Source: Streptobacillus moniliformis DSM 12112
GTDB lineage: Bacteria; Fusobacteriota; Fusobacteriia; Fusobacteriales; Leptotrichiaceae
Reading direction: 5' to 3'
NCBI RefSeq assembly: GCF_000024565.1
Contig: NC_013515.1
Span: 1,098,497 to 1,162,496, forward strand
DNA length: 64,000 bases
The notes beneath the pieces are model-generated. The model searched no databases. It was given only the letters and a program-made list of their open reading frames with translations, and had not been told where the DNA came from. This document shows, piece by piece, positions 1 through 64,000 of the stretch. Each line of letters starts with the position of its first letter. Positions within the stretch are counted from its first letter, which is position 1. The position numbers and the translations under genes are program-made.

Positions 1-427
1 AATATGTTATTGCATAATTCCTAATAGCAGGATCATTAGGTGCTAAAAAATCAGACCCTAAAAAACATATGGGCATTAAAAATATTCCTAATATGAATCC
101 AAAAATTAATACCTGTAAAGATACATTCTTTACACCTTTAAAATCTCCCTTACCATTTAATTGCCCTATCATAGACATAGCTACTACACTTAATCCTTGA
201 GATATAGCTATTAACATGTTATACACTGGTTGTACATATGAAACTCCTGCTCCTACATCTGTCCCCAGTATCTTATTTAAAAACAATCCATCTGAAAATG
301 GTATAAGTACCTGAACTATAGCCATCATAAATGTTGGTATAGTTAAAAAAAGTATTGTTTTTACAGTATCTCCATGTATTATCATTTCACGTCTTTCATC
401 TAAATTCATTTTTAATAAATTATTCAT
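1..427 (-). CDS. MATE family efflux transporter, N-terminal part (gene runs off the window)
   Basis: The first 142 codons are visible on the minus strand, starting at the ATG at 425-427 behind the ribosome-binding site AAGAGGG. The protein begins MNNLLKMNLDERREMIIHG, followed by hydrophobic segments such as TILFLTIPTFMMAIVQVLI and a polar loop GQLNGKGDFKGV. This is the usual N-terminal layout of MATE (multi-antimicrobial extrusion) transporters, with a cytoplasmic lead-in, TM1, and a short loop before TM3. Such proteins export cationic drugs or metabolites using a Na+ or H+ gradient. The substrate cannot be told and the C-terminal half lies outside the window. It is divergent from the radical SAM gene. 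Confidence 0.8.
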   Translation of the reverse strand, partial: MNNLLKMNLDERREMIIHGDTVKTILFLTIPTFMMAIVQVLIPFSDGLFLNKILGTDVGAGVSYVQPVYNMLIAISQGLSVVAMSMIGQLNGKGDFKGVKNVSLQVLIFGFILGIFLMPICFLGSDFLAPNDPAIRNYAITY

Positions 428-458
428 ATATACCCTCTTATTATTCTCATATAACTAA

Positions 459-487
459 ATGATACTTTATACTGAATATTAAGTCAA
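459..487 (-). promoter_or_regulatory. Sigma70-type promoter for the MATE gene
   Basis: On the minus strand TTGACT (482-487) and TATCAT (459-464) are separated by 17 bp, about 35 bp upstream of the MATE start codon. Confidence 0.6.
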
Positions 488-501
488 GGTATTTTAATAT
501 A

Positions 502-530
502 TTGTCTTATTTTAATCTGTGGGGTATAAT
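502..530 (+). promoter_or_regulatory. Sigma70-type promoter for the radical SAM gene
   Basis: TTGTCT (502-507) and TATAAT (525-530) are separated by 17 bp, 20 bp before the start codon at 551. It is divergent from the MATE promoter. Confidence 0.65.
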
Positions 531-550
531 TTAAAAATAAGAGGTGTTTT

Positions 551-1663
551 ATGAAAATCAATAAATTAAGGAGTTTAAACTTATTAATCAAACCATCATC
601 TTGCAATTGTAATCTAAGATGTAATTATTGTTTTTACTTCGATGTTGCAGAAAATAGAGAAACATACACTTATGGAAATATGTCATTTGAAACACTAGAA
701 AATTTAGTTAAAAATGTTTACGATTGTGTAGAATATCAAGTAAACTTCATATTCCAAGGTGGCGAACCTACAATGAGAGGAATAAATTATTATTACAAAT
801 TACATGAACTAATAGAAAAATATAATAAAAATAATGTAAATACTACATTCTCTATACAAACAAATGGAACATTATTAAATAAAAGATGGTTTGATTTATT
901 TGAAAAATATAATTATCTAATTGGTATATCTCTTGATGGAACTAAGGATATACATGATATCTTCAGAATAGATATACGACAAAAAGGTACATTTGATTCT
1001 ATACTTAATAATATAAATAAATTAAGGGAAAGAAATATTGATTTCAATATTTTATGTGTTGTAAATTCAGAAGTTTCAAAAAATGCTAAAAAAATATATG
1101 AATTTTTTAGAGAGCAAAAATTTGAATTTTTACAATTTATTCCTGCCTTAGATCCTTTAAAAAATTATGATGAAAAGGATTATACTTTAACTGCTGAAAA
1201 TTATGGAAAATTTTTAGATGAAATATTTAATCTGTGGTATGAAGATTTAAAAAAGGGAAATTTCATAAGTATAAGATATTTTGAAAATCTTTTATTAATA
1301 TTATCAGGTAGAAATCCAGAAGCATGTGATATGGTTGGACATTGTTCAGTTAATACAGTTATAGAAGCAGATGGTTCTGTATACCCTTGTGATTTTTATG
1401 TAGTTGATGAAAGAAGATTAGGAAATATTAATACTCAAAGTATACCTGAAATAATATTTTCTCAAAAAGCAACCGAATTTGTAAGAGAATCCTTTAAAAT
1501 AGATGAAAAATGTAAAACTTGCAAATATCTGAAAATATGTAGAACTGGATGTAAAAGACATAAAGATGAAAATAATGTAAATAAATTCTGTTATAGCTAC
1601 AAATATTTTTTTGGTAGAAACTTAGATAAACTTGTAGATATACGAAATAGATTTATTAAATAA
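551..1663 (+). CDS. Radical SAM/SPASM protein, anaerobic sulfatase-maturase-like
   Basis: The 370-residue protein carries the radical SAM cluster motif CNLRCNYC (CxxxCxxC) near residue 20, the SAM-binding GGEPT around residue 70, and a C-terminal SPASM region with CDFYV followed by CKTCKYLKICRTGC for two auxiliary Fe-S clusters. This layout matches anSME-type enzymes, which oxidise an active-site Cys or Ser of sulfatases to formylglycine without oxygen. In that family the Asp after the Cys in YPCD is the proposed catalytic base, and it is present here. The start is preceded by AAGAGGTG. No sulfatase is adjacent, so a different peptide substrate cannot be excluded. The gene is monocistronic with its own promoter and terminator. 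Confidence 0.85.
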   Translation: MKINKLRSLNLLIKPSSCNCNLRCNYCFYFDVAENRETYTYGNMSFETLENLVKNVYDCVEYQVNFIFQGGEPTMRGINYYYKLHELIEKYNKNNVNTTFSIQTNGTLLNKRWFDLFEKYNYLIGISLDGTKDIHDIFRIDIRQKGTFDSILNNINKLRERNIDFNILCVVNSEVSKNAKKIYEFFREQKFEFLQFIPALDPLKNYDEKDYTLTAENYGKFLDEIFNLWYEDLKKGNFISIRYFENLLLILSGRNPEACDMVGHCSVNTVIEADGSVYPCDFYVVDERRLGNINTQSIPEIIFSQKATEFVRESFKIDEKCKTCKYLKICRTGCKRHKDENNVNKFCYSYKYFFGRNLDKLVDIRNRFIK

Positions 1664-1664
1664 A

Positions 1665-1690
1665 AAGGGTTACATTGCACTGTAGCCCTT
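1665..1690. terminator. Hairpin between convergent genes (bidirectional terminator)
   Basis: AAGGGTTACA pairs with TGTAGCCCTT across a 6-nt loop. It lies right after the radical SAM stop codon and touches the stop codon of the convergent gene, so it probably serves both. Confidence 0.6.
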
Positions 1691-2216
1691 AAAATGTATA
1701 TCCTGTTTCTATACCTATAACAAACTTATTTTCATATCCACTAACTAAACCTATGTTACATTTATCTATCTTTAATCCAACTATTCCCTTTGCTATTGCT
1801 ACATGGTTTCCATCTAAACTTTTATTTATATTATTAACATGTTCAAAAAATACTCCTACCCCTATCTCTGCTCCTCCATATACCTTTAAACCTCTCTTAA
1901 TCTCATAGTTAGTTTCTCCCCTTAATGTGAAATTAAGTGATCCTCTACCTAAATAATAAATAGCTCCATTATTCTTTATAGCTACTCCTCCCATTAAAGA
2001 TATCTTAGGTCCAAAAGTAAAATCTAATTTCCTTGAATAATCATATCTATATTCTGGCATAAAACCTAATGTTAAAAGTATAAAATTGTCAATTTGATCA
2101 TTATTATTTATATTAAATTCTAATCCATAAACTAATGTACTATCTATCCTATATCTTGGTCTAGTAAAAGTTATCATACTCATCATAATTAAACATATTA
2201 ATAAACTTTTTCTCAT
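1689..2216 (-). CDS. Outer-membrane-like small beta protein, tandem paralog 3
   Basis: A signal peptide (MRKSLLICLIMMSMITFT) is followed by PRYRID, a short version of the ITGPRYRLEGSVG motif of the two upstream neighbours, then alternating polar/hydrophobic strands and a terminal GYTF. A C-terminal aromatic residue is typical of beta-barrel outer membrane proteins. The start is placed at the ATG at 2214-2216: an ATG 15 nt further upstream lies inside the AAAGGAG that serves as ribosome-binding site. This is the last and most diverged of three adjacent paralogs in one operon. No named family was recognised. Function is unknown; a surface-exposed small barrel is an inference. Confidence 0.75.
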   Translation of the reverse strand: MRKSLLICLIMMSMITFTRPRYRIDSTLVYGLEFNINNNDQIDNFILLTLGFMPEYRYDYSRKLDFTFGPKISLMGGVAIKNNGAIYYLGRGSLNFTLRGETNYEIKRGLKVYGGAEIGVGVFFEHVNNINKSLDGNHVAIAKGIVGLKIDKCNIGLVSGYENKFVIGIETGYTF

Positions 2217-2231
2217 CTCTTCTCCTTTCAT

Positions 2232-2753
2232 CTAAAATGTATATCCTGCCTCTATACCTAATATTCCTTTTCCATTTCCTACATGAACTGCTACATTATA
2301 TCTATCTCTTATTTTAATTCCTAATAATACATTCCCAACTGTTTCAAATATGAATTTATTTTTATTATTATCCCTTGATAACCTTAATCCCAATCCAATC
2401 TCTATTCCTCCATATAGCTTTATGTCTTCTTTTAGTCTATAATTTATATCTGTTTCCATAGATAAAATAATTTTAGGTTCTATAACATATTTATTTGTTG
2501 TATTATAATAAGAAACATTTGCTCCTATCTTTGGTCCAAATGTTATATCAAATCTCTTATCTAAATCCACTTTCCATTCTGGCAGTAAACCTAAAGTTAT
2601 TGATGAAAATGTTTTTCTATCTTGATCTAAGCTTTTATTACTATCAAATACTCCTACAGAACCTTCTAGTCTATATCTTGGTCCTGTAATATTAGCTGAA
2701 AGTGAAAATATACTTAAACTAAGTAACATTATTAATATTAATCTTCTATTCAT
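2232..2753 (-). CDS. Outer-membrane-like small beta protein, tandem paralog 2
   Basis: 173 residues with a signal peptide ending near SLSANITG, the shared block ITGPRYRLEGSVG, strand motifs TFGPKIG and YGGIEIGLGL, and the C-terminal GIEAGYTF. Its 5' neighbour of the same length shares N-terminal, central (TFGPK) and C-terminal motifs, so the two are recent duplicates. The start is one base past the previous stop codon, and a GGAGG lies about 14 nt upstream. The protein probably forms an 8-strand-type small barrel in the outer membrane. No function can be assigned from sequence. Confidence 0.75.
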   Translation of the reverse strand: MNRRLILIMLLSLSIFSLSANITGPRYRLEGSVGVFDSNKSLDQDRKTFSSITLGLLPEWKVDLDKRFDITFGPKIGANVSYYNTTNKYVIEPKIILSMETDINYRLKEDIKLYGGIEIGLGLRLSRDNNKNKFIFETVGNVLLGIKIRDRYNVAVHVGNGKGILGIEAGYTF

Positions 2754-2754
2754 A

Positions 2755-3276
2755 TTAAAAAGTATAACCTCCTTCTATACCTAATGCTCCCTTTGCATAT
2801 CCTGTATAAAGTGCTACATTAAATCTTTCTTTTATTTTTACTCCTAAAGATAATTTACCTATATGGGTTACTTTTATTCCACCATAATGATTATCACTCT
2901 CACTTAAATATGCTTGAACTCCTAATCCCGTTCCTGCTTCTATACCTGTATATATTTTAATATCATCTTTTACTCTATAGTTAAGATCTATTTCTCCACC
3001 TACAATTAAATTAGAATGTAATGTCGTTCCAGTTTGTATATCTGTAGTAACATTTAATGTCGCCTTAGGTCCAAATGTTATATCTATCTTTTTATTTATT
3101 TCTGCCTTCCATTCTGGTAATACTGAGATAGAAGTTGAAATAAATCTAAGTGAAATATGTTCTACCTTATAATTCATTGCTCCTACAGAGCCTTCTAGTC
3201 TGTATCTTGGTCCTGTAATATTAGCTGAAAACGAAAATATGCTTAAACTAATTAATGTTATTAATATCTTTTTCAT
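2755..3276 (-). CDS. Outer-membrane-like small beta protein, tandem paralog 1 (first gene of operon)
   Basis: 173 residues with signal peptide MKKILITLISLSIFSFSA, the block ITGPRYRLEGSVG, the strand TFGPKATLNV, and a C-terminal GYTF. GGGAG sits 8 nt before the ATG. It is first in the three-gene paralog operon and is driven by the promoter at 3309-3340, whose spacer holds an 11-bp homopolymer. Expression of all three paralogs is therefore likely to switch with tract length. The small-barrel prediction rests on the signal peptide, glycine-rich alternating strands and C-terminal Phe; no domain name was recognised. Confidence 0.75.
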   Translation of the reverse strand: MKKILITLISLSIFSFSANITGPRYRLEGSVGAMNYKVEHISLRFISTSISVLPEWKAEINKKIDITFGPKATLNVTTDIQTGTTLHSNLIVGGEIDLNYRVKDDIKIYTGIEAGTGLGVQAYLSESDNHYGGIKVTHIGKLSLGVKIKERFNVALYTGYAKGALGIEGGYTF

Positions 3277-3308
3277 CCATTATTCTCCCTATTTTTTTGA
3301 TCATCATA

Positions 3309-3340
3309 ATTATACACCCCCCCCCCCATTGTTTTGTCAA
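3309..3340 (-). promoter_or_regulatory. Promoter of the paralog operon with homopolymer spacer (probable phase-variable promoter)
   Basis: On the minus strand a consensus TTGACA (3335-3340) and a consensus TATAAT (3309-3314) are separated by 20 bp, and 11 of those bases are consecutive G. Removing three G would give the optimal 17-bp spacing. Transcription would start near 3302, about 25 nt before the start codon of the first paralog. Confidence 0.8.
3317..3327. repeat. Homopolymeric tract, 11 C on + (11 G on -)
   Basis: This is by far the longest G/C homopolymer in a very AT-rich window. It sits exactly between the -35 and -10 boxes of the outer-membrane paralog operon. Confidence 0.95.
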
Positions 3341-3354
3341 TATTTATATATAGT

Positions 3355-3396
3355 AAAAAGGATTAATTCCTAAATTAAATAGAAATTAATCCTTTT
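3355..3396 (-). terminator. Terminator of the EF-G-like gene
   Basis: Inverted repeat AAAAGGATTAATT / AATTAATCCTTTT separated by about 15 nt, ending in a T run on the minus strand, just downstream of the stop codon at 3413. Confidence 0.65.
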
Positions 3397-3412
3397 GTAT
3401 CAATACTTCTTT

Positions 3413-5392
3413 TTATTTTTCAGTTTTTTCAATAATTTTTTTAGATATCTCTTCTGGAACTTGTTCATATCTAATAACATTCATTTCAAAATATCCTCTT
3501 CCTTGTGTCATAGATTTTAAATCATTAGAATATTTAAATGTTTCAGCCATAGGTGCTTCTGCAAATATTTCTTGTTTATCTTTTCCAACAGATTGCATTC
3601 CTAATACTCTACCACGTTTTTTAGTAATATCTCCCATTATATCCCCAACATTTTCTTCTGGAACAACTATTTTTAGTTCCATAATTGGTTCAAGTAAAAC
3701 AGGTTTAGCCTCAAGCATACCTTTTTTAAATGCAATATTAGCTGCAAGTTTAAATGCCATTTCAGATGAATCTACATCATGATATGAACCATCATAAAGA
3801 ACTGCTTTAATATTAGTAACTGGATACTTAGCTAATACACCTTCTTTCATAGATTCTAATAAACCTTTTTCAACTGCTGGAATATATCCTTTAGGAACTG
3901 CTCCTCCAACTATTTCTTCTTCAAATTCAAATTCTTTTTCAGAATAAGAAAATCTTATCTTAACATCTCCATATTGTCCATGTCCACCAGATTGTTTTTT
4001 ATGTTTACCTTGAACATCAGAACTACCTTTTATAGTTTCCTTATATGGAACTTTAAGTTCTTCTGTTAATACTTCAACACCATATCTCTCTTTTAATTTT
4101 TCAATTACAGAGTTTGCATGTATTTCTCCTTGTACCCCTAAAACTGTCTGTGCTGTTTCAATAACCCGTCTCCAATATAGTGAAGAATCTTCTTCCCTTA
4201 TTTTATGTAATGCTGTAGATATTTTATCTTCATCTGATTTATTTTTAGCTTGTATAGCTACTAACATTTGCTCTTTAGGGAATCTAATTTCCTCAATAGC
4301 TTCTATTTTTTCATTTTTAGCTAAAGTATCAGAATTTTGTGTAAAGTTTAATTTAGTTAATAATACTATATCACCCATAGTTGCTTTTTGTAACTCTATC
4401 ATTTCACCATGAACCAATGTAAATATCTTATTAACTTTTTCATATTCCCTCTTATTTACATTATATACTTCTGAATCATTTTTTATTTCTCCAGAAAGCA
4501 CTTTAACATATGAAATTTTACCTACAAATGGATCTATAACTGTTTTAAATACTTGACCTACAAATTCTGAAATATCAATATTTTTCTTATTATCTTTAGG
4601 AGATGGTAAATATTCTCTCATCATATCAAATGTAGTATGTAATCCAATATTTTTATAAGTCGATCCACAAACTACAGGTATTAATGTTCCATCAAGTACA
4701 CCTTTTCTTAGTCCTCTATGTATCTCTTCTGTTGTAAATTCTTCTCCAGAGAAATATTTATCCATTAACATCTCTTCTGTTTCTGCTACAGATTCTAATA
4801 ACATTTCTCTAACTGATCCTACCTCAATTTCAAATTCTTCTGGCATTTTAACTGTTTCACATTCTTTACCATTATATTTTCTTGCAAATAAGTCTACAAC
4901 ATTTATATGACCTTTAAATTCTGCTCCCTTACCCCAAGGTATATGGAAAGGTGCTATTTTCTTACCATATTTTTCTCTTAATTGATTAAGAATTTTAGAA
5001 TAATCTGCTTTATCAGAATCTATTTTGTTAATGAATATAAATTTAGGGATTTTTCTTTCTTCAGTTAATTCTAAGGCTATTTCAGTTCCTACACTTAAAT
5101 CTGTAGTAGCATCTATAGTTATTATAGCACCTGCTATTGCTGCAAGACCTGATTCTAATTCACCATAAAAATCTGAATATCCAGGAATATCTAATAAATT
5201 ATACTTCATATTTTGATATTCTACTGATGATAATGTTAAATTATTAGACATTTTAAACTGTTCTGTTGGAGATGAAATTCTAGTAATTAAATTAGCTGTA
5301 AATTCCAAAGACTCCAACATATTACTTTTTCCCGAACCACTATGCCCTAATATTCCTACATTCCTCATATTATCACTGTCATAAATTTTCAT
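3413..5392 (-). CDS. Elongation factor G-like GTPase (EF-G2 type)
   Basis: A 659-residue translational GTPase with P-loop GHSGSGKS (residues 16-23), G3 motif DIPGYSDF, G4 NKID, then domain II, and EF-G domains III-V with GGHGQYGDV and the C-terminal block KKRGRVLGMQ. True EF-G has DTPGHVDF; here the catalytic His position is Tyr, as in the EF-G-like (EF-G2) paralogs of unclear cellular role. It is shorter than canonical EF-G (~690-700). It is monocistronic, with AGGAGG before its ATG and its own terminator. A housekeeping fusA is presumably elsewhere. A role in translation or ribosome-associated stress is likely but unproven. Confidence 0.85.
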   Translation of the reverse strand: MKIYDSDNMRNVGILGHSGSGKSNMLESLEFTANLITRISSPTEQFKMSNNLTLSSVEYQNMKYNLLDIPGYSDFYGELESGLAAIAGAIITIDATTDLSVGTEIALELTEERKIPKFIFINKIDSDKADYSKILNQLREKYGKKIAPFHIPWGKGAEFKGHINVVDLFARKYNGKECETVKMPEEFEIEVGSVREMLLESVAETEEMLMDKYFSGEEFTTEEIHRGLRKGVLDGTLIPVVCGSTYKNIGLHTTFDMMREYLPSPKDNKKNIDISEFVGQVFKTVIDPFVGKISYVKVLSGEIKNDSEVYNVNKREYEKVNKIFTLVHGEMIELQKATMGDIVLLTKLNFTQNSDTLAKNEKIEAIEEIRFPKEQMLVAIQAKNKSDEDKISTALHKIREEDSSLYWRRVIETAQTVLGVQGEIHANSVIEKLKERYGVEVLTEELKVPYKETIKGSSDVQGKHKKQSGGHGQYGDVKIRFSYSEKEFEFEEEIVGGAVPKGYIPAVEKGLLESMKEGVLAKYPVTNIKAVLYDGSYHDVDSSEMAFKLAANIAFKKGMLEAKPVLLEPIMELKIVVPEENVGDIMGDITKKRGRVLGMQSVGKDKQEIFAEAPMAETFKYSNDLKSMTQGRGYFEMNVIRYEQVPEEISKKIIEKTEK

Positions 5393-5431
5393 ACCTTGCC
5401 TCCTAAAAATATTGATTATTACTATATTAAC

Positions 5432-5459
5432 ATTATATCTTGAAAATTAAAAAAAACAA
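5432..5459 (-). promoter_or_regulatory. Probable promoter of the EF-G-like gene
   Basis: TTGTTT (5454-5459) and TATAAT (5432-5437) on the minus strand are 16 bp apart, 40 bp upstream of the start codon. The neighbouring insertion sequence begins close to the -35 box. Confidence 0.45.
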
Positions 5460-5473
5460 GAAGTATAAAAAAA

Positions 5474-5510
5474 GGTGATTAAGAATTTCAAAAAAAATTC
5501 TTGAATCACC
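5474..5510 (+). other. Strong hairpin upstream of transposase
   Basis: GGTGATTAAGAATTT pairs with AAATTCTTGAATCACC across a short A-rich loop, followed by a pyrimidine-rich run. It may be an IS terminus structure or an insulating terminator that blocks transcription from outside into the transposase gene. Confidence 0.6.
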
Positions 5511-5567
5511 TCTTCTTTTTCTGTATAATTTAATCGCCAAACCAAATAACAGAAAGGAGTCAATATA

Positions 5568-6791
5568 ATGTATAATTCTAATAAAATTAAATCTATCTTC
5601 TCCAAATATATTTTAACAAATTCTATTAATTCTATCAAGCCATATTTTGATAAAAAACATATTGAACATATCAACCATTCCATTCATAATTTTCTTAACT
5701 GTGGTAATCTCTCTAAAGGCTTTATCTCTTATCGTTGTTCCTCTTGTAATTTTCAACATAAAATGAAACTTACTTGTAAATCTAGACTTTGTCCATCTTG
5801 TGGTTATAACTATTCTGTTAATTGGACTAATTCTATCTTAAAACAATTTATTAACATCCCTCATAGGCATGTCCTTTTTACTGTCCCTAAAGAATTTAGA
5901 AAATTTATTGCTTATGATAGATCTATTCTTTCTAAAATGTCTAAAGCTATTAATGATATTTTTAAATATCAATTCCATAATATCAAAGATAAAGTTAAAA
6001 GAAAAATATATATCCCTAAATCTAATCCTAATTACTTTACTAATTCTGATATTATTAACTACGGACTTATTACTGTTATTCATACTTTTGGTAGAAACCT
6101 TAAGTTTAATCCTCATATTCATGCCATCATCTCTCTTGGAGGTTTTAATAAAAAATTTCAATATAAAGAACTTAAATACTTTCATGTCCCCTCTATTGCT
6201 AATCAATGGAAGTTTTCTCTTTGTAAATTAATTAGTAATGCTAATTATCCTAATGATATTATTAAAATACAAGCTAAAAAAGCTGTATCTAATGTTTATG
6301 ATAATGATGTTAGGTTATTTTTTAATGTAGCTGGTAATGATATTAATAATCCTAAATACATTATTAAATATCTTGGTAGATATTTATCAAGAGTTCCTAT
6401 TGCTGAATATAAGATTGTTAATATTGATTTTAATAAAAATTCTCTTACATTTAAATTTGAAGATTTAAGTAATAATAAAGAAGTTACTTATTCTACTTTA
6501 TCTTTTAAAGATTTTGTTGCTAAAGTGCTTTTTCATCTACCTTTAAAGTATTTTAAAATGATTAATAGATATGGTTTCTATGCTAGAAGAATTTCTTCTA
6601 AAGTTAAAATGTCTCTATTTTATCTTAAAGCTCAGGTTAATAAAAAGTCTCTTTCTTTATTTAGGAAAAACTTTAAAGAACTTTGGGACTTTGACCCTTT
6701 TATGTGTCCTCATTGTAATATTTATCTTAAACGTTATGAACTATTTATTGATAATGGTCTTTCTCCTCCTATTCATAAGTTCTATAATTAA
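5568..6791 (+). CDS. IS91 family (Y2, HUH) transposase
   Basis: 407 residues. The N-terminal zinc-binding domain holds CSSC, then CKSRLCPSC (about residues 57-82). This is followed by HRHVLFTVP and the HUH motif PHIHAII (histidines near residue 183), which coordinates the metal for strand nicking. RYGFYARR near residue 335 carries the candidate catalytic tyrosines. The C-terminal region ends with a second Cys pair, CPHC. The length and domain order match intact IS91/IS1294-type transposases. The coding strand is very T-rich, as is the 3' flank. AAAGGAG precedes the ATG. The ORF is uninterrupted, so the element may still be active. Confidence 0.85.
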   Translation: MYNSNKIKSIFSKYILTNSINSIKPYFDKKHIEHINHSIHNFLNCGNLSKGFISYRCSSCNFQHKMKLTCKSRLCPSCGYNYSVNWTNSILKQFINIPHRHVLFTVPKEFRKFIAYDRSILSKMSKAINDIFKYQFHNIKDKVKRKIYIPKSNPNYFTNSDIINYGLITVIHTFGRNLKFNPHIHAIISLGGFNKKFQYKELKYFHVPSIANQWKFSLCKLISNANYPNDIIKIQAKKAVSNVYDNDVRLFFNVAGNDINNPKYIIKYLGRYLSRVPIAEYKIVNIDFNKNSLTFKFEDLSNNKEVTYSTLSFKDFVAKVLFHLPLKYFKMINRYGFYARRISSKVKMSLFYLKAQVNKKSLSLFRKNFKELWDFDPFMCPHCNIYLKRYELFIDNGLSPPIHKFYN

Positions 6792-6933
6792 TATATTATG
6801 CCTATTTTTATGATAGGTAGTTTTGTTGTTCTCTTATTTTTTATTCTATTAATTTTTCTTTTCTTTATCAATATTTTTTTACTATTTTCTTTTATTTTTT
6901 TATCTTGGATATTTTTTTAATTTCCTATAGAAC

Positions 6934-6958
6934 AAAAAAAAGTGCTTAAAAGCACTTT
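6934..6958 (-). terminator. Terminator of the dtd-NlpC operon
   Basis: AAAGTGCTT pairs with AAGCACTTT. On the minus strand the stem is followed by eight T. It lies just after the NlpC/P60 stop codon at 6966. Confidence 0.85.
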
Positions 6959-6965
6959 ATATTTA

Positions 6966-7601
6966 TTATCTCACTTCTCTTGCTGCATCAACTCTTACTG
7001 CATATTTAAAATATTTACCCCAGTATGAATTATTTAAACTTGATAGTACTACACCTTTTGAAGATGAAGCATTGATAAATAATGAGTTACCTATATAAAC
7101 AGCAACATGATTTACCCTATTTTCTGGTCTAAAGTATAGTAAATCTCCTGGTTTCATTTCTCCCTTTTCAATTTTTCTACCTTTTTTTACTTGGTCAACA
7201 CTTACTCTAGGTAGTTCATAACCAAATACATCTCTAAATACTTCTCTTGTTAAGGCTGAACAATCTATACCCTTATGATTTACTCCGCCAAAAATATACT
7301 TTGTTCCTGCCCATTTATCATAAGCACTAAACAATTTATTTTTTAATATTATATTATCCAGACTGTTATAAACCCCAGACATAGACATTACTGATTCTTC
7401 AATTTCATTTATCTTCTTATCAATATATGATTGATCATGTATGTATTCTGAATCAAACACTATTGAGTTAGAATCTTGCATTACTAATTCTCTTTGAGAT
7501 TTTGTAGAAGATTTTTTTAGGCTTATTTTGTTTGCACTAAATCCCATTGCTGGTAAAAGTGCAAGAGATAATACTAACATCATTTTCTTGTATCTCAACA
7601 T
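6966..7601 (-). CDS. Secreted NlpC/P60 (C40) cell-wall peptidase
   Basis: 211 residues with an N-terminal signal peptide (MMLVLSLALLPAMGFSA), a linker, and a C-terminal NlpC/P60 domain. The catalytic Cys is in GIDCSALTREVF (about residue 115) and the His in VNHVAVYIG (about residue 165). These papain-like enzymes usually cut gamma-D-Glu-diaminopimelate bonds in peptidoglycan, consistent with the DAP pathway gene dapH nearby. The ATG overlaps the dtd stop codon (TAATG), so the two genes are translationally coupled. There is no SH3 or LysM domain, so wall targeting is by the catalytic domain alone. Confidence 0.85.
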   Translation of the reverse strand: MLRYKKMMLVLSLALLPAMGFSANKISLKKSSTKSQRELVMQDSNSIVFDSEYIHDQSYIDKKINEIEESVMSMSGVYNSLDNIILKNKLFSAYDKWAGTKYIFGGVNHKGIDCSALTREVFRDVFGYELPRVSVDQVKKGRKIEKGEMKPGDLLYFRPENRVNHVAVYIGNSLFINASSSKGVVLSSLNNSYWGKYFKYAVRVDAAREVR

Positions 7602-8053
7602 TAATTTACTTCCTCTCTTGTATCAAAAATAAAGTTCATTGGACCATCATTACTAGATTGCACATCCATATATGTTTGAAATCTTCCCGACTTATATTTA
7701 ACATTATTTTTTTCTAGTTCCTTAAGAAAAATTTCATATATATCATTTGCTTTTAAAGCAGTTGCAGATTCTGTAAACGAAGGTCTATTCCCTTTTTTCA
7801 TATTACCATAAAGTGAAAAATTACTAATAATCATTACTTCATAATTTTTATCTATCAGAGAAAAATTAATTTTACCTTCCTCATCTTCAAATATTCTAAG
7901 GTTAATTAATTTTCTAACACAGACTTGTATATCTTTTAGGTCATCTTCATTATGAACACCTAAATAAACTAAAAGTCCTTTTTCTATTGAATTAAATGTT
8001 CCATCTTCAAATAGAACCTTAGCATTATTTACTCTTTGTATTAACATCTTCAT
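7601..8053 (-). CDS. dtd: D-aminoacyl-tRNA deacylase
   Basis: 150 residues, the normal size for Dtd. It starts MKMLIQRVNNAKVLFEDG and has SNFSLYG (family SQFTL motif), the substrate loop NRPSFTESA and the C-terminal NDGPMNF (family NxGPVT block). The enzyme hydrolyses D-aminoacyl-tRNAs in the cytoplasm and so keeps D-amino acids out of proteins. The second motif has Met-Asn where Val-Thr is usual, a modest deviation. AGAGGTG lies 10 nt before the ATG. A TATAAT box lies just upstream at 8077-8082. Confidence 0.9.
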   Translation of the reverse strand: MKMLIQRVNNAKVLFEDGTFNSIEKGLLVYLGVHNEDDLKDIQVCVRKLINLRIFEDEEGKINFSLIDKNYEVMIISNFSLYGNMKKGNRPSFTESATALKANDIYEIFLKELEKNNVKYKSGRFQTYMDVQSSNDGPMNFIFDTREEVN

Positions 8054-8093
8054 AATTTGGAAACACCTCTCGATGTATTATAACATAAAAAAT

Positions 8094-8118
8094 AAAAAAA
8101 AGGAAGAAAAAACTTCCT
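8094..8118 (-). terminator. Terminator after the tRNA cluster
   Basis: AGGAAG pairs with CTTCCT across six bases. On the minus strand it is followed by eight T, immediately after tRNA-Lys. Confidence 0.75.
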
Positions 8119-8145
8119 ATAAATAACATATTGTGTTTACATTAA

Positions 8146-8221
8146 TGGTGAGTCATACTGGAATCGAACCAGTGACACCTTGATTAAAAGTCAAGTGCTC
8201 TACCGACTGAGCTAATGACTC
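8146..8221 (-). tRNA. tRNA-Lys (anticodon TTT)
   Basis: 76 nt with acceptor stem GAGTCAT/ATGACTC, D arm starting GCTCAGTCGGTAGAGC, anticodon loop CTTTTAA, T loop TTCGATT and an encoded CCA. Third in the cluster. Confidence 0.97.
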
Positions 8222-8224
8222 ACA

Positions 8225-8300
8225 TGGAGCGGGAGACGAGGGTCGAACTCGCGACATTCAGCTTGGAAGGCTGACACTCTACCAACTGAGTTACTCCCGC
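8225..8300 (-). tRNA. tRNA-Gly (anticodon TCC)
   Basis: 76 nt with acceptor stem GCGGGAG/CTCCCGC, anticodon loop CTTCCAA, T loop TTCGACC and an encoded CCA. It is 3 nt from tRNA-Lys. Confidence 0.97.
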
Positions 8301-8305
8301 ATACA

Positions 8306-8391
8306 TGGTGCCTCGGGCCGGACTCGAACCGGCACGGGATTACTCCCACAGGATTTTAAGTCCTGTGTGTCTACCATTTCACCACCAAGGC
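8306..8391 (-). tRNA. tRNA-Leu (anticodon TAA)
   Basis: 86 nt with acceptor stem GCCTTGG/CCGAGGC, anticodon loop CTTAAAA, the long variable arm typical of tRNA-Leu, and an encoded CCA. First in the cluster. Confidence 0.97.
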
Positions 8392-8411
8392 ATTTTTTAT
8401 CGACAAAAGTT

Positions 8412-8440
8412 ATTATATATTATTTAAAAATTTTTGTCAA
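8412..8440 (-). promoter_or_regulatory. Strong promoter of the tRNA cluster
   Basis: Perfect TTGACA (8435-8440) and TATAAT (8412-8417) 17 bp apart on the minus strand, about 20 bp upstream of tRNA-Leu. Confidence 0.85.
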
Positions 8441-8458
8441 TAAAATTTTATAATTTCA

Positions 8459-9250
8459 TCAAAACATTCTCAAAATTATTCTTATTCCATTAAATATATT
8501 TAAACATATTACAAATAATGTAATGATATTATATGCTTTTTTTATAAGCTCATCACTAGATATAATATTTATTTTAGTTCCTAAATTTCCACCTAATATG
8601 GCAGCAGGTATAATTACTAATAAAGGATATAAGTCGTATCCTGATATACCCGTTATGAAAAAATCTATAAAATTTTTAGAAAACTGTGAGAAAAATATAG
8701 TTGAAATAGAATATAGTGTGGCACTTTTCATACTTGTTCCAAAAATTAATATAAATAATGATACATTTATAGGCCCTCCACCTATTCCTAAAAATGTAGA
8801 AATTATCCCAAGACACATACTTACTAAAAAATATATAGCATAATTTTTATACTTAAAAGTAAAATTACAGTAACTATTATAGTAAATAGCTAATGACAAT
8901 ACAATTACTGTAACTGTAATTTGTATTAATTTAACTATATCATCTCCAGAAAAATATGCTAAAGAATTTTTAAAAATTTGTATTCCTAATTTCCCACCTA
9001 TAATAGATCCAAAAGCAATTGCAATAAGCTCTCTACTTTCAATTCTATCTCCTTGTTTTGCTTTCTTTATTATAGAAACTATTGACATAGTTAATACAGC
9101 AAGAGATGAATAAAAATTAATATTATCTAAATTAGAATAAGAAAGTGCATCAAGGCTTGGCTTTATTATTACACCTCCACCCATTCCAGATAATGAACCT
9201 ACTCCTGTTGCAAACATTATTATTAAAAAATATGTAATATAAATATACAT
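8459..9250 (-). CDS. TauE/SafE family (TSUP) membrane permease
   Basis: 263 residues with about eight hydrophobic segments and two glycine-rich family repeats, GVGSLSGMGGGVIIKPSL near residue 16 and GIISTFLGIGGGPINVSLF near residue 150. TSUP proteins are proposed to export sulfite, sulfoacetate or other small anions. The substrate here is unknown. The start codon directly follows the stop codon of the upstream flavoprotein (TAAATG), with GGAGG inside that gene's end, so the two are translationally coupled. Confidence 0.85.
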   Translation of the reverse strand: MYIYITYFLIIMFATGVGSLSGMGGGVIIKPSLDALSYSNLDNINFYSSLAVLTMSIVSIIKKAKQGDRIESRELIAIAFGSIIGGKLGIQIFKNSLAYFSGDDIVKLIQITVTVIVLSLAIYYNSYCNFTFKYKNYAIYFLVSMCLGIISTFLGIGGGPINVSLFILIFGTSMKSATLYSISTIFFSQFSKNFIDFFITGISGYDLYPLLVIIPAAILGGNLGTKINIISSDELIKKAYNIITLFVICLNIFNGIRIILRMF

Positions 9251-10849
9251 TTAATCCTCCAAATTCCCTTCAAGTATAGTATTTATAATTGCTTCAGCAC
9301 AACGAATCCCATCTACTGCTGCACTCATTATTCCACCAGCATATCCTGCACCTTCTCCACATGGTATTAAACCTACAACACTAGAATTATATCTATCATC
9401 TCTATTTATTCTAATAGGTGATGAAGTTCTACTTTCTATACCAGTAATTATAGCATCCTTACCAGCAAATCCATGTATTTTATTATCAAATTTTGGAAAT
9501 GCCTCCCTTAATGTAAGTGAAATGAAATCTGGAAATAAGTCATTTAAATTACATAGCTTATATCCTATAGAATAACTTGGCTTAACATTACCTATTTTAC
9601 TACTTTTAACATTTTTAATAAAATCTTGTACTAATTGTACAGGTGCTTTATAATCTGAACCACCCATGATAAAAGCTTTTTCTTCTAATTCTCTTTGAAA
9701 ATACATCCCAGCTAAATTACCTTCTCCTAAATCATCTGGAGTTACATTAACTAACACTGCTGAATTTGCATTTTCTAAATCTCTTTTACTATAACTCATC
9801 CCATTTATTACTAACCTATTTTTTTCACTAGATGATGGAACTACAACTCCGCCAGGACACATACAAAATGTATATGCTCCTCTTCCAGTTGAAGCCCTAA
9901 CATTTAACTTATATTCAGCTGGTGGTAATAAATCTGCATTTTTACCATATTGAACCTCGTTTATAAGTTTTTGTTTATGTTCTATTCTAACACCTACAGA
10001 AAATACTTTTTTACTTATATCTATTTTGTTTTCATTTAACATTTCAAATGTATCCCTTGCACTATGACCTATAGCAAGTATAGCATAATCTGTTTCTAAT
10101 TCGTATTCTTCTTTTTTATCTAAATCAAGTACTTTTAATGAATATAATTTTGAATTTTTTAAAGCATAATTTACAAACTTATTTCTAAACCTATATTCAC
10201 CACCAAGACTTATTACTTTTTTTCTAATATTTTCAACTATTTTAACAAGCTCATCTGTCCCTAAATGAGGTTTAGAAATATATGATATACTTTCATCTGC
10301 ACCAGCTTCTATTAATTCATCTACAACTTTTTTTATTCTAACATTATGAGTATTAGTTGTTAATTTACCATCAGAGAATGTTCCAGCTCCACCTTCACCA
10401 TATTGAACATTAGATTCTTCATCTAATTTCCCAGTTTCAAAAAATGTATAAACATCTTCTACTCTTTCTTTAACTTCCTTACCTCTCTCAAGTATAATAG
10501 GTTTTAAATTAGCTTTAGCTAATATTAAAGCAGCAAGCATTCCTGCTGGTCCTGTCCCTATAACAACAGGTCTTTTACCATTATATTTTTCTATTATTTG
10601 TTGTGGATAAACATATTCTTCAACTATAGATACATTCTTATATTTTTCTACATTACTATAAACTTCATCATTACTATCAAAATCTATAGTATATACATAT
10701 TTAATATTATTCTTATTTCTAGCATCAATAGCTTTTCCAGTTATTTTAAAATTATTTATCTCATTATCTTTTAAAATTAATTTCATTTCTTTTCTTATAT
10801 CTTCTTCATTATGTATAATATCTACTTTAATATTAGTAATTCTTAACAT
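9251..10849 (-). CDS. FAD-dependent dehydrogenase (COG2509-like)
   Basis: 532 residues from the ATG at 10847-10849, chosen because AGGAGAAAAA precedes it and the upstream extension overlaps the neighbouring gene's end. The N-terminal ~80 residues precede a FAD-binding Rossmann motif PVVIGTGPAGMLAALILAKA. Later blocks include GEGGAGTFSDGKL and the C-terminal GEGAGYAGGIMSAAVDGIR. This matches a widespread family of uncharacterised FAD dehydrogenases in anaerobes. The electron donor and substrate are not known. It lies 8 nt after the stop codon of another flavoprotein gene, so the pair is probably co-transcribed. Confidence 0.8.
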   Translation of the reverse strand: MLRITNIKVDIIHNEEDIRKEMKLILKDNEINNFKITGKAIDARNKNNIKYVYTIDFDSNDEVYSNVEKYKNVSIVEEYVYPQQIIEKYNGKRPVVIGTGPAGMLAALILAKANLKPIILERGKEVKERVEDVYTFFETGKLDEESNVQYGEGGAGTFSDGKLTTNTHNVRIKKVVDELIEAGADESISYISKPHLGTDELVKIVENIRKKVISLGGEYRFRNKFVNYALKNSKLYSLKVLDLDKKEEYELETDYAILAIGHSARDTFEMLNENKIDISKKVFSVGVRIEHKQKLINEVQYGKNADLLPPAEYKLNVRASTGRGAYTFCMCPGGVVVPSSSEKNRLVINGMSYSKRDLENANSAVLVNVTPDDLGEGNLAGMYFQRELEEKAFIMGGSDYKAPVQLVQDFIKNVKSSKIGNVKPSYSIGYKLCNLNDLFPDFISLTLREAFPKFDNKIHGFAGKDAIITGIESRTSSPIRINRDDRYNSSVVGLIPCGEGAGYAGGIMSAAVDGIRCAEAIINTILEGNLED

Positions 10850-10857
10850 TTTTTCTC

Positions 10858-12072
10858 CTAAATATTTTTTCCTACATGCATACCTGATATGAAGCACCAA
10901 TTCAAATTATATCCTCCACAATCTCCAAATACATCTAATATTTCTCCTGTGAAATATAGTCCTTTAACTATTTTAGATTCTAAACTATAATTATCAACTT
11001 CATTAATTCTAATTCCACCTGCTGTAACTTGAGCATTTGAAAAACCAGTAGTATCATATACTTTAAATACAAACTTCTTAAGTTTTTCTACTAACTTTTC
11101 TATAATTTCATCATCAATTTCACTAACTTTAAAATTAAGTTTTTCTATACCAACACTTTTTAATAAATAGCTAGCAAATTTTTTATTAACTAAACCATTT
11201 AAATAATATTCTATTTCTAAATATCCTAAATCTTTTTTTCTAGTATATAATAAAGTTCTTAATTCATCTTCACTATACATAGATAGAAAATCTACATTCC
11301 AATAAAGATCATCAAGGTTATATAAAGCTGTAAGATAAGATAAATTAAAAATACACGGACCTGAAACACCATAGGCTGTAAATAGTAATTCATTTTCATC
11401 ACTTCTTAATAATTCATTATTATTATACACACTTAATTTTACCTTTTGTTTAACTCCTTCTAAGCCTTTAGCATACTTTTTATCTACCTTTAATTGAACT
11501 AATACTGGAAATATTTCTGTTCTACTATGACCCATTTTTATTGCTAAGTCATATCCACTTCCATTACTACCAAGTTCTGGATACGATATTCCTCCAGCTG
11601 CAATAACTAATTTATCTACAACTATAGTTTCATTACTCACACTACTAACATTAAATTTCAAATTCTTTTTCCTAACTTTACTGACTTCAAATTCATATTT
11701 AACTTCAATATTTTTCATGCTCTCAACCTTAAATCTTAAGGCATCTACTATAGCTGAAGCTTGATATGATAATGGATAAACCTTACCAAATTTTTCTACC
11801 TTGTATTCTATACCTATTTTTTTAAAAAAAGATAATACATCTTCAAAACTATATTCATTAAATATTCTTTCATCTATTTTTTCTTCTATAGAAAAATAGT
11901 TCCTATATCCTGCATTAATATTTGTAAAATTACATGTTCCATTACCTGTAACCAATACTTTTTTAAGCATTCTATCTTTTCTTTCAAATATTACAACATC
12001 ATATCCTCTTTGTGCAGCATAAATTGCACATAATATTCCTGAAGCTCCAGCTCCAATTATTCCTATTTTCAT
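10858..12072 (-). CDS. HI0933-like (BaiN/RdsA family) flavoprotein
   Basis: 404 residues starting MKIGIIGAGASGILCAIYAA, a GxGxxG FAD-binding motif. It has KVLVTGNGTCNFTN, characteristic of the HI0933-like family, and the C-terminal GLYFTGEILDVFGDCGGYNLNW. Some members reduce steroid or other double bonds, but most are uncharacterised, so the reaction is left open. It is the first gene of a three-gene operon with the FAD dehydrogenase and the TSUP permease. The dinucleotide-binding motif sits within 20 residues of the chosen start. Confidence 0.8.
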   Translation of the reverse strand: MKIGIIGAGASGILCAIYAAQRGYDVVIFERKDRMLKKVLVTGNGTCNFTNINAGYRNYFSIEEKIDERIFNEYSFEDVLSFFKKIGIEYKVEKFGKVYPLSYQASAIVDALRFKVESMKNIEVKYEFEVSKVRKKNLKFNVSSVSNETIVVDKLVIAAGGISYPELGSNGSGYDLAIKMGHSRTEIFPVLVQLKVDKKYAKGLEGVKQKVKLSVYNNNELLRSDENELLFTAYGVSGPCIFNLSYLTALYNLDDLYWNVDFLSMYSEDELRTLLYTRKKDLGYLEIEYYLNGLVNKKFASYLLKSVGIEKLNFKVSEIDDEIIEKLVEKLKKFVFKVYDTTGFSNAQVTAGGIRINEVDNYSLESKIVKGLYFTGEILDVFGDCGGYNLNWCFISGMHVGKNI

Positions 12073-12264
12073 ATATCTAACCTCTTTATTGCAATTTAAG
12101 TCTGCATATTTTTAATTATACCACATCTTAGAAAAAATAAAAGTCTTGTTATCATCTTAATTTTATTTATATTTGTAAAATAAAATTGCTTTATTCAATA
12201 AAATAATGATATAATTAACAATAAAATACATGAGGATAATATTGTTATACTATATTAAAACACC

Positions 12265-12293
12265 TTGACAATTCTCTCTAAACATGGTAATAT
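12265..12293 (+). promoter_or_regulatory. Promoter of the leader RNA / Abi_2 unit
   Basis: TTGACA (12265-12270) and TAATAT (12288-12293) are exactly 17 bp apart. The expected transcription start is near 12300, 120 nt upstream of the protein start codon. Confidence 0.75.
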
Positions 12294-12299
12294 ATCTTA

Positions 12300-12404
12300 T
12301 CGATGTAGCAACCGTTTTTGAATTTTTTCAAATAAAGCTTAAGGTTGATGGTACTTAAGTAGTGGTTAGTAAAAAAGGTATGATATATTCATATCTTTTT
12401 TTTT
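12300..12404 (+). ncRNA. Structured leader RNA upstream of the Abi_2 gene (candidate abiF-type RNA)
   Basis: This ~105-nt transcript is delimited by a promoter and an intrinsic terminator. Visible structure: hairpin TTTGAA-TTTT-TTCAAA (12317-12332); hairpin CTTAAG/CTTAAG (12338-12343 with 12354-12359) whose loop holds GTTG; and CAAC (12309-12312) upstream, able to pair with that GTTG to give a pseudoknot-like fold. A terminator stem follows. Abi_2/AbiF genes are known to be preceded by conserved structured RNAs. In type III toxin-antitoxin loci the order is also promoter, RNA antitoxin, terminator, toxin. The match to the described abiF RNA has not been checked by covariance model. Confidence 0.6.
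12371..12404 (+). terminator. Intrinsic terminator between leader RNA and Abi_2 gene
   Basis: AAAAGGTATGA pairs with TCATATCTTTT (one G-U pair) across a TATAT loop, followed by nine T in total. No second promoter is evident between this and the gene, so the protein must be made from read-through transcripts. Confidence 0.75.
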
Positions 12405-12421
12405 GCGAAAGGAATTTTGAA

Positions 12422-13420
12422 ATGAAAAATATAAAATATGACAAAGAATTTAAAACTTTTGAAGAACAGATTTCATATTTAAAGAATACATACAATTTAA
12501 TAATCAAAAATGAAGATTTAGCTTTAGAGCTTTTAAAAATTTTCCCTTATTATAACCTTATAAACGGATATAAAGAATATTTTATGAAAAATGGCAAATA
12601 CAGTAATACATCACTTGAAGATCTAGTATCTATTCATTTATTAGATAAAAACTTTTTAACAATAATTTTTAAATACAGTACATATGTAGAAGATATATTT
12701 AAACATAAACTTGCATATGTCATTAGTAGTCAAAGTTACAATCATGTAGATAAAGACTTCTATTTAAAAGATTCTAAATTATTCAAAAAGAATTTTTCAT
12801 CTAATATAATAAAAACATTAGAAAAGATTTTAAGTAATCCTAATGTTGAAGATCCTACAAAACATTATCTAAAAGTGCATAATCATATTCCAACTTGGAT
12901 ATTTTTTAAAAATGTTAATTTTTATGAAGTTACAGAACTATTTAAAATATTTAATAGTGATTTGAAAACAGATGTAATTAAAATGTTCTACTTATTTTAC
13001 AAAACTAAGTTCAAATTTAATAGTCCTCCTAAAGATTATGAAAAAAAGGCAAAAAGAATAGAAATATTTGAAAAATCATTATTAACTGTAAGAAAATTCA
13101 GAAATTTAATAAGTCATAATCTAAAAGTTTTCACTTATACTTTAAATAAAGGAATATCTACATCATATTTTAACGATACTTTCATAAATAACTTTTTAAT
13201 TTACTCTGATAAAAAATATGAAGGAGATTTATATACATGTATTATATCTATAATTCTATTATTAGATGCTCCACTATCAACATTTTTTATTAAAGATCTA
13301 CAATTAATAATTAATGAACATAAATCACATTCAAATACATATTTTAAAATGTATAGACTACCTTCAAATTTCAATGAAATATTAGAAAAAATATATGATG
13401 AACTAAATCATATCAAGTAA
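12422..13420 (+). CDS. Abi_2 / AbiF-like HEPN abortive-infection protein
   Basis: 332 residues from the ATG at 12422 (ribosome-binding site AAAGGA; an in-frame start 60 nt upstream would lie inside the leader RNA). The N-terminal segment FPYYNLINGYKEYF matches the conserved Abi_2 block, followed by FLTIIFKYSTYVEDIFKHKL. The HEPN ribonuclease motif R-x4-H is RNLISH (Arg227, His232). Abi_2 proteins (AbiD/AbiF) stop phage growth, probably by RNA cleavage after release from an RNA partner. The gene stands alone on the plus strand among minus-strand genes, directly behind the leader RNA, suggesting a self-contained acquired defence module. The exact subfamily is inferred. Confidence 0.8.
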   Translation: MKNIKYDKEFKTFEEQISYLKNTYNLIIKNEDLALELLKIFPYYNLINGYKEYFMKNGKYSNTSLEDLVSIHLLDKNFLTIIFKYSTYVEDIFKHKLAYVISSQSYNHVDKDFYLKDSKLFKKNFSSNIIKTLEKILSNPNVEDPTKHYLKVHNHIPTWIFFKNVNFYEVTELFKIFNSDLKTDVIKMFYLFYKTKFKFNSPPKDYEKKAKRIEIFEKSLLTVRKFRNLISHNLKVFTYTLNKGISTSYFNDTFINNFLIYSDKKYEGDLYTCIISIILLLDAPLSTFFIKDLQLIINEHKSHSNTYFKMYRLPSNFNEILEKIYDELNHIK

Positions 13421-13428
13421 TAAAAAAT

Positions 13429-13460
13429 GCATCATCAAATCTATTAAAGATTTGAGATGC
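13429..13460. terminator. Bidirectional terminator between Abi_2 gene and queH
   Basis: GCATC-A-TCAAATCT pairs with AGATTTGAGATGC, with T-rich runs on both sides (six T on the minus strand). Confidence 0.75.
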
Positions 13461-13475
13461 TTTCTTACAAAATAT

Positions 13476-14270
13476 TTAATCTTTAAGCATTTGTTTTTTC
13501 AATGCAAATATACAACCACAATAACATTGTCTATACACATCATATTCATTACACATTTCTATACTTCTTTTATATCCATTATTTTTCTTAAAATCAGAAG
13601 GTAAGTATTTAACCTTATATATCTCTTGAACTTCAAAACCTAATTCATTTACTAATTTAGAATTTTTTTTAGGTGATAATGTTATAGCTGAACCAAAATA
13701 ATCAAATTTTAAATTTTTAGCATATCTTGCAACTATATCTAACCTCATTTGAAAACAAGTTACACATCTACTTCCACCTTCTGGTTCATTTTCCTGACCC
13801 TTTGTTAATTGTAAAAAATGTTTAGGATTATATTCATCTTCTATATATTTAACATTATTTCCTGTTTTTTCATTAAAATCTTTAATAAATTGTTGTTGCA
13901 CTTCACTTCTTTTAATATATTCTTGTTTAGGATGTATATTTGAATTTGCAAATAAGATAGTTATATCTGCATAATTACATAAAAATTCTAAAGTATATGT
14001 AGAACAAGGAGCACAACAACTATGTAATAAAATCTTAGGTTTCTTTTCAAGACTTTTCCATTTTTTTATTAATTTTTCAAGTATTGTATGATAATTTATT
14101 ACCTGATTTTTATTCATTGAAGATAAAATAGATAATGCATCATCAAATTCATTTTCAGTTATGAAAGTATTATCTTTAATAATATCAAAAATTTTATCAT
14201 TTTTACTTTGATTATCTTTCATATCCTTTTTTAATTTTTCATATATATCTCTTAGTTCCTTATTTTCCAT
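13476..14270 (-). CDS. queH: Epoxyqueuosine reductase QueH
   Basis: 264 residues. The core starts at LLHSCCAPCSTYTLEFL (about residue 82) and has GGSRCVTCFQMRL and the C-terminal QCYCGC, the cysteine set that binds iron-sulfur and metal in QueH. It catalyses the last step of queuosine synthesis in tRNA, replacing the unrelated QueG of aerobes. About 70 extra N-terminal residues, Lys/Asp-rich and helical, precede the usual start. Such extensions occur in some members. The gene is flanked by terminators and appears monocistronic. Confidence 0.9.
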   Translation of the reverse strand: MENKELRDIYEKLKKDMKDNQSKNDKIFDIIKDNTFITENEFDDALSILSSMNKNQVINYHTILEKLIKKWKSLEKKPKILLHSCCAPCSTYTLEFLCNYADITILFANSNIHPKQEYIKRSEVQQQFIKDFNEKTGNNVKYIEDEYNPKHFLQLTKGQENEPEGGSRCVTCFQMRLDIVARYAKNLKFDYFGSAITLSPKKNSKLVNELGFEVQEIYKVKYLPSDFKKNNGYKRSIEMCNEYDVYRQCYCGCIFALKKQMLKD

Positions 14271-14356
14271 AAATAAATTATCTATTACCTTTCAATATAT
14301 TTAACATATTATACAATAAATATATCTTTTTTAAAAGAAAAATAGGCCCTAGCCTA

Positions 14357-15535
14357 TTAATTTCTATTATTTCTATATTTTTGATAATGTTCAAATTCTT
14401 TTAATATACTATCTTTCTTTTCTTTGCTAATTTCATTATTTTTCAACATATCTTCTAATAATAACTTTAATTTATGTATATCCCTATTAGTAAAATATAT
14501 ATTAATTAAAGCATAATTTGCCTTTACATTACCTTCTTTTTTAGACTTTATTAGATATCTTTCAGCATAGTCAAATAAATTTTCAGAAGCCATCTTAATT
14601 CCAATATCAAAACTACATATTCTCTTAGATTCTAATTTCTTCAAACAACCTTCTACATCTTCAGTTTTATTTAATAACCTAGCATATTTTATTAAGTCTA
14701 TTATTAAATTTCCATCAATGTTTCCTTTTTTTTCTATAGCTTTTAAAATATCATATGCACTTTCATACTCTGAATTTGCGACATAGCTTCTATATATATT
14801 TTCTAAAATATATATAGGTATTTCTTTATCTACATTTAAGGCCTTATTTAAATAACTTAATGATGCCACCTTATTTTCTTGCTTAAGCTCAATATTTGAA
14901 TATCCAATATATCCTAATTGAACATTTTCTTTATTTTCACTCTTTAATAGCATACCAAAATATCTTTTAGCATCATCATATTTATTATTTTCTAAATATG
15001 ACATAGCCAGTAGATTAAACAAAGCTCCTTTTTCTCTTTCTGAAAGTTTAAGTATTATACTTTTATTAAGCTTTTCTAACTTTTCATACTTATTATTTGT
15101 TTCATATAAATAAATTAAGTTTGATAAAAAAGGTAATTGTTGATAATTAGTTTTTTTATTCAATATCTCAGTTTGATTTATAGCTTCTTCAATATCTCCT
15201 TCATCCATAGCCATAGAAAATAGGTTTTGACTAGCCTTTATAGAAGAAAATGTTTTAGCTTCTAAATTTTCTGATAACTTTCTATAATAAATTTTAGCTT
15301 CCCTTATTTTATTCTCTTTATGATAAATATTCGCAAGATAATAATATGCAGATTCTAAAAATTTTTTATCTTCGTTATTTTCTACTTTTTTTTCAATTAC
15401 TGCATGTAATAATGCTTTTGCATTTTCATATTTATTTTCTGTAATTAGTTTTAAAGATTCTTCTAAATCTGATTTAATATTTGCATTTAATATGAATGAA
15501 AGAGAAAAAAACAAATAAATAAATAGTTTTTTCAT
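14357..15535 (-). CDS. Secreted/periplasmic tetratricopeptide-repeat protein
   Basis: 392 residues with signal peptide MKKLFIYLFFSLSFILNAN, then helical repeats with TPR spacing, for example YYYLANIYHKENKIREAKIYY and LAMSYLENNKYDDAKRYFG. TPR proteins are scaffolds for protein contacts, and no catalytic domain is visible. It lies 15 nt downstream of dapH, so it may be co-transcribed with it. A role in envelope assembly is possible but not shown by sequence. Confidence 0.75.
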   Translation of the reverse strand: MKKLFIYLFFSLSFILNANIKSDLEESLKLITENKYENAKALLHAVIEKKVENNEDKKFLESAYYYLANIYHKENKIREAKIYYRKLSENLEAKTFSSIKASQNLFSMAMDEGDIEEAINQTEILNKKTNYQQLPFLSNLIYLYETNNKYEKLEKLNKSIILKLSEREKGALFNLLAMSYLENNKYDDAKRYFGMLLKSENKENVQLGYIGYSNIELKQENKVASLSYLNKALNVDKEIPIYILENIYRSYVANSEYESAYDILKAIEKKGNIDGNLIIDLIKYARLLNKTEDVEGCLKKLESKRICSFDIGIKMASENLFDYAERYLIKSKKEGNVKANYALINIYFTNRDIHKLKLLLEDMLKNNEISKEKKDSILKEFEHYQKYRNNRN

Positions 15536-15550
15536 AAATATCTACCTTAC

Positions 15551-16243
15551 TTATTTTCTTAATTCTTCTACTATTTCAGTTTTTGATTTTGTCTTCTCAT
15601 CTATTACTTTAATTATTTTTGCTGGCATACCTGCAACTACTACACCACTTGGTACATTTTCAGTTACAACAGCTCCTGCTGCAACAACAGAATTTGCTCC
15701 TACTCTTACTCCCTCAAGAACAACTACATTAGCTCCTATTACTACATTATCTTCTATTACAACTGGATCTGCTGAAGGTGGTTCTATAACTCCTGCTAAA
15801 ACTGTTCCAGCACCTATATGACAACTTTTACCTACAGTAGCTCTTCCTCCAAGTACAGCATTCATATCTATCATAGTACCTTCTCCAATTTTTGCACCTA
15901 TGTTTATAACTGCACCCATCATAATTACAGCTTTAGATCCTATAATAACCTTTTCTCTAATAATAGCTCCTGGTTCAATTCTAGCGTCAATATTTTTAAT
16001 ATCAAGTAATGGTAATGCTGAATTACGTCTATCATTTTCTAAATGATAATTTTTTAAATCATTATCTTTAATTAATTTTTCAACTTCGTCCCAGTTACCT
16101 ATTATAATTTTTGTTTCCTTACCTATAATTTTAACATCATATTCACCTTTTATATCTTCATCTGTATAAAGTTTAACAGGTGTTTTTCTATTTGAATTTG
16201 CAATAAAACTTATAATTTCTTTTGTTCTTTCTAATTCTGTCAT
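15551..16243 (-). CDS. dapH: 2,3,4,5-tetrahydropyridine-2,6-dicarboxylate N-acetyltransferase
   Basis: 230 residues, the usual DapH length. An N-terminal alpha/beta cap is followed by a left-handed beta-helix of hexapeptide repeats: [52 protein letters not shown] and [20 protein letters not shown]. It acetylates tetrahydrodipicolinate in the acetyl branch of diaminopimelate/lysine synthesis, supplying DAP for peptidoglycan. Its distinction from other hexapeptide acetyltransferases rests on the N-terminal domain ([14 protein letters not shown]) and the overall size. Confidence 0.9.
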
Positions 16244-16324
16244 ATATTACTCCTTTAATAATATTAACTAAATATTATCATATATTAAGACAAAATACCA
16301 TTAGTTTTTTCTTATAATAAAAAA

Positions 16325-16351
16325 AGGATTTCTTAAAATCCAAGAAATCCT
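16325..16351 (-). terminator. Terminator downstream of the peptidase gene
   Basis: AGGATTTCTT pairs with AAGAAATCCT across seven bases, followed by a T run on the minus strand. Confidence 0.85.
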
Positions 16352-16361
16352 AATATTTATT

Positions 16362-18059
16362 TTATAAATTTTCATCATTAATTGTTGATAAAAACTCTTT
16401 TACTGGTGTAATAATTTTTGCTATACTTCCATTTTCAAATGGATTGTCTAATTTAACATCTTCTAATAATCCAAGGAAAGTTTTAGATCCTCCAAGAGTA
16501 CATAATCTCATATATTTTTCCCATGCTAATTTACTATTTTCTCCATTTAACTTCCACATTTGTAATGCAATTACTTGTGCTAAAGTATAATCTATATAAT
16601 AAAATGGTATTTCAAATATATGACCTTGTTTAAACCAGAATAATCCTTTTAGATATGATTCTATTCCATCATAATCTCTTGTAGGTAAATATTCTTTTTC
16701 AAGTTCTAACCATTTCATTCTTCTTTCTTCTGGTGTTACATTAGGGTTTTCATACACAAAATGTTGAAACTCATCAACTAAAGCTCCATAAGGTATAAAT
16801 AAGAATGCACCACTTAAATGATGATATTTGAACTTATCTATATCTTCCTTAAAGAATGATTCCATCCATGGCCAAGTTAAAAATTCCATACTCATAGAAT
16901 GAATTTCTGCTGATTCTGATGTAGGCCAATAATATGAAGATATATCAACATTTCTCATAGCTTGATATGATTGAAATGCATGTCCTGCCTCATGTGTTAA
17001 AACTTCAACATCATGTGCTGTACCATTAAAGTTTGCAAATATAAATGGCATGCTATATGAATCAAAAGATGTACAATATCCTCCACCTTGTTTTCCTTTT
17101 TTACTATCTAAATCAAGTAATTCTTGTTCAACCATTTTTGAGAAAAATTCATGTGTTTCAGGAGATAATTCTTTATACATAATTTGTGCTTTTTCAACCA
17201 TCCATGCTCTATCACCTTTAGGAGTTGGATTACCTGTTAAAAATGCCATTCCTTCATCATAATATTTTAATTTATCAACCTTTATTCTCTTTTCTTGTCT
17301 TTTTCTCAATTCAACATATAGTGGAACTACGTTTTCTTTTATTTGTTTTCTATAATTTGCAACATCTTCTGCATTGTAATCTAGTCTTCCCATTCTTAAA
17401 TATCCAACTTCAACAAAGTTCTTATATCCAAGTTTTTTAGCTATTCTATCTCTTACTTTAACTAACATGTCATATATTCTATCATATTCTGCCATATTAT
17501 CTTCAAAGAATTTTCCTACAGCTATTATAGCTTCTTTTCTTGTATTTCTATCTACATCTTGAGTATATGGAACCATTTCTGAAAGATTTCTTTCTTCTCC
17601 ATCAAATAATATTTTAGCACTTGATGTTAATTTTACATACTCTGTTACTAACTTATTTTCTTCTTGTAAGTCTTCAATAATTTCATTTTTGAATAATTTT
17701 AATTCTAAATCTATTTTTTGAAATGCAAGTTTACCAAATTTTTCTTCTAATTCAGATCTAAACTTAGAATTAGCAAAAGCTATTCCTAAATCATTACTAA
17801 ATTCTGATATTAATGGTATATTTTCATCATAAAAAGCCTTTTCTTTAGAATAAAATTCATCTGTAGTATCTATACTATTTCTAACATAAACTAATGAATA
17901 ATTAGTTGAAAATTCTTTATTAATCTCATCAAGCTTATAATAAAGTTCTATTGCTTTTTGTGCATTTTCAGCATTTTCAAGCTCTTCTTTAATTTTTGTA
18001 TATGTTTTTTTTAACTCTTCAATATTAACTCTTTTGTATTCAAAGTCTTTAAAAACCAC
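16362..18059 (-). CDS. M3 family oligoendopeptidase (PepF-like)
   Basis: 565 residues with the zinc motif HEAGHAFQSYQA (HExxH), and the third ligand Glu in SESAEIHSMSMEFLTWPW. These are features of M3 (thimet/PepF) metallopeptidases, which trim cytosolic oligopeptides. The start is a GTG at 18059, preceded by AGGAGG at a 6-nt spacing. The gene lies 35 nt after atpC with no terminator between, so it may be expressed from the ATP synthase transcript. The strong hairpin after it ends that transcript. Confidence 0.88.
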   Translation of the reverse strand: MVFKDFEYKRVNIEELKKTYTKIKEELENAENAQKAIELYYKLDEINKEFSTNYSLVYVRNSIDTTDEFYSKEKAFYDENIPLISEFSNDLGIAFANSKFRSELEEKFGKLAFQKIDLELKLFKNEIIEDLQEENKLVTEYVKLTSSAKILFDGEERNLSEMVPYTQDVDRNTRKEAIIAVGKFFEDNMAEYDRIYDMLVKVRDRIAKKLGYKNFVEVGYLRMGRLDYNAEDVANYRKQIKENVVPLYVELRKRQEKRIKVDKLKYYDEGMAFLTGNPTPKGDRAWMVEKAQIMYKELSPETHEFFSKMVEQELLDLDSKKGKQGGGYCTSFDSYSMPFIFANFNGTAHDVEVLTHEAGHAFQSYQAMRNVDISSYYWPTSESAEIHSMSMEFLTWPWMESFFKEDIDKFKYHHLSGAFLFIPYGALVDEFQHFVYENPNVTPEERRMKWLELEKEYLPTRDYDGIESYLKGLFWFKQGHIFEIPFYYIDYTLAQVIALQMWKLNGENSKLAWEKYMRLCTLGGSKTFLGLLEDVKLDNPFENGSIAKIITPVKEFLSTINDENL

Positions 18060-18094
18060 TTCATACCTCCTATTTTCTATTTAGACAAATACTT

Positions 18095-18487
18095 TTATCT
18101 AAGTAAACTGTCTTGTAATTTTTTCTTAGTTCCAAGTATATCTTGGTCTTCTTTCTTTTTAGCAGCAATAGCTCTTTCAAGTTTTTGCTGTTTAATTTTT
18201 TTAAATTCTTCTTCACTTTCAGCAAGCATTGCCTCTTCTGCCATAACAGTAACATAATTATGATTAACTTCTAAAAATCCACCACTAATATAGTAAGTTT
18301 TTTCTTCTTCTAAACTTTTAATAAGCATTAATCCTTCACCAAGAGAACTCATAAAATTAGTATGATTAGGAAGTATTCCTATATCCCCTCTTATAGTTCT
18401 AACTTTAACAAATTTTATCTCTTTAGATAAAAATTCTATTTTTTCAGGTGTTACTACTTTCAAAGTAAAAAAATCTTTTTTTTCCAT
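18095..18487 (-). CDS. atpC: F1 ATP synthase epsilon subunit
   Basis: 130 residues. The N-terminal beta sandwich includes LKVVTPEKIEF and GDIGILPNHTNFMSSLGEG, and the C-terminal helical hairpin is rich in Glu/Lys (EEAMLAESEEEFKK). The epsilon subunit links the c ring and gamma and inhibits ATP hydrolysis. Last of the atp genes, 2 nt after the atpD stop codon. Confidence 0.95.
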   Translation of the reverse strand: MEKKDFFTLKVVTPEKIEFLSKEIKFVKVRTIRGDIGILPNHTNFMSSLGEGLMLIKSLEEEKTYYISGGFLEVNHNYVTVMAEEAMLAESEEEFKKIKQQKLERAIAAKKKEDQDILGTKKKLQDSLLR

Positions 18488-18489
18488 AA

Positions 18490-20782
<2,293 letters not shown>

Positions 20783-20797
20783 ATGTTTCTCCTTTCA

Positions 20798-22303
20798 TTA
20801 ATGTACATAATCTTTTTTAAATGTTTTTATAAAGTCTTCTAATTCTTCTTCTATATCCTTAGTCAAGGCTTTTTCAGTTGAAATCTGTTTTAAAATATCC
20901 GTTGTAGAATATATGCTTTGTAATAATTCTTCTTCAAAGTTTCTAACATCTTCTACATCAATATCATCTAAATAACCATTAGTTACAGCATAAAATGAAA
21001 CAACTTGTTCTTCTACAGACATAGGAGAGTATTGTTTTTGTTTTAATATCTCCATTATTCTTTCTCCACGATTTAATTGATCACGCGTAGCCTTATCAAG
21101 ATCAGAACCAAATTGTGCAAATGCTAATAATTCAGTATACTGTGCAAGTTCCATTTTAACCTTACTTGCTACCTGTTTCATAGCCTTAATTTGAGCTGAA
21201 CCTCCAACCCTTGAAACTGAAAATCCTGCATTAATAGCTGGTCTAAATCCAGAGTTAAATAAATCTGTTTCTAAAAATATTTGACCATCTGTTATTGAAA
21301 TAACATTAGTTGGAATATATGCTGATATATCTCCAGCTTGAGTTTCAATTATTGGAAGAGCTGTAATAGATCCTCCACCTAATTCATCAGATAATTTAGC
21401 TGCTCTTTCAAGTAATCTTGAATGCAAGTAGAAAACATCTCCTGGGTATGCTTCACGCCCTGGTGGTCTTTTTAATAATAAAGACATTTCTCTATATGAA
21501 ACAGCATGCTTAGATAAATCATCATAAATTATTAATACATGTTTACCTTCTTCCATAAAATATTCTGCCATAGCCACACCAGCATAAGGTGCTAAATATT
21601 GAAGTGGTGCAGGTTCACTTGCAGTAGCAGCTACTATAGTTGTATATTCCATAGCCCCTGCTTCTTCTAATTTTCTTTGAATTGAAGCCACTGTAGATCT
21701 TTTTTGACCTATAGCAACATATATACAATATATTCCTGTATCTTTTTGATTAATAATAGTATCTATAGCTATAGATGTTTTTCCTGTTTGTCTATCCCCT
21801 ATTATTAATTCTCTTTGACCTCTTCCTATAGGAATCATTCCATCTATTGCTTTAATTCCAGTTTGTAGTGGTTCTGTAACTGGTTTTCTATCTATTATAC
21901 CTGAAGCCACTCTTTCAACCTGCATGTATTTAGATGCTACAATATTTCCCTTACCATCTATAGGTTCTCCTAATGAATTTACTACTCTTCCAAGTAATGC
22001 TTCTCCAGCAGGAACTTCAGTAATTCTACCTGTACCTTTAACCACATCTCCCTCTTTAATACCCCTAGTTTCTCCAAGAATAACAGCTCCAACAGAATTT
22101 TCCTCAAGATTTAAAACCATTCCTGTTGCTCCATTTGGAAATTCTAATAGTTCTCCAGCCATAGCAGTTTCTAAACCATAAATTCTAGCTATACCATCTC
22201 CTACTTCTACTACTGATCCAACACTAGAAACATCTATTCTTTTTTTATAATTTTCTATTTCTTTTCTAATTATATTACTAATTTCTTCTGGTTTGATTTT
22301 CAA
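20798..22303 (-). CDS. atpA: F1 ATP synthase alpha subunit
   Basis: 501 residues. The best start is a TTG at 22301-22303, eight bases after GGAGG; a GTG nine bases upstream overlaps that ribosome-binding site. P-loop [27 protein letters not shown]-type block [14 protein letters not shown], and the C-terminal [16 protein letters not shown] are all present. It binds non-catalytic nucleotide and forms the F1 hexamer with beta. The use of TTG is unusual within this operon. Confidence 0.97.
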
Positions 22304-22321
22304 AAAAAACACCTCCTCAAT

Positions 22322-22852
22322 TTAACGTTTCAATTCTTTAATTTGAGTCTTAATCGAACCATCAATTACATCATCATTTATTTTAATTATTCCTCCACCT
22401 ATTAAGTTTTCATCAACTTTATAGTGTATAACAACTTCTTTTTGTTTCATCTTAACTAATTTTTTTCTTAGTCTTTCTTTTTGATCAGTTGATAACTCTT
22501 TAGGAAAAATAGCTGTTACTATTAACTTTTTATGAGCTTCATAATATATTTTACTATACTGTTCATTAATTTCTTTGATATGTAATAGTCTATCTTTTTC
22601 AATTAAATAATCTAAAATATCTAAAGGTTCATTTTTAATATCCCTATATATTCTATTTATTAACTCTTTTTTTTCTTCTTTTCCAATAATAGGATATGTT
22701 AAAAACTTTTTGAAATCTTCATCATTTTCTATATGTTCTAAAATAACATTTAACATTTCAAAAACTTCAAATACTTCATCTTTTTCTTCGGCTACTTTAT
22801 AGATAGCTTCTGCATATCTTCTAGCTATAGAAAGATTTTCCACATTATTCAC
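22322..22852 (-). CDS. atpH: ATP synthase delta subunit
   Basis: 176 residues: N-terminal helical domain (SIARRYAEAIYKVAEEK), then the C-terminal block ending GGGIIKINDDVIDGSIKTQI, typical of delta/OSCP. It ties the peripheral b stalk to the top of F1. Its start overlaps the end of atpF by 8 nt. Confidence 0.95.
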   Translation of the reverse strand: MNNVENLSIARRYAEAIYKVAEEKDEVFEVFEMLNVILEHIENDEDFKKFLTYPIIGKEEKKELINRIYRDIKNEPLDILDYLIEKDRLLHIKEINEQYSKIYYEAHKKLIVTAIFPKELSTDQKERLRKKLVKMKQKEVVIHYKVDENLIGGGIIKINDDVIDGSIKTQIKELKR

Positions 22853-23348
22853 CTACTTCATCAATAAATTTATCAATACTTTTATCAACTATTTGAGGAT
22901 TTTTTTCTATGTTTTCTTTAATTATCTTTTCTGCAAGCTCTGTAGCCATTTGACTCATTTCTTTTTGTAACTGTTCTTTAATATTGTTTCTTAATTTTAA
23001 AACTTCTGATTCTGCACGCATTATCATTCTATCACGAGTAAGAGTTGCATTATCTAAAATTTGTTCTTTTCTTTCATCAGCTTGTCTTTCTGCTTTAATA
23101 ATAATATCATTTGCACGTCTTTTAGCTTCTTTTCTTAATTTTTCATAATTTTGTTTTTGTTCTTCTAATTTTTCTCTTTCTTCTTTAACTATTTCAAGTT
23201 CCTTTAAAGCAATTTTTTTTCTTTCTTCTATAACTTTTCCAATTTTTTTATAGAAGTATTTATGGAAAACATATACTAAAATAAGAAAGTTTATTATCTG
23301 AACTATCATCAAAATATCAATGGTAATTAAATTATTATTTTGTTCCAT
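22845..23348 (-). CDS. atpF: ATP synthase b subunit (peripheral stalk)
   Basis: 167 residues: one N-terminal membrane helix (ILMIVQIINFLILVYVFHKY), then a long charged coiled coil rich in Lys/Glu/Arg. Gene order and architecture identify it as the b subunit of the stator. Confidence 0.95.
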   Translation of the reverse strand: MEQNNNLITIDILMIVQIINFLILVYVFHKYFYKKIGKVIEERKKIALKELEIVKEEREKLEEQKQNYEKLRKEAKRRANDIIIKAERQADERKEQILDNATLTRDRMIMRAESEVLKLRNNIKEQLQKEMSQMATELAEKIIKENIEKNPQIVDKSIDKFIDEVGE

Positions 23349-23363
23349 AAGTTTCCACCTTCA

Positions 23364-23603
23364 TTATCCTTTTATTAAAGCTAAGATTAATGCTATAATT
23401 AACGCAAAAATCCCTGTTGATTCTGTTATTGCACAACCAATAAATAGTGTACCCATAACATCATTTTTAGCTTCAGGTTGTCTTGCTACAGCCTCTACTG
23501 CTGCCGCAGTTGCTAACCCTTGCCCAAGTCCTGCTCCTATTCCTCCACATGCTGCTATTCCAGCTCCTAATAATGCTGCTGCTTTAACTATTGATGCATC
23601 CAT
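23364..23603 (-). CDS. atpE: ATP synthase c subunit, Na+-type binding motif
   Basis: 79 residues from the ATG at 23601-23603 (AAGGAGG upstream). Two membrane helices are joined by the polar loop ARQPEAKND. The ion site reads Gln28 in GLGQG, and Glu61-Ser62-Thr63 in ITESTGIF. In the Na+-translocating c ring of Ilyobacter tartaricus, the matching residues Gln32, Glu65 and Ser66 bind Na+. The same set here predicts Na+ coupling. Tyr70 of Ilyobacter is Phe66 here, so one stabilising hydroxyl is missing. Confidence 0.95.
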   Translation of the reverse strand: MDASIVKAAALLGAGIAACGGIGAGLGQGLATAAAVEAVARQPEAKNDVMGTLFIGCAITESTGIFALIIALILALIKG

Positions 23604-23616
23604 TTTTTTCCTCCTT

Positions 23617-24540
23617 CTATTCCTCTTCATCTTCTCCTATTAACATCTGCTTAATATATACAGATGATAAAACTGTAAATACAAATGCCTGTAAAATTCC
23701 AATAAAGAAATCTAAATATATTTGTAATATATTTGGCCAACCAACTGCAAAACTAAAACTTCCCTTTAATATATTATTTGTTAAACTTGGGAAAACATCT
23801 TTAACAGCTAGTCCATAAACTAATGACATAATTACAAGTCCTGCAAACATATTACCAAATAATCTCATAGCTATATTTATTGGTTTTGCAAATTCTCCAA
23901 TTATATTTATAGGAAGCATAAATACAAATGGTTGTGATAATTCTTTTATAAAGCCTAATACACCCATCCTATAAATTGCTGCTCCTAAAAAAATCACAAA
24001 AACTACCAAGGCTAATCCAACTGTTGTATTCATATCAGCCGTTGCAGTTCTAAAGAAAGGTTTAACAAAAATTAAACCATGTTCATTTTTCTTCCATATT
24101 ATGGCAAAAGGAAATAGGAACATAGACACATTTAAAAACGCTATCATTGAAAATAAGGCTGAAAAGAATCCAGCAAACTTTTCCTTATATTTTCCTAATC
24201 CTTCTAAGAATGAATTATTAATGAAATTATAGTATTCTTCTAATACTAATTGAAAAAAACCAGGATTTTCTACACTAATATTTCTAGTTCCTTTAATTAA
24301 TATGAAAATAATAATTATCATTACTACCCATGTATTCATTATTGTTTGATTAATATTTAATATATATCTACCTACAGGTATACTAAAAAATATTTCAGGT
24401 GGTTCAATAATATCATGTGGTTTTTGAAATGTTATTGGAAAAACTGTTGATATTATGGATAAAAATAAGTTTACTCCAACAAGCATTAAGACCATTAATC
24501 CTATCCATTTTAGCAAATTTTTCTTCTTTGACAAATGCAT
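23617..24540 (-). CDS. atpB: ATP synthase a subunit
   Basis: 307 residues with five or six membrane helices. The essential Arg is in IAMRLFGNMFAGLVIM, on the helix facing the c ring, and LPINIIGEFAKPINI precedes it. It forms the ion half-channels of Fo. The N-terminal cytoplasmic stretch is Lys-rich. It is adjacent to a small membrane protein (AtpI-like) with which it is nearly contiguous. Confidence 0.95.
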   Translation of the reverse strand: MHLSKKKNLLKWIGLMVLMLVGVNLFLSIISTVFPITFQKPHDIIEPPEIFFSIPVGRYILNINQTIMNTWVVMIIIIFILIKGTRNISVENPGFFQLVLEEYYNFINNSFLEGLGKYKEKFAGFFSALFSMIAFLNVSMFLFPFAIIWKKNEHGLIFVKPFFRTATADMNTTVGLALVVFVIFLGAAIYRMGVLGFIKELSQPFVFMLPINIIGEFAKPINIAMRLFGNMFAGLVIMSLVYGLAVKDVFPSLTNNILKGSFSFAVGWPNILQIYLDFFIGILQAFVFTVLSSVYIKQMLIGEDEEE

Positions 24541-24936
24541 TCACTCCTTTCTCTTTAATTTAAACTTAAAGAAAATAAGGCATTGCAGTATTAATCTAAA
24601 TGAAATAAATCCAAATCCACATATAAGTAGAGGATATATAGGATCTGTATCAAAATATTTAATATTTACCCTATATACAAAATAAAGACCCAATATATAC
24701 ATTCCATACCTTTTGGTAGAATCTATAAACATTGTGCCCCTATTTCCTTTTAAATATACTATTTTATGTACTGTATAAAGTAACATTAAATTTGAAATTA
24801 TAGATATAAAAATTCCAAAAGATAAAGATAATATTAATATATTCATCTTCATAATTCCAATGAAAAAAAATAAAATTGAAATTATTAATAATATCTTTAC
24901 TATTTTTTTTACATCATCATTAATACTAAAAAACAT
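24541..24936 (-). CDS. Small membrane protein at head of atp operon, AtpI-like
   Basis: 131 residues from the ATG at 24934-24936 (GAGGAG upstream; a start 15 nt further out is within that site). Four hydrophobic segments are seen: IVKILLIISILFFFIGIM, LILSLSFGIFISIISNLMLL, a weaker middle one, and PLLICGFGFISFRLILQCLI. Position and topology match ATP synthase subunit I, which helps assemble the c ring and supply Mg2+. Sequence similarity is weak, so the name is based mainly on context. Confidence 0.7.
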   Translation of the reverse strand: MFFSINDDVKKIVKILLIISILFFFIGIMKMNILILSLSFGIFISIISNLMLLYTVHKIVYLKGNRGTMFIDSTKRYGMYILGLYFVYRVNIKYFDTDPIYPLLICGFGFISFRLILQCLIFFKFKLKRKE

Positions 24937-24967
24937 TATACTTCTCCTCAAGTTTCTTCATATATTC

Positions 24968-24996
24968 ATAGTACCACTTTGAAAAAGACAAGTCAA
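24968..24996 (-). promoter_or_regulatory. Promoter of the atp operon
   Basis: TTGACT (24991-24996) and TACTAT (24968-24973) are 17 bp apart on the minus strand, 32 bp before the first gene. The rest of the 24.94-25.27 kb gap is AT-rich and holds only the divergent promoter at 25174. Confidence 0.7.
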
Positions 24997-25173
24997 CATT
25001 TTTTTATTTTACATACAACTATCACAAGATATGAATTTTACTCTTAAAATATGATACAAGAAAAGTTATTTTTTTAACACCTGATTAAAACTTTAAACAA
25101 AAAATACTAAATATTCAATATTTCTATTCATTTTTAGATATAAGTTTTTTTACATATAGCCCTTTTTATACAA

Positions 25174-25202
25174 TTGACAATTTTTTTCAAATTTAATATA
25201 AT
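25174..25202 (+). promoter_or_regulatory. Consensus promoter of the DUF2147 gene
   Basis: Perfect TTGACA (25174-25179) and TATAAT (25197-25202) 17 bp apart. Confidence 0.85.
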
Positions 25203-25229
25203 AGTCATAGTTCTTATGAAAGGAGATGT

Positions 25230-25271
25230 ATGTTTATAGTTTTTAAACTATATAATACAATAAATTTATGA
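25230..25271 (+). CDS. 13-codon leader peptide overlapping the DUF2147 start
   Basis: An ATG at 25230 follows AAAGGAG, the only good ribosome-binding site in the leader. It opens a short frame, MFIVFKLYNTINL, whose TGA overlaps the ATG of the DUF2147 gene (ATGA). The DUF2147 start has no Shine-Dalgarno of its own. A TATAGTTT/AAACTATA hairpin lies within the short frame. Translational coupling is inferred. Confidence 0.5.
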   Translation: MFIVFKLYNTINL

Positions 25272-25714
25272 AAAAAATAATTACATTCTTATTTTTATTA
25301 GTAGCTACTCTTTCTTTTTCTGACAGCAAAGAAGCATTTGGTGTTTGGATAACTGAACCTAGTTCAAGTGGAAATAGAGTTATTGTTGAGATTTATGAAA
25401 AAGATAATAAATTCCATGGTAGAATATTACAATTAACAGATAGATTTGATAGTGATGGAAATTTAAAAAAGGATGTTAACAATCCAGATAAATCAAAACA
25501 AAGTAGAACACTAGAAGGTATAGACTTTGTTAGTGGATTTACATATAACGAATCAAATAGTACTTATGAAAATGGAACTATTTATGATCCATCTAATGGA
25601 AAAACTTATGATAGCTACATGCAATTACAAAAGGATGGAACTTTAAAAGTTAGAGGATATATTGGTATTTCATTAATAGGTAGAACACAAATTTGGAAAA
25701 GATACGAAAAATAA
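25268..25714 (+). CDS. DUF2147 family secreted protein
   Basis: 148 residues with signal peptide MKKIITFLFLLVATLSFSDS. The mature part begins FGVWITEPSSSGNRVIVEIYE and continues with FHGRILQL, YENGTIYDPSNGKTY and the C-terminal RGYIGISLIGRTQIWKR. These blocks are typical of DUF2147, a lipocalin-like beta-barrel family exported to the periplasm or surface and of unknown function. The start lies 48 nt after the nearest ribosome-binding site, with a leader ORF between. Confidence 0.85.
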   Translation: MKKIITFLFLLVATLSFSDSKEAFGVWITEPSSSGNRVIVEIYEKDNKFHGRILQLTDRFDSDGNLKKDVNNPDKSKQSRTLEGIDFVSGFTYNESNSTYENGTIYDPSNGKTYDSYMQLQKDGTLKVRGYIGISLIGRTQIWKRYEK

Positions 25715-25716
25715 AG

Positions 25717-25754
25717 TAAAAGGGATTGCCTAAGTTTAGGAACAATCCCTTTTC
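25717..25754. terminator. Bidirectional terminator between DUF2147 gene and lysS
   Basis: AAAAGGGATTG pairs with CAATCCCTTTT, enclosing an inner CCTAA/TTAGG stem. Confidence 0.85.
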
Positions 25755-25762
25755 GTTTAATT

Positions 25763-27253
25763 TTATTCAAAATGTGTTTCTTTTTTTAAAGTAGGGAACA
25801 TAATTACATCTCTTATAGATGATGAATTTGTAAGTAACATTACAAGTCTATCTATCCCTATTCCAAGTCCTCCAGCAGGTGGCATTCCATATTCTAAAGC
25901 TCTGATATAGTCTAAATCCATTTCAGATGCTTCATCATCTCCATTTTCTTTTGCTCTAACTTGCTCTTCAAATCTTTCTTTTTGATCTTTAGGATCATTT
26001 AACTCAGAATAAGCATTACCATATTCTCTACCTGTAATGAATAATTCAAATCTATCTACCCAATCACTTTCACCTTTAGAGTTTTTAGATAAAGGTGATA
26101 TTTCTTTTGGATAATCTGTAACAAATGTTGGATTAACTATAGTATGTTCTACTTTTTCTTCAAATAATAGATTTAAAATACCAAATTTAGTATAAGTCTT
26201 ATCTTTATCTAAATGTATTCCTAAACCTTTAGCAAATTCTATAGCAGATTCATCTGTAGTATTTTCATCCATAACAAATCCTGTATGTTCTCTAACTATT
26301 TCTTTCATAGTTACTCTTCTCCAAGGTTTTGCAAGATTTACAGTTTTATCTTCATAAGGTATTTCATAAGTTCCATATAAATGATAAGTAAGTGATGAAA
26401 TTAAATCCTCAGTAATATCCATCATATCATTAAAGTCAGCATAAGCTTGGTAAAGTTCCATCATAGTAAATTCTGGATTATGTTTAATAGATACCCCTTC
26501 ATTTCTAAAGTTTCTATTTATTTCAAAGACTTTTTCAAATCCTCCAACTAATAATCTTTTTAAATAAAGTTCTGGTGCTATTCTTAAGTACATATCCATA
26601 TCTAAGGCATTATGATGAGTAATAAATGGTCTTGCATTAGCTCCACCTAAAGTTGGGTGTAACATAGGTGTTTCAACTTCTAAAAATCCCTTTTTCTCTA
26701 AATATGTTCTAAAATATCTAATTATTTCAAATCTTTTTTTCATAGTATCCATAACTTCAGGATTCATTACTAAATCAATATATCTTTGTCTATAACGCAT
26801 TTCAATATTTTGAAGTCCAGAAAACTTATCAGGTAAAGGTCTTATATTCTTAGATAATATCTCTAAATGTGATGCTTTAATTGTTAATTCACCTGTTTGT
26901 GTACGAAATAATTTACCTACTACTCCAACGAAATCTCCAGTAGCTAGTCTTTTAAATGTTTCGTATTCTTCTTCACCTATTTCATCTTTTTTAGCATAAA
27001 TTTGAATTTTTCCTGTAGGATCTTGAATGTGTGCAAACCCATTTTTCCCCATTCTTCTATATGACATTATTCTTCCAGCAGTTTTAAATTCTTTTTCTGA
27101 AGTTTCATCAAAATTTAAAATACTTCCTATTTCATCTTTTTTATCAAAATATCTTCCATATGGTTCTAATCCTAAAGATTTTAATTCATCAATTTTTCTA
27201 TATTTTTCTTTCATCACATAGGTTTCATTAACTGCATTTTCTTTATTTTCCAT
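25763..27253 (-). CDS. lysS: Lysyl-tRNA synthetase, class II
   Basis: 496 residues. The N-terminal OB fold (TAGRIMSYRRMGKNGFAHIQD) is followed by class II motif 1 (FLEVETPMLHP), motif 2 (RNFRNEGVSIKHNPEFTMMELYQAY, cited in parts: FRNEG and HNPEFT), and motif 3 (GLGIGIDRLVMLL). It charges tRNA-Lys; a tRNA-Lys(TTT) gene lies at 8146. It is last in the operon with rlmH, and the preceding gene overlaps its start by 11 nt. Confidence 0.97.
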   Translation of the reverse strand: MENKENAVNETYVMKEKYRKIDELKSLGLEPYGRYFDKKDEIGSILNFDETSEKEFKTAGRIMSYRRMGKNGFAHIQDPTGKIQIYAKKDEIGEEEYETFKRLATGDFVGVVGKLFRTQTGELTIKASHLEILSKNIRPLPDKFSGLQNIEMRYRQRYIDLVMNPEVMDTMKKRFEIIRYFRTYLEKKGFLEVETPMLHPTLGGANARPFITHHNALDMDMYLRIAPELYLKRLLVGGFEKVFEINRNFRNEGVSIKHNPEFTMMELYQAYADFNDMMDITEDLISSLTYHLYGTYEIPYEDKTVNLAKPWRRVTMKEIVREHTGFVMDENTTDESAIEFAKGLGIHLDKDKTYTKFGILNLLFEEKVEHTIVNPTFVTDYPKEISPLSKNSKGESDWVDRFELFITGREYGNAYSELNDPKDQKERFEEQVRAKENGDDEASEMDLDYIRALEYGMPPAGGLGIGIDRLVMLLTNSSSIRDVIMFPTLKKETHFE

Positions 27254-27617
27254 TTATTCCTCCTAAGTTAATTTTAACTTCAAAACTTGAAATTAAATTT
27301 TCGATATCCTTATCATTATATATATTATACACTAATTTAATATTATTTTCTTCTTTTTCTATTTCTTTTGTTAATATATACAGTTCCATTTCTAAATCAT
27401 TCATTTTTATTATTGATTTAGTTAATCTACCTTTTATATATTTTTGTAAGTATTCTATTTCCCCTTTTTTTTCTAGCAATATTTCATTTTCTTTAAATTT
27501 CCATAAATATTTTTCAAAGTTATATACATAACTAAGTTCATCATTAATATATTTAAAATCTATATTTTCAATTATATTAATATCATTTGTAAAATTATCT
27601 TTTATTTCAATTTTCAT
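27243..27617 (-). CDS. Hypothetical protein between DUF1292 gene and lysS
   Basis: 124 residues from the ATG at 27615-27617 (TAGGAAAAAT upstream, right after the DUF1292 stop codon). It starts MKIEIKDNFTNDINIIENID, and is rich in Glu, Lys and Ile with predicted mixed strands and a helix. There is no signal peptide or membrane segment. I recognise no family. The tight spacing on both sides says it is a real member of the rlmH-lysS operon. Confidence 0.6.
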   Translation of the reverse strand: MKIEIKDNFTNDINIIENIDFKYINDELSYVYNFEKYLWKFKENEILLEKKGEIEYLQKYIKGRLTKSIIKMNDLEMELYILTKEIEKEENNIKLVYNIYNDKDIENLISSFEVKINLGGINGK

Positions 27618-27624
27618 ATTTTTC

Positions 27625-28026
27625 CTAGTCTTCATCATCAAATAAATCATCAAGGAAAGTATTTATATCTTCTTCATCTGAATAATCATTTAATAATTCC
27701 ATATCTTCTTCTATATAATTATCTTCTAAAACATTTTCATCATTAAATGGTGGTTCAAAATCATTGTAATCATTTTCTTCATACCAAGTAAATTCTTTTT
27801 CATTTTTATATGATTCTTCTTGAAAGTTATCTAATACATTTTCTTCTTCATCTTCATCTTCTACTAAAATTAGTTCTTCATCATCATAAAAAAATACTTT
27901 TTTAATACCGTATTCATTTTCACATATCAGATATTCTATACCTGAATATGCAAATTCACCAATACATATAAAATACTCTAAGCTATCATTTACATCAAAT
28001 TCAAATTCATCCCCTATTGTATACAT
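27625..28026 (-). CDS. DUF1292 family acidic protein
   Basis: 133 residues from the ATG at 28024-28026 behind AGGAGGAG. The N-terminal half (YTIGDEFEFDVNDSLEYFI, then EYLICENEYGIKKVFFYDDEEL) resembles DUF1292 proteins, small cytosolic proteins of unknown function common in Firmicutes and Fusobacteria. The C-terminal half is almost entirely Asp/Glu/Asn and probably disordered. The family call is moderate because the acidic tail has little information. Confidence 0.65.
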   Translation of the reverse strand: MYTIGDEFEFDVNDSLEYFICIGEFAYSGIEYLICENEYGIKKVFFYDDEELILVEDEDEEENVLDNFQEESYKNEKEFTWYEENDYNDFEPPFNDENVLEDNYIEEDMELLNDYSDEEDINTFLDDLFDDED

Positions 28027-28037
28027 CAAAACTCCTC

Positions 28038-28502
28038 CTATTTATGATATTTAATATTATTTTCTATACATATACTTCTGTAAATTTGCTCTATAAGAAT
28101 AAGCCTCATTAATTGATGTGGAAAAGTCATTTTAGAAAAACTTAATTTAAAGTCTGCTAATTTTCTAACTTCATCGTTATACCCATTAGAGCCACCTATA
28201 ATGAAATTTATTTCGCTATAGTTTAATTTTAAATTAGATATTTTATCAGATAATTCTTCACTTGTAATATTATTACCTTTAATATCTAATAATATATTAT
28301 ACCCAGAATTTTTATTTATACTATCTATTAATAATTTTGATTCTTTATTAATTGCAAAATAAACATTATTATCTGCTTCTTCTTTTAATTCTATGACATT
28401 AATTTTAACATATTTAGATAATCTTTTTAAAAATTCTTCAATACCATCAATTATATATTTTTCCTTTATTTTTCCAATACAAATCAAATTAATTTTTAAC
28501 AT
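28038..28502 (-). CDS. rlmH: 23S rRNA (pseudouridine1915-N3)-methyltransferase
   Basis: 154 residues from the ATG at 28500-28502 (GAGAGGA upstream). It starts MLKINLICIGKIKEKYI and carries the SPOUT-fold SAM loop FIIGGSNGYNDEV and LSFSKMTFPHQLMR, ending in the family C-terminus YHK. It methylates pseudouridine 1915 in helix 69 of the 70S ribosome. Confidence 0.95.
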   Translation of the reverse strand: MLKINLICIGKIKEKYIIDGIEEFLKRLSKYVKINVIELKEEADNNVYFAINKESKLLIDSINKNSGYNILLDIKGNNITSEELSDKISNLKLNYSEINFIIGGSNGYNDEVRKLADFKLSFSKMTFPHQLMRLILIEQIYRSICIENNIKYHK

Positions 28503-28523
28503 TAAAATTCCTCTCAACAAATT

Positions 28524-28552
28524 TATATATCATATATACAAGGAAAAGTCAA
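28524..28552 (-). promoter_or_regulatory. Promoter of the rlmH-lysS operon
   Basis: TTGACT (28547-28552) and TATATA (28524-28529) are 17 bp apart on the minus strand, 22 bp before rlmH. Confidence 0.65.
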
Positions 28553-28639
28553 GACATATAAAATATTTTAATATAATATTTATATTATTACTAAGAATAA
28601 TTGAATAAAACTAGTATTTTTAATTATTTTATATAAATT

Positions 28640-29389
28640 TTATTTTTTAAATATAAATAAGTATTCATGTGCTATCAATAAAAAATTATATTTAATACTA
28701 TTAGTTTTCCAATAACCTGTTGCTCTACAATTATGTTGTTCTTTAATTATTATTTCTTTTAATTTAAATCCCTCTGATTCAAATATTTTCATAACTTCAA
28801 AGCTCATTGGCTGCATGTAACCTTTAATTCTTGTATCTCCCATAAGAACAGCACAAAATTTATCATTTTTTAAAACTCTGTAACTTTCAAAAGCAACTTT
28901 TTTCATTTCTTCTAAAAACTGTGGAATTTTTAAATGTGATAAATCCTCTTCTATATTATCGCTATACTGTATAATGTTAGCATATGGTGGGTGGGTACAA
29001 ATAAAATCAATACTTTCATCAGAAATAAAATCAAGATTTCTTGCATCTCCTTTATGTATATAAACTTTACCGTTTGAACCTTCATGTTCAAAATTAACTT
29101 TTTCTCTACATCTCTCTAATGAAACTTCATTAATATCTACGCCTATAATATCTCTATTTAATAGCTTTGCTTCTACAAGAGTTGTTCCTCCACCAGCAAA
29201 CTGATCAAGTACTAAGTCATTTTCTTTAGAATATCTTAACAATAAATTTCTTGGTATATACGGCGACCAATTCCCTCTCCATTTAGCATCATGAGTTGCC
29301 CAATCTCCACGCTTTGGAAAACTCCAGTGGGTATTCATTTCCAATTCAAAATTTTCTGGTTCCCATTTTGTTAATTTTTTATTTATCAT
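28640..29389 (-). CDS. Site-specific DNA methyltransferase (N4/N6), intact
   Basis: 249 residues. The SAM-binding motif I LDQFAGGGTT (residues 61-70) comes before the catalytic THPPY (132-136), and NTHWSFPKRGDWATHD lies at the N terminus. The motif order I then IV puts it outside the beta class layout, where IV comes first. It is 27 nt downstream of the broken DpnII-like nuclease gene. In DpnII/MboI-type loci a second methyltransferase accompanies the Dam-type enzyme, and this gene holds that place. Its target is not readable from sequence. It is the only member of the locus with an intact frame. Confidence 0.8.
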   Translation of the reverse strand: MINKKLTKWEPENFELEMNTHWSFPKRGDWATHDAKWRGNWSPYIPRNLLLRYSKENDLVLDQFAGGGTTLVEAKLLNRDIIGVDINEVSLERCREKVNFEHEGSNGKVYIHKGDARNLDFISDESIDFICTHPPYANIIQYSDNIEEDLSHLKIPQFLEEMKKVAFESYRVLKNDKFCAVLMGDTRIKGYMQPMSFEVMKIFESEGFKLKEIIIKEQHNCRATGYWKTNSIKYNFLLIAHEYLFIFKK

Positions 29390-29416
29390 AGCATACCCCT
29401 ATATATTATTTTTTCT

Positions 29417-30325
29417 TTATAATCTCTTAACCAATATTTCTTCAAGTAATCCAGAATTAATCATTTCTATATTTATGACATAATCAATCTTATTAAAAGT
29501 TTCTAAAAGAGATCTTTTCGAAGTTAACCATCCCTCACCATCAGTGATCCATATAAATCCAGTTTCTTCATTTTTAATAATTGAAAACAAATTACTAAAC
29601 TCACCAGCAACTGATTTTAACTTAGAACCACCATTACTATAATAATTAACTTCAATAATATAAATTTTATTACCTGTATCAACAACAAAATCAAAATGTC
29701 TATCTGCTTTATCTGTTGATACTTCTTTTCCAAATTCTTTTTTTATCTTTTCTACAGTTGCTTGTGATAAATATTTAAACCCGTATTTATCACAAGTAGA
29801 TTTAATATATAATTCTATTAAATTTTCCATAACTTTTCCACTACGATTTTTACGAGCATTTGTATCAAGTCCAACTTCAACACCTAAAGTATAATCAACT
29901 AAATTCTTAATATTTTTATCTCTTATAATTTTCAAAAATCCACTTTTATTAACAAATGATACAATTTTTTCAATTTCTTCATCACTATACTTTTCTTTTT
30001 TAATAAAAGAATATTCTATATCACCAATAATATCAGCTACTTTAATAACATTTCCTCTAACTGCAATTAAAATTGGAATAACTGTAACTATTTCAGGATA
30101 TTCCTTAATTAATTTTTTAAGTCTACTTTCAATATCTTCCTTACCAATAAGCGTATTTAAAATATTAAGTGCCACTTCAATTTCTGATACATTTTTAAGT
30201 ACTTTCTCTCAAGCAACAAAAAAATCATGTGTACGAATAGTATATTTTAAATTAGATATTAAATATTTAAAAACATCATCTTCAGAAATAAGATCCATTG
30301 TTTTATATTTCTCTATGTAATTCAT
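29417..30325 (-). pseudogene. DpnII/MboI-type restriction endonuclease, interrupted by an in-frame TGA
   Basis: The frame starts at the ATG at 30323-30325 and runs MNYIEKYKTMDLISEDD to DFFVA, then hits TGA at 30209-30211. It continues in the same frame as EKVLKNVSEIEVALNILN to the stop codon at 29417. DpnII has a similar block (KNVS...VALNI) at the same distance from its N terminus; a single TGG to TGA change would explain the stop. Downstream, GRKNRSGK-like RKNRSGKVMEN and the nuclease core FDFVVDTGNKIYIIEVNYY with GGSKLK are intact. The family cuts GATC. A GTG at 30175 could restart translation, but the product would lack about 50 residues. Confidence 0.8.
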
Positions 30326-30327
30326 AA

Positions 30328-31230
30328 CTATTTATTCTCCTTATAATTCGATATTAAAAGCTCATTAATAATTCCACGACTATTTCCATTACAATTAATC
30401 ATTCTTTTTGCATTGATTCTTTCAATATTGTATTCTTTATATATCTTGTCAAAAAAATTATCATTTTCATCTACATTTTTAGGATCAGAATTACTTAAAT
30501 AAATTTTGCACCCTTACTTGAAATTTTATCAACAAACCTAGCTAATGAAATTTGTTCATCATCATTAAAATCAAAATCATAATAAGCATTAAATTTTGAT
30601 GTGCTTGTTAAAGGTCTATAAGGTGGGTCTATATATACAAAAGTATTTTCATCAATAAAATATTCACAATCACTATATTTACCACATCTAATAGTTACAT
30701 TTTGAAGTAATTTACTAATATTTTTAAGATTTTCTTCATCACAAATAAGAGGAAACTTATATGATCCAATAGGAACATTAAAAAAGCCTTTTTTATTAAC
30801 TCTAAAAAGTCCATTAAAACAAGTTTTATTAAGGAAAATAAATAAAGTTGCTTTTTCTATACTTACTTTCTCATCTCCATTAAGCTTTATATAGTTAAAT
30901 CTATCTCTCTTTTCATAATAATACAATTTTCTTTCTTCTGTATCTAACTTCCAAAAATGCTCTTGAATACTAGAAAGTTCAGACAAAAGAAGATCTAAGT
31001 TATTTTTTATTTGATTATATGTATTAATAAGCTCTGCATTTATATCGTTTATAAGGACTTCTTTTAACTTATATTTTAATAAAATATCAAATAATACTGC
31101 TCCACCGCCAATAAATGGTTCACAATATTTATTGATTATTTTACCAAGATCATGTGGATATCTACTCTTTATTTCTGATAAAATCTGAGTTTTACCTCCA
31201 GCCCATTTTACAAAGGGTTTTTACTTTCAC
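30328..31230 (-). pseudogene. Dam-type (DpnM-like) adenine methyltransferase with two frameshifts
   Basis: Three pieces in different frames together make a full D12-class adenine methyltransferase. The first is a GTG start at 31230 (GGAGG 6 nt upstream) giving a few codons. The second runs from VKWAGGKTQILSEIKS through EPFIGGGAVLFDILL to DPPYRPLTSTSKF and GAKFI. The third is LSNSDPKNVDENDNFFDK to the stop codon at 30328. The first shift is near 31210-31217 and the second, a probable lost T in a short T run, is near 30499. The middle piece alone (30495-30986) is open but lacks the SAM-binding start. It sits 11 nt after mutL. Together with the interrupted nuclease it marks a dying GATC system. 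Confidence 0.82.
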
Positions 31231-31241
31231 AACCATCCTCC

Positions 31242-33044
31242 TTATTTCACACGACCAAACATTTTATCTAAATCATACTTAGATATTTTTGATATAATAG
31301 GTCTTCCATGAGGGCAAGTATACTTACCTACTTCATGTAATCTTCTTACCATATTTTGCATTTCCTGCATATTTAATTTTTGCCCCGCTTTAATAGCTCC
31401 TCTACATGACATAGATATTATTATTTTTTCTCTAATATCTCCAACCTTATTTTTACTCTTTAAATCAACTAATATATTCTCTAAAATATTTTTTATACTT
31501 TCTCTAAAGTTAAAATTAGGTACTGCTCTTAAAGCTATTTGATTATTTGAAATTTCATCAATTTCAAAACCAAGTTTTTCAAATGTGTCCATATTATTAA
31601 ATATGATATCTTTATCAACTGGACTAACATCTATTAATTCAGGTAAAAGAAGTATTTGAGAACCAATATTCTTTTTCTCAAAACTAGACATAAGTTCTTC
31701 ATAAAGCAGTCTTTCATGTATAATATGTTGATCATATATTTCTAAATTATTATCTCTATTAACTAATATATATGTATCAAATATTTGACCTAATACTTCA
31801 TAATATTTTACTTCCCCTTCTTTTTTCTCAAAAAATGGTTTTAAGTATTCCACCTTATTTTCTACTTTAATTTCTTCCTCTTCTTCATAAAAAGGATTTT
31901 CATATATTAATTTAGGTTCTCTTACTTCTAAATCTTTTTCTTCTTTAAAAGTTAAAGTTTCAGGAATAACTTCTTCTTTTACCTCATCTTTTGAAAAAAT
32001 ATTTATAGGTATGTATTCTGTTTCTGTATTATCTACAACTACTTCATTAGTTTTTGGTATTAATGTAGGTTGCCAAGTTCTTCTATCAAATTCATAAAAG
32101 AAATTATCAATAGATCTTTTAATATCATTATACACTATCTTTTCATCAGAAAATTTTATCATTTTCTTACTTGGATGTACATTAACATCTATTTCTTTAG
32201 GATTTACATCATACATTAATATTACAAAAGGATATTTACCTTTCATTAATTTAGTATAATATGCATCTATAACTGCTCTATCTAGTAAATTGGATTTAAC
32301 ATATCTACCATTAACATAAGTATATATGTATTCCTTTGATGACCTTAAAATTTCAACATTTCCTAAATATCCATATTCAAATTTTTCTAAATTCTTAAGA
32401 ACATTTTTACCGAAAAGTTCAAAAATTGTATTTTCCATACCATTACCAGTGGTTTTTAAAGTAGCTTTTCCATCTATATATAGGGTTATGGCTACATTTG
32501 GATTAGCAAGAGCCTCTTTAAGAACTATGTCTTTAATCTTACTATATTCTGTGCTTTCTTTTCTTAAAAACTTTTTTCTAGCTGGTGTGTTATAGAATAA
32601 ATCCCTTATTTCTATCTCTGTTCCTGTAGTTCTAGTAAAATTTTCATACTTTCTAACTACTCCAGCATATGCATTAACTATTGTTCCAATTTTTTCATCT
32701 TTTGTTTTACTGCTAATTGAAATTTTTGAAACAGCTGCAATTGAAGCTAGAGCTTCTCCTCTAAATCCATATGTTTGTAAATTAAATATATCTTCTTTAG
32801 TCGATATCTTAGAAGTAGCATGCCTTTCTATACTTAAAATAACATCTTCTCTACTCATACCTTTTCCATTATCTGATATTTTTACATATATTCCACCATT
32901 TAATACTTCTATTTGTATAGAGCTTGCCTCTGCATCTAATGAATTTTCAAGAAGTTCTTTTATCATACTCGCTGGATTTTCTACTACTTCTCCAGCTGCA
33001 ATAATATTTGAAATACTATCATCCAATATTTTTATAAGAGCCAT
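31242..33044 (-). CDS. mutL: DNA mismatch repair protein MutL
   Basis: 600 residues from the ATG at 33042-33044. The GHKL ATPase N terminus has IIAAGEVVENPASMIKELLENS, DNGKGM and TYGFRGEALASIAAV. The variable linker (about 330-430) is acidic, and the C-terminal dimerisation domain follows. It ends with SCRGAIKAGQKLN and CPHGRPI, and the ACPHGRP-type motif belongs to MutL proteins with endonuclease activity. It couples mismatch recognition by MutS to strand removal. No mutS is adjacent. Confidence 0.95.
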   Translation of the reverse strand: MALIKILDDSISNIIAAGEVVENPASMIKELLENSLDAEASSIQIEVLNGGIYVKISDNGKGMSREDVILSIERHATSKISTKEDIFNLQTYGFRGEALASIAAVSKISISSKTKDEKIGTIVNAYAGVVRKYENFTRTTGTEIEIRDLFYNTPARKKFLRKESTEYSKIKDIVLKEALANPNVAITLYIDGKATLKTTGNGMENTIFELFGKNVLKNLEKFEYGYLGNVEILRSSKEYIYTYVNGRYVKSNLLDRAVIDAYYTKLMKGKYPFVILMYDVNPKEIDVNVHPSKKMIKFSDEKIVYNDIKRSIDNFFYEFDRRTWQPTLIPKTNEVVVDNTETEYIPINIFSKDEVKEEVIPETLTFKEEKDLEVREPKLIYENPFYEEEEEIKVENKVEYLKPFFEKKEGEVKYYEVLGQIFDTYILVNRDNNLEIYDQHIIHERLLYEELMSSFEKKNIGSQILLLPELIDVSPVDKDIIFNNMDTFEKLGFEIDEISNNQIALRAVPNFNFRESIKNILENILVDLKSKNKVGDIREKIIISMSCRGAIKAGQKLNMQEMQNMVRRLHEVGKYTCPHGRPIISKISKYDLDKMFGRVK

Positions 33045-33142
33045 ATTTATCACTTCTTTCATTAATTAATATTTAATAAAATAATAACACAAATACAGGA
33101 AATAATAAAGATAAAATTAGAACAATATTTTAAATAAAATAA

Positions 33143-33171
33143 TTGAAAAATTATACAAATATTGCTATAAT
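33143..33171 (+). promoter_or_regulatory. Promoter of the candidate 6S-like RNA
   Basis: TTGAAA (33143-33148) and TATAAT (33166-33171) are 17 bp apart, with no ORF downstream. Confidence 0.7.
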
Positions 33172-33177
33172 TAACTT

Positions 33178-33420
33178 GCGAGAATATTCGGAATAGTGAT
33201 AACATTTTTTTGGGCTTTACTTCTTGGAAAAGGGGCTGTCTCTGTTAGTATATGCTTAAGGAAATCACGAACTGACATAGAGCTTTTACGGATCTTATAA
33301 TATTTAATATATGGCTACCACGTTTTATTTTTAAGGCGACCAAACCTCATCACTCCGATATTTTGGCTTTAAATAAAAAGTCTGAAATTTTTAGTAAATA
33401 CTAAGATTTCAGACTTTTTT
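33178..33420 (+). ncRNA. Structured non-coding RNA, candidate 6S RNA
   Basis: A 240-nt plus-strand transcript with promoter and terminator but no coding frame, and noticeably higher GC than its surroundings. The 5' end (ATATTCGGAATAGTGAT) pairs with the 3' region (ATCACTCCGATAT) to close the molecule. An inner arm is CTCTGTTAGT with ACTGACATAGAG. A long, mostly double-stranded rod closed by its own ends, about 200 nt before the terminator, is the 6S RNA pattern. The 3' arm (GGCGACC...CTCCGATAT) also recalls the E. coli end region. I did not find a decisive signature, so it could be another structured RNA. Confidence 0.5.
33374..33420 (+). terminator. Terminator of the candidate 6S-like RNA
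   Basis: AAAAGTCTGAAAT pairs with ATTTCAGACTTTT, with an inner TTAGTA/TACTAA stem, followed by T. Confidence 0.85.
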
Positions 33421-33438
33421 ATATATATAACAAAGGGA

Positions 33439-33690
33439 TTATTCGCATCTTTTAAATAAATATATTATAAAATTTAATAATACACTTGTAACCACTATAG
33501 GCATATAATTAAAATACATTGCATAAGTTCTATTATTATATGGAATAACAAATAACATAATAACAGCTACCATATTAATTATTAATGGTGGTAAATATAG
33601 TTTATCTGTAATCTTATTTAGAAAAAATGTAACTAATAATGAACCTAATATGTATAATTTACTGTAATAAAGCCATAATAAAATTATCAT
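33439..33690 (-). CDS. Small membrane protein at the end of the sialic acid operon
   Basis: 83 residues with three hydrophobic segments (LYILGSLLVTFFLNKI, LIINMVAVIMLFVIPY, MPIVVTSVLLNFIIYLF) and a positive end KRCE. It lies 9 nt after the stop codon of the second solute-binding gene, so it is probably in the operon. No family was recognised and no role in transport can be shown. Confidence 0.55.
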   Translation of the reverse strand: MIILLWLYYSKLYILGSLLVTFFLNKITDKLYLPPLIINMVAVIMLFVIPYNNRTYAMYFNYMPIVVTSVLLNFIIYLFKRCE

Positions 33691-33699
33691 ATATACCCT

Positions 33700-35007
33700 T
33701 TATTTAGCATCTTCCATTGCTTTAGTTGCATCTATAACAAATTTATCTAATCCAGCTTTTGGACTTATTTGACCATTTAATACAGCTTGAACCATATTTG
33801 ACCATAATGGTCTCATTTGAGCAAAACCATCTATAGTGTTGTAATAAGGACCATAATTTCCATTACTGTTTATATTTTCTATAAACTTAGTTTCCTCATC
33901 ATCTCCATATAATCCTGTTTTTCCAACTGGTGAGAAGTTTCTTGTTGCTTTAAGAGCTCTTTGTCCCCACACTGGATCATTTATTACAAAATCTACAAAT
34001 TTTTTAGAAGCTTCTATCTTTGCCTCATCATTATTATTAAATACAGCAGCTCCTGCTAATAATAATTCATATTTAGCCTGCCCTCCATTATTTGGCATAG
34101 CAACATAAACTGGATCTAATCTACCTTCTGCCTTAGCTTGTTGGTTAGAACTTATAGCATTTAAACCTGGTGAATAAATCATAGTTCCTGCTGCAAGACC
34201 ACTTCTAAATGCTTCCAATGCATCTCTTGCTTCTGAAGAAGCACCATCACCTAAAAGTCCCATATCATGTGCTTTTTTAGCCCATTCTAAACCTTTAACT
34301 CCTCTTTCATTATTAACAATATATTTAGTTATATCTTTATCTGTAAGCCAAGTATCAAATAAGTTTAAAACAAAAGATCTTGATCCATGACTACCATCTG
34401 GTGTTTTATTGAAAAATATTATTGGATCTATACTTGGATCTTTTTCTTTAATAGCCATTAACAGAGCTTCAAATTCTTCAACAGTCCAATTTCTTCCTTC
34501 TCTATCTAATGGCAACATGTGAGTAAGACCTAATTTATCTGTAATTACCTTATTAAATGCCATAACAAATGGTGCAGTTCCTAAAGGATATAGATACAAT
34601 TTTCCTTCATGACTTGCAGCTGAAACTATTGTGTTAGAATAAATAGATGTATCTATATCAAAAGGAACTAAATATCCTTTTTTAGCCCAATCTATTACTC
34701 TACCTGGTGCATCTATAATAACATCAGGATTAGATTTTGAAATAATAGATGTTTCAAGTTTTGCTGGTCCATCTGTAAAATCTATTTTTTGATATTCAAC
34801 TTTAATATCTGGATTAGCTTCTTCAAAAGCTTTTATTAAAGCCATGTCAAATTCTTCTGGTGTTTTTAATTCAGAATCTGCATTAAAGTTAGGGAAAGAC
34901 CAATATTTAATTGTAACTACTTCATCTTTACTATTTTTAGTCCCACAAGAAAATACAGTAATACCTAAAAAAATTACAGATATTAATATTTTAAATTTTT
35001 TATACAT
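33700..35007 (-). CDS. ABC sugar transporter solute-binding lipoprotein, second copy
   Basis: 435 residues with a lipoprotein signal peptide (ISVIFLGITVFSC, cleavage before Cys). The mature protein starts with VTIKYWSFPNFNADSELKTP and is closely related along its full length to the solute-binding protein at 36828 (for example GLYGDDEETKFIE, and YYNTIDGFAQMRPLW). It belongs to the type 1 extracellular binding proteins for sugars (family 1). Context says sialic acid or a derivative. Having two binding proteins around one permease pair suggests different ligands or affinities. Confidence 0.85.
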   Translation of the reverse strand: MYKKFKILISVIFLGITVFSCGTKNSKDEVVTIKYWSFPNFNADSELKTPEEFDMALIKAFEEANPDIKVEYQKIDFTDGPAKLETSIISKSNPDVIIDAPGRVIDWAKKGYLVPFDIDTSIYSNTIVSAASHEGKLYLYPLGTAPFVMAFNKVITDKLGLTHMLPLDREGRNWTVEEFEALLMAIKEKDPSIDPIIFFNKTPDGSHGSRSFVLNLFDTWLTDKDITKYIVNNERGVKGLEWAKKAHDMGLLGDGASSEARDALEAFRSGLAAGTMIYSPGLNAISSNQQAKAEGRLDPVYVAMPNNGGQAKYELLLAGAAVFNNNDEAKIEASKKFVDFVINDPVWGQRALKATRNFSPVGKTGLYGDDEETKFIENINSNGNYGPYYNTIDGFAQMRPLWSNMVQAVLNGQISPKAGLDKFVIDATKAMEDAK

Positions 35008-35025
35008 AATAACCTCCTAATATAT

Positions 35026-35859
35026 TTATCCTTTTACAGCCCCCATAGTAACACCTTGTGTAAAGTAGCTTTGAAACATTAAAAATACTACTATCATAGG
35101 TAAAGATGCAAGTGCTGCCCCTGCCATTAATAATCCATAATTTAATGAAAATTCTGCTTGTTGCGACATTGAAGCTACCCCTAATGGAAGTGTCTTCATT
35201 AATTCACTATTAGTAAATATTAATTGGGAGAAATAATCGTTCCAACTTAAAATAAATGTAAATATTGCTAAAGCACCTATCCCAGGTTTAACTATAGGTA
35301 AAACTATAGATAAAAAAGTTCTAAATTCTCCACAACCATCAATTTTAGCTGATTCAAGTAATTCATTTGGTACTGAATGTGAAAATTGTTTCATCAAAAA
35401 TACACCAAAGGGCCATCCTACTGCTGGTAAAATCAACGCCTTATATGTATCTATCCAACCTAATTCTGTCATAAATTTCAATAAAGGTATTAAAATTACT
35501 TGTTTAGGTAATGCCATTGCTGCAACAAATACTATAAACAATATATTTACCCCTGGAAAATCTTTTTTAGCTAAAGCATAACCAGCAAGAGTTGCAGTAA
35601 CACAAACTAATATTGTTGTCATACTAGAAACAAATACTGAATTAAAGAACCATCTTGCAGTATTACTTACTAATAATTTATCATAGTTTTCAAGTGTAGG
35701 CGAAACTGGTATCCATTGTGGTGGTATACTTATTGCTACATCTTGTATTTTAAATGATCCTGTTAATATCCAATAAAATGGAAATATGAAGAAAAGGGCA
35801 AATATAATTAATATTATCATTGATATCACACCTAAAGGTGTTGTTTTTTTTACTTCCAT
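35026..35859 (-). CDS. ABC sugar permease, MalG/UgpE type
   Basis: 277 residues with six membrane segments and the cytoplasmic EAA loop LLESAKIDGCGEFRTFLSIVLPIVKPG, cited in parts as ESAKIDG and VLPIVKPG, which docks to the ATPase. It ends QSYFTQGVTMGAVKG, typical of MalG-like permeases. It forms a heterodimer with the product of the preceding gene, 17 nt away. Confidence 0.9.
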   Translation of the reverse strand: MEVKKTTPLGVISMIILIIFALFFIFPFYWILTGSFKIQDVAISIPPQWIPVSPTLENYDKLLVSNTARWFFNSVFVSSMTTILVCVTATLAGYALAKKDFPGVNILFIVFVAAMALPKQVILIPLLKFMTELGWIDTYKALILPAVGWPFGVFLMKQFSHSVPNELLESAKIDGCGEFRTFLSIVLPIVKPGIGALAIFTFILSWNDYFSQLIFTNSELMKTLPLGVASMSQQAEFSLNYGLLMAGAALASLPMIVVFLMFQSYFTQGVTMGAVKG

Positions 35860-35876
35860 ACTTTCTCCTAACCTAA

Positions 35877-36770
35877 TTAATCTACATCATGTGATAAGAA
35901 TTTAAATTGCACTACTGAAATTATACCAATTATAATCGCAAGTAATACACCCATTGCCGATGAAATACCGAATCTAGTTTCTACTATTGCCTTTTGATAA
36001 ACTAAATACATTATTGTTGATGTTGAATAATTTGGACCACCTGCTGTTAATAATTGTATTAAAGCAAATATCTGAAAACTATTAATTGTTGTAACCACAA
36101 CTATATATAATGTTGTTGGTTTAATACTTGGCCATATAATTTTTCTAAAACATTGTGAATCTGTAGCCCCATCAATTTTTGATGCTTCTATTAAATCTTT
36201 AGGAACATTTCCTAAAGCTGCTACATATAAAATTATAGGTTGACCAACACTAGTAGTAATCAGTATCGCTATAATGGCATATATAGCCGTTCTAGGATTA
36301 CCAAGCCAATCTATTTGGTTACTTGTAATATGTGTACTATTTAAAACATAATTTAAGATCCCATATTTTGGATGATAAATCCAATTCCATACAACAGTAA
36401 CTGAAACTACTGATGATATAGCTGGTATATAAAATATACCTCTAAAAATTGATCTTACTAATGCACTTTTTTCATAAATATTCATTGCAACAAATATTGA
36501 AAATGCAACTACTATAGGTACTGCTATCATAGTTATTACTATAGTATTTACTGTTGATTTTATGAATATTTCATCTTTAAATAAATCTATATAATGTTTT
36601 AATCCAACAAATACAGTATTACGACCTCTAAATCTAAATAAAGATAAATAAATTCCTTTAGTCATTGGATATAAAACAAATGTTAAAAAGAACACCATTA
36701 CTGGTAAAATAAATAAATATGCACTATAATCTATTTTTTTAAAGTTTGTTTTTTTAATAGAATTAAACAT
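35877..36770 (-). CDS. ABC sugar permease, MalF/UgpA type
   Basis: 297 residues with about six membrane segments and the EAA loop DLIEASKIDGATDSQCF. The sequence YLFILPVMVFFLTFVLYP at the N terminus and FQIFALIQLLTAGGPNYST near the end are typical of MalF-like sugar permeases. It partners the MalG-type protein. No gene for an ATP-binding subunit is found in the operon, so a shared ATPase encoded elsewhere must energise it. Confidence 0.9.
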   Translation of the reverse strand: MFNSIKKTNFKKIDYSAYLFILPVMVFFLTFVLYPMTKGIYLSLFRFRGRNTVFVGLKHYIDLFKDEIFIKSTVNTIVITMIAVPIVVAFSIFVAMNIYEKSALVRSIFRGIFYIPAISSVVSVTVVWNWIYHPKYGILNYVLNSTHITSNQIDWLGNPRTAIYAIIAILITTSVGQPIILYVAALGNVPKDLIEASKIDGATDSQCFRKIIWPSIKPTTLYIVVVTTINSFQIFALIQLLTAGGPNYSTSTIMYLVYQKAIVETRFGISSAMGVLLAIIIGIISVVQFKFLSHDVD

Positions 36771-36791
36771 CTATTGCACCTCTCCTTATAT

Positions 36792-36817
36792 AAAAGGGGT
36801 AGAGTTCTACCCCTTTT
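36792..36817 (-). terminator. Intercistronic hairpin after the first binding-protein gene
   Basis: AAAAGGGGTAGA pairs with TCTACCCCTTTT almost without a loop. It has only a short T run, so it is more likely to cause partial termination or stabilise the upstream mRNA. That would give more binding protein than permease. Confidence 0.6.
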
Positions 36818-36827
36818 ATTAATATTA

Positions 36828-38135
36828 CTATTTTACATCTTCAATTGTTTTATTAGCATTTTCTACGAATTTATCTAATGCTTCTTTAGCACTAACTTGT
36901 CCATTTAACACTGATTGAACCATGTTAAACCATAATGGTCTCATTTGAGCATAACCATCTATAGTATTGTAATAAGGTCCAAAGTTTGCACTTTGTTCTT
37001 CTATAAATTTAGTTTCTACATCATCACCATATAATCCTGTTTTACCAAGTGGTGAGAAGTTTCTTGTTGCTTTAAGAGCCCTTTGCCCCCATACTGGATC
37101 ATTAGCTATGAAGTCAACAAATTTCTTAGCTGCTTCAGCTCTTGCTGGATCTTCATTATCAAATACAGCTGCTCCTGCTAATAAGAACTCAAATTTAGCT
37201 TGTCCACTATCATTAGGATAAGAAACATATACTGGTTCTAATTTACCTGCCATAATAGCATCAACATCAGCTTTTCCACCTTTTAATCCTGGTGAGTAAA
37301 GAATAGTTCCTGCTGCATTTCCACTTCTAAATGCTTCTAATGCATCTTTTGCTTCTGCTGAAACTCCTTTTCCTAATAATCCTTTATCATAAGCTTTTTT
37401 AATCCATTCTAAAGCTTTAACTCCATTTTCATCATTAATAGTATATTTACTTACTTCTTTATCTGTTATCCATGAATCAAATAAGTTAGAAACAAATGCT
37501 CTTGGTCCTTGATCTCCAGCTTGTGATTTAGTGTAAAATAGCACTGGATCTATTTTTGGATCTTTTTCTTTAATAGCCATTAATAGAGCTTCAAATTCAG
37601 CCACTGTCCAGTTTCTACCTGGTTTATTTAATGGCAACATATCAGTAACACCTAATTTATCAGTAATTACTTTATTAAATGCCATGATAAATGGTGCTGT
37701 TCCTAATGGATATAGATATAATTTACCATCATGACTTGAAGCTGATATAATAGATTTAGAATACTTAGATGTGTCTGCATCAAATGGAACTAAATATCCT
37801 TTTTTTGCCCAATCTATTATTCTTCCTGGAGCATCTATAACAACATCAGGAGTTGATTTAGATTGAATAGCTGTTTCAAGTTTTGCTGGTCCATCTGTGA
37901 AATCAATTTTTTGATATTCAACTTTAATTTGTGGATTAGCTTCCTCAAATGCTTTTATTAAAGCCATGTCAAATTCTTCAGGTGTTTTAAATTCAGAATC
38001 TGCCGTAAAATTAGGGAAAGACCAATATTTAATAGTTACAGGTCCTTCTGGTTTTGTTTCTGCTTTTTTACCACAAGCAAATACTGTAAGTCCTAATGCA
38101 GCTGTAGCTGCTAATATTTTAATTTTTTTGTTCAT
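36828..38135 (-). CDS. ABC sialic acid/sugar solute-binding lipoprotein, first copy
   Basis: 435 residues from the ATG at 38133-38135 (TTGGAGGAG upstream). Lipoprotein signal peptide KILAATAALGLTVFACGKK with cleavage before Cys. The mature domain is a family 1 extracellular binding protein, close paralog of the gene at 33700. It lies 26 nt after nanA, and similar binding proteins next to nanA-nanE genes in streptococci import N-acetylneuraminate. The ligand is inferred from this context. Confidence 0.87.
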   Translation of the reverse strand: MNKKIKILAATAALGLTVFACGKKAETKPEGPVTIKYWSFPNFTADSEFKTPEEFDMALIKAFEEANPQIKVEYQKIDFTDGPAKLETAIQSKSTPDVVIDAPGRIIDWAKKGYLVPFDADTSKYSKSIISASSHDGKLYLYPLGTAPFIMAFNKVITDKLGVTDMLPLNKPGRNWTVAEFEALLMAIKEKDPKIDPVLFYTKSQAGDQGPRAFVSNLFDSWITDKEVSKYTINDENGVKALEWIKKAYDKGLLGKGVSAEAKDALEAFRSGNAAGTILYSPGLKGGKADVDAIMAGKLEPVYVSYPNDSGQAKFEFLLAGAAVFDNEDPARAEAAKKFVDFIANDPVWGQRALKATRNFSPLGKTGLYGDDVETKFIEEQSANFGPYYNTIDGYAQMRPLWFNMVQSVLNGQVSAKEALDKFVENANKTIEDVK

Positions 38136-38161
38136 AATCTCCTCCAATATATAATGTTTTA

Positions 38162-39091
38162 TTAATTGCAATACTTTTTAATCAACTTTTCAATTTTACT
38201 ATTTAATTCTTTAGCAAGTTCTATATCTTTTTCTTGAGTTACAGGTAACATTGGTCCTCTTGGTTGACCTGTATGTATTCCTCTTAAATGTAGAATATAT
38301 TTTGCTATACCATATAATGATGGTCCACTTAATAAGCCTTTTATTACTTCATTTATTTCATTTTGTAATTCTCTTGCCATGTCAAATTCTCTATTTTCCA
38401 TATATTCATTTAATTTTATGAATAATTCAGGCATAACTCCATAAGTTCCACCTATTCCACCATCTGCTCCTATCATACGACCTGCAATAAATTGTTCATC
38501 TGGACCATTAAATACAATAAATTCTCCATTTTTTACTTTAGAACCTATATATTTAAATTGTTGTAATTCAAATGTAGATTCAGAAGAACATTTAATTCCT
38601 ATAACTTTTTCCATAGCTGCCATTTCTTCAAGTAAAGAAATAGGTAAATTAAATCTTGTAGTTTGTGGTATATGATAAATAATAAATGGTAAATCTGTAG
38701 CATCTATCATAGCAGTCCAATGTTCTTTTACTGCCTTAGGCGAAAATCCATAATACACACATGGAATTGATGATACTGCATCAACACCACATTCTTTAGC
38801 ATGTTTAGCTAGTCTTACAGATTCAGGTGTAGAATTTGCACCAATATGAGCTATTATAACCAGTTTATCCTTAGCCACTTCCATAACAGCTTCAAGTATA
38901 GCTTTTCTTTCTTCTTCGCTTTGAAGTACTCCCTCTCCTGAAGATCCTCCAACATAAAGTCCTTTTACTCCTTTTTCGATGTAATATTTCGTTAATTCTT
39001 TTGCTCTTTCTGTTGAAATGTTTCCATTATCATCATAAGTAGAATACATAGCAACGAATACGCCTTTAAATTTTTCTAAATTGTAACTCAT
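38162..39091 (-). CDS. nanA: N-acetylneuraminate lyase
   Basis: 309 residues of the DHDPS/NAL aldolase superfamily. GGSSGEGVLQSEEERK holds the carboxylate-binding loop, YHIPQTTRFNLP the catalytic Tyr, and VIGIKCSSES the Schiff-base Lys (about residue 165). It splits N-acetylneuraminate into ManNAc and pyruvate. The flanking nanK and nanE use the ManNAc. Its ATG overlaps the nanK stop codon by 4 nt, showing coupling. Confidence 0.93.
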   Translation of the reverse strand: MSYNLEKFKGVFVAMYSTYDDNGNISTERAKELTKYYIEKGVKGLYVGGSSGEGVLQSEEERKAILEAVMEVAKDKLVIIAHIGANSTPESVRLAKHAKECGVDAVSSIPCVYYGFSPKAVKEHWTAMIDATDLPFIIYHIPQTTRFNLPISLLEEMAAMEKVIGIKCSSESTFELQQFKYIGSKVKNGEFIVFNGPDEQFIAGRMIGADGGIGGTYGVMPELFIKLNEYMENREFDMARELQNEINEVIKGLLSGPSLYGIAKYILHLRGIHTGQPRGPMLPVTQEKDIELAKELNSKIEKLIKKYCN

Positions 39092-39939
39092 TTCATTTCC
39101 TTTCTCACTATATTATATATTCCATATATTCCTGCTGAATTTTTTAAATTAGCTAATTTAACATTACTTTTAAATTGCTTACCTATTATTCTTTCATCTA
39201 ATACTTTCAAGATTTTTTCCTCTAAATATTCTCCTTGAGCAGTAATTCCACCACCTATTACAATATTATCAGGATTAATCATATATACTATATTTAATAG
39301 CCCCGTAGTTAAATTATACACCATTTTATCTATAGCTTCTATACATAACTTATCACCATTTTTAGCACTTTCAAATATATATTTACCATCAACTTTTTTA
39401 TTTAATCTTTCACTTACATAATTAGTTAAATATGTAGCTGATGAGAAATCTTGAAAATGACCATCATTTAATGGCATATATCCTATTTCACCAGCAGTCA
39501 TAGAAGCTCCACTAAATACCTTACCATCTAATATTAATGAACCTCCTACTCCTGTTCCTATAGTTAGCATAAACATAGACCCTTTATAATCACCAAAACA
39601 ATATTCCCCAAATGCTGCTGAATTAACATCGTTTTCTACAAATGTTTCTATACCAAATTTTGCTTCTATTATTTCCTTAAACTTAGTTCCTGTATATTTA
39701 GGTATAGTAGGTCCAGCAAATATTACTTCACCAGTTTTAGAATTTACTACTCCAGCTGTTGAAATACCTACTGCCTTAACATCCTTATTTAACTCTATAA
39801 TTTTTAATACATCTTCTAAAATATAGTTATCATCCTTAGTAATTCTAGTTTCTATAGTCTTCACTTCTATATTACTAATATCTTCTATTATAGCATATTT
39901 AATATTAGTTCCACCTATGTCAAAACAAATTATTTTCAT
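39088..39939 (-). CDS. nanK: N-acetylmannosamine kinase (ROK family)
   Basis: 283 residues. The ATP-binding motif DIGGTNIKYAII opens the protein, with ENDVNSAAFGEY and TIGTGVGGSLILDG as the ROK signature. The Cys-rich zinc loop found in many ROK kinases is absent; the region after GEIGYMP has no such cysteines. It phosphorylates ManNAc. Identity as NanK comes from context between nanA and nanE, with 4-nt overlaps on both sides. Confidence 0.88.
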   Translation of the reverse strand: MKIICFDIGGTNIKYAIIEDISNIEVKTIETRITKDDNYILEDVLKIIELNKDVKAVGISTAGVVNSKTGEVIFAGPTIPKYTGTKFKEIIEAKFGIETFVENDVNSAAFGEYCFGDYKGSMFMLTIGTGVGGSLILDGKVFSGASMTAGEIGYMPLNDGHFQDFSSATYLTNYVSERLNKKVDGKYIFESAKNGDKLCIEAIDKMVYNLTTGLLNIVYMINPDNIVIGGGITAQGEYLEEKILKVLDERIIGKQFKSNVKLANLKNSAGIYGIYNIVRKEMK

Positions 39940-40634
39940 TTTAATCCCATGCCTTCAATAAATCTATTTGTTATTTCTAAAGGTCTTGTAATTGCTCCGC
40001 CAACTACTACAGCATATGCTCCAAGATCTAACATTTTTTTAGCCGCCTCAGGAGTATGTATTCTTCCTTCTGCAATAACTGGTATCTTAACTACAGACAC
40101 TAATTCTTCTATCAAAGTATAATTTGGTCCTTTATCTGATGTTTCAGTATAAGGAGTATATCCATTAAGTGTTGTCCCTATAATATCTACTCCAGCTTTT
40201 TCTGCATTTATCCCTTCTTCTAAATTTGAAATATCTGCCATTAATAAGATATGTGGATATTTTGCTTTAATATCTGCAATAAATTCATTAATAGTTTTTC
40301 CATCATATCTATCTCTTAAAGTACAATCAAGAGCTATAATATCTGCACCAGCTTCAACTAAGGCATCTATTTCAGACATACCTACAGTAATATATTGAGG
40401 AAATCCTTCATACCCTTTTTTAATTAATCCTATTACAGGTACTTCTACTTCTTTTTTTATCTCCTTAACATCTAACACTCCATTTGTTCTTATACCTTTT
40501 GCCCCTGCCTTTATAGCTGCCCTTGCCATAAGTGGCATGATTGTAGAATTTTCCATGTACAATGGTTCACCTGGAAGTGCTTGACAAGAAACTATTAACT
40601 GTCCCTTTAATTTTTCTAATACTTTGTTACTCAC
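39936..40634 (-). CDS. nanE: N-acetylmannosamine-6-phosphate 2-epimerase
   Basis: 232 residues, a TIM barrel. SCQALPGEPLY and IRTNGVLDVKEIKK are near the start, ALDCTLRDR carries catalytic residues, and PVIAEGRIHTPE and AVVVGGAITRP form the phosphate-binding end. It converts ManNAc-6-P to GlcNAc-6-P, which is then used by nagA/nagB, not present in this window. Confidence 0.95.
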   Translation of the reverse strand: MSNKVLEKLKGQLIVSCQALPGEPLYMENSTIMPLMARAAIKAGAKGIRTNGVLDVKEIKKEVEVPVIGLIKKGYEGFPQYITVGMSEIDALVEAGADIIALDCTLRDRYDGKTINEFIADIKAKYPHILLMADISNLEEGINAEKAGVDIIGTTLNGYTPYTETSDKGPNYTLIEELVSVVKIPVIAEGRIHTPEAAKKMLDLGAYAVVVGGAITRPLEITNRFIEGMGLK

Positions 40635-40643
40635 AATTTCCTC

Positions 40644-41462
40644 CTATTTATTCTTGTTGGCTATAGCCTCTGCCATACCCTGTCTTACTAATTTTGCTTT
40701 TTTACTATTTCTAAGAGCATATCCTGTAGCTAAAACATCTATAATATATAGCTGCGACATTTTAGATACTAATGCTCCACCATTAAGTAGTGTTTCTTTA
40801 CCTGAGGTAAGTATGACAATATCTGATAATTTAGCAATTGGAGATAATATATAGTTTGTGATAGCAATTATCTTACAACCATTTTCCTTAGCTATTGATA
40901 GCGGATAAATTAAATCCACAGTTTCACCAGATAAACTTATTACAACTATCACATCTTTTTCTGTAGTTGTTGAAGCATACATTACCTGAAAATGTCCATC
41001 ACTTACACTATGTCCAATCTTGCCAAATCTCATAAATCTATTTTGAAATTCAAGTGCAGCAACTCCTGATGCTCCCATTCCAAATACATATAGTTTTTTG
41101 GAATTTTCTATTGCTTCTATAGCATTTTCTACATCTTCTTTATTAATTAAATTTTTTGTATTTTTTATAGTTTCTATTATGTTATATTCAATATTTTCTA
41201 TATAATGTTCTTTAGTATTTCTTTCATCTTCTATTGTAGCTATTTCTCTTGCCACTTCAAGTTTAAAATCAATAAAACCTTTAAATCCAATTTTTTTAAC
41301 AAATCTAACTATTGTTGCTTCTGATACATTTATTTTCTTAGTAATTTCATGAAGAGGCATAAAACAAATTGCATCTTTTTCTTTAATTACATAATCTGCA
41401 ACTTTTATTTCCTGTTTACTAAAAGATGGGTAAAACGACTGTATCAGAGTAATGTATTTCAT
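40644..41462 (-). CDS. RpiR family transcriptional regulator of the sialic acid operon
   Basis: 272 residues: N-terminal helix-turn-helix (EITKKINVSEATIVRFVKKIGFKGFIDFK, cited as INVSEATIVRF) and a C-terminal SIS phosphosugar-binding domain (FGMGASGVAALEFQNRFMR and IVVISLSGETVDLIYPL). RpiR regulators sense phosphosugars. Its place as second gene suggests control of the nan operon by ManNAc-6-P or GlcNAc-6-P, by autoregulation. Its ATG overlaps the upstream stop codon by 4 nt. Confidence 0.9.
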   Translation of the reverse strand: MKYITLIQSFYPSFSKQEIKVADYVIKEKDAICFMPLHEITKKINVSEATIVRFVKKIGFKGFIDFKLEVAREIATIEDERNTKEHYIENIEYNIIETIKNTKNLINKEDVENAIEAIENSKKLYVFGMGASGVAALEFQNRFMRFGKIGHSVSDGHFQVMYASTTTEKDVIVVISLSGETVDLIYPLSIAKENGCKIIAITNYILSPIAKLSDIVILTSGKETLLNGGALVSKMSQLYIIDVLATGYALRNSKKAKLVRQGMAEAIANKNK

Positions 41463-42403
41463 GTGAAATCACCTATTAAAACTTGAGGTGTTCTATAGCC
41501 AGGTTTTATTTCTCCATTAATTAAATAAACTTTTTTATCAATTTTTATCATAGATGAACCACAGGTTGCATTTAATATATCTCCATCAGATAATAGAGTA
41601 AATTTTTCTTCTAATGTGTTAAATATATAAATGTTTTTATTCCATTTAAAATCTTCTCTTTTTCTAGCAAAATATTCTATTTTAAATTCTATTTCACCTA
41701 ATCTTTGTATAGCCTCATCATAAATCTTCTTATTGCAACCTCCCACAACTAAAAAATTATTATCATCTAGCATACAAGAGGTTGCAGCAGTAAGGCATGT
41801 AGGAGTGTCATCTATTTTACGCCACTCTCTTTTATTTATATCATATACATATGAATCTAGGCAACAAATATTTGAGGCACCACTAAATAAGTATAACCTG
41901 CCGTTAGATATGAAGTTTAAAAATTGCTCTCTAACTTCACCCATAACTTTATCAAGTTTACTTAATTTTCGTGTTTTCAAATTAAATTCATATATATACT
42001 CTTTTCCAAAATAAATCTTCTCGTTATATACACCACCAAATCCACCAACAATTTCAAAACCTAAATCAAAGATCTCTGTTTCAATAATCTTAGTTCCATC
42101 TAGTGTGTATTCATATATTTTCGTATTTCCTGCTCCTGAAATTAAATATATCTTATCATCATAATTTACTACTATTGCTTTATCAGGGCTAATTTTACCA
42201 CTCTGTTTAGAAACTAAATTAAAATCTACATCATATAAATACATATCATTATACATTGTCCTCATTCCATATGGTGGTGTACCATTTGGAAAATTAGATC
42301 CTCCATATATTAATATATATTTACCTATTTTTGAGCATAACATAGATGTTAGCCCTAATTCATGTCCTACATTTTTTAAAAATTTAAATTTCACCTTTAT
42401 CAC
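41459..42403 (-). CDS. Kelch-repeat protein, NanM-like N-acetylneuraminate mutarotase
   Basis: 314 residues with kelch-type beta-propeller repeats (KYILIYGGSNFPNG, KIYLISGAGNT, NFLVVGGCNKKIY and KKVYLINGEIKPGYRTP). Together with nanA-K-E this matches the NanM family, which speeds anomerisation of sialic acid. E. coli NanM is periplasmic, but no signal peptide is visible here, so the protein is probably cytosolic. The start is uncertain: GTG codons at 42403 and 42394 lie only 8-17 nt from the -10 box, leaving almost no leader, and no good ribosome-binding site precedes either one. Confidence 0.78.
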   Translation of the reverse strand: MIKVKFKFLKNVGHELGLTSMLCSKIGKYILIYGGSNFPNGTPPYGMRTMYNDMYLYDVDFNLVSKQSGKISPDKAIVVNYDDKIYLISGAGNTKIYEYTLDGTKIIETEIFDLGFEIVGGFGGVYNEKIYFGKEYIYEFNLKTRKLSKLDKVMGEVREQFLNFISNGRLYLFSGASNICCLDSYVYDINKREWRKIDDTPTCLTAATSCMLDDNNFLVVGGCNKKIYDEAIQRLGEIEFKIEYFARKREDFKWNKNIYIFNTLEEKFTLLSDGDILNATCGSSMIKIDKKVYLINGEIKPGYRTPQVLIGDFT

Positions 42404-42410
42404 CTAAGAT

Positions 42411-42439
42411 ATTATACCTCGATTTTTTCAAAAATGCAA
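42411..42439 (-). promoter_or_regulatory. Promoter of the sialic acid operon
   Basis: TTGCAT (42434-42439) and TATAAT (42411-42416) are 17 bp apart on the minus strand. The predicted transcription start (~42404) coincides with the first possible start codon. Confidence 0.65.
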
Positions 42440-42506
42440 AAAAAAATGAAAAAAAATTTCATTTATTTTTTTCATATAATACTAGGCTTCCGTTGTATAT
42501 AGGGAT

Positions 42507-42537
42507 AAAAAAATGCCCGTTTTTTCACGAGCATTTT
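42507..42537 (-). terminator. adhE terminator
   Basis: AAAATGCCCG pairs with CGAGCATTTT (one mismatch) across an A/T loop. On the minus strand a T run follows. Confidence 0.8.
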
Positions 42538-42545
42538 ATTTAATT

Positions 42546-45164
42546 TTATTTAAAATTTTTCATTTTTGAATATTCTTCTCTACCGTAATAAGATTTTAGA
42601 TATATTTCTTTTAATTCTGAAATTAATGGGTATCTTGGATTTGCAGGAGTACATTGATCATCAAATGCATCAACTGATAACTCATCTACAGCTTCTAAGA
42701 AATCTTTTTCAGGTATTCCCCAATCTTTAATAGTTTTTGGTATTCCAATTTTTTCTTTTAATTCTTCTATACCTTCAATTAAAGCTTCAACTTTTTCTTC
42801 TTTAGTTTGACCTTCTTTAGATAATCCTAAGAAATCAGCAACTTTGGCATAACGATTTACTGCATCTGGATATCTATATTGAGGGAATACTCCCATCTTA
42901 GTTGGTGCTTCCTCAGCATTAAATCTAATAACTTCACCTAATACTAAAGCATTTGCTATACCATGTGGTACATGGAATTTTCCACCTAATTTATGTGCTA
43001 ATGAGTGATTAATTCCTAAGAAGGCATTAGCAAAAGCCATACCTGCTATACATGAAGCATTTGCCATTTTTTCTTTAGCTTTAACTGCTTTTGAACCTAA
43101 AGCTACTGATTCAGGTAGATATTTCATAACTAACTTCATAGCTTCTAATGAATAAGGTTTAGTATATTCTGTTGCTAAAATTGAAACATATGATTCAATA
43201 GCATGCGTAAATACATCTATTCCTGATGCTACAGTTAATCCTTTAGGCATAGTCAACATTAATTCTGGATCATTAATAGCTACATCTGGTGTTAATTCAT
43301 AGTCAGCTAATGGATATTTTACTCCTGTTTCATCATCAGTAATTACTGAAAATGGTGTAACTTCTGAACCAGTTCCTGCTGAAGTTGCAACAGCTACAAA
43401 TTTAGCTTTAATACCCATTTTAGGGAATGCAAATATTCTCTTACGTATATCCATAAATCTCATTGCTAAATCTTTAAATCTAATATTAGGATATTCATAT
43501 AGTACCCACATAATCTTGGCAGCATCCATAGCAGATCCTCCACCAAGTGCAATGATTACATCTGGCTTATACTCTCTCATAGCTTCTGCTCCTGAAATAG
43601 TACAACTTAATGTAGGATCTACTCCAACATTAGAAAATATTCTGTAATCTATACCTATTCTTTCAAGAACTTTAGTAATGTGGTTAGTATAACCTAATTC
43701 TGCTAAAGTACTATCTGTTACTATAAAGGCTTTTTTATGATTTTCATCTTTTAATTCTTCTATAGCTATAGGTAATGAACCATATTTAAAGTAGATTTTT
43801 TCTGGAACTTTGAACCATAACATGTTTTCCCTTCTTTCTGCTACTGTTTTAACATTTAATAGATGCTTAACTCCAACATTTTCTGAAACAGAGTTTCCTC
43901 CCCATGAACCACAACCAAGTGTTAATGATGGTTCTAATTTAAAGTTAAATACATCTCCTATTGCTCCAAGTGATGCAGGCATGTTTATAAGGGTTCTTCC
44001 TGTTTTCATTTCTCTACCAAATCTATTGATTTTTTCTGTTTCTGCTTCATTAATATACATACAAGAAGTATGTCCAAGTCCACCAAGTTCAATTAATGCC
44101 TTAGCTATAGTCATTTGTTCTTCAAATCCCTTAGCCTTATACATAGCTAAGATTGGAGATAATTTTTCATGAGCAAAAGCTTCTTTTCCAGAATAATCTT
44201 TTACTTCCCCTATTAATACTCTAATGCTTTCAGGTACTTTTAATCCAGCCATAGTAGCTATAGTGTATGCACTTTGACCAACTATATCTGCATTTAAAGC
44301 TCCTTCTTTAAACATTACATCTCTAACTTTTTGAATTTCATCTTTTTTAAGAACATATGCTCCTCTATTTATAAATTCTTTTTTAATTTCATCATATCTT
44401 GATTCAGGTAGTATAACAGCTTGTTCTGATGCACAAATAACACCATTATCAAATGTTTTAGATAATAGGATATAATTTGCTGTCATCTTAACATCAGCAC
44501 TTTCATCTATAATTACTGGAGTATTTCCTGCTCCAACCCCTATAGCAGGTGTTCCTGAAGAGTAAGCACTCTTAACCATTCCAGGTCCTCCTGTAGCGAG
44601 TATTAAATCAACATTTGCCATTAATTCTCTCGATAATTCCATACTTGGTTCATCTATCCAAGATATGATATTATCAGGAGCACCATATTTTTTAGCAACT
44701 TCTAATGCAAGTTTTGCTGCATATATAGTTGAATTTTTTGCTCTTGGGTGTGGAGATATAATAATCGCATTTCTTGTTTTTAATGCAAGCAATATTTTAA
44801 ATATAGCTGTAGAAGTAGGGTTTGTTGTAGGTATAACCCCTGCAATGACACCTATAGGAGTGGCTATTTTTTTAATACCATAAGATTTATCTTCTTCTAA
44901 AATACCACAAGTTTTTTCATCTTTATACTTGTTATAAATATATTCTGATGCAAAGTGATTTTTAATAACCTTATCCTCTATTAATCCCATACCTGTTTCT
45001 TCAACAGCCATAGTTGCAAGAATAATTCTTTGATCATTAATTGTTTGAGCAACTTTTCTAAAAATTTTGTCTACTTGCTCTTGTGTAAATGAAGCATATT
45101 TTTCTTGTGCTTCTCTAACATTTTTCATCATCTCTTTTAAACTTTTGATGTCTTTAACTACCAT
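42546..45164 (-). CDS. adhE: Bifunctional acetaldehyde-CoA/alcohol dehydrogenase
   Basis: 872 residues. The N-terminal aldehyde dehydrogenase half has the catalytic Cys in DNGVICASEQAV (about residue 240). The C-terminal iron alcohol dehydrogenase half has ALGGGSAMDAAKIMW and the metal ligands in GINHSLAHKLGG and FHVPHGIANALVL. It turns acetyl-CoA into ethanol and reoxidises two NADH, and forms spirosomes in other bacteria. With pflB at 51816 it makes a mixed-acid route. GGAGG precedes the ATG and its own promoter is at 45215. Confidence 0.96.
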   Translation of the reverse strand: MVVKDIKSLKEMMKNVREAQEKYASFTQEQVDKIFRKVAQTINDQRIILATMAVEETGMGLIEDKVIKNHFASEYIYNKYKDEKTCGILEEDKSYGIKKIATPIGVIAGVIPTTNPTSTAIFKILLALKTRNAIIISPHPRAKNSTIYAAKLALEVAKKYGAPDNIISWIDEPSMELSRELMANVDLILATGGPGMVKSAYSSGTPAIGVGAGNTPVIIDESADVKMTANYILLSKTFDNGVICASEQAVILPESRYDEIKKEFINRGAYVLKKDEIQKVRDVMFKEGALNADIVGQSAYTIATMAGLKVPESIRVLIGEVKDYSGKEAFAHEKLSPILAMYKAKGFEEQMTIAKALIELGGLGHTSCMYINEAETEKINRFGREMKTGRTLINMPASLGAIGDVFNFKLEPSLTLGCGSWGGNSVSENVGVKHLLNVKTVAERRENMLWFKVPEKIYFKYGSLPIAIEELKDENHKKAFIVTDSTLAELGYTNHITKVLERIGIDYRIFSNVGVDPTLSCTISGAEAMREYKPDVIIALGGGSAMDAAKIMWVLYEYPNIRFKDLAMRFMDIRKRIFAFPKMGIKAKFVAVATSAGTGSEVTPFSVITDDETGVKYPLADYELTPDVAINDPELMLTMPKGLTVASGIDVFTHAIESYVSILATEYTKPYSLEAMKLVMKYLPESVALGSKAVKAKEKMANASCIAGMAFANAFLGINHSLAHKLGGKFHVPHGIANALVLGEVIRFNAEEAPTKMGVFPQYRYPDAVNRYAKVADFLGLSKEGQTKEEKVEALIEGIEELKEKIGIPKTIKDWGIPEKDFLEAVDELSVDAFDDQCTPANPRYPLISELKEIYLKSYYGREEYSKMKNFK

Positions 45165-45214
45165 TTTTACCTCCAGTAATTTTTAATTTTAACCTGCTTA
45201 GTTAAATATTTATC

Positions 45215-45243
45215 ATTATACCTCAAAAAAGGCAAAAAATCAA
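45215..45243 (-). promoter_or_regulatory. adhE promoter
   Basis: TTGATT (45238-45243) and TATAAT (45215-45220) are 17 bp apart on the minus strand. Downstream, TTTAAC and GTTAAA form a 7-nt-spaced inverted repeat that could bind a regulator. Confidence 0.7.
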
Positions 45244-45271
45244 GATATTTTTTTCACTTTATATAAAAATA

Positions 45272-45290
45272 GTCTAGGTTAATCCTAGAC
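45272..45290 (-). terminator. ridA terminator
   Basis: GTCTAGG pairs with CCTAGAC, followed by a T-rich run on the minus strand. Confidence 0.8.
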
Positions 45291-45296
45291 CAAACT

Positions 45297-45662
45297 CTAT
45301 TTTTTAATGTATGCTATAGCTTCTATTTCAACTAAACCACCTTTAGGTAATTTTCCAACTTCAAAAGCTGATCTTGCTGGAAATGGTTCTTCAAAATATT
45401 TTGCATATACTTCATTTACAGAAACAAAATCATTAATATCATCTAATAAAACCATAGTTTTAACTACATCTTTAGTAGTTAATCCATTAATTTCTAAAAT
45501 TGCTTTTAAATTTTCTAATGATTGCTTTGCTTGCTCAGCAGCCGTTTCGCCTTCTATAAGGTTAGTTTCAGGGTTTATTCCTAATTGCCCTGAGATATAT
45601 AAGAAATCTCCTGCAACATAGTATGCAGAATATGGTCCTACTGCATTAGGTATCTTTTTCAT
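45297..45662 (-). CDS. ridA: RidA family enamine/imine deaminase
   Basis: 121 residues, the family length. It starts MKKIPNAVGPYSAYYVAG and has ISGQLGINPETN, the active-site Arg in FPARSAFEVGKLPKGGLVEIEAIAY (cited as FPARSAFEV), and the catalytic Glu near the C terminus. It removes reactive 2-aminoacrylate and related imines formed by PLP enzymes. It lies just past the tuf terminator and may be expressed by read-through. Confidence 0.92.
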   Translation of the reverse strand: MKKIPNAVGPYSAYYVAGDFLYISGQLGINPETNLIEGETAAEQAKQSLENLKAILEINGLTTKDVVKTMVLLDDINDFVSVNEVYAKYFEEPFPARSAFEVGKLPKGGLVEIEAIAYIKK

Positions 45663-45683
45663 AACTTTTCTCCTTTAGTTTAA

Positions 45684-45709
45684 AAATAGCTTACCAAAGT
45701 AAGCTATTT
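45684..45709 (-). terminator. tuf terminator
   Basis: AAATAGCTTAC pairs with GTAAGCTATTT across a 4-nt loop. Confidence 0.85.
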
Positions 45710-45714
45710 ATATA

Positions 45715-46899
45715 TTATTCAGCAATATCAGCAACTACTCCTGATGCTACTGTTCTTCCACCTTCTCTTATTGAGAATCTTAATCCTGTTTCTATTGCTA
45801 TTGGGTGTATTAATTCTACTGATACTGATATATTATCTCCAGGCATTACCATCTCTACTCCCTCTGGTAAGTTTACTTCTCCTGTTATATCTGTAGTTCT
45901 AAAGTAGAATTGTGGCTTATATCCTGTGAAAAATGGTGTGTGTCTTCCTCCTTCTTCTTTAGTTAACACATATATCTCTCCTCTAAACTTAGTATGAGGT
46001 TTAATTGTACCAGGTTTTGATAATACTTGTCCTCTTTCTACTTCTTCTTTCTTTATTCCTCTTAATAATGCTCCTATATTATCTCCAGCTTCTCCTGAAT
46101 CTAATAATTTTCTAAACATTTCTATTCCTGTTACTGTAGATTTTGTTGTATCTTTTATTCCAACTATCTCTACTTCTTCTCCTACCTTAACTGTCCCTCT
46201 TTCTACTCTTCCTGTTACTACTGTTCCTCTTCCTGTTATTGTCATAACATCTTCTATCGGCATTAGGAATGGTTGATCTACTGGTCTTTCTGGTGTTGGT
46301 ACATATGTATCTACTTGGTTAATTAATTCTAGTATTTGTTCTTCCCATTTTGCTTCTCCATTTAATGCTCCTAATGATGATCCTCTTACTACTGGTATAT
46401 CATCTCCTGGGAATCCATATTCTGATAGTAATTCTCTTACTTCCATTTCTACTAATTCTAATAACTCTTCTTCTTCTACCATATCTACTTTATTTAAGTA
46501 TACTACTATGTATGGTACTCCTACTTGTCTTGCTAGTAATATATGTTCTCTTGTTTGTGGCATTGGTCCATCTGCTGCTGATACTACTAAGATTGCTCCA
46601 TCCATTTGTGCTGCCCCTGTTATCATGTTCTTTACATAGTCAGCATGCCCTGGACAGTCTACGTGTGCGTAGTGTCTTGCTTCTGATTCATATTCTATAT
46701 GAGCTGTGTTTATTGTGATTCCTCTTTCTCTTTCTTCTGGTGCTTGATCTATGTTCTCAAAGTCTACCTTTTGTGCTAATCCTTTTGATGCTAGTACTTT
46801 TGATATCGCTGCTGTCGTTGTTGTCTTACCGTGATCTACGTGTCCTATTGTCCCTACATTTACATGTGGTTTTAATCTCTCAAATTTTTGTTTTGCCAT
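45715..46899 (-). CDS. tuf: Elongation factor Tu
   Basis: 394 residues. It starts [20 protein letters not shown], with P-loop [16 protein letters not shown] (G3) and NKVDM (G4), and all three domains. It carries aminoacyl-tRNA to the ribosome. The coding strand is richer in strong codons than its neighbours, as expected for a very highly expressed gene. It has its own promoter and terminator and is not in a str operon with fusA/rpsG here. Confidence 0.98.
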
Positions 46900-46946
46900 T
46901 TTTCCTCCATTTTTTTATTATTTATTTTATATTATTTATCGCCATT

Positions 46947-46975
46947 ATTATATCACTTAAAAAGTATAAAGTCAA
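46947..46975 (-). promoter_or_regulatory. tuf promoter
   Basis: TTGACT (46970-46975) and TATAAT (46947-46952) are 17 bp apart on the minus strand. Confidence 0.8.
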
Positions 46976-47000
46976 ATATTTGCAAGGTTTTGTAAATTAA

Positions 47001-47038
47001 AAATGTACCAGCAAACTTTTCAGTTTGAAAGTACATTT
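47001..47038 (-). terminator. Terminator after the large outer-membrane-like gene
   Basis: AAATGTAC pairs with GTACATTT, and an inner AAACT/AGTTT pair extends the stem. Confidence 0.75.
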
Positions 47039-47075
47039 CTAATATTTATAATTATACAATCACAACAAAACTAAA

Positions 47076-49046
47076 TTACCAAATATATTCTATTTTTAAA
47101 GTACCTTTAGTATTGAATCTATTAAATTTAAAGCCTTGTAATCCAGCAGTAAATAAAAGTCTAGTTGAAACATTTGGTTTAACTGTCAATTTATTTTCTA
47201 AGAATTTCATTGTTACACCTAACTCAGGTTTTACTACTATATCGTAGTAATCATTACCATACGATTTTACTTCATCATTAATTCTATTTATCAACTTTTT
47301 GTCATCATACTTAACATCATCAGTATATTGCCCAAGTGTTTTAAATTTGTCTTCATGTAATCCTTGAGATTCAACATACATTTTTAAAGCTCTATTTTGT
47401 TCTTTTAAGTTACTTGCATTAAATTCTAAATTTAATCCTGAATTAATTTCAAGTATAGAATTAACTTTATATCCTAATTTAGTATCTGATTCTACCATGT
47501 AATAATGCCTATTATCATCAACATCTGCATCACCATACGCATATCTTGCACTTAACATTTGTGAGAAATCAACATTTTCCTGTTTATAACTAACTTTTCC
47601 ATTTAATTCTGTAAAGTTGTCTATAGCTATATTTTCTTCATCTCCTAATAAAAGATAGTTATATGAATTTAAATTTCCTTCTAATTTAATCTTTTCATTT
47701 ACATCAACTGTTAATTTATTAGTAGTCCATAAAAACAACTCATGATCATCAATATCTACATTTTTAAGGGATTTAACATCAAGATTTTCTAATTTATAAA
47801 CTACATCTGATTTATGTTCAAATTTAACCTTATCAGATTTAGGGTTTAGAGTTAGTCCTAACCCCCCCAAGAATGAATTTTTATGCTCAGCAGAATTTTT
47901 TAATTTTTCAGATTTTAAAATATCAAATACCTTAGCTCTTAAAGTAATTAATTCAGATGGTTTAATTTCTAATTTATTATCTGTTTTAAAGAAATTATTA
48001 AGCATATCATCTTTTAAAGCAAGACCTGCTTTAAGTTCATGTTTAACATCTACTCTATCTGTATTTTCTGTACTAAACATAACCTTTTTATTATCGTATT
48101 TAATACCAACAAAAGCTTCTGGGCTATGTTGCATATATCCTTTTTGTTCAGTACCATTATTATTTGCATATGTAGATACAATTTCTGCTCTATAGTTTAA
48201 TTTACCAGTTAATTCTAGGTTTTTTACGCCTTTATATACTGCTTTATTTTCTAATCCAGTTTTTATTACTTGTGATTCATCACTATTATGTTTATATGGT
48301 AACATAGTTCCTATATCAAAATAAGCTTTATGTTCTGTAACTAAATCTTTAACTAATCTATCATCAGTTTTAATGTTAACTTCACCTTTTAATGTTCCAC
48401 CATGTTCTACAAATGCTTTTCTTTCCTCTTTTATTGCATTTAATTCATATATATTTGTCTTAACATTTCCTAATCTATATGTTAATTCTCCTGAAACATC
48501 TGCCTTTTCTAACTTAGTTTCTGCTTTAACAAATGATTGTAATCTATGTGTTTTATCTTTAAAGTTATTACTGTTATATACTACTCCTAATCTATATTTA
48601 ATATCATCATATTTACCATATCCAATACCTGATAATAGAATAGTTTCATCTTTTATGAAATCAAATCCTGTTTCTCTATATGCTTTTTGTGCATGTTCTT
48701 TAACTATATCTTTAATATCTATATTATCAATTCTGTAAGCCCCTGTTAAGATTATATTTGAATCATCTGTTACTTTTGATTCAAATCTTGCTCCTAAGTA
48801 CCCTGGCGTTTTAAGAGAACCTGCTTTTCCTTCTCCTTTTAAATTTCCCCCTGCAAATATAAATGTTTCTTTTTTAGAATCTAAATATAATCCTAAATCT
48901 AGTTTAGTTGATAAGTCATATTCAATTTTTGTTCCACCATTATCTGACTTAATTGTCGCTTCTGAATTTGATTTAAAATATCCCGTAACATCAGAAAACG
49001 ATATTACCGAAATTAAAGCACAAACTCCTAAAAATGCTTTCTTCAT
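47076..49046 (-). CDS. Large outer-membrane beta-barrel-like protein
   Basis: 656 residues from the ATG at 49044-49046 (AGGAGG upstream). Signal peptide MKKAFLGVCALISVISFSDV. The mature part consists of alternating amphipathic strands with many Lys/Asn/Glu turns (LGLYLDSKKETFIFAGGNL, YRLGVVYNSNNF, VMFSTENTDRVDVKHELKA) and ends LKIEYIW with an aromatic terminus. This is the look of a large outer-membrane barrel. No TonB plug or autotransporter domain is seen and no family was recognised. A run of seven G in the coding strand (47862-47868) encodes Leu-Gly-Gly in SFLGGLGL and could slip. Confidence 0.7.
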   Translation of the reverse strand: MKKAFLGVCALISVISFSDVTGYFKSNSEATIKSDNGGTKIEYDLSTKLDLGLYLDSKKETFIFAGGNLKGEGKAGSLKTPGYLGARFESKVTDDSNIILTGAYRIDNIDIKDIVKEHAQKAYRETGFDFIKDETILLSGIGYGKYDDIKYRLGVVYNSNNFKDKTHRLQSFVKAETKLEKADVSGELTYRLGNVKTNIYELNAIKEERKAFVEHGGTLKGEVNIKTDDRLVKDLVTEHKAYFDIGTMLPYKHNSDESQVIKTGLENKAVYKGVKNLELTGKLNYRAEIVSTYANNNGTEQKGYMQHSPEAFVGIKYDNKKVMFSTENTDRVDVKHELKAGLALKDDMLNNFFKTDNKLEIKPSELITLRAKVFDILKSEKLKNSAEHKNSFLGGLGLTLNPKSDKVKFEHKSDVVYKLENLDVKSLKNVDIDDHELFLWTTNKLTVDVNEKIKLEGNLNSYNYLLLGDEENIAIDNFTELNGKVSYKQENVDFSQMLSARYAYGDADVDDNRHYYMVESDTKLGYKVNSILEINSGLNLEFNASNLKEQNRALKMYVESQGLHEDKFKTLGQYTDDVKYDDKKLINRINDEVKSYGNDYYDIVVKPELGVTMKFLENKLTVKPNVSTRLLFTAGLQGFKFNRFNTKGTLKIEYIW

Positions 49047-49088
49047 TTTGTTCCTCCTAAACATTCTTGTTATTTTTATACCTAACTA

Positions 49089-49117
49089 ATTTTATCTTTA
49101 AAACATAATTTTGTCAA
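49089..49117 (-). promoter_or_regulatory. Promoter of the large outer-membrane-like gene
   Basis: Perfect TTGACA (49112-49117) and TAAAAT (49089-49094) 17 bp apart on the minus strand. The remaining gap to 49351 is AT-rich with one imperfect direct repeat and a palindrome (49288-49312), and no gene. Confidence 0.75.
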
Positions 49118-49173
49118 GTTTAATCTTAATTTCAAGAATATTTTTTTATAATTTCCATTATTTTTACTTAGAA

Positions 49174-49213
49174 TTTACTTATAGTGTTGTAATGCTGGTA
49201 TTTACTAGTGTTG
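49174..49213. repeat. Imperfect direct repeat in intergenic region
   Basis: TTTACT-TAT-AGTGTTG is repeated as TTTACTAGTGTTG 27 nt on. No role is evident. Confidence 0.4.
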
Positions 49214-49351
49214 CAGCTATTTTTATTAATTAAAATCAAAAATTTTATCATATCAGAGTTAAAGTAAAACATTGATTTTTAGTATATTTTTGTAAAATTA
49301 ATTACAAAAATTTCCATAAAAGTATCTCTTTTTATTTTTATATCTCAAAAA

Positions 49352-50533
49352 TTATTTCTTATTTAAATAATTTCTATTACTTGTCTTGTAATTATATTGC
49401 TCAAATTCTATAAGTCTATCTATATTAATATCTATTTTTTTGAAAAATTCTTTTATTTCTTCTTCCCTATATTTATCTGTTTTAACTTCGAATTTTATCT
49501 TTTCTATGATTTTCTTATCAATCTTTATATGTTTTTTATCTCTTGTTATTTCATTTAAAAATTTTGTTGCCTTATCTATAGAATCCTCTGCTTCCCTTAT
49601 ATCCAACATTTGAAAAACATGTAATTGCCCTGGATATTCAACTAAAGTTGCATCAACTCCACTCTTTTTTAAATTATTATAGAAAACTACTGAATCATCT
49701 TGTAAAATTTCATAGTCAGATACATGTATTAATGTTTTAGGAAATCCTTTTAGATTCTTTGCATATACTGGTGATATATATCTATTTGTTTTATCCTTTT
49801 CTGCAATAAAATATGGAATGTTTTCAAGCATTTTAAGTCTATTTTTAAAGTTATATGGATTACCAAATAATACATCTTTTTTCCTATTTCTTTCTCTACT
49901 TTCAACCATGTTTGTTGCATCTAAAAATGGCGACATTAAAAATATTCCAGCAGGTAAAGGAAGATTATTATCTCTTAGATATATAGTTGAAGTCGTAACT
50001 ATATTCCCACCTGAACTATCTCCAATAAATGTTATCTTATTATGAGAATATCCTAATTTAAGTGCTAATCTATAGGCATTTAAAAAGTCTTTATTCTGTA
50101 TAGGAAATCTATGTTGAAATCCCATATGAAGATCTACTATCATAACATCAAAACCTTGAAGTTTTTTAGAAAAATTTAAATAAAAATCTCTTCTAGCTAT
50201 TTTATATGGATTTAAAAAAGAACCACCATTACCAATTATTATTAATTTTTTTTCTAAATTATTTTTAGTATAATACTGTTCAATTCTTGTATTATCTTCA
50301 TCATATACTCTAAGATCAAATTCTTCTGGAACTACATAATCTTCTATTTCAAGTCCTACAGATGTAAGTAAGGCATACATAGAATCTCTATTTATTTTCG
50401 GAGATAAATTATACGATAACATAGAATATATTTTAGATCTACCTGAAACATTTTCAGGTAATTCAATATTAGAGCATGAAATTAAAAATAGGGTAGATAT
50501 AGTTATAATACCTTTAAACATCTTATTTAGCAT
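49352..50533 (-). CDS. Alpha/beta hydrolase (HSL-like esterase), lipoprotein
   Basis: 393 residues. A lipoprotein signal peptide ends FLISCSNIE, predicting membrane anchoring by Cys. The oxyanion loop reads GNGGSF in place of the usual HGGG, the nucleophile Ser is in TFIGDSSGGNIVTT, and the His is in YPGQLHVFQML, so the triad is complete. The HSL family cleaves short acyl esters. It overlaps the end of pepT by 11 nt, so the two are translated together. The last ~60 residues are a charged helical tail. Confidence 0.83.
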   Translation of the reverse strand: MLNKMFKGIITISTLFLISCSNIELPENVSGRSKIYSMLSYNLSPKINRDSMYALLTSVGLEIEDYVVPEEFDLRVYDEDNTRIEQYYTKNNLEKKLIIIGNGGSFLNPYKIARRDFYLNFSKKLQGFDVMIVDLHMGFQHRFPIQNKDFLNAYRLALKLGYSHNKITFIGDSSGGNIVTTSTIYLRDNNLPLPAGIFLMSPFLDATNMVESRERNRKKDVLFGNPYNFKNRLKMLENIPYFIAEKDKTNRYISPVYAKNLKGFPKTLIHVSDYEILQDDSVVFYNNLKKSGVDATLVEYPGQLHVFQMLDIREAEDSIDKATKFLNEITRDKKHIKIDKKIIEKIKFEVKTDKYREEEIKEFFKKIDINIDRLIEFEQYNYKTSNRNYLNKK

Positions 50534-51731
50534 TTAATCTCACTATCTCTATTATGACATCTCTTGCTTTCATCATATCTTCTAAACAAGCAAACTCAAA
50601 TTCACCATGGAAATTTTCTCCACCAACAAATATATTAGGTGTAGGAAGTCCCATGTATGATATTTTAGACCCATCAGTTCCTCCACGAATAGGTATTATT
50701 TTAGGTTTAATATCTAAATTTTTCATAGCTTGTTCTGCAAGATGTACACATTCCATATTATCTTTAATAATATCTCCCATGTTATAGTATTGGTCAAACA
50801 TATTATATGTTAAAATTTCTCCATATTTTTCATTAATTTTTCTTGCTACTTCTTCACAGAAAAGTTTTCTTTCAATAAATTTTTGTTTATCAAAATCTCT
50901 AATAATATATGTTAAAGTTGCCATTTCAATTCTTGATTCAACATTATGTAAAAGATAGAATCCCTCATATCCAGAAGTATGTTCAGGTACTTCTTTTCTA
51001 GGAAACATCATAGCAAGTTCTGCTGCTATTATGTTAGCATTAATCATTTTATCTTTAGCCGTACCTGGATGAACACTAACCCCTTTTATAGTATATGTAA
51101 TTTGAGCTGCATTAAAACTTTCATATTGAAGTTCACCAATTTCTCCACCATCTACTGTATATGCAAAGTCAGCTCCAAATTCATCTACATTAAAATTATC
51201 TGCACCCTTTCCTATTTCTTCATCTGGTCCAAATGCAATTTTAACTGTTCCATGTTTTATTTCAGGATGTTCCTTTAAATACTTAACTGCCTCAATAATT
51301 TCTACTATACCCGCTTTATCATCAGCTCCAAGTAATGTTGTTCCATCTGTTGTAATTAATGTTTTCCCTATATAGTTTTTTAAATTAGGAAAATCTTTAG
51401 GTGATAAAATTTTTCCTAATTTTTCATTTAAGACTATATCATTACCATCATAGTTTTTTACTACATTTGGTCTAATATTTTTAGCTTCAAAATCAGCAGT
51501 GTCTATATGAGATATAAAGCCGATAGTTGGTACTTCTTTTTCTATATTTGACTTTAATGTAGCATTAACAAAACAATAATCATTAATATATATATCTTCT
51601 AAACCTATCTTTTTTAAATCCTCAACCAACATTTTTGCAAACTCATATTGAGTTGGTGTAGAAGGTATAGTTGTTGATTTTTCATCAGATCTAGTTTCAA
51701 ATTTAACATATTTTTTAAATCTTTCTAACAT
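50523..51731 (-). CDS. pepT: Peptidase T (aminotripeptidase)
   Basis: 402 residues of the M20B family. It starts MLERFKKYVKFETRSDE, and the zinc ligands lie in GFISHIDTADF (His, Asp), LLGADDKAGI, GPDEEIGKGAD (catalytic Glu), DGGEIGELQYE and the C-terminal FHGEFEF. It removes the N-terminal residue from tripeptides in the cytosol. GGGAG precedes the ATG. Confidence 0.95.
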   Translation of the reverse strand: MLERFKKYVKFETRSDEKSTTIPSTPTQYEFAKMLVEDLKKIGLEDIYINDYCFVNATLKSNIEKEVPTIGFISHIDTADFEAKNIRPNVVKNYDGNDIVLNEKLGKILSPKDFPNLKNYIGKTLITTDGTTLLGADDKAGIVEIIEAVKYLKEHPEIKHGTVKIAFGPDEEIGKGADNFNVDEFGADFAYTVDGGEIGELQYESFNAAQITYTIKGVSVHPGTAKDKMINANIIAAELAMMFPRKEVPEHTSGYEGFYLLHNVESRIEMATLTYIIRDFDKQKFIERKLFCEEVARKINEKYGEILTYNMFDQYYNMGDIIKDNMECVHLAEQAMKNLDIKPKIIPIRGGTDGSKISYMGLPTPNIFVGGENFHGEFEFACLEDMMKARDVIIEIVRLNAK

Positions 51732-51792
51732 ACCGTATCTCCCTTCTTTTATTGACTAATTTTAACATAAATTATATATTTAAACAAGAAAA

Positions 51793-51813
51793 AAAGAGCC
51801 GTAGCTCTTTTTT
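51793..51813 (-). terminator. pflB terminator
   Basis: AAAGAGC pairs with GCTCTTT across CGTA, with T- and A-runs on both sides. Confidence 0.85.
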
Positions 51814-51815
51814 AA

Positions 51816-54053
51816 TTATATCTTAGTAGATATTGTTCTGTTTATAACATCTAATTGTTGTTCTTTAGTTAATTTAACAAAGTTAACTGCATATCCTGAT
51901 ACTCTTATTGTTAATTGAGGATATTTTTCTGGATGTTCCATAGCATCTTCTAATAAATCTCTTCCAAATACATTAACATTTAAATGTTGCCCTGTTTGTG
52001 CAAAATATCCATCTAATAATCCAACTAAGTTAGTTCTCTTTTCATCATCTTCTTTACCTAAAGTTTCAGGTGTTATAGCGAATGTATAAGAAATTCCATC
52101 ATTTGCATGTTCAAATGGTATTTTAGCAACTGATGCAAGTGAAGCTACTGCTCCATTAACATCTCTTCCGTGCATAGGGTTTGCTCCTGGACCAAATGGT
52201 GCTCCTGATCTTCTTCCATCAGGTGTATTTCCTGTTTTCTTACCGTATACAACATTTGATGTAATTGTTAATACTGATTGTGTAGGTATGGCATCTCTAT
52301 ACATTTTGTGTTTTCTAATTTTGTTCATGAAGATCTTAGTTATATTTACAGCGAAATCATCTGTTGAATCATCATTGTTACCAAATGGAACATAGTCTGC
52401 TCCTTCGTTAACATAATCAACTGCATCTCCTTCTTCATCTCTTATTATTCTTACTTTACCATTTTTAATAGCTGCTAATGAATCTGCTACTATAGATAAT
52501 CCAGCTATACCAAATGCTTGAGTTCTTTTAATATTTTTATCATGTAATGCCATTTCAAATGATTCATAAGAATATTTATCATGCATATAGTGAATAATAT
52601 TTAATGCTTGTACATAAGTTTGAGCTAACCAATCTAATACTTTATCATATTTTTCCCAAACTTCATCAAATACTAAATAATCACCTTTAATTGGTTCAAA
52701 CATTCCTTCAGGAGTTACTTGTAATTTTTGTTTTTCATCTTTACCACCATTAATTGCATAAAGTAATGCTTTAGGTAAGTTTACTCTAGCTCCGAAAAAT
52801 TGCATTTGTCTTCCTATAGTCATAGGAGAAACACAACATGCTATACCATAGTCATCTCCAAATGTTGGTTTCATTAAATCATCATTTTCATATTGCAGAG
52901 AAGATGTATCTATAGATACTCTAGCACAGAATTTCTTCCAGTTTAATGGTAAATCTTGAGCCCATAATACTGTTAAGTTTGGTTCTGGTGCTGGTCCTAA
53001 GTTATATAATGTGTTTAAAATTCTAAATGAGTTTTTAGTTACAAATGATCTTGAACCATCAATTGTCATACCACCTATTGATTCAGTTACCCATACTGGA
53101 TCTCCAGAAAATAGTGCATCGTATTCAGGTGTTCTTAAGAATCTAATTATTCTTAATTTCATAACAAAATGATCTATCATTTCTTGTGCTTCTTTTTCAG
53201 TAATTCTTCCTTCTCTTAAATCTCTTTCAATAAAGATATCTAAGAAAGTAGAAGTTCTTCCTATACTCATAGCAGCTCCATTTTGATCTTTAGTTGCTGC
53301 AAGGTAAGCAAAATATGTCCATTGAATAGCTTCTTGTGCTGTTGATGCTGGTTTAGAAATATCATAACCATAGCTTTCAGCCATTCTCTTTAATGCTTTA
53401 AGTGATTTTACTTGTTCAAAAATCTCTTCTCTAAGTCTTATAACATCTTCTGTCATTTCAGCAGGTGTTAGATTGTTCCAATCTTTAGTTCTTTCCTCAA
53501 TTAAGAAGTCTACTCCATATAAAGCTACTCTTCTATAATCTCCTATTATACGTCCTCTTCCATAAGCATCAGGTAATCCTGTAACTACTCCTGTTTTTCT
53601 TGCTTTTCTTATTTCATCTGTATATGCAGAGAAAACTCCATCATTATGAGTTTTTCTATATTTAGAATAAATATCTTTAGTCGCAGGATCCAATTTATAT
53701 CCAAAAGCTTCTAATGAATTTTCAACCATTCTTAATCCTCCATTAGGGAAGATAGCTCTCTTTAATGGTTCATCTGTTTGAACTCCAACAATTTTTTCTA
53801 AATCTTTGTCAATATATCCAGGACCATAAGCATCTATTTGAGATGGTATTTTAGTTTCTGCATTGTAAATACCTTTTTCTCTTTCAATTGCTAATTTTGG
53901 CTTTAATTTGTTCCATAATTCTGTTGTTGCCTCAGTTGGTCCTTCTAAGAAACTGTCATCTCCAGTATACTCAGTGTAATTTAATTGGATGAACTCACTG
54001 ATGTTGATTTCTTTCATCCAGTTACCTTCTTTAAATCCTCTCCAAGCTTCCAT
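51816..54053 (-). CDS. pflB: Formate C-acetyltransferase (pyruvate formate-lyase)
   Basis: 745 residues. It starts [12 protein letters not shown] as PFL does, has the active-site Cys pair in [15 protein letters not shown], and the glycyl radical site in [13 protein letters not shown] near the C terminus. It splits pyruvate with CoA into acetyl-CoA and formate. A dedicated activating enzyme (pflA) is not adjacent. AdhE upstream in the window uses the acetyl-CoA. Confidence 0.97.
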
Positions 54054-54240
54054 AATCTCATTCCTTTCAAATAGTTTTATCTATATTCCACATTTTAATT
54101 GTAATACTAAAATTGATTTATTTCAATATATAAAGTGTTTTTTTTATCATACTTTTATATTTAGACTATATGCAAATATTGTAAAATTGTTATTTTTATC
54201 ACAATCTCATAATAATAGCCTCAATTTATTATTTCAACGA

Positions 54241-54257
54241 GTTTCATAATATGAAAC
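54241..54257. promoter_or_regulatory. Palindrome between pflB and gpmA, candidate operator
   Basis: GTTTCATAATATGAAAC is a perfect 8-bp inverted repeat around one base. It lies 14 bp before the gpmA -35 box and 188 bp upstream of pflB. It could bind a regulator of the divergent genes; no known site type was recognised. Confidence 0.4.
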
Positions 54258-54271
54258 AAAAATAATAAAAA

Positions 54272-54300
54272 TTGATTTTTTTTTTGCAATATTGTATAAT
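54272..54300 (+). promoter_or_regulatory. gpmA promoter
   Basis: TTGATT (54272-54277) and TATAAT (54295-54300) are 17 bp apart. Confidence 0.75.
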
Positions 54301-54330
54301 TATCATATATTTAATTTAGGAGGAAATTTA

Positions 54331-55020
54331 ATGAAATTAGTATTAGTACGTCATGGAGAAAGTGAATGGAATTTACAAAATAGATTTACAGGTTGGATAG
54401 ATGTAGATTTAACTGAAAAAGGGGTTCAAGAAGCTAAAAACGGAGGACAAGCTTTAAAAGAATTAGGATATACTTTTGATGTTGCTTTCACTTCTTTTCA
54501 AAAAAGAGCTAACAAAACTCTTAACTATATTTTAGAAGAAATAGATCAACTATATTTACCAGTATATAAATCTTGGAGATTAAATGAAAGACATTATGGT
54601 GCTTTACAAGGTTTAAATAAAGCAGAAACTGCTAAACAATACGGTGAAGAACAAGTACATATATGGAGAAGAAGTTTTGATGTAGCACCTCCTCATGTTG
54701 AATTAACAGATGAAGTAAACTACCCAAGATTCCAAGAAAGATATAAGGATATACCTGAAAGTGAATGCCCAAGAGGGGAAAGCTTAAAAGATACTATAGC
54801 AAGAGTTTTACCATATTGGGAAACAAACATTTCAAAAGAAATTAAAGCAGGTAAAGATGTAATAGTTGTTGCACACGGAAACAGCTTAAGATCATTAATC
54901 AAATATTTATTAAACATAGACGATGTTAAAATACTTGATTTAAACCTACCTACTGGAAAACCATTAGTATTTGAAATAAACGAGAATTTAGAAATAGTTT
55001 CAGCACCTGAATTATTCTAA
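54331..55020 (+). CDS. gpmA: 2,3-bisphosphoglycerate-dependent phosphoglycerate mutase
   Basis: 229 residues from the ATG at 54331 (AGGAGG upstream; a longer frame would start inside the promoter). The phosphohistidine motif [10 protein letters not shown] opens the protein. [16 protein letters not shown] and the second catalytic His in [15 protein letters not shown] follow. It interconverts 3- and 2-phosphoglycerate in glycolysis. Confidence 0.96.
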
Positions 55021-55031
55021 TATGCATACAT

Positions 55032-55072
55032 AAAAGGATTAGCTTCTTTAACAATTGAGGTTAATCCTTTAT
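55032..55072 (+). terminator. gpmA terminator
   Basis: AAAGGATTA pairs with TAATCCTTT across a 20-nt loop that holds a further weak stem, followed by a T/A run. Confidence 0.7.
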
Positions 55073-55113
55073 AATTTAAAAAGCATTTTATACTAATATT
55101 ATGGGAGTTATTT

Positions 55114-55962
55114 ATGAATATTTTGATGTACTTTAGGGATGATTACTCTAATTTTTCTTTTGATAATCATGTATTTATAGCTGGTGGTAATGGTACTGGT
55201 AAAACCATGATGTATAATCATATGTTATCTGGTTTTGATGGTAAGGAAAAAGATATGTTTTTAGTTGATGGTTTAAAGATTAAAAAAAGTCAGTTTGTTG
55301 CACTAGGTATATCAAGAGATAATACACTAGATGAAGAAATAAAATTAAGTTCTAAAACATATATCCTTTCAAGACTTGAAGCTTTTAGAGAATATGTTAG
55401 TGAAGAAAAAATTAGAAGTTCTATGTTTGAATATTTTGATTCAATAAAGGAGTTAATTGAAAAAGAAATTTTCTCTATACCTAATTTTAATATTGAATTT
55501 GATTTTGATAAAATTAGTTCAAATATTTTTAAGGCTATTGAGTATAAAATAGATGATATTAATTTTTCTGAATTATCAACTAGTGAAAAAGTAAATATAC
55601 AACTTGAAATATATTTAAATAGATTAATTGGTGTAAATGATAACACTGTATTATTGATTGATGATTTTGATAGTATTTATACTAAGAATAAATTTTTTGA
55701 AAAAGTATCATATATATTATCTAAAATAAAGGATTTCAATACAAAATGTATATTTTTTGTGAAAAATGAAGATATAGTATATGAATTAGTTTCTAGTGGA
55801 CACAAAGTATTATTTATTGATAATAACAAACTAGTTGAGTTACCTAGATATATTAATTTTATTGATGAAGTATACCTTTATTCAGAAAAAGAAATAGAAA
55901 ATAAAATAGAGAAAATCCGAAAAGAAAAAGAATTTGACATAATTAAGAATTATTTAAAATAA
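55114..55962 (+). CDS. P-loop ATPase of unknown function next to the CRISPR locus
   Basis: 282 residues with Walker A GGNGTGKTMMYNH (residues 24-36) and a Walker B VLLIDDFDSIY near residue 185, followed by KCIFFVKNED, which could be a sensor strand. A middle helical part is rich in Glu/Lys/Ser. There is no signal peptide and no membrane helix. I cannot place it in a named family; it resembles short AAA or SMC-type ATPases that use ATP for signalling. GGGAG lies 6 nt before the ATG. It points toward tracrRNA, and its stop codon overlaps the shared terminator. It is not a known II-C component. Confidence 0.65.
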   Translation: MNILMYFRDDYSNFSFDNHVFIAGGNGTGKTMMYNHMLSGFDGKEKDMFLVDGLKIKKSQFVALGISRDNTLDEEIKLSSKTYILSRLEAFREYVSEEKIRSSMFEYFDSIKELIEKEIFSIPNFNIEFDFDKISSNIFKAIEYKIDDINFSELSTSEKVNIQLEIYLNRLIGVNDNTVLLIDDFDSIYTKNKFFEKVSYILSKIKDFNTKCIFFVKNEDIVYELVSSGHKVLFIDNNKLVELPRYINFIDEVYLYSEKEIENKIEKIRKEKEFDIIKNYLK

Positions 55963-56049
55963 AAAAAGCTGCTTAAGGCAGCCAGTCTTACGATTTTGTA
56001 TCTTAATACAGAATCTGTAGTAAACTTGAATAATGTGAATCTTATCTAC
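55961..56049 (-). ncRNA. tracrRNA
   Basis: The minus strand reads an anti-repeat (56041 down to 56005) that matches the complement of the crRNA repeat over ATTCACATTATTCAA, then TTTAC, then, after a bulge, TTCTGTAT. A small stem (GTATTAAGATAC) and the terminator GCTGC-TTAAG-GCAGC plus seven T follow. Length (~90 nt) and layout are those of type II tracrRNA. The direction tells that the crRNA repeat runs GATACAGATT... on the minus strand, so crRNA and tracrRNA are made from the same strand. Confidence 0.85.
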
Positions 56050-56055
56050 ACAATT

Positions 56056-56083
56056 ATTATAGCATAATATTTAAAAAAGTCAA
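56056..56083 (-). promoter_or_regulatory. tracrRNA promoter
   Basis: TTGACT (56078-56083) and TATAAT (56056-56061) are 16 bp apart on the minus strand. The -35 box abuts the degenerate repeat at 56084. Confidence 0.75.
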
Positions 56084-56119
56084 CACAAAAATCATTTAAA
56101 TTTAGTAAGAATCTGTATC
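56084..56119 (-). repeat. Degenerate terminal CRISPR repeat
   Basis: The stretch ends GTAAGAATCTGTATC, close to the repeat end CCAAGAATCTGTATC, but its other half has drifted. A 28-nt pseudo-spacer separates it from the first good repeat. Decayed repeats are usually at the leader-distal end, which places the leader at the cas2 side. Confidence 0.7.
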
Positions 56120-56147
56120 TCAGATTTTTAAGCCTTTTTTTAAAAAA

Positions 56148-59100
56148 CATTCACATTATTCAAATTTACCAAGAATCTGTATCCACTGTCACCTTCATAA
56201 AAGGTTGTTAGTACATTCACATTATTCAAATTTACCAAGAATCTGTATCTAGTCCAGATATATTTGTCAAATGCAGAATCATTCACATTATTCAAATTTA
56301 CCAAGAATCTGTATCTAGTCCAGATATATTTGTCAAATGCAGAATCATTCACATTATTCAAATTTACCAAGAATCTGTATCTAGTCCAGATATATTTGTC
56401 AAATGCAGAATCATTCACATTATTCAAATTTACCAAGAATCTGTATCTCTTATCTCTTAAAATATTTTCAGACACTACATTCACATTATTCAAATTTACC
56501 AAGAATCTGTATCATTGTTTAATTCTTTCCATGTTATTTTGTACATTCACATTATTCAAATTTACCAAGAATCTGTATCAATAACTTAAACGAATATGAC
56601 AGAAAAGCGCATTCACATTATTCAAATTTACCAAGAATCTGTATCCGTTCGGTGAAACTCCAAATCTCATTTTTACATTCACATTATTCAAATTTACCAA
56701 GAATCTGTATCTCACAAAACAAATGGATTTTCAAAATTTAACATTCACATTATTCAAATTTACCAAGAATCTTTATCCTGAGTTGCATTATTCTAGCCGT
56801 ATTAAAACATTCACATTATTCAAATTTACCAAGAATCTGTATCTTACCAATAAACCTGTTTCTTTTCCAAATTCATTCACATTATTCAAATTTACCAAGA
56901 ATCTGTATCGTTTAGAAAATGCTAAAATTTTAAGATATGCATTCACATTATTCAAATTTACCAAGAATCTGTATCATGTGTCATGTTCACTTTTGCTTTC
57001 ACTTTCATTCACATTATTCAAATTTACCAAGAATCTGTATCTAGGGGCTGTTTGTGTTATCGGCGTTGTATCATTCACATTATTCAAATTTACCAAGAAT
57101 CTGTATCTTAATTTTAAATTTTTAAGTTTATTTAGTGCATTCACATTATTCAAATTTACCAAGAATCTGTATCCTTTCTAACAATAAAATCTTCATTTTT
57201 TGACATTCACATTATTCAAATTTACCAAGAATCTGTATCATATGATTGGAAAGGTATTCTATGGAGTTGCATTCACATTATTCAAATTTACCAAGAATCT
57301 GTATCTTTTTATCATTTTATTATTTAAGATGTTTGCATTCACATTATTCAAATTTACCAAGAATCTGTATCCTTCTAACAATACTAATTCTTTATTATCC
57401 CCATTCACATTATTCAAATTTACCAAGAATCTGTATCTTCTTCTGTATCCCAGTTTATACTTTTTGACATTCACATTATTCAAATTTACCAAGAATCTGT
57501 ATCCCTTCTTTAGTTCATTGCCTTCTTTATCAACATTCACATTATTCAAATTTACCAAGAATCTGTATCATCTTAAAGACCCACCATATCTTTTAACTGC
57601 ATTCACATTATTCAAATTTACCAAGAATCTGTATCATTAAAAAGAAACAAGAAGCATTAGAAAAACATTCACATTATTCAAATTTACCAAGAATCTGTAT
57701 CATTGTTTAATTCTTTCCATGTTATTTTGTACATTCACATTATTCAAATTTACCAAGAATCTGTATCTTTTCCTTTTCATAATTCAGTTCATAAACACAT
57801 TCACATTATTCAAATTTACCAAGAATCTGTATCTCAACTCAAGTTTTTTTATATTATCATTATCATTCACATTATTCAAATTTACCAAGAATCTGTATCT
57901 AAAACTAGGATTTAATTATTATTTTTAAACATTCACATTATTCAAATTTACCAAGAATCTGTATCCTTTTTTTAATCCATTTCCCTCTTTATCAACATTC
58001 ACATTATTCAAATTTACCAAGAATCTGTATCTTCTTCCGTGTCCCAATTTATGCTTTTTGACATTCACATTATTCAAATTTACCAAGAATCTGTATCCTT
58101 TCTTTAAGATGTTTCCCTCTTTATCAACATTCACATTATTCAAATTTACCAAGAATCTGTATCTTAAAGTCGTGCAACAAATTGTTTATAAATCATTCAC
58201 ATTATTCAAATTTACCAAGAATCTGTATCTCGTAAAAAGATATTAATAAATTCTTCTTTCATTCACATTATTCAAATTTACCAAGAATCTGTATCGTCTC
58301 GCGGGGGCGACGGCGCAACAAGGAACATTCACATTATTCAAATTTACCAAGAATCTGTATCAATTTAACTCATATTTATAAATTGGTACATCATTCACAT
58401 TATTCAAATTTACCAAGAATCTGTATCATGAATTAACATGAATTAAATCTTTTGATACATTCACATTATTCAAATTTACCAAGAATCTGTATCAATCGAT
58501 CAATCCTTTTCCCCAAATTTCTGCATTCACATTATTCAAATTTACCAAGAATCTGTATCATTCGGTTTCATACAAATCCCGCTCTTTTTCATTCACATTA
58601 TTCAAATTTACCAAGAATCTGTATCAAGTAGTGTCGTGTTTATCTCTTTCCTTTTCATTCACATTATTCAAATTTACCAAGAATCTGTATCCGTTATGAA
58701 ACTTTCGTTTAATTGAACATTCATTCACATTATTCAAATTTACCAAGAATCTGTATCAATTAAAAAAATATGAGTTCGAAAAAAAATCATTCACATTATT
58801 CAAATTTACCAAGAATCTGTATCTTTGTGTCATAGTCCCGTTTATTGTCATCTCATTCACATTATTCAAATTTACCAAGAATCTGTATCTCAGCTCATGC
58901 TCCAGCCTCAAAGACCATTCATTCACATTATTCAAATTTACCAAGAATCTGTATCGTTTAGGCGGCGCGACAGCGCAACCAGGTACATTCACATTATTCA
59001 AATTTACCAAGAATCTGTATCTTAATTTTTATTGTTTTTCCTTCGATTTTTCATTCACATTATTCAAATTTACCAAGAATCTGTATCTATATGTTAACGT

Positions 59101-59219
59101 CACAAACATACCTTTACCATTCACATTATTCAAATTTACCAAGAATCTGTATCTCTGCGTCATAGTCCCGTTTATTGTCATCTCATTCACATTATTCAAA
59201 TTTACCAAGAATCTGTATC
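56148..59219 (-). CRISPR. CRISPR array, 47 repeats of 36 bp, 46 spacers of 30 bp
   Basis: The plus strand shows repeats starting CATTCACATTATTC and ending AAGAATCTGTATC; the crRNA strand is the complement, beginning GATACAGATTCTTGG. Every unit is exactly 66 bp from 56148 to 59184, so all spacers are 30 nt. One repeat (56742) has a single change near its end (CTTTATC for CTGTATC). Spacers 2-4 are identical; spacers 6 and 24 are identical; spacers 20/29, 21/28/30, 33/43 and 41/46 are near-identical families. Because 66 is a multiple of 3, the array creates long artificial open frames (FTLFKFTKNLY), which are not genes. Confidence 0.98.
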
Positions 59220-59221
59220 CT

Positions 59222-59253
59222 CTAGCAATGAAATTAATATAATTTTATTGCTA
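59222..59253. other. Leader hairpin adjacent to the leader-proximal repeat
   Basis: CTAGCAATGAAATTA pairs with TAATTTTATTGCTAG around a tiny loop, 2 bp from the newest repeat. It may guide integration or shape the transcript start. Confidence 0.6.
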
Positions 59254-59254
59254 G

Positions 59255-59283
59255 AAAATACAGTTTGAAATTTAAATAATCAA
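59255..59283 (-). promoter_or_regulatory. Candidate pre-crRNA promoter in the leader
   Basis: TTGATT (59278-59283) and TATTTT (59255-59260) are 17 bp apart on the minus strand, reading into the array. Transcription would begin inside the leader hairpin. Confidence 0.5.
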
Positions 59284-59304
59284 TCCATTAGCACAAAATT
59301 CACA

Positions 59305-59619
59305 CTAAAAAATAACCAATGGATTTTTTGAAAGCTTTATTTCAGATAATTTAGGTTCTTTTACTAATATTAACATATTTTCATATTGTTTGTTAGTAAT
59401 TTTTAAAATTCTTACTTCTCCACCACTTAATTTATTACTCAATTTTTTTACTCTATTAAAATATTTTGAAGATTCAGCATCATTTCTGCAAAATCTTGAA
59501 TAGCAAGAAAATTGCATCATAATAAATCCTTCAGATAACAAATTTTTTCTAAAATCCTGAGCTTGTTTTCTTTCTAATTTAGTTGATACTGGCAAATCAA
59601 AGTAAACAAGTAATCTCAT
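59305..59619 (-). CDS. cas2: CRISPR-associated endoribonuclease Cas2
   Basis: 104 residues from the ATG at 59617-59619. MRLLVYFDLPVSTKLER is the usual Cas2 start with the conserved Asp in YFDLP, and SEGFIMMQFSCYSRFC follows. With Cas1 it forms the spacer integration complex. It lies 4 nt after the cas1 stop codon. A longer reading from 59646 would overlap cas1 and lacks support. Confidence 0.95.
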   Translation of the reverse strand: MRLLVYFDLPVSTKLERKQAQDFRKNLLSEGFIMMQFSCYSRFCRNDAESSKYFNRVKKLSNKLSGGEVRILKITNKQYENMLILVKEPKLSEIKLSKNPLVIF

Positions 59620-59623
59620 TTCT

Positions 59624-60550
59624 CTATAACTCTTTAAAAAGGTCATAAAAATCTATTTTTATTATTTCAGGTATAGCCAGCATTTCATTACCTTCTTCTA
59701 AAAAGTTTAGATAACTTTTTATTAATAATTCCATAGAATACAATACTGTATATTCTTTTTCATTAACTTTAATATTTGCATTTAAAAGAGAAATTAACTC
59801 TTTTCTTGTATCTGTTTTTAATTCATCATCTTTTTCAAAACGATAAAGATGATTAAATACATAATAATCTATTATTGGTCTATATGGTTCTATGAAATCA
59901 TATGTTAGATTAAAGGCATTCATCATAGAACTATGATGAACACCTATATATGTTGCAAATCCATAAGTGCATAACAATCTAGTAATTGCACTTCTAAACA
60001 CTCCATATCCATAATCTAATGCCATATTTATAGAATCTCTTTCATTTTGTCTACAAAAATTTGTACCATATAGATAATTAAAAAATACTTTAGCAGCTGT
60101 TCCTTCTCTATTTTGAACATCACTCCCTATAACTTCATCTTCATATTTTTGCATTAATTCTATCAAATCACTTGAAGCATTTTCAAGTTCTAAAACCTTT
60201 TTTGAATTTCTAATTTTAGCTTTTAATAATTTCTCCCAAACAAATTCTTTAGATTTAGATGTTTGTTGCCCTTGCAAACTATGGACATACGGTATTCTGT
60301 AATGTTGATTTATAGGAAGACTATATGCCACAGGCATATGTCTATAATCACAAAATATCATCGTTATATTCCTTAAAGATAATTCAGATATTATTCTTAA
60401 GCTTATATAACTTTCTAAAGATTCAAATACTATTATCGAAATATCACTTATGGGTACAGATAATTTTTTATCATCTTTTTCTACAATCAAATTATCATTT
60501 TCAAAATGAATATATGATTTCTGAGTTATCAAAACTTGCCTAAATGACAT
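59624..60550 (-). CDS. cas1: CRISPR-associated integrase Cas1
   Basis: 308 residues. The N-terminal beta domain (YIHFENDNLIVEKDDKKLSVP) and the helical catalytic domain are seen, the latter with EGTAAKVFFNYLYG (Glu), IGVHHSSMMNAFNLTYD (His) and DFIEPYRPIIDYYV (Glu/Asp), the metal ligands of the family. It integrates new spacers with Cas2. The ATG is one base after the cas9 stop codon, and the ribosome-binding site AGGAGA lies within cas9. Confidence 0.97.
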   Translation of the reverse strand: MSFRQVLITQKSYIHFENDNLIVEKDDKKLSVPISDISIIVFESLESYISLRIISELSLRNITMIFCDYRHMPVAYSLPINQHYRIPYVHSLQGQQTSKSKEFVWEKLLKAKIRNSKKVLELENASSDLIELMQKYEDEVIGSDVQNREGTAAKVFFNYLYGTNFCRQNERDSINMALDYGYGVFRSAITRLLCTYGFATYIGVHHSSMMNAFNLTYDFIEPYRPIIDYYVFNHLYRFEKDDELKTDTRKELISLLNANIKVNEKEYTVLYSMELLIKSYLNFLEEGNEMLAIPEIIKIDFYDLFKEL

Positions 60551-60551
60551 A

Positions 60552-63500
60552 TCAATCTCCTAAAATATTTTTGTTAATTTTCTTAATTGATTTTATAGTT
60601 GATACTGTTATATAGTATCTTTCTTTAATTCTAGTAGAAATTTTATCATTAATTAAATCAAGAGCATCTCCTATTACACTTGATATTTCAATTTTACCAC
60701 CACTAAATCCCACAACTAAACATTTAGAAATATTTCCTTTATTTAATTCAAGTTCTATAGTTTCTCCAGGAATTAATTCATGTATTAATCTATATCCATT
60801 TTCTTTCAATTTATTGTATCTAACTTTGCAAAAATGTATTGCATCTTTCCAAATAGATATATTTACATCTTTTTCACTTTTTAATAAATTATATTTATAC
60901 CTACCTATACTTGCAAATTTAAGACCTTCTTCTGCTTCTTTTTTTAAAACCAATATTTTAACAGTTGTTCGTCCCATCTCAACATATCTTTTATTACCTA
61001 ATTTTATCAACTTATCTTTATTCCCATCAACTATTTTAACCTTTTTAATTATATTACCATTTTTAAGTTTAGGGTAATCTTTACTTTTTGCTTCAAGCCA
61101 TTTAACTAGTGTTTCATATATTTCCTTTTGACTTCCATCTTTATCAAATATTTTTCCTAAATTTTTATAATTTATATCAAACACTGATATTCTTTTTGTT
61201 ATTTCACCTTTACTCTCACCAAGTATAGTTTCAGCATGTAAAGCTCCACTAACTTTTGATTTCACAACATGATAAGGTAATTTGTTATTTTCTCTCTTAT
61301 CAAAAATTTTATTTTTAATATCATCAAGGAAATTTTCATAAGGTTTAACTAAATTAAGTCTATGTGTCTTACCGTTAACATTAAACTTAATTCCTCTCTC
61401 ATTACCATCTATATCTATTATTTTTTGTTTTTGTAACTCTTCAGCAAATTCTTTTGAATCAATATATTCTCCTTTTTCTTCATTGAATATTTCTATTTCT
61501 TTATTCTTCAACACAGAAATAAGTTGATTATATTTTATTAACTTCATTTGCATAGATCTATTCATAATTGTTAGTAAGAAGGCATCTAAAGAATGATGTA
61601 AATGATTTTCTCTATTTTTGCTATATACTTCTTCTTTTAGAGCTGTTATCATTTTATATAGAATTGAAATAATTTCAGGCTCAACAGTATCAATTTCCTC
61701 AAAATCAACTATTTTTAAATCAAATAATACTTTATCTTTAAAATAATCAGAAATTTCAATTAAATTCTCTTTTTTATCCAATTCTTTCTTTAACAATTCA
61801 TCCTTAATAGTTTTAAATTCTCCACTTTTATTTTTCTCAACTTTAGTTTCTGAAGTAATTTCTAAGCCAGTATTTACATTATATGCAGTCATTTTTAAGT
61901 TATCTTTATTTATTTCAAATTCTTTTAAAATAAAAGCCTTATTATCTATATCAAGAGTATCAGATTCAAAGCTATGTGTATATTTATTTAAACTGTATAA
62001 ATTTCTTAACATAGAAGTCATCTTACCTTGAAATGCTATTACATTTCTATTATATAAATATTTTACTTTTTCATTACCATGTTCATCATATTTATCTTCA
62101 TCACTTACTGGTATTAATCTTTGGAATATATTTAAAGCTAATCTTGAAGAATAACTTGTAGCATGTAGTTCACGTTCTAAAAATTCATTATTAACAACTT
62201 CATCTTCAAATAATAAATTTTCTTTTTTCTTATTACTGATATTTAAATTTAATCTAACTCTTTGTTTAAATTCATTCCATTTTTCAGTGCCTTTTAACCA
62301 CTGATAAGGTGTCCTTTCTTTTTTGTCTTGATTTTCATTACTAAAAACTAAGACTTTATTAGAATATGAATTATCAAATGATTTTGAATACGGAAGAATA
62401 TGGTCTATTTGTACCTCTGCACTAGTTAATTGATATTTTTCAATAGTTCTTCCTGAATACATACACACCTTATTTTGTTCTTCCCACAATTTTATTCTAA
62501 CGAAATCATCATTAGATAATCTATCTTTACCTGCAACTATGTCTTTATTAGCTCCATACATTTCAAAGGCTGCAACTTCTCTTCTAACCTTATTTTCTAA
62601 CTGTTCTTTTTGAATCTTATTTCTAGTACTAAAATCATTAGAAAAATCTCTTGATAATTCTAAATGTACTTTTTCTGGTCTACCATATTTAAATAATAAT
62701 GTGTTATATAACTTTCTTAGAATTACTAAAATATGCTTAACATTAGGGTTAGTAATTTTAGTGCTTAGACTATCCTCTATTTCAGAAATAGTTGGGAATT
62801 TTTCCCAATCAACATCAGTATCTATATAGTAATTTAAACTTGAAAGAGAAGATTCATAATCGTGTCCTTCCATTAATAATTTATTTAGTTCTCTAACCAA
62901 GCTTAAAGATAAATTCCCATTTTTAGTATAATTTGGGAAAGTTTTAATGATCTCAACAATATCTCTTTGCTCTTTAAACAAACTATATCTTTCAACATTT
63001 TCAACAAAATATTCTAATTTTTCATCTGTTTTAGAATAAGTTAGTAGCTCAGCAACTAAATCAAGAAAATATATTCCACCTAATTCTTTTATTCTGTTTT
63101 CATCTATATTATTTTTCTTAAATTTAGATTTTAATTCTTTATACGCTTTAAGATTATTTCTAATTAATTCCTGTTTCATTCTTTCGTTATTTAATTTTTC
63201 ATTAAATGCATTTATTTCTTCTTCTGTTAAATTTTCATTATCATTTCTTTCTTTAAAATACGATTTTCTTAATTCTACATATTTTGATTTTGAAAGTTTT
63301 GGAATATTTAATAATTTAATGTTTTCTTCATCAATACTTTTTTCAATCAAATCATATGTTAAAGTTTTATTTTTTTCGACAACTAAATCATACAACTTAT
63401 GAATAACTTCTTTACTTAATTTTTTCTTCTCTATTTTATCTTCAGAAGTAAATTTAACATATCTAATATCATTTAATTTTTGTAACATAGTAAATATTTC

Positions 63501-64000
63501 ATATGAAGGGGCTGATTTTACAGCTCTAACTTCACCTGTATATTTACATTTACCTGCCAACTTAGTATAATCTATTTTATATTTACTATCTCCACCTGGT
63601 CCATCTGAAAAATCTCTTTGTGATGACAGTATATCAATATATTCATCTACAATTTCTTTAGAAAGAATTTGTTGTGTTCCTAAAATTTTTCTTACCTCAT
63701 CAATGACTTGATTTCTTTTAAATCCAAACTTATAATTACCTTCTTTGTTTTTAAACCCTAAGATGCTATTATCATTTTCTCTAATCATATAGATTACTTC
63801 AATTGGAGTTAATCCTTTACTTTCAATTAATTCTGTATTTTTAGCAATGATAGGTTTCAATTTCTTTTCATCAGAATCTTTTTCACTAATTTTTTCTCCT
63901 AAACTTTTCAGTATTTCCAGATCTTCAGTTTTTCTATTAGATTTAAATCCTCTATTTTTACAATAATATATCATTAATCTTGCAATTTCATTTTTGCTTA
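60552..64000 (-). CDS. cas9: CRISPR-associated endonuclease Cas9, type II-C (N terminus outside window)
   Basis: About 1149 C-terminal codons are visible; the RuvC-I start (family IGLDIG motif) lies beyond 64000, and the frame is open to the window edge. NRGFKSNRK, near the visible start, is typical of II-C Cas9 proteins. RuvC-II is HLELSRDFSND. The HNH domain reads VQIDHILPYSKSFDNSYSNKVLVF, cited as DHILPYSKSFDNS. RuvC-III is HLHHSLDAFLL. The active sites that can be seen are intact. The set cas9-cas1-cas2 without csn2 or cas4 defines II-C. The PAM is not readable from the sequence. Confidence 0.95.
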   Translation of the reverse strand, partial: SKNEIARLMIYYCKNRGFKSNRKTEDLEILKSLGEKISEKDSDEKKLKPIIAKNTELIESKGLTPIEVIYMIRENDNSILGFKNKEGNYKFGFKRNQVIDEVRKILGTQQILSKEIVDEYIDILSSQRDFSDGPGGDSKYKIDYTKLAGKCKYTGEVRAVKSAPSYEIFTMLQKLNDIRYVKFTSEDKIEKKKLSKEVIHKLYDLVVEKNKTLTYDLIEKSIDEENIKLLNIPKLSKSKYVELRKSYFKERNDNENLTEEEINAFNEKLNNERMKQELIRNNLKAYKELKSKFKKNNIDENRIKELGGIYFLDLVAELLTYSKTDEKLEYFVENVERYSLFKEQRDIVEIIKTFPNYTKNGNLSLSLVRELNKLLMEGHDYESSLSSLNYYIDTDVDWEKFPTISEIEDSLSTKITNPNVKHILVILRKLYNTLLFKYGRPEKVHLELSRDFSNDFSTRNKIQKEQLENKVRREVAAFEMYGANKDIVAGKDRLSNDDFVRIKLWEEQNKVCMYSGRTIEKYQLTSAEVQIDHILPYSKSFDNSYSNKVLVFSNENQDKKERTPYQWLKGTEKWNEFKQRVRLNLNISNKKKENLLFEDEVVNNEFLERELHATSYSSRLALNIFQRLIPVSDEDKYDEHGNEKVKYLYNRNVIAFQGKMTSMLRNLYSLNKYTHSFESDTLDIDNKAFILKEFEINKDNLKMTAYNVNTGLEITSETKVEKNKSGEFKTIKDELLKKELDKKENLIEISDYFKDKVLFDLKIVDFEEIDTVEPEIISILYKMITALKEEVYSKNRENHLHHSLDAFLLTIMNRSMQMKLIKYNQLISVLKNKEIEIFNEEKGEYIDSKEFAEELQKQKIIDIDGNERGIKFNVNGKTHRLNLVKPYENFLDDIKNKIFDKRENNKLPYHVVKSKVSGALHAETILGESKGEITKRISVFDINYKNLGKIFDKDGSQKEIYETLVKWLEAKSKDYPKLKNGNIIKKVKIVDGNKDKLIKLGNKRYVEMGRTTVKILVLKKEAEEGLKFASIGRYKYNLLKSEKDVNISIWKDAIHFCKVRYNKLKENGYRLIHELIPGETIELELNKGNISKCLVVGFSGGKIEISSVIGDALDLINDKISTRIKERYYITVSTIKSIKKINKNILGD

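Follow-up and report, generated by a model that had tools for sequence, protein, structure and literature searches.

The window analysed here is a stretch of 64,000 nucleotides from the chromosome of Streptobacillus moniliformis, a member of the Leptotrichiaceae (Fusobacteriota), and positions given without a locus name refer to it. The genome of strain 9901T has 1,673,280 bases, with a chromosome of 1,662,578 bases (PMC3035246). The window includes a unit in which a promoter, a leader, an intrinsic terminator and a gene for an Abi_2 protein follow each other (Table 1), with genes on the minus strand on both sides. The promoter has its -35 box at 12265-12270 and its -10 box at 12288-12293, separated by 17 nt with TG at 12285-12286, and with 10 of 12 positions matching is the best plus-strand promoter-like site nearby in a promoter scan. 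The terminator hairpin (12371-12401) leads into nine T (12396-12404), and a change from GU to AU in the sister species discussed below retains a stem pair. A pattern scan with limits on stem, loop and tail reported no terminator at the locus, probably because those limits are ill-suited to an A-T-rich stem, whereas folding gives a stable hairpin. The gene runs from an ATG at 12422 to a stop ending at 13420, and the scan found no plus-strand promoter-like site between the terminator and this ATG. A longer protein starting at GTG 12362 was considered and rejected, as the sister species has no in-frame start codon upstream of the equivalent ATG. The first-pass annotation, made from the sequence alone, had described the consensus promoter, the terminator with nine T, the gene with its own ribosome-binding site and no second promoter, and the isolation of the unit on the plus strand among minus-strand genes, and all of these are borne out.

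Table 1. Features of the Abi_2 unit and its surroundings in the window
Feature	Position	Strand	Basis
Promoter TTGACA-17-TAATAT, extended -10	12265..12293	+	Sequence; sister-species conservation starts at -35 box
Putative antitoxin RNA, predicted as a leader ncRNA of about 105 nt	12300..12404	+	Between promoter and terminator; recurs in homologues; outside all Rfam families
Conserved RNA core, 69 nt	12302..12370	+	67/69 identical in sister species
Intrinsic terminator and T-run, between RNA and gene	12371..12404	+	Fold, -11.6 kcal/mol
Ribosome-binding site AAAGGA	12408..12413	+	Sequence; kept in sister species
Abi_2 / AbiD-F group HEPN protein, 332 aa	12422..13420	+	Pfam, PADLOC, profile and fold matches
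HEPN R-X4-H motif, R227-NLIS-H232	13100..13117	+	Alignment of 18 homologues
Hairpin GCATCATCAAATC/GATTTGAGATGC downstream of Abi_2 gene, probable terminator	13428..13466		Sequence only
Inserted cassette relative to empty site in congener G003	12077..13488		Flank alignment

The protein is an AbiD/F-group HEPN protein. It matches Pfam Abi_2 at 1.9e-28 (100.5 bits against a cut-off of 25.6) and PADLOC AbiD at 1.9e-30, and a profile built from nine homologues matches PDB entry 8VZ6, “PbAbiF dimer bound to ncRNA”, at E 1.8e-8. The same entry is the only significant PDB fold match to an AlphaFold model built from 14 sequences (pLDDT 84), with a Foldseek E of 1.8e-7 and TM scores of 0.62/0.68; the comparison with PbAbiF-AbiFr is by protein alone, and the proteins differ in that their identity is only 16%. 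No significant match to the model was found in the viral fold library. Single-sequence approaches gave little, as the structure prediction had a pLDDT of 38 and was useless, and a search of genome and viral collections with the one sequence found no close protein relatives. R227 and H232 are invariant across the 18 aligned homologues, in keeping with the earlier recognition of an Abi_2/AbiF HEPN protein with the motif RNLISH, and their counterparts R202 and H207 are required for the toxicity of AbiF of Clostridioides difficile (PMC12373285).

The leader was compared with that of the sister unit in congener G001, where similarity to the window locus starts at the -35 box. The two proteins are 69% identical and the coding DNA 78% identical, with identity at 20 of 35 comparable fourfold-degenerate sites, while the RNA core is 97% identical and no 69-nt stretch of the coding sequence does better than 62/69. 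This strong conservation is thus good evidence that the core is a functional RNA, without establishing its structure. In the predicted fold an AACC/GGUU closing stem (12310-12313 with 12364-12367) surrounds hairpins at 12317-12332 and 12337-12360. The whole leader folds better than shuffled sequences (z -3.29), but this is due to the terminator, as the core without it folds no better than shuffles (z -0.45). The two hairpins of the roughly 105-nt leader that had been proposed at the outset are indeed predicted and are unchanged in the sister species, but show no covariation in the two window-type RNAs known. The possible pseudoknot between CAAC (from 12309) and GTTG (to 12347) is unsupported: its end pair is lost in the sister species, where GTTG has become GTTT, and AACC could equally pair with the GGUU of 12364-12367, which it does in the minimum-energy fold.

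Leaders were also aligned for covariation, as had been suggested. Nine sister RNAs aligned with MAFFT share a 4-bp stem in which 87.5% of cells are paired, but this was equalled by 73 of 500 shuffles, so that no common covariance structure is claimed for the whole clade. Four of the five differences between the sister RNAs of loci L067 and L069 form two compensatory pairs, one in an RNA hairpin and one in the terminator stem, so that structure is maintained at least in that pair of the clade. Two matches elsewhere were set aside: the single exact match to an 18-mer of the RNA core in viral contigs (L078) is in an unrelated context and consistent with chance, and an RNA-like match in congener G002 (L076) is also attributed to chance.

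The arrangement extends well beyond S. moniliformis. A hairpin-plus-T terminator lies within 70 nt before the start in 36 of the 41 Abi_2 genes collected, whose sources were Fusobacteriota and related contigs of prophages and Firmicutes, as against 9 of 91 control genes (Fisher 1.3e-18). The set includes some near-duplicate homologues, and removal of six of them leaves the figure at 5e-16. Control genes were drawn from the window and the fetched loci, the original 93 with 11 terminators being reduced by the two Abi genes among them. In most of the 18 clade members examined there is also a promoter close to consensus some 80-130 nt ahead of the start, and the order promoter, RNA, terminator, ribosome-binding site, gene is found by sequence in most homologues. 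From the terminators and promoters taken together the RNA-terminator arrangement is, as judged by these comparisons, a property of the Abi_2 family.

The RNA itself does not belong to the family described for abiF. The Rfam abiF model RF03085 had been put forward as a check on the leader, and it gave no match at E<=5 over 1.6 kb of the window or at E<=10 over 176 nt, nor any in 18 homologue loci. The negative result is informative since this tool does recover RF03085 ahead of the abiF gene of phage phiC2, at 37.6 and 19.5 bits. A search of 98 genomes of the phylum also gave no match (0/98), but with stricter filters under which no control genome matched, so that it carries little weight alone. 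There are no direct repeats in 12200-12430.

The unit seems, from alignment of its flanks, to have arrived as a mobile cassette. The flanks align with congener G003 at 86% and 90%, the homology stopping at 12076 and resuming at 13489, and the two flanking genes are only about 30 bp apart in G003, which lacks the cassette; the unit thus came as an insert of some 1.4 kb. G002 carries other sequence, of about 0.3 kb (8311-8630 of contig 401), at this junction between an oxidoreductase and a queH-like gene, and the junction may be an insertion hot spot. Elsewhere, parts of the upstream gene are duplicated across the Abi_2 unit, a YbaK-like gene in Oceanivirga locus L061 (+1088 to +1300 from the Abi_2 start) and a HicA-like gene on both sides in L064, and look as if a cassette had inserted with duplication. 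The window also carries at 5568-6791 a 407-aa open reading frame that resembles an IS91-type transposase with zinc-finger cysteines, as judged from the translation only.

Most sister loci are in prophage-like regions, and the window copy is in the chromosome outside any recognised prophage. The sister unit of G001 is preceded by genes for an XRE repressor and an ImmA/IrrE-type protein and adjoins another Abi_2 unit and, at a tRNA cluster, a tyrosine integrase; these neighbours, identified from their translations, place it at a prophage end. The two G001 units (L088, contig 5, 1970-4550) are a tandem pair of different Abi_2 units, each with its own leader RNA and terminator, beside the integrase and a cluster of three tRNA genes; a cluster of three tRNA genes is also present in the window (8149-8391), at a distance of 4 kb from the Abi_2 unit there. 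The corresponding place in G002, flanked by an ImmA/IrrE-type gene and an integrase, holds a broken remnant of an Abi_2 unit, and G003 has a degraded Abi_2 copy with seven stops. Right behind the G002 remnant and before the integrase there is an Rfam DUF3800-I RNA (L010:1734-1854, contig 156, 79 bits), another RNA element in the same prophage slot, for which no adjacent DUF3800 gene was recognised.

In 11 sister loci (L088, L005, L006, L007, L038, L064, L067, L068, L069, L070 and L073) the RNA promoter directly follows a same-strand gene of about 120-140 codons. The encoded protein is similar to FlgT_C (PF16538), at 2.6e-6 and above the cut-off in one member, with weaker or absent matches in the others tested. 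In 98 fusobacterial genomes the family is present at seven places, five of them directly upstream of an Abi_2 unit of the clade, one joined, in truncated form, to an Abi_2 remnant, and one elsewhere. There is no such gene beside the window unit or anywhere in the window genome, and the intact Leptotrichia and Oceanivirga members likewise lack it, so that the FlgT_C-like gene is accessory. It is a possible third component of the prophage-borne units; in the papers we searched, nothing links FlgT with abortive infection. One could go further and suppose that these loci form a distinct HEPN-RNA branch with its own RNAs unrelated to the abiF motif, in which the prophage form usually has three parts, the FlgT_C-like protein sensing infection or tuning the complex, and the window unit, with two parts, has left a prophage. 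We offer this tentatively, and think it more likely wrong than right.

Of the known systems, the one on which our interpretation draws is AbiF/RCd22 of the phi027 and phiC2 prophages of C. difficile, where transcription yields mainly the RNA, and this RNA binds the protein and relieves its toxicity in trans (Saunier et al. 2025, PMC12373285). The window unit, as predicted from its sequence, resembles it in having an Abi_2 protein with R-X4-H, a single promoter, an RNA of about 100 nt ending at a terminator, and a gene reached by read-through. The differences are that RCd22 has two RF03085 motifs and lies in a phage lysis module, while the RNA of the window unit lacks both an RF03085 match and repeats, is predicted to fold differently and is chromosomal. 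PbAbiF-AbiFr, the complex of 8VZ6, is the work of Zilberzwige-Tal et al. 2025, as cited in PMC12669027 and described in PMC12737573. The ToxIN, CptIN and TenpIN systems share the order of RNA, terminator and toxin gene and the proposed logic, but their toxins have the ToxN-type fold and not HEPN, and their antitoxins are tandem repeats; the window unit has neither feature. The first-pass comparison to a type III toxin-antitoxin unit is thus apt for the gene order, as in AbiF/RCd22, but not for the antitoxin repeats.

From the layout of the DNA, the family, fold and catalytic motif of the protein, the conservation of the RNA and the insertion, all of them observed, the window unit is probably a complete AbiF-type, type III-like unit of RNA antitoxin and HEPN toxin. 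For this we count the family hits, the match to 8VZ6, the invariant motif, the 36 terminators at 41 loci, the conserved RNA, the compensatory changes between L067 and L069, the prophage relatives and the empty site; against it we count the lack of an RF03085 match and of repeats, the core fold at the level of shuffles, and the translational control by which the leader of AbiD1 has been explained. By analogy with AbiF/RCd22, the ribonuclease would be neutralised by the RNA. The single promoter would give mostly a short RNA stopping at the terminator, with occasional read-through into the Abi_2 mRNA, and the RNA would bind the HEPN dimer and block its RNase centre (R227/H232). Phage infection would then stop the supply of RNA or otherwise disturb the RNA-protein complex, and the freed protein would cut RNA and so abort the infection. 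It is by homology that we infer the read-through ratio, the RNA-protein binding, the toxicity, the trigger and the phage defence, for which last the insertion and the prophage-borne relatives are only suggestive as context.

The main rival, which we regard as unlikely, is that the leader and terminator only limit expression, by attenuation or by a masking of the ribosome-binding site that is relieved by a phage protein, the RNA being no antitoxin. It draws on AbiD1 of Lactococcus lactis (PMC2661086), a protein of the same AbiD/F group whose gene is preceded by a 50-nt terminated leader transcript and an RBS-masking stem. There the regulation was ascribed to translation, raised by a phage factor, and no RNA antitoxin was shown, but that work was done before AbiF leaders were known to act as RNA antitoxins. 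In the window folding predicts a weak helix over AAAGG, worth only about 1.4 kcal/mol. Against this rival, the core has no obvious anti-terminator and no obvious reach to the ribosome-binding site, and mere attenuation would give no reason for a 69-nt core to be so highly conserved.

We think it less probable still that the unit is a decayed or silent relic with an intact gene, an orphan outside its prophage that no longer works. The FlgT_C-like gene found beside most sister units is missing here and genome-wide, and the copies in G002 and G003 are respectively broken and degraded, but other intact members also lack that gene, and the window unit retains a full open reading frame, catalytic motif, promoter, terminator and ribosome-binding site. 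Chance juxtaposition of the Abi_2 gene with an unrelated small RNA, or with the terminator of an upstream gene, might be entertained in an AT-rich genome where about 10% of other genes are preceded by a hairpin plus T. However, the upstream gene is transcribed away from the unit, a promoter on the plus strand immediately precedes the leader, and the recurrence of the arrangement across genera already contradicts a chance origin, which we consider barely credible.

With regard to the interpretation as an RNA-neutralised HEPN toxin, the principle is already published (Saunier et al. 2025; Zilberzwige-Tal et al. 2025, via PMC12737573 and PMC12669027). As far as these papers show, three things are new: the group of hosts, the RNA, which falls outside the known family, and the FlgT_C-like neighbour linked to prophages. 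The RNA-antitoxin principle of AbiF would thus extend to Fusobacteriota, with an RNA that is missed by current models, which suggests that many Abi_2 genes have cognate RNAs that have gone unrecognised, and that between branches the RNA changes much more rapidly than the protein does. This diversity of RNAs is useful for the question of how a Cas13 guide could arise from an antitoxin RNA, and the FlgT_C-like neighbour of the prophage-borne relatives provides a concrete and testable candidate for a third component.

Follow-up and report, generated by a model that had tools for sequence, protein, structure and literature searches.

The CRISPR array of Streptobacillus moniliformis 9901T contains families of related but non-identical spacers that share exactly the same register, and many of the differences within a family are silent when the spacers are read as codons. 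We consider it likely that the members of each family were acquired independently and at different times, the source being one PAM-anchored coding protospacer carried by diverged phages related to one or a few lineages. As a whole, the array looks like a clear record of phages attacking again and again, though one that is largely as expected. A bolder reading, in which the array rewrites the same guides as the phage drifts silently and so keeps successive versions of the same codons, a fossil series from which silent divergence or escape could be read, seems to us possible but doubtful.

The type II locus and its array

The window analysed is a 64,000-nt stretch of a genome of 1,673,280 bases in two contigs (26% GC). 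It carries a type II locus, cas9-cas1-cas2, with the following features.

56006..56055, minus strand: anti-repeat of a presumed tracrRNA, with a hairpin and a T run downstream on the same strand (putative function)
56148..59219, minus strand: CRISPR array, 47 repeats of 36 nt, with the crRNA taken as the minus strand
59305..59646, minus strand: cas2
59624..60550, minus strand: cas1 of type II
60552..64000, minus strand: cas9, an open frame with its N-terminus beyond the window end

The cas9, cas1, and cas2 genes form one operon that adjoins the array. The locus is a candidate for subtype II-C, which has neither csn2 (a II-A gene) nor cas4 (a II-B gene). No gene beyond cas1 and cas2 lies between cas9 and the array, and the library matches name type II and no subtype. 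The Cas9 frame is open, N-terminal MKYILGLDLGVASIGWAV, and extends past the window end. A tracrRNA is predicted near the array from the anti-repeat with its hairpin and T run. The crRNA was taken as the minus strand because of this anti-repeat and the PAM-side flanks found in the sister species.

The array has a period of 66 nt. Of its 47 repeats 46 are identical and one carries a single change, and a degenerate extra repeat copy is located at 56084. All 46 spacers are 30 nt long, and 43 of them are distinct, the exact copies being these.

56250..56411, minus strand: spacers 3-5, identical tandem copies, 26/30 to a phage coding site (FAFDKYIWT) with three of four differences silent
56514..56543, minus strand: spacer 7, identical to spacer 25, with no neighbours in common
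57702..57731, minus strand: spacer 25, identical to spacer 7

The newest spacers are probably at the cas2 side, since the degenerate repeat sits at 56084. The S. notomytis array has degenerate repeats at both ends, and in type II-C arrays transcription can run from the oldest spacers (PMC5524643). The arrays of S. moniliformis strains are reported to be heterogeneous (PMC5093955). The polarity of the array is therefore uncertain; the main claim of re-acquisition is independent of it.

Spacer families in the same register

Two families had been noticed from the letters of the array. Spacers are numbered here one higher than in that sequence-only reading (its 20/29 are 21/30, and its 21/28/30 are 22/29/31).

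57438..57467, minus strand: spacer 21 (formerly 20), family A, SKSINWDTEE
58032..58061, minus strand: spacer 30 (formerly 29), family A, SKSINWDTEE, four silent differences from spacer 21
57504..57533, minus strand: spacer 22 (formerly 21), family B, DKEGN-E-LKK
57966..57995, minus strand: spacer 29 (formerly 28), family B, DKEGN-G-LKK
58098..58127, minus strand: spacer 31 (formerly 30), family B, DKEGN-I-LKK

Both descriptions proved accurate. Spacers 21 and 30 share one register, differ on the plus strand at positions 7, 10, 16, and 22, and both encode SKSINWDTEE on the minus strand; all four changes fall at third codon positions and all are transitions. Spacers 22, 29, and 31 read DKEGN-x-LKK on the minus strand, and each pair differs in one amino-acid codon and two to five synonymous codons. 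The variable residue x changes radically (E/G/I). The adjacency of the two families, which the same reading had pointed out, was also borne out: clusters 21-22 and 29-30-31 give three A-B neighbour pairs (permutation P 0.00054, treating 44 positions as independent, in a post hoc test suggested by that very observation). A common origin of families A and B is a possibility for which this adjacency is the one piece of evidence.

The array holds two further families, C and D.

58824..58853, minus strand: spacer 42, family C, one of several open frames reading MTINGTMTQ
59154..59183, minus strand: spacer 47, family C, identical to spacer 42 at 28/30, with two differences that are silent when read as MTINGTMTQ
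58296..58325, plus strand: spacer 34, family D, GC-rich, best frame LAGATAQQG
58956..58985, plus strand: spacer 44, family D, GC-rich, LGGATAQPG, identical to spacer 34 at 22/30

The members of these families are not adjacent in the array. The eight differences of family D make two amino-acid changes in the best frame, and both of its GC-rich spacers stand in a genome of 26% GC. A fifth family, E, was found in a sister species (G032, locus L041), where spacers 5 and 12 differ at two bases; in the best frame one of these changes is silent and the other alters the amino acid. The adjacent spacers 38 (58560-58589) and 39 (58626-58655) encode KERDLYETE and KERDKHDTT, with frame and register shared; with 16/30 identities they are perhaps a deeper family near noise level.

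Among the 103 distinct spacers of four Streptobacillus arrays, seven pairs reached at least 22/30 in the same register, six in the S. moniliformis array and one in the sister species. Shifted registers served as a control, and at each of 10 other registers no pair reached at least 22/30. We favour re-acquisition because high-identity pairs occur at the true register only, and because an independent pair of this kind exists in the sister species.

Silent differences within families

For each family, we asked how often random changes of equal number and kind would spare the peptide of the best stop-free frame at least as well. The P values were 0.07 for A, 0.07, 0.005, and 0.09 for the B pairs, 0.45 for C, 0.12 for D, and 0.94 for E, the sister-species family showing no silent excess. 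Combined, they gave 0.006 when the best B pair was entered and E omitted, 0.016 when E was added to these, and 0.098 for the weakest B pair together with E. The silent excess within families is thus modest: the synonymous differences are as first described, but the statistics, with a combined P of 0.006 to 0.10, are weaker than that wording.

Searches for the protospacers of the families

Protospacers of families A and B lying in one gene, in the predicted frame and with a shared PAM, had been proposed as the way to check their coding origin; none was found in the phage, viral, plasmid, and genome sets. Family A had no protospacer in viral_contigs, genome_contigs, 98 genomes of the phylum, or 33 genomes of the family, and family B had none in viral_contigs or those 33 genomes. 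For families C and D none was found in viral_contigs, and the phage records and plasmids held none for the families. The eight viral contigs with DKEGN matches encode unrelated proteins.

Several candidate identities were rejected. The N-terminus of a VapE-type helicase was considered for family A, as the peptide RKSIDWKTEV of the G027 prophage resembles SKSINWDTEE; the first S is R or K in 12 of 12 aligned homologues. Family B did not fit the DKNGK site of the same protein. A protein with YKSIDWDTEG, which we take to be a uracil-DNA glycosylase, was one of several unrelated loose-pattern matches to family A at about the chance rate. The match of family A to the pilot protein of a microvirus from rodent faeces (24/30, E 8) encodes TERIKLDTEE and is at chance level, and all matches of family D to GC-rich phages had E of 2 or worse.

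Protospacers of other Streptobacillus spacers

A search of viral_contigs with a degenerate peptide pattern of spacers 3-5 matched one contig, IMGVR_UViG_2772190723_000001 (28% GC, 25.6 kb, with terminase and portal genes), to which spacer 3 matches at 26/30 with three silent differences and one amino-acid change. Spacers 3-5 also resemble the A1 gene of T5-like enterobacterial phages (27/30, same peptide frame, DSAFDKYIC). For spacer 3 this similarity (28 nt including three repeat bases, E 0.001) is given as a side observation, because the AT-rich contig keeps the W and T of the peptide as well. The portal gene of the contig led to a prophage in G031, a genome that a 100% identical terminase points to as S. 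notomytis AHL 370-1. An earlier search with two Pfam families had indicated that four genomes of the genus lack a prophage, a false negative given the prophage later found by its portal.

All 103 spacers were then compared with seven phage or prophage stretches at a cut-off of 26/30. Eight spacers reached at least this level, and reversed spacers, used as a control, reached 25 once. They are spacer 3, S. notomytis spacers L040_3, 6, 12, 18, and 19, and G032 spacers L041_1 and 8. All eight protospacers lie inside long open frames, seven in sense and one in antisense. Seven of the matches carry differences, 13 in total, of which nine are silent and four change the amino acid (chance share 0.24, P 0.0007). 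Two further matches, both at 24/30, do not enter this count: spacer 19 of the S. moniliformis array, at control level, and L039_28, whose peptide fits a presumably SSB-like gene in a prophage or phage stretch. At 24-26/30, L040_18 further matches the terminase genes that prophages of other bacteria carry, which illustrates how such a coding site drifts. Orthologous targets of other spacers of the genus differ from the spacer mostly at synonymous sites.

Re-acquisition is favoured because all eight protospacers found lie in genes and nine of 13 differences are silent; the modest silent excess in the families, the consistent 3' flanks of the sister-species targets, and the three A-B neighbour pairs also speak for it. 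By analogy with these spacers, the proposed origin of families A and B in coding sequence under purifying selection is supported; in place of related invaders, repeated copies inside one invader may be the source, above all for the DKEGN family. The points against re-acquisition are that no protospacer was found for families A-D, that the silent-change test weakens to P 0.10 with the least favourable pairs and takes in a sister family lacking a silent excess, that x in family B changes radically, that S. moniliformis yielded no PAM, and that the frame of family C is ambiguous.

Of the 19 spacers listed for the S. notomytis array, two of them being pairwise repeats of others, four match the bacterium's own resident prophage with one or two mismatches and PAM-like flanks (L063/L064, L040). 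Spacers 18 (57240-57269) and 41 (58758-58787, antisense) are similar to peptides (YDWKGILLT and LKKFEFEKE) from a pair of neighbouring genes with which the S. notomytis prophage ends. In a peptide scan of all spacers, observed and control counts were similar below a score of about 36, and weak peptide matches were not used as evidence.

Proposed mechanism and alternative explanations

Re-acquisition would proceed as follows. The PAM would fix the start of the protospacer, so that orthologous sites give spacers in the same register and phase; purifying selection on the phage protein would leave mainly third-position differences; and at each visit of a related phage the type II adaptation machinery would store the current variant. 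The clusters 21-22 and 29-30-31 may then represent two infection episodes by related phages carrying both sites.

The same sites may instead have been re-taken by the host after one phage lineage silently changed its protospacer under an older spacer, an escape followed by an update. Newer and older members differ within the PAM-proximal 12 bases in all families of the array, and Legionella pairs behave likewise (PMC5071653). However, differences also lie outside the PAM-proximal part (in family A at 9, 15, 21, and 24), the four to eight changes per site exceed what escape needs, and the polarity of the array is uncertain. In the type II-C system of Flavobacterium columnare, moreover, the four clearest protospacer changes were non-synonymous (PMC5524643). 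We regard this escape and update as unlikely.

Still less probable is that some families, above all DKEGN-x-LKK, represent a repeated motif or paralogues in one invader, captured from one phage in one episode. The variant codon of family B is radical and variable, spacers 29 and 31 lie in one cluster, and motifs of the DKEGN type occur in many unrelated phage proteins. Yet family A differs at silent sites only, families C and D are not adjacent, and no phage with repeated copies of the motif was found among the DKEGN matches in viral_contigs.

Duplication within the array followed by mutation there is very improbable. Exact copies are present (3=4=5 and 7=25), but only one change occurs in 47 x 36 nt of repeats and none among the exact duplicates, against 2-8 of 30 bases in the families, and neighbouring spacers were not copied along with the variants. 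The unchanged repeats contradict mutation inside the array as the origin of the variants, in line with the earlier view, and re-acquisition is favoured because family members differ at 2-8 of 30 bases while 46 of 47 repeats are identical. Chance similarity of AT-rich 30-mers can be practically dismissed, since 22 to 28 of 30 identities occur at the true register only and shifted registers gave none, even if weak pairs such as 38/39 (16/30) are near noise.

Relation to known systems

In a study of Legionella pneumophila type I-C, repeated, overlapping, or same-sequence spacers in one array are taken to mean that related elements invaded more than once (Rao 2016, PMC5071653). There one array carries, in a likeness to the present case, an older mismatched spacer and a newer one for overlapping regions of the same element, LME-1. 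The Legionella system is type I-C with a known target, whereas the present one is type II, with exact register, at most three members per family, and family targets not in hand. In F. columnare (type II-C), likewise, several spacers against one phage lineage with protospacers changing over time are described (Laanto 2017, PMC5524643); those changes are non-synonymous in the four clearest cases and come from phages sampled over years, whereas here the variants, mostly silent, lie in one array. In the primed acquisition of Streptococcus mutans type II-A, an old spacer with a partial match may guide where new ones are taken, which may apply here too; many new spacers there fall within kilobases of the older target, whereas here the same site would be re-taken (PMC8265633).

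The present analysis contributes families in exact register with partly silent differences, found in a type II array from a genus that has had little study, together with coding targets for relatives. Same-register silent families suggest the target strand, frame, and peptide before any phage is sequenced, and their count allows a capture-recapture estimate of the target sites sampled by the host. In Streptobacillus, the families suggest that the host met a few phage lineages again and again. The prophage of the sister species supplies targets, along with candidate PAMs, for Cas9 systems that have received little attention.

PAM and number of target sites

The 3' flanks of the five S. notomytis-array protospacers are TGGGTGA, AAGGAAA, AGGTTAA, ATGGAAT, and TAGGTAA, consistent with NNG[G/T]W..., and their 3' side agrees with type II systems. 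Both G032-array protospacers are flanked by ATAATCC. The consistent flanks come from sister-species arrays; for S. moniliformis itself the matches yielded no PAM.

Among 44 acquisitions there are seven coincident pairs, six of them diverged and one, 7=25, exact. From these, about 135 effective sites (66 to 336) are estimated; leaving out the exact pair gives 158. The 35-kb S. notomytis prophage stretch contains 149 NNGGWAA or 616 NNG[GT]W[AG]A sites, a comparison that borrows the PAM of the sister species and indicates scale only. With one lineage and a stringent PAM, plain sampling would be nearly enough, because about 135 effective sites compare with 149 NNGGWAA sites in the prophage; several lineages or a looser PAM would need a site bias.

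Spacer 13 (56910-56939) matches a host gene perfectly (G000:C1:1252919-1252948), which we take to be mnmG/gidA-like, and matches three congeners at 29-30/30. The 3' flank at this site is CTTTAATAG, while cas9 is open. Spacer 13 is probably a tolerated self-target without a PAM.
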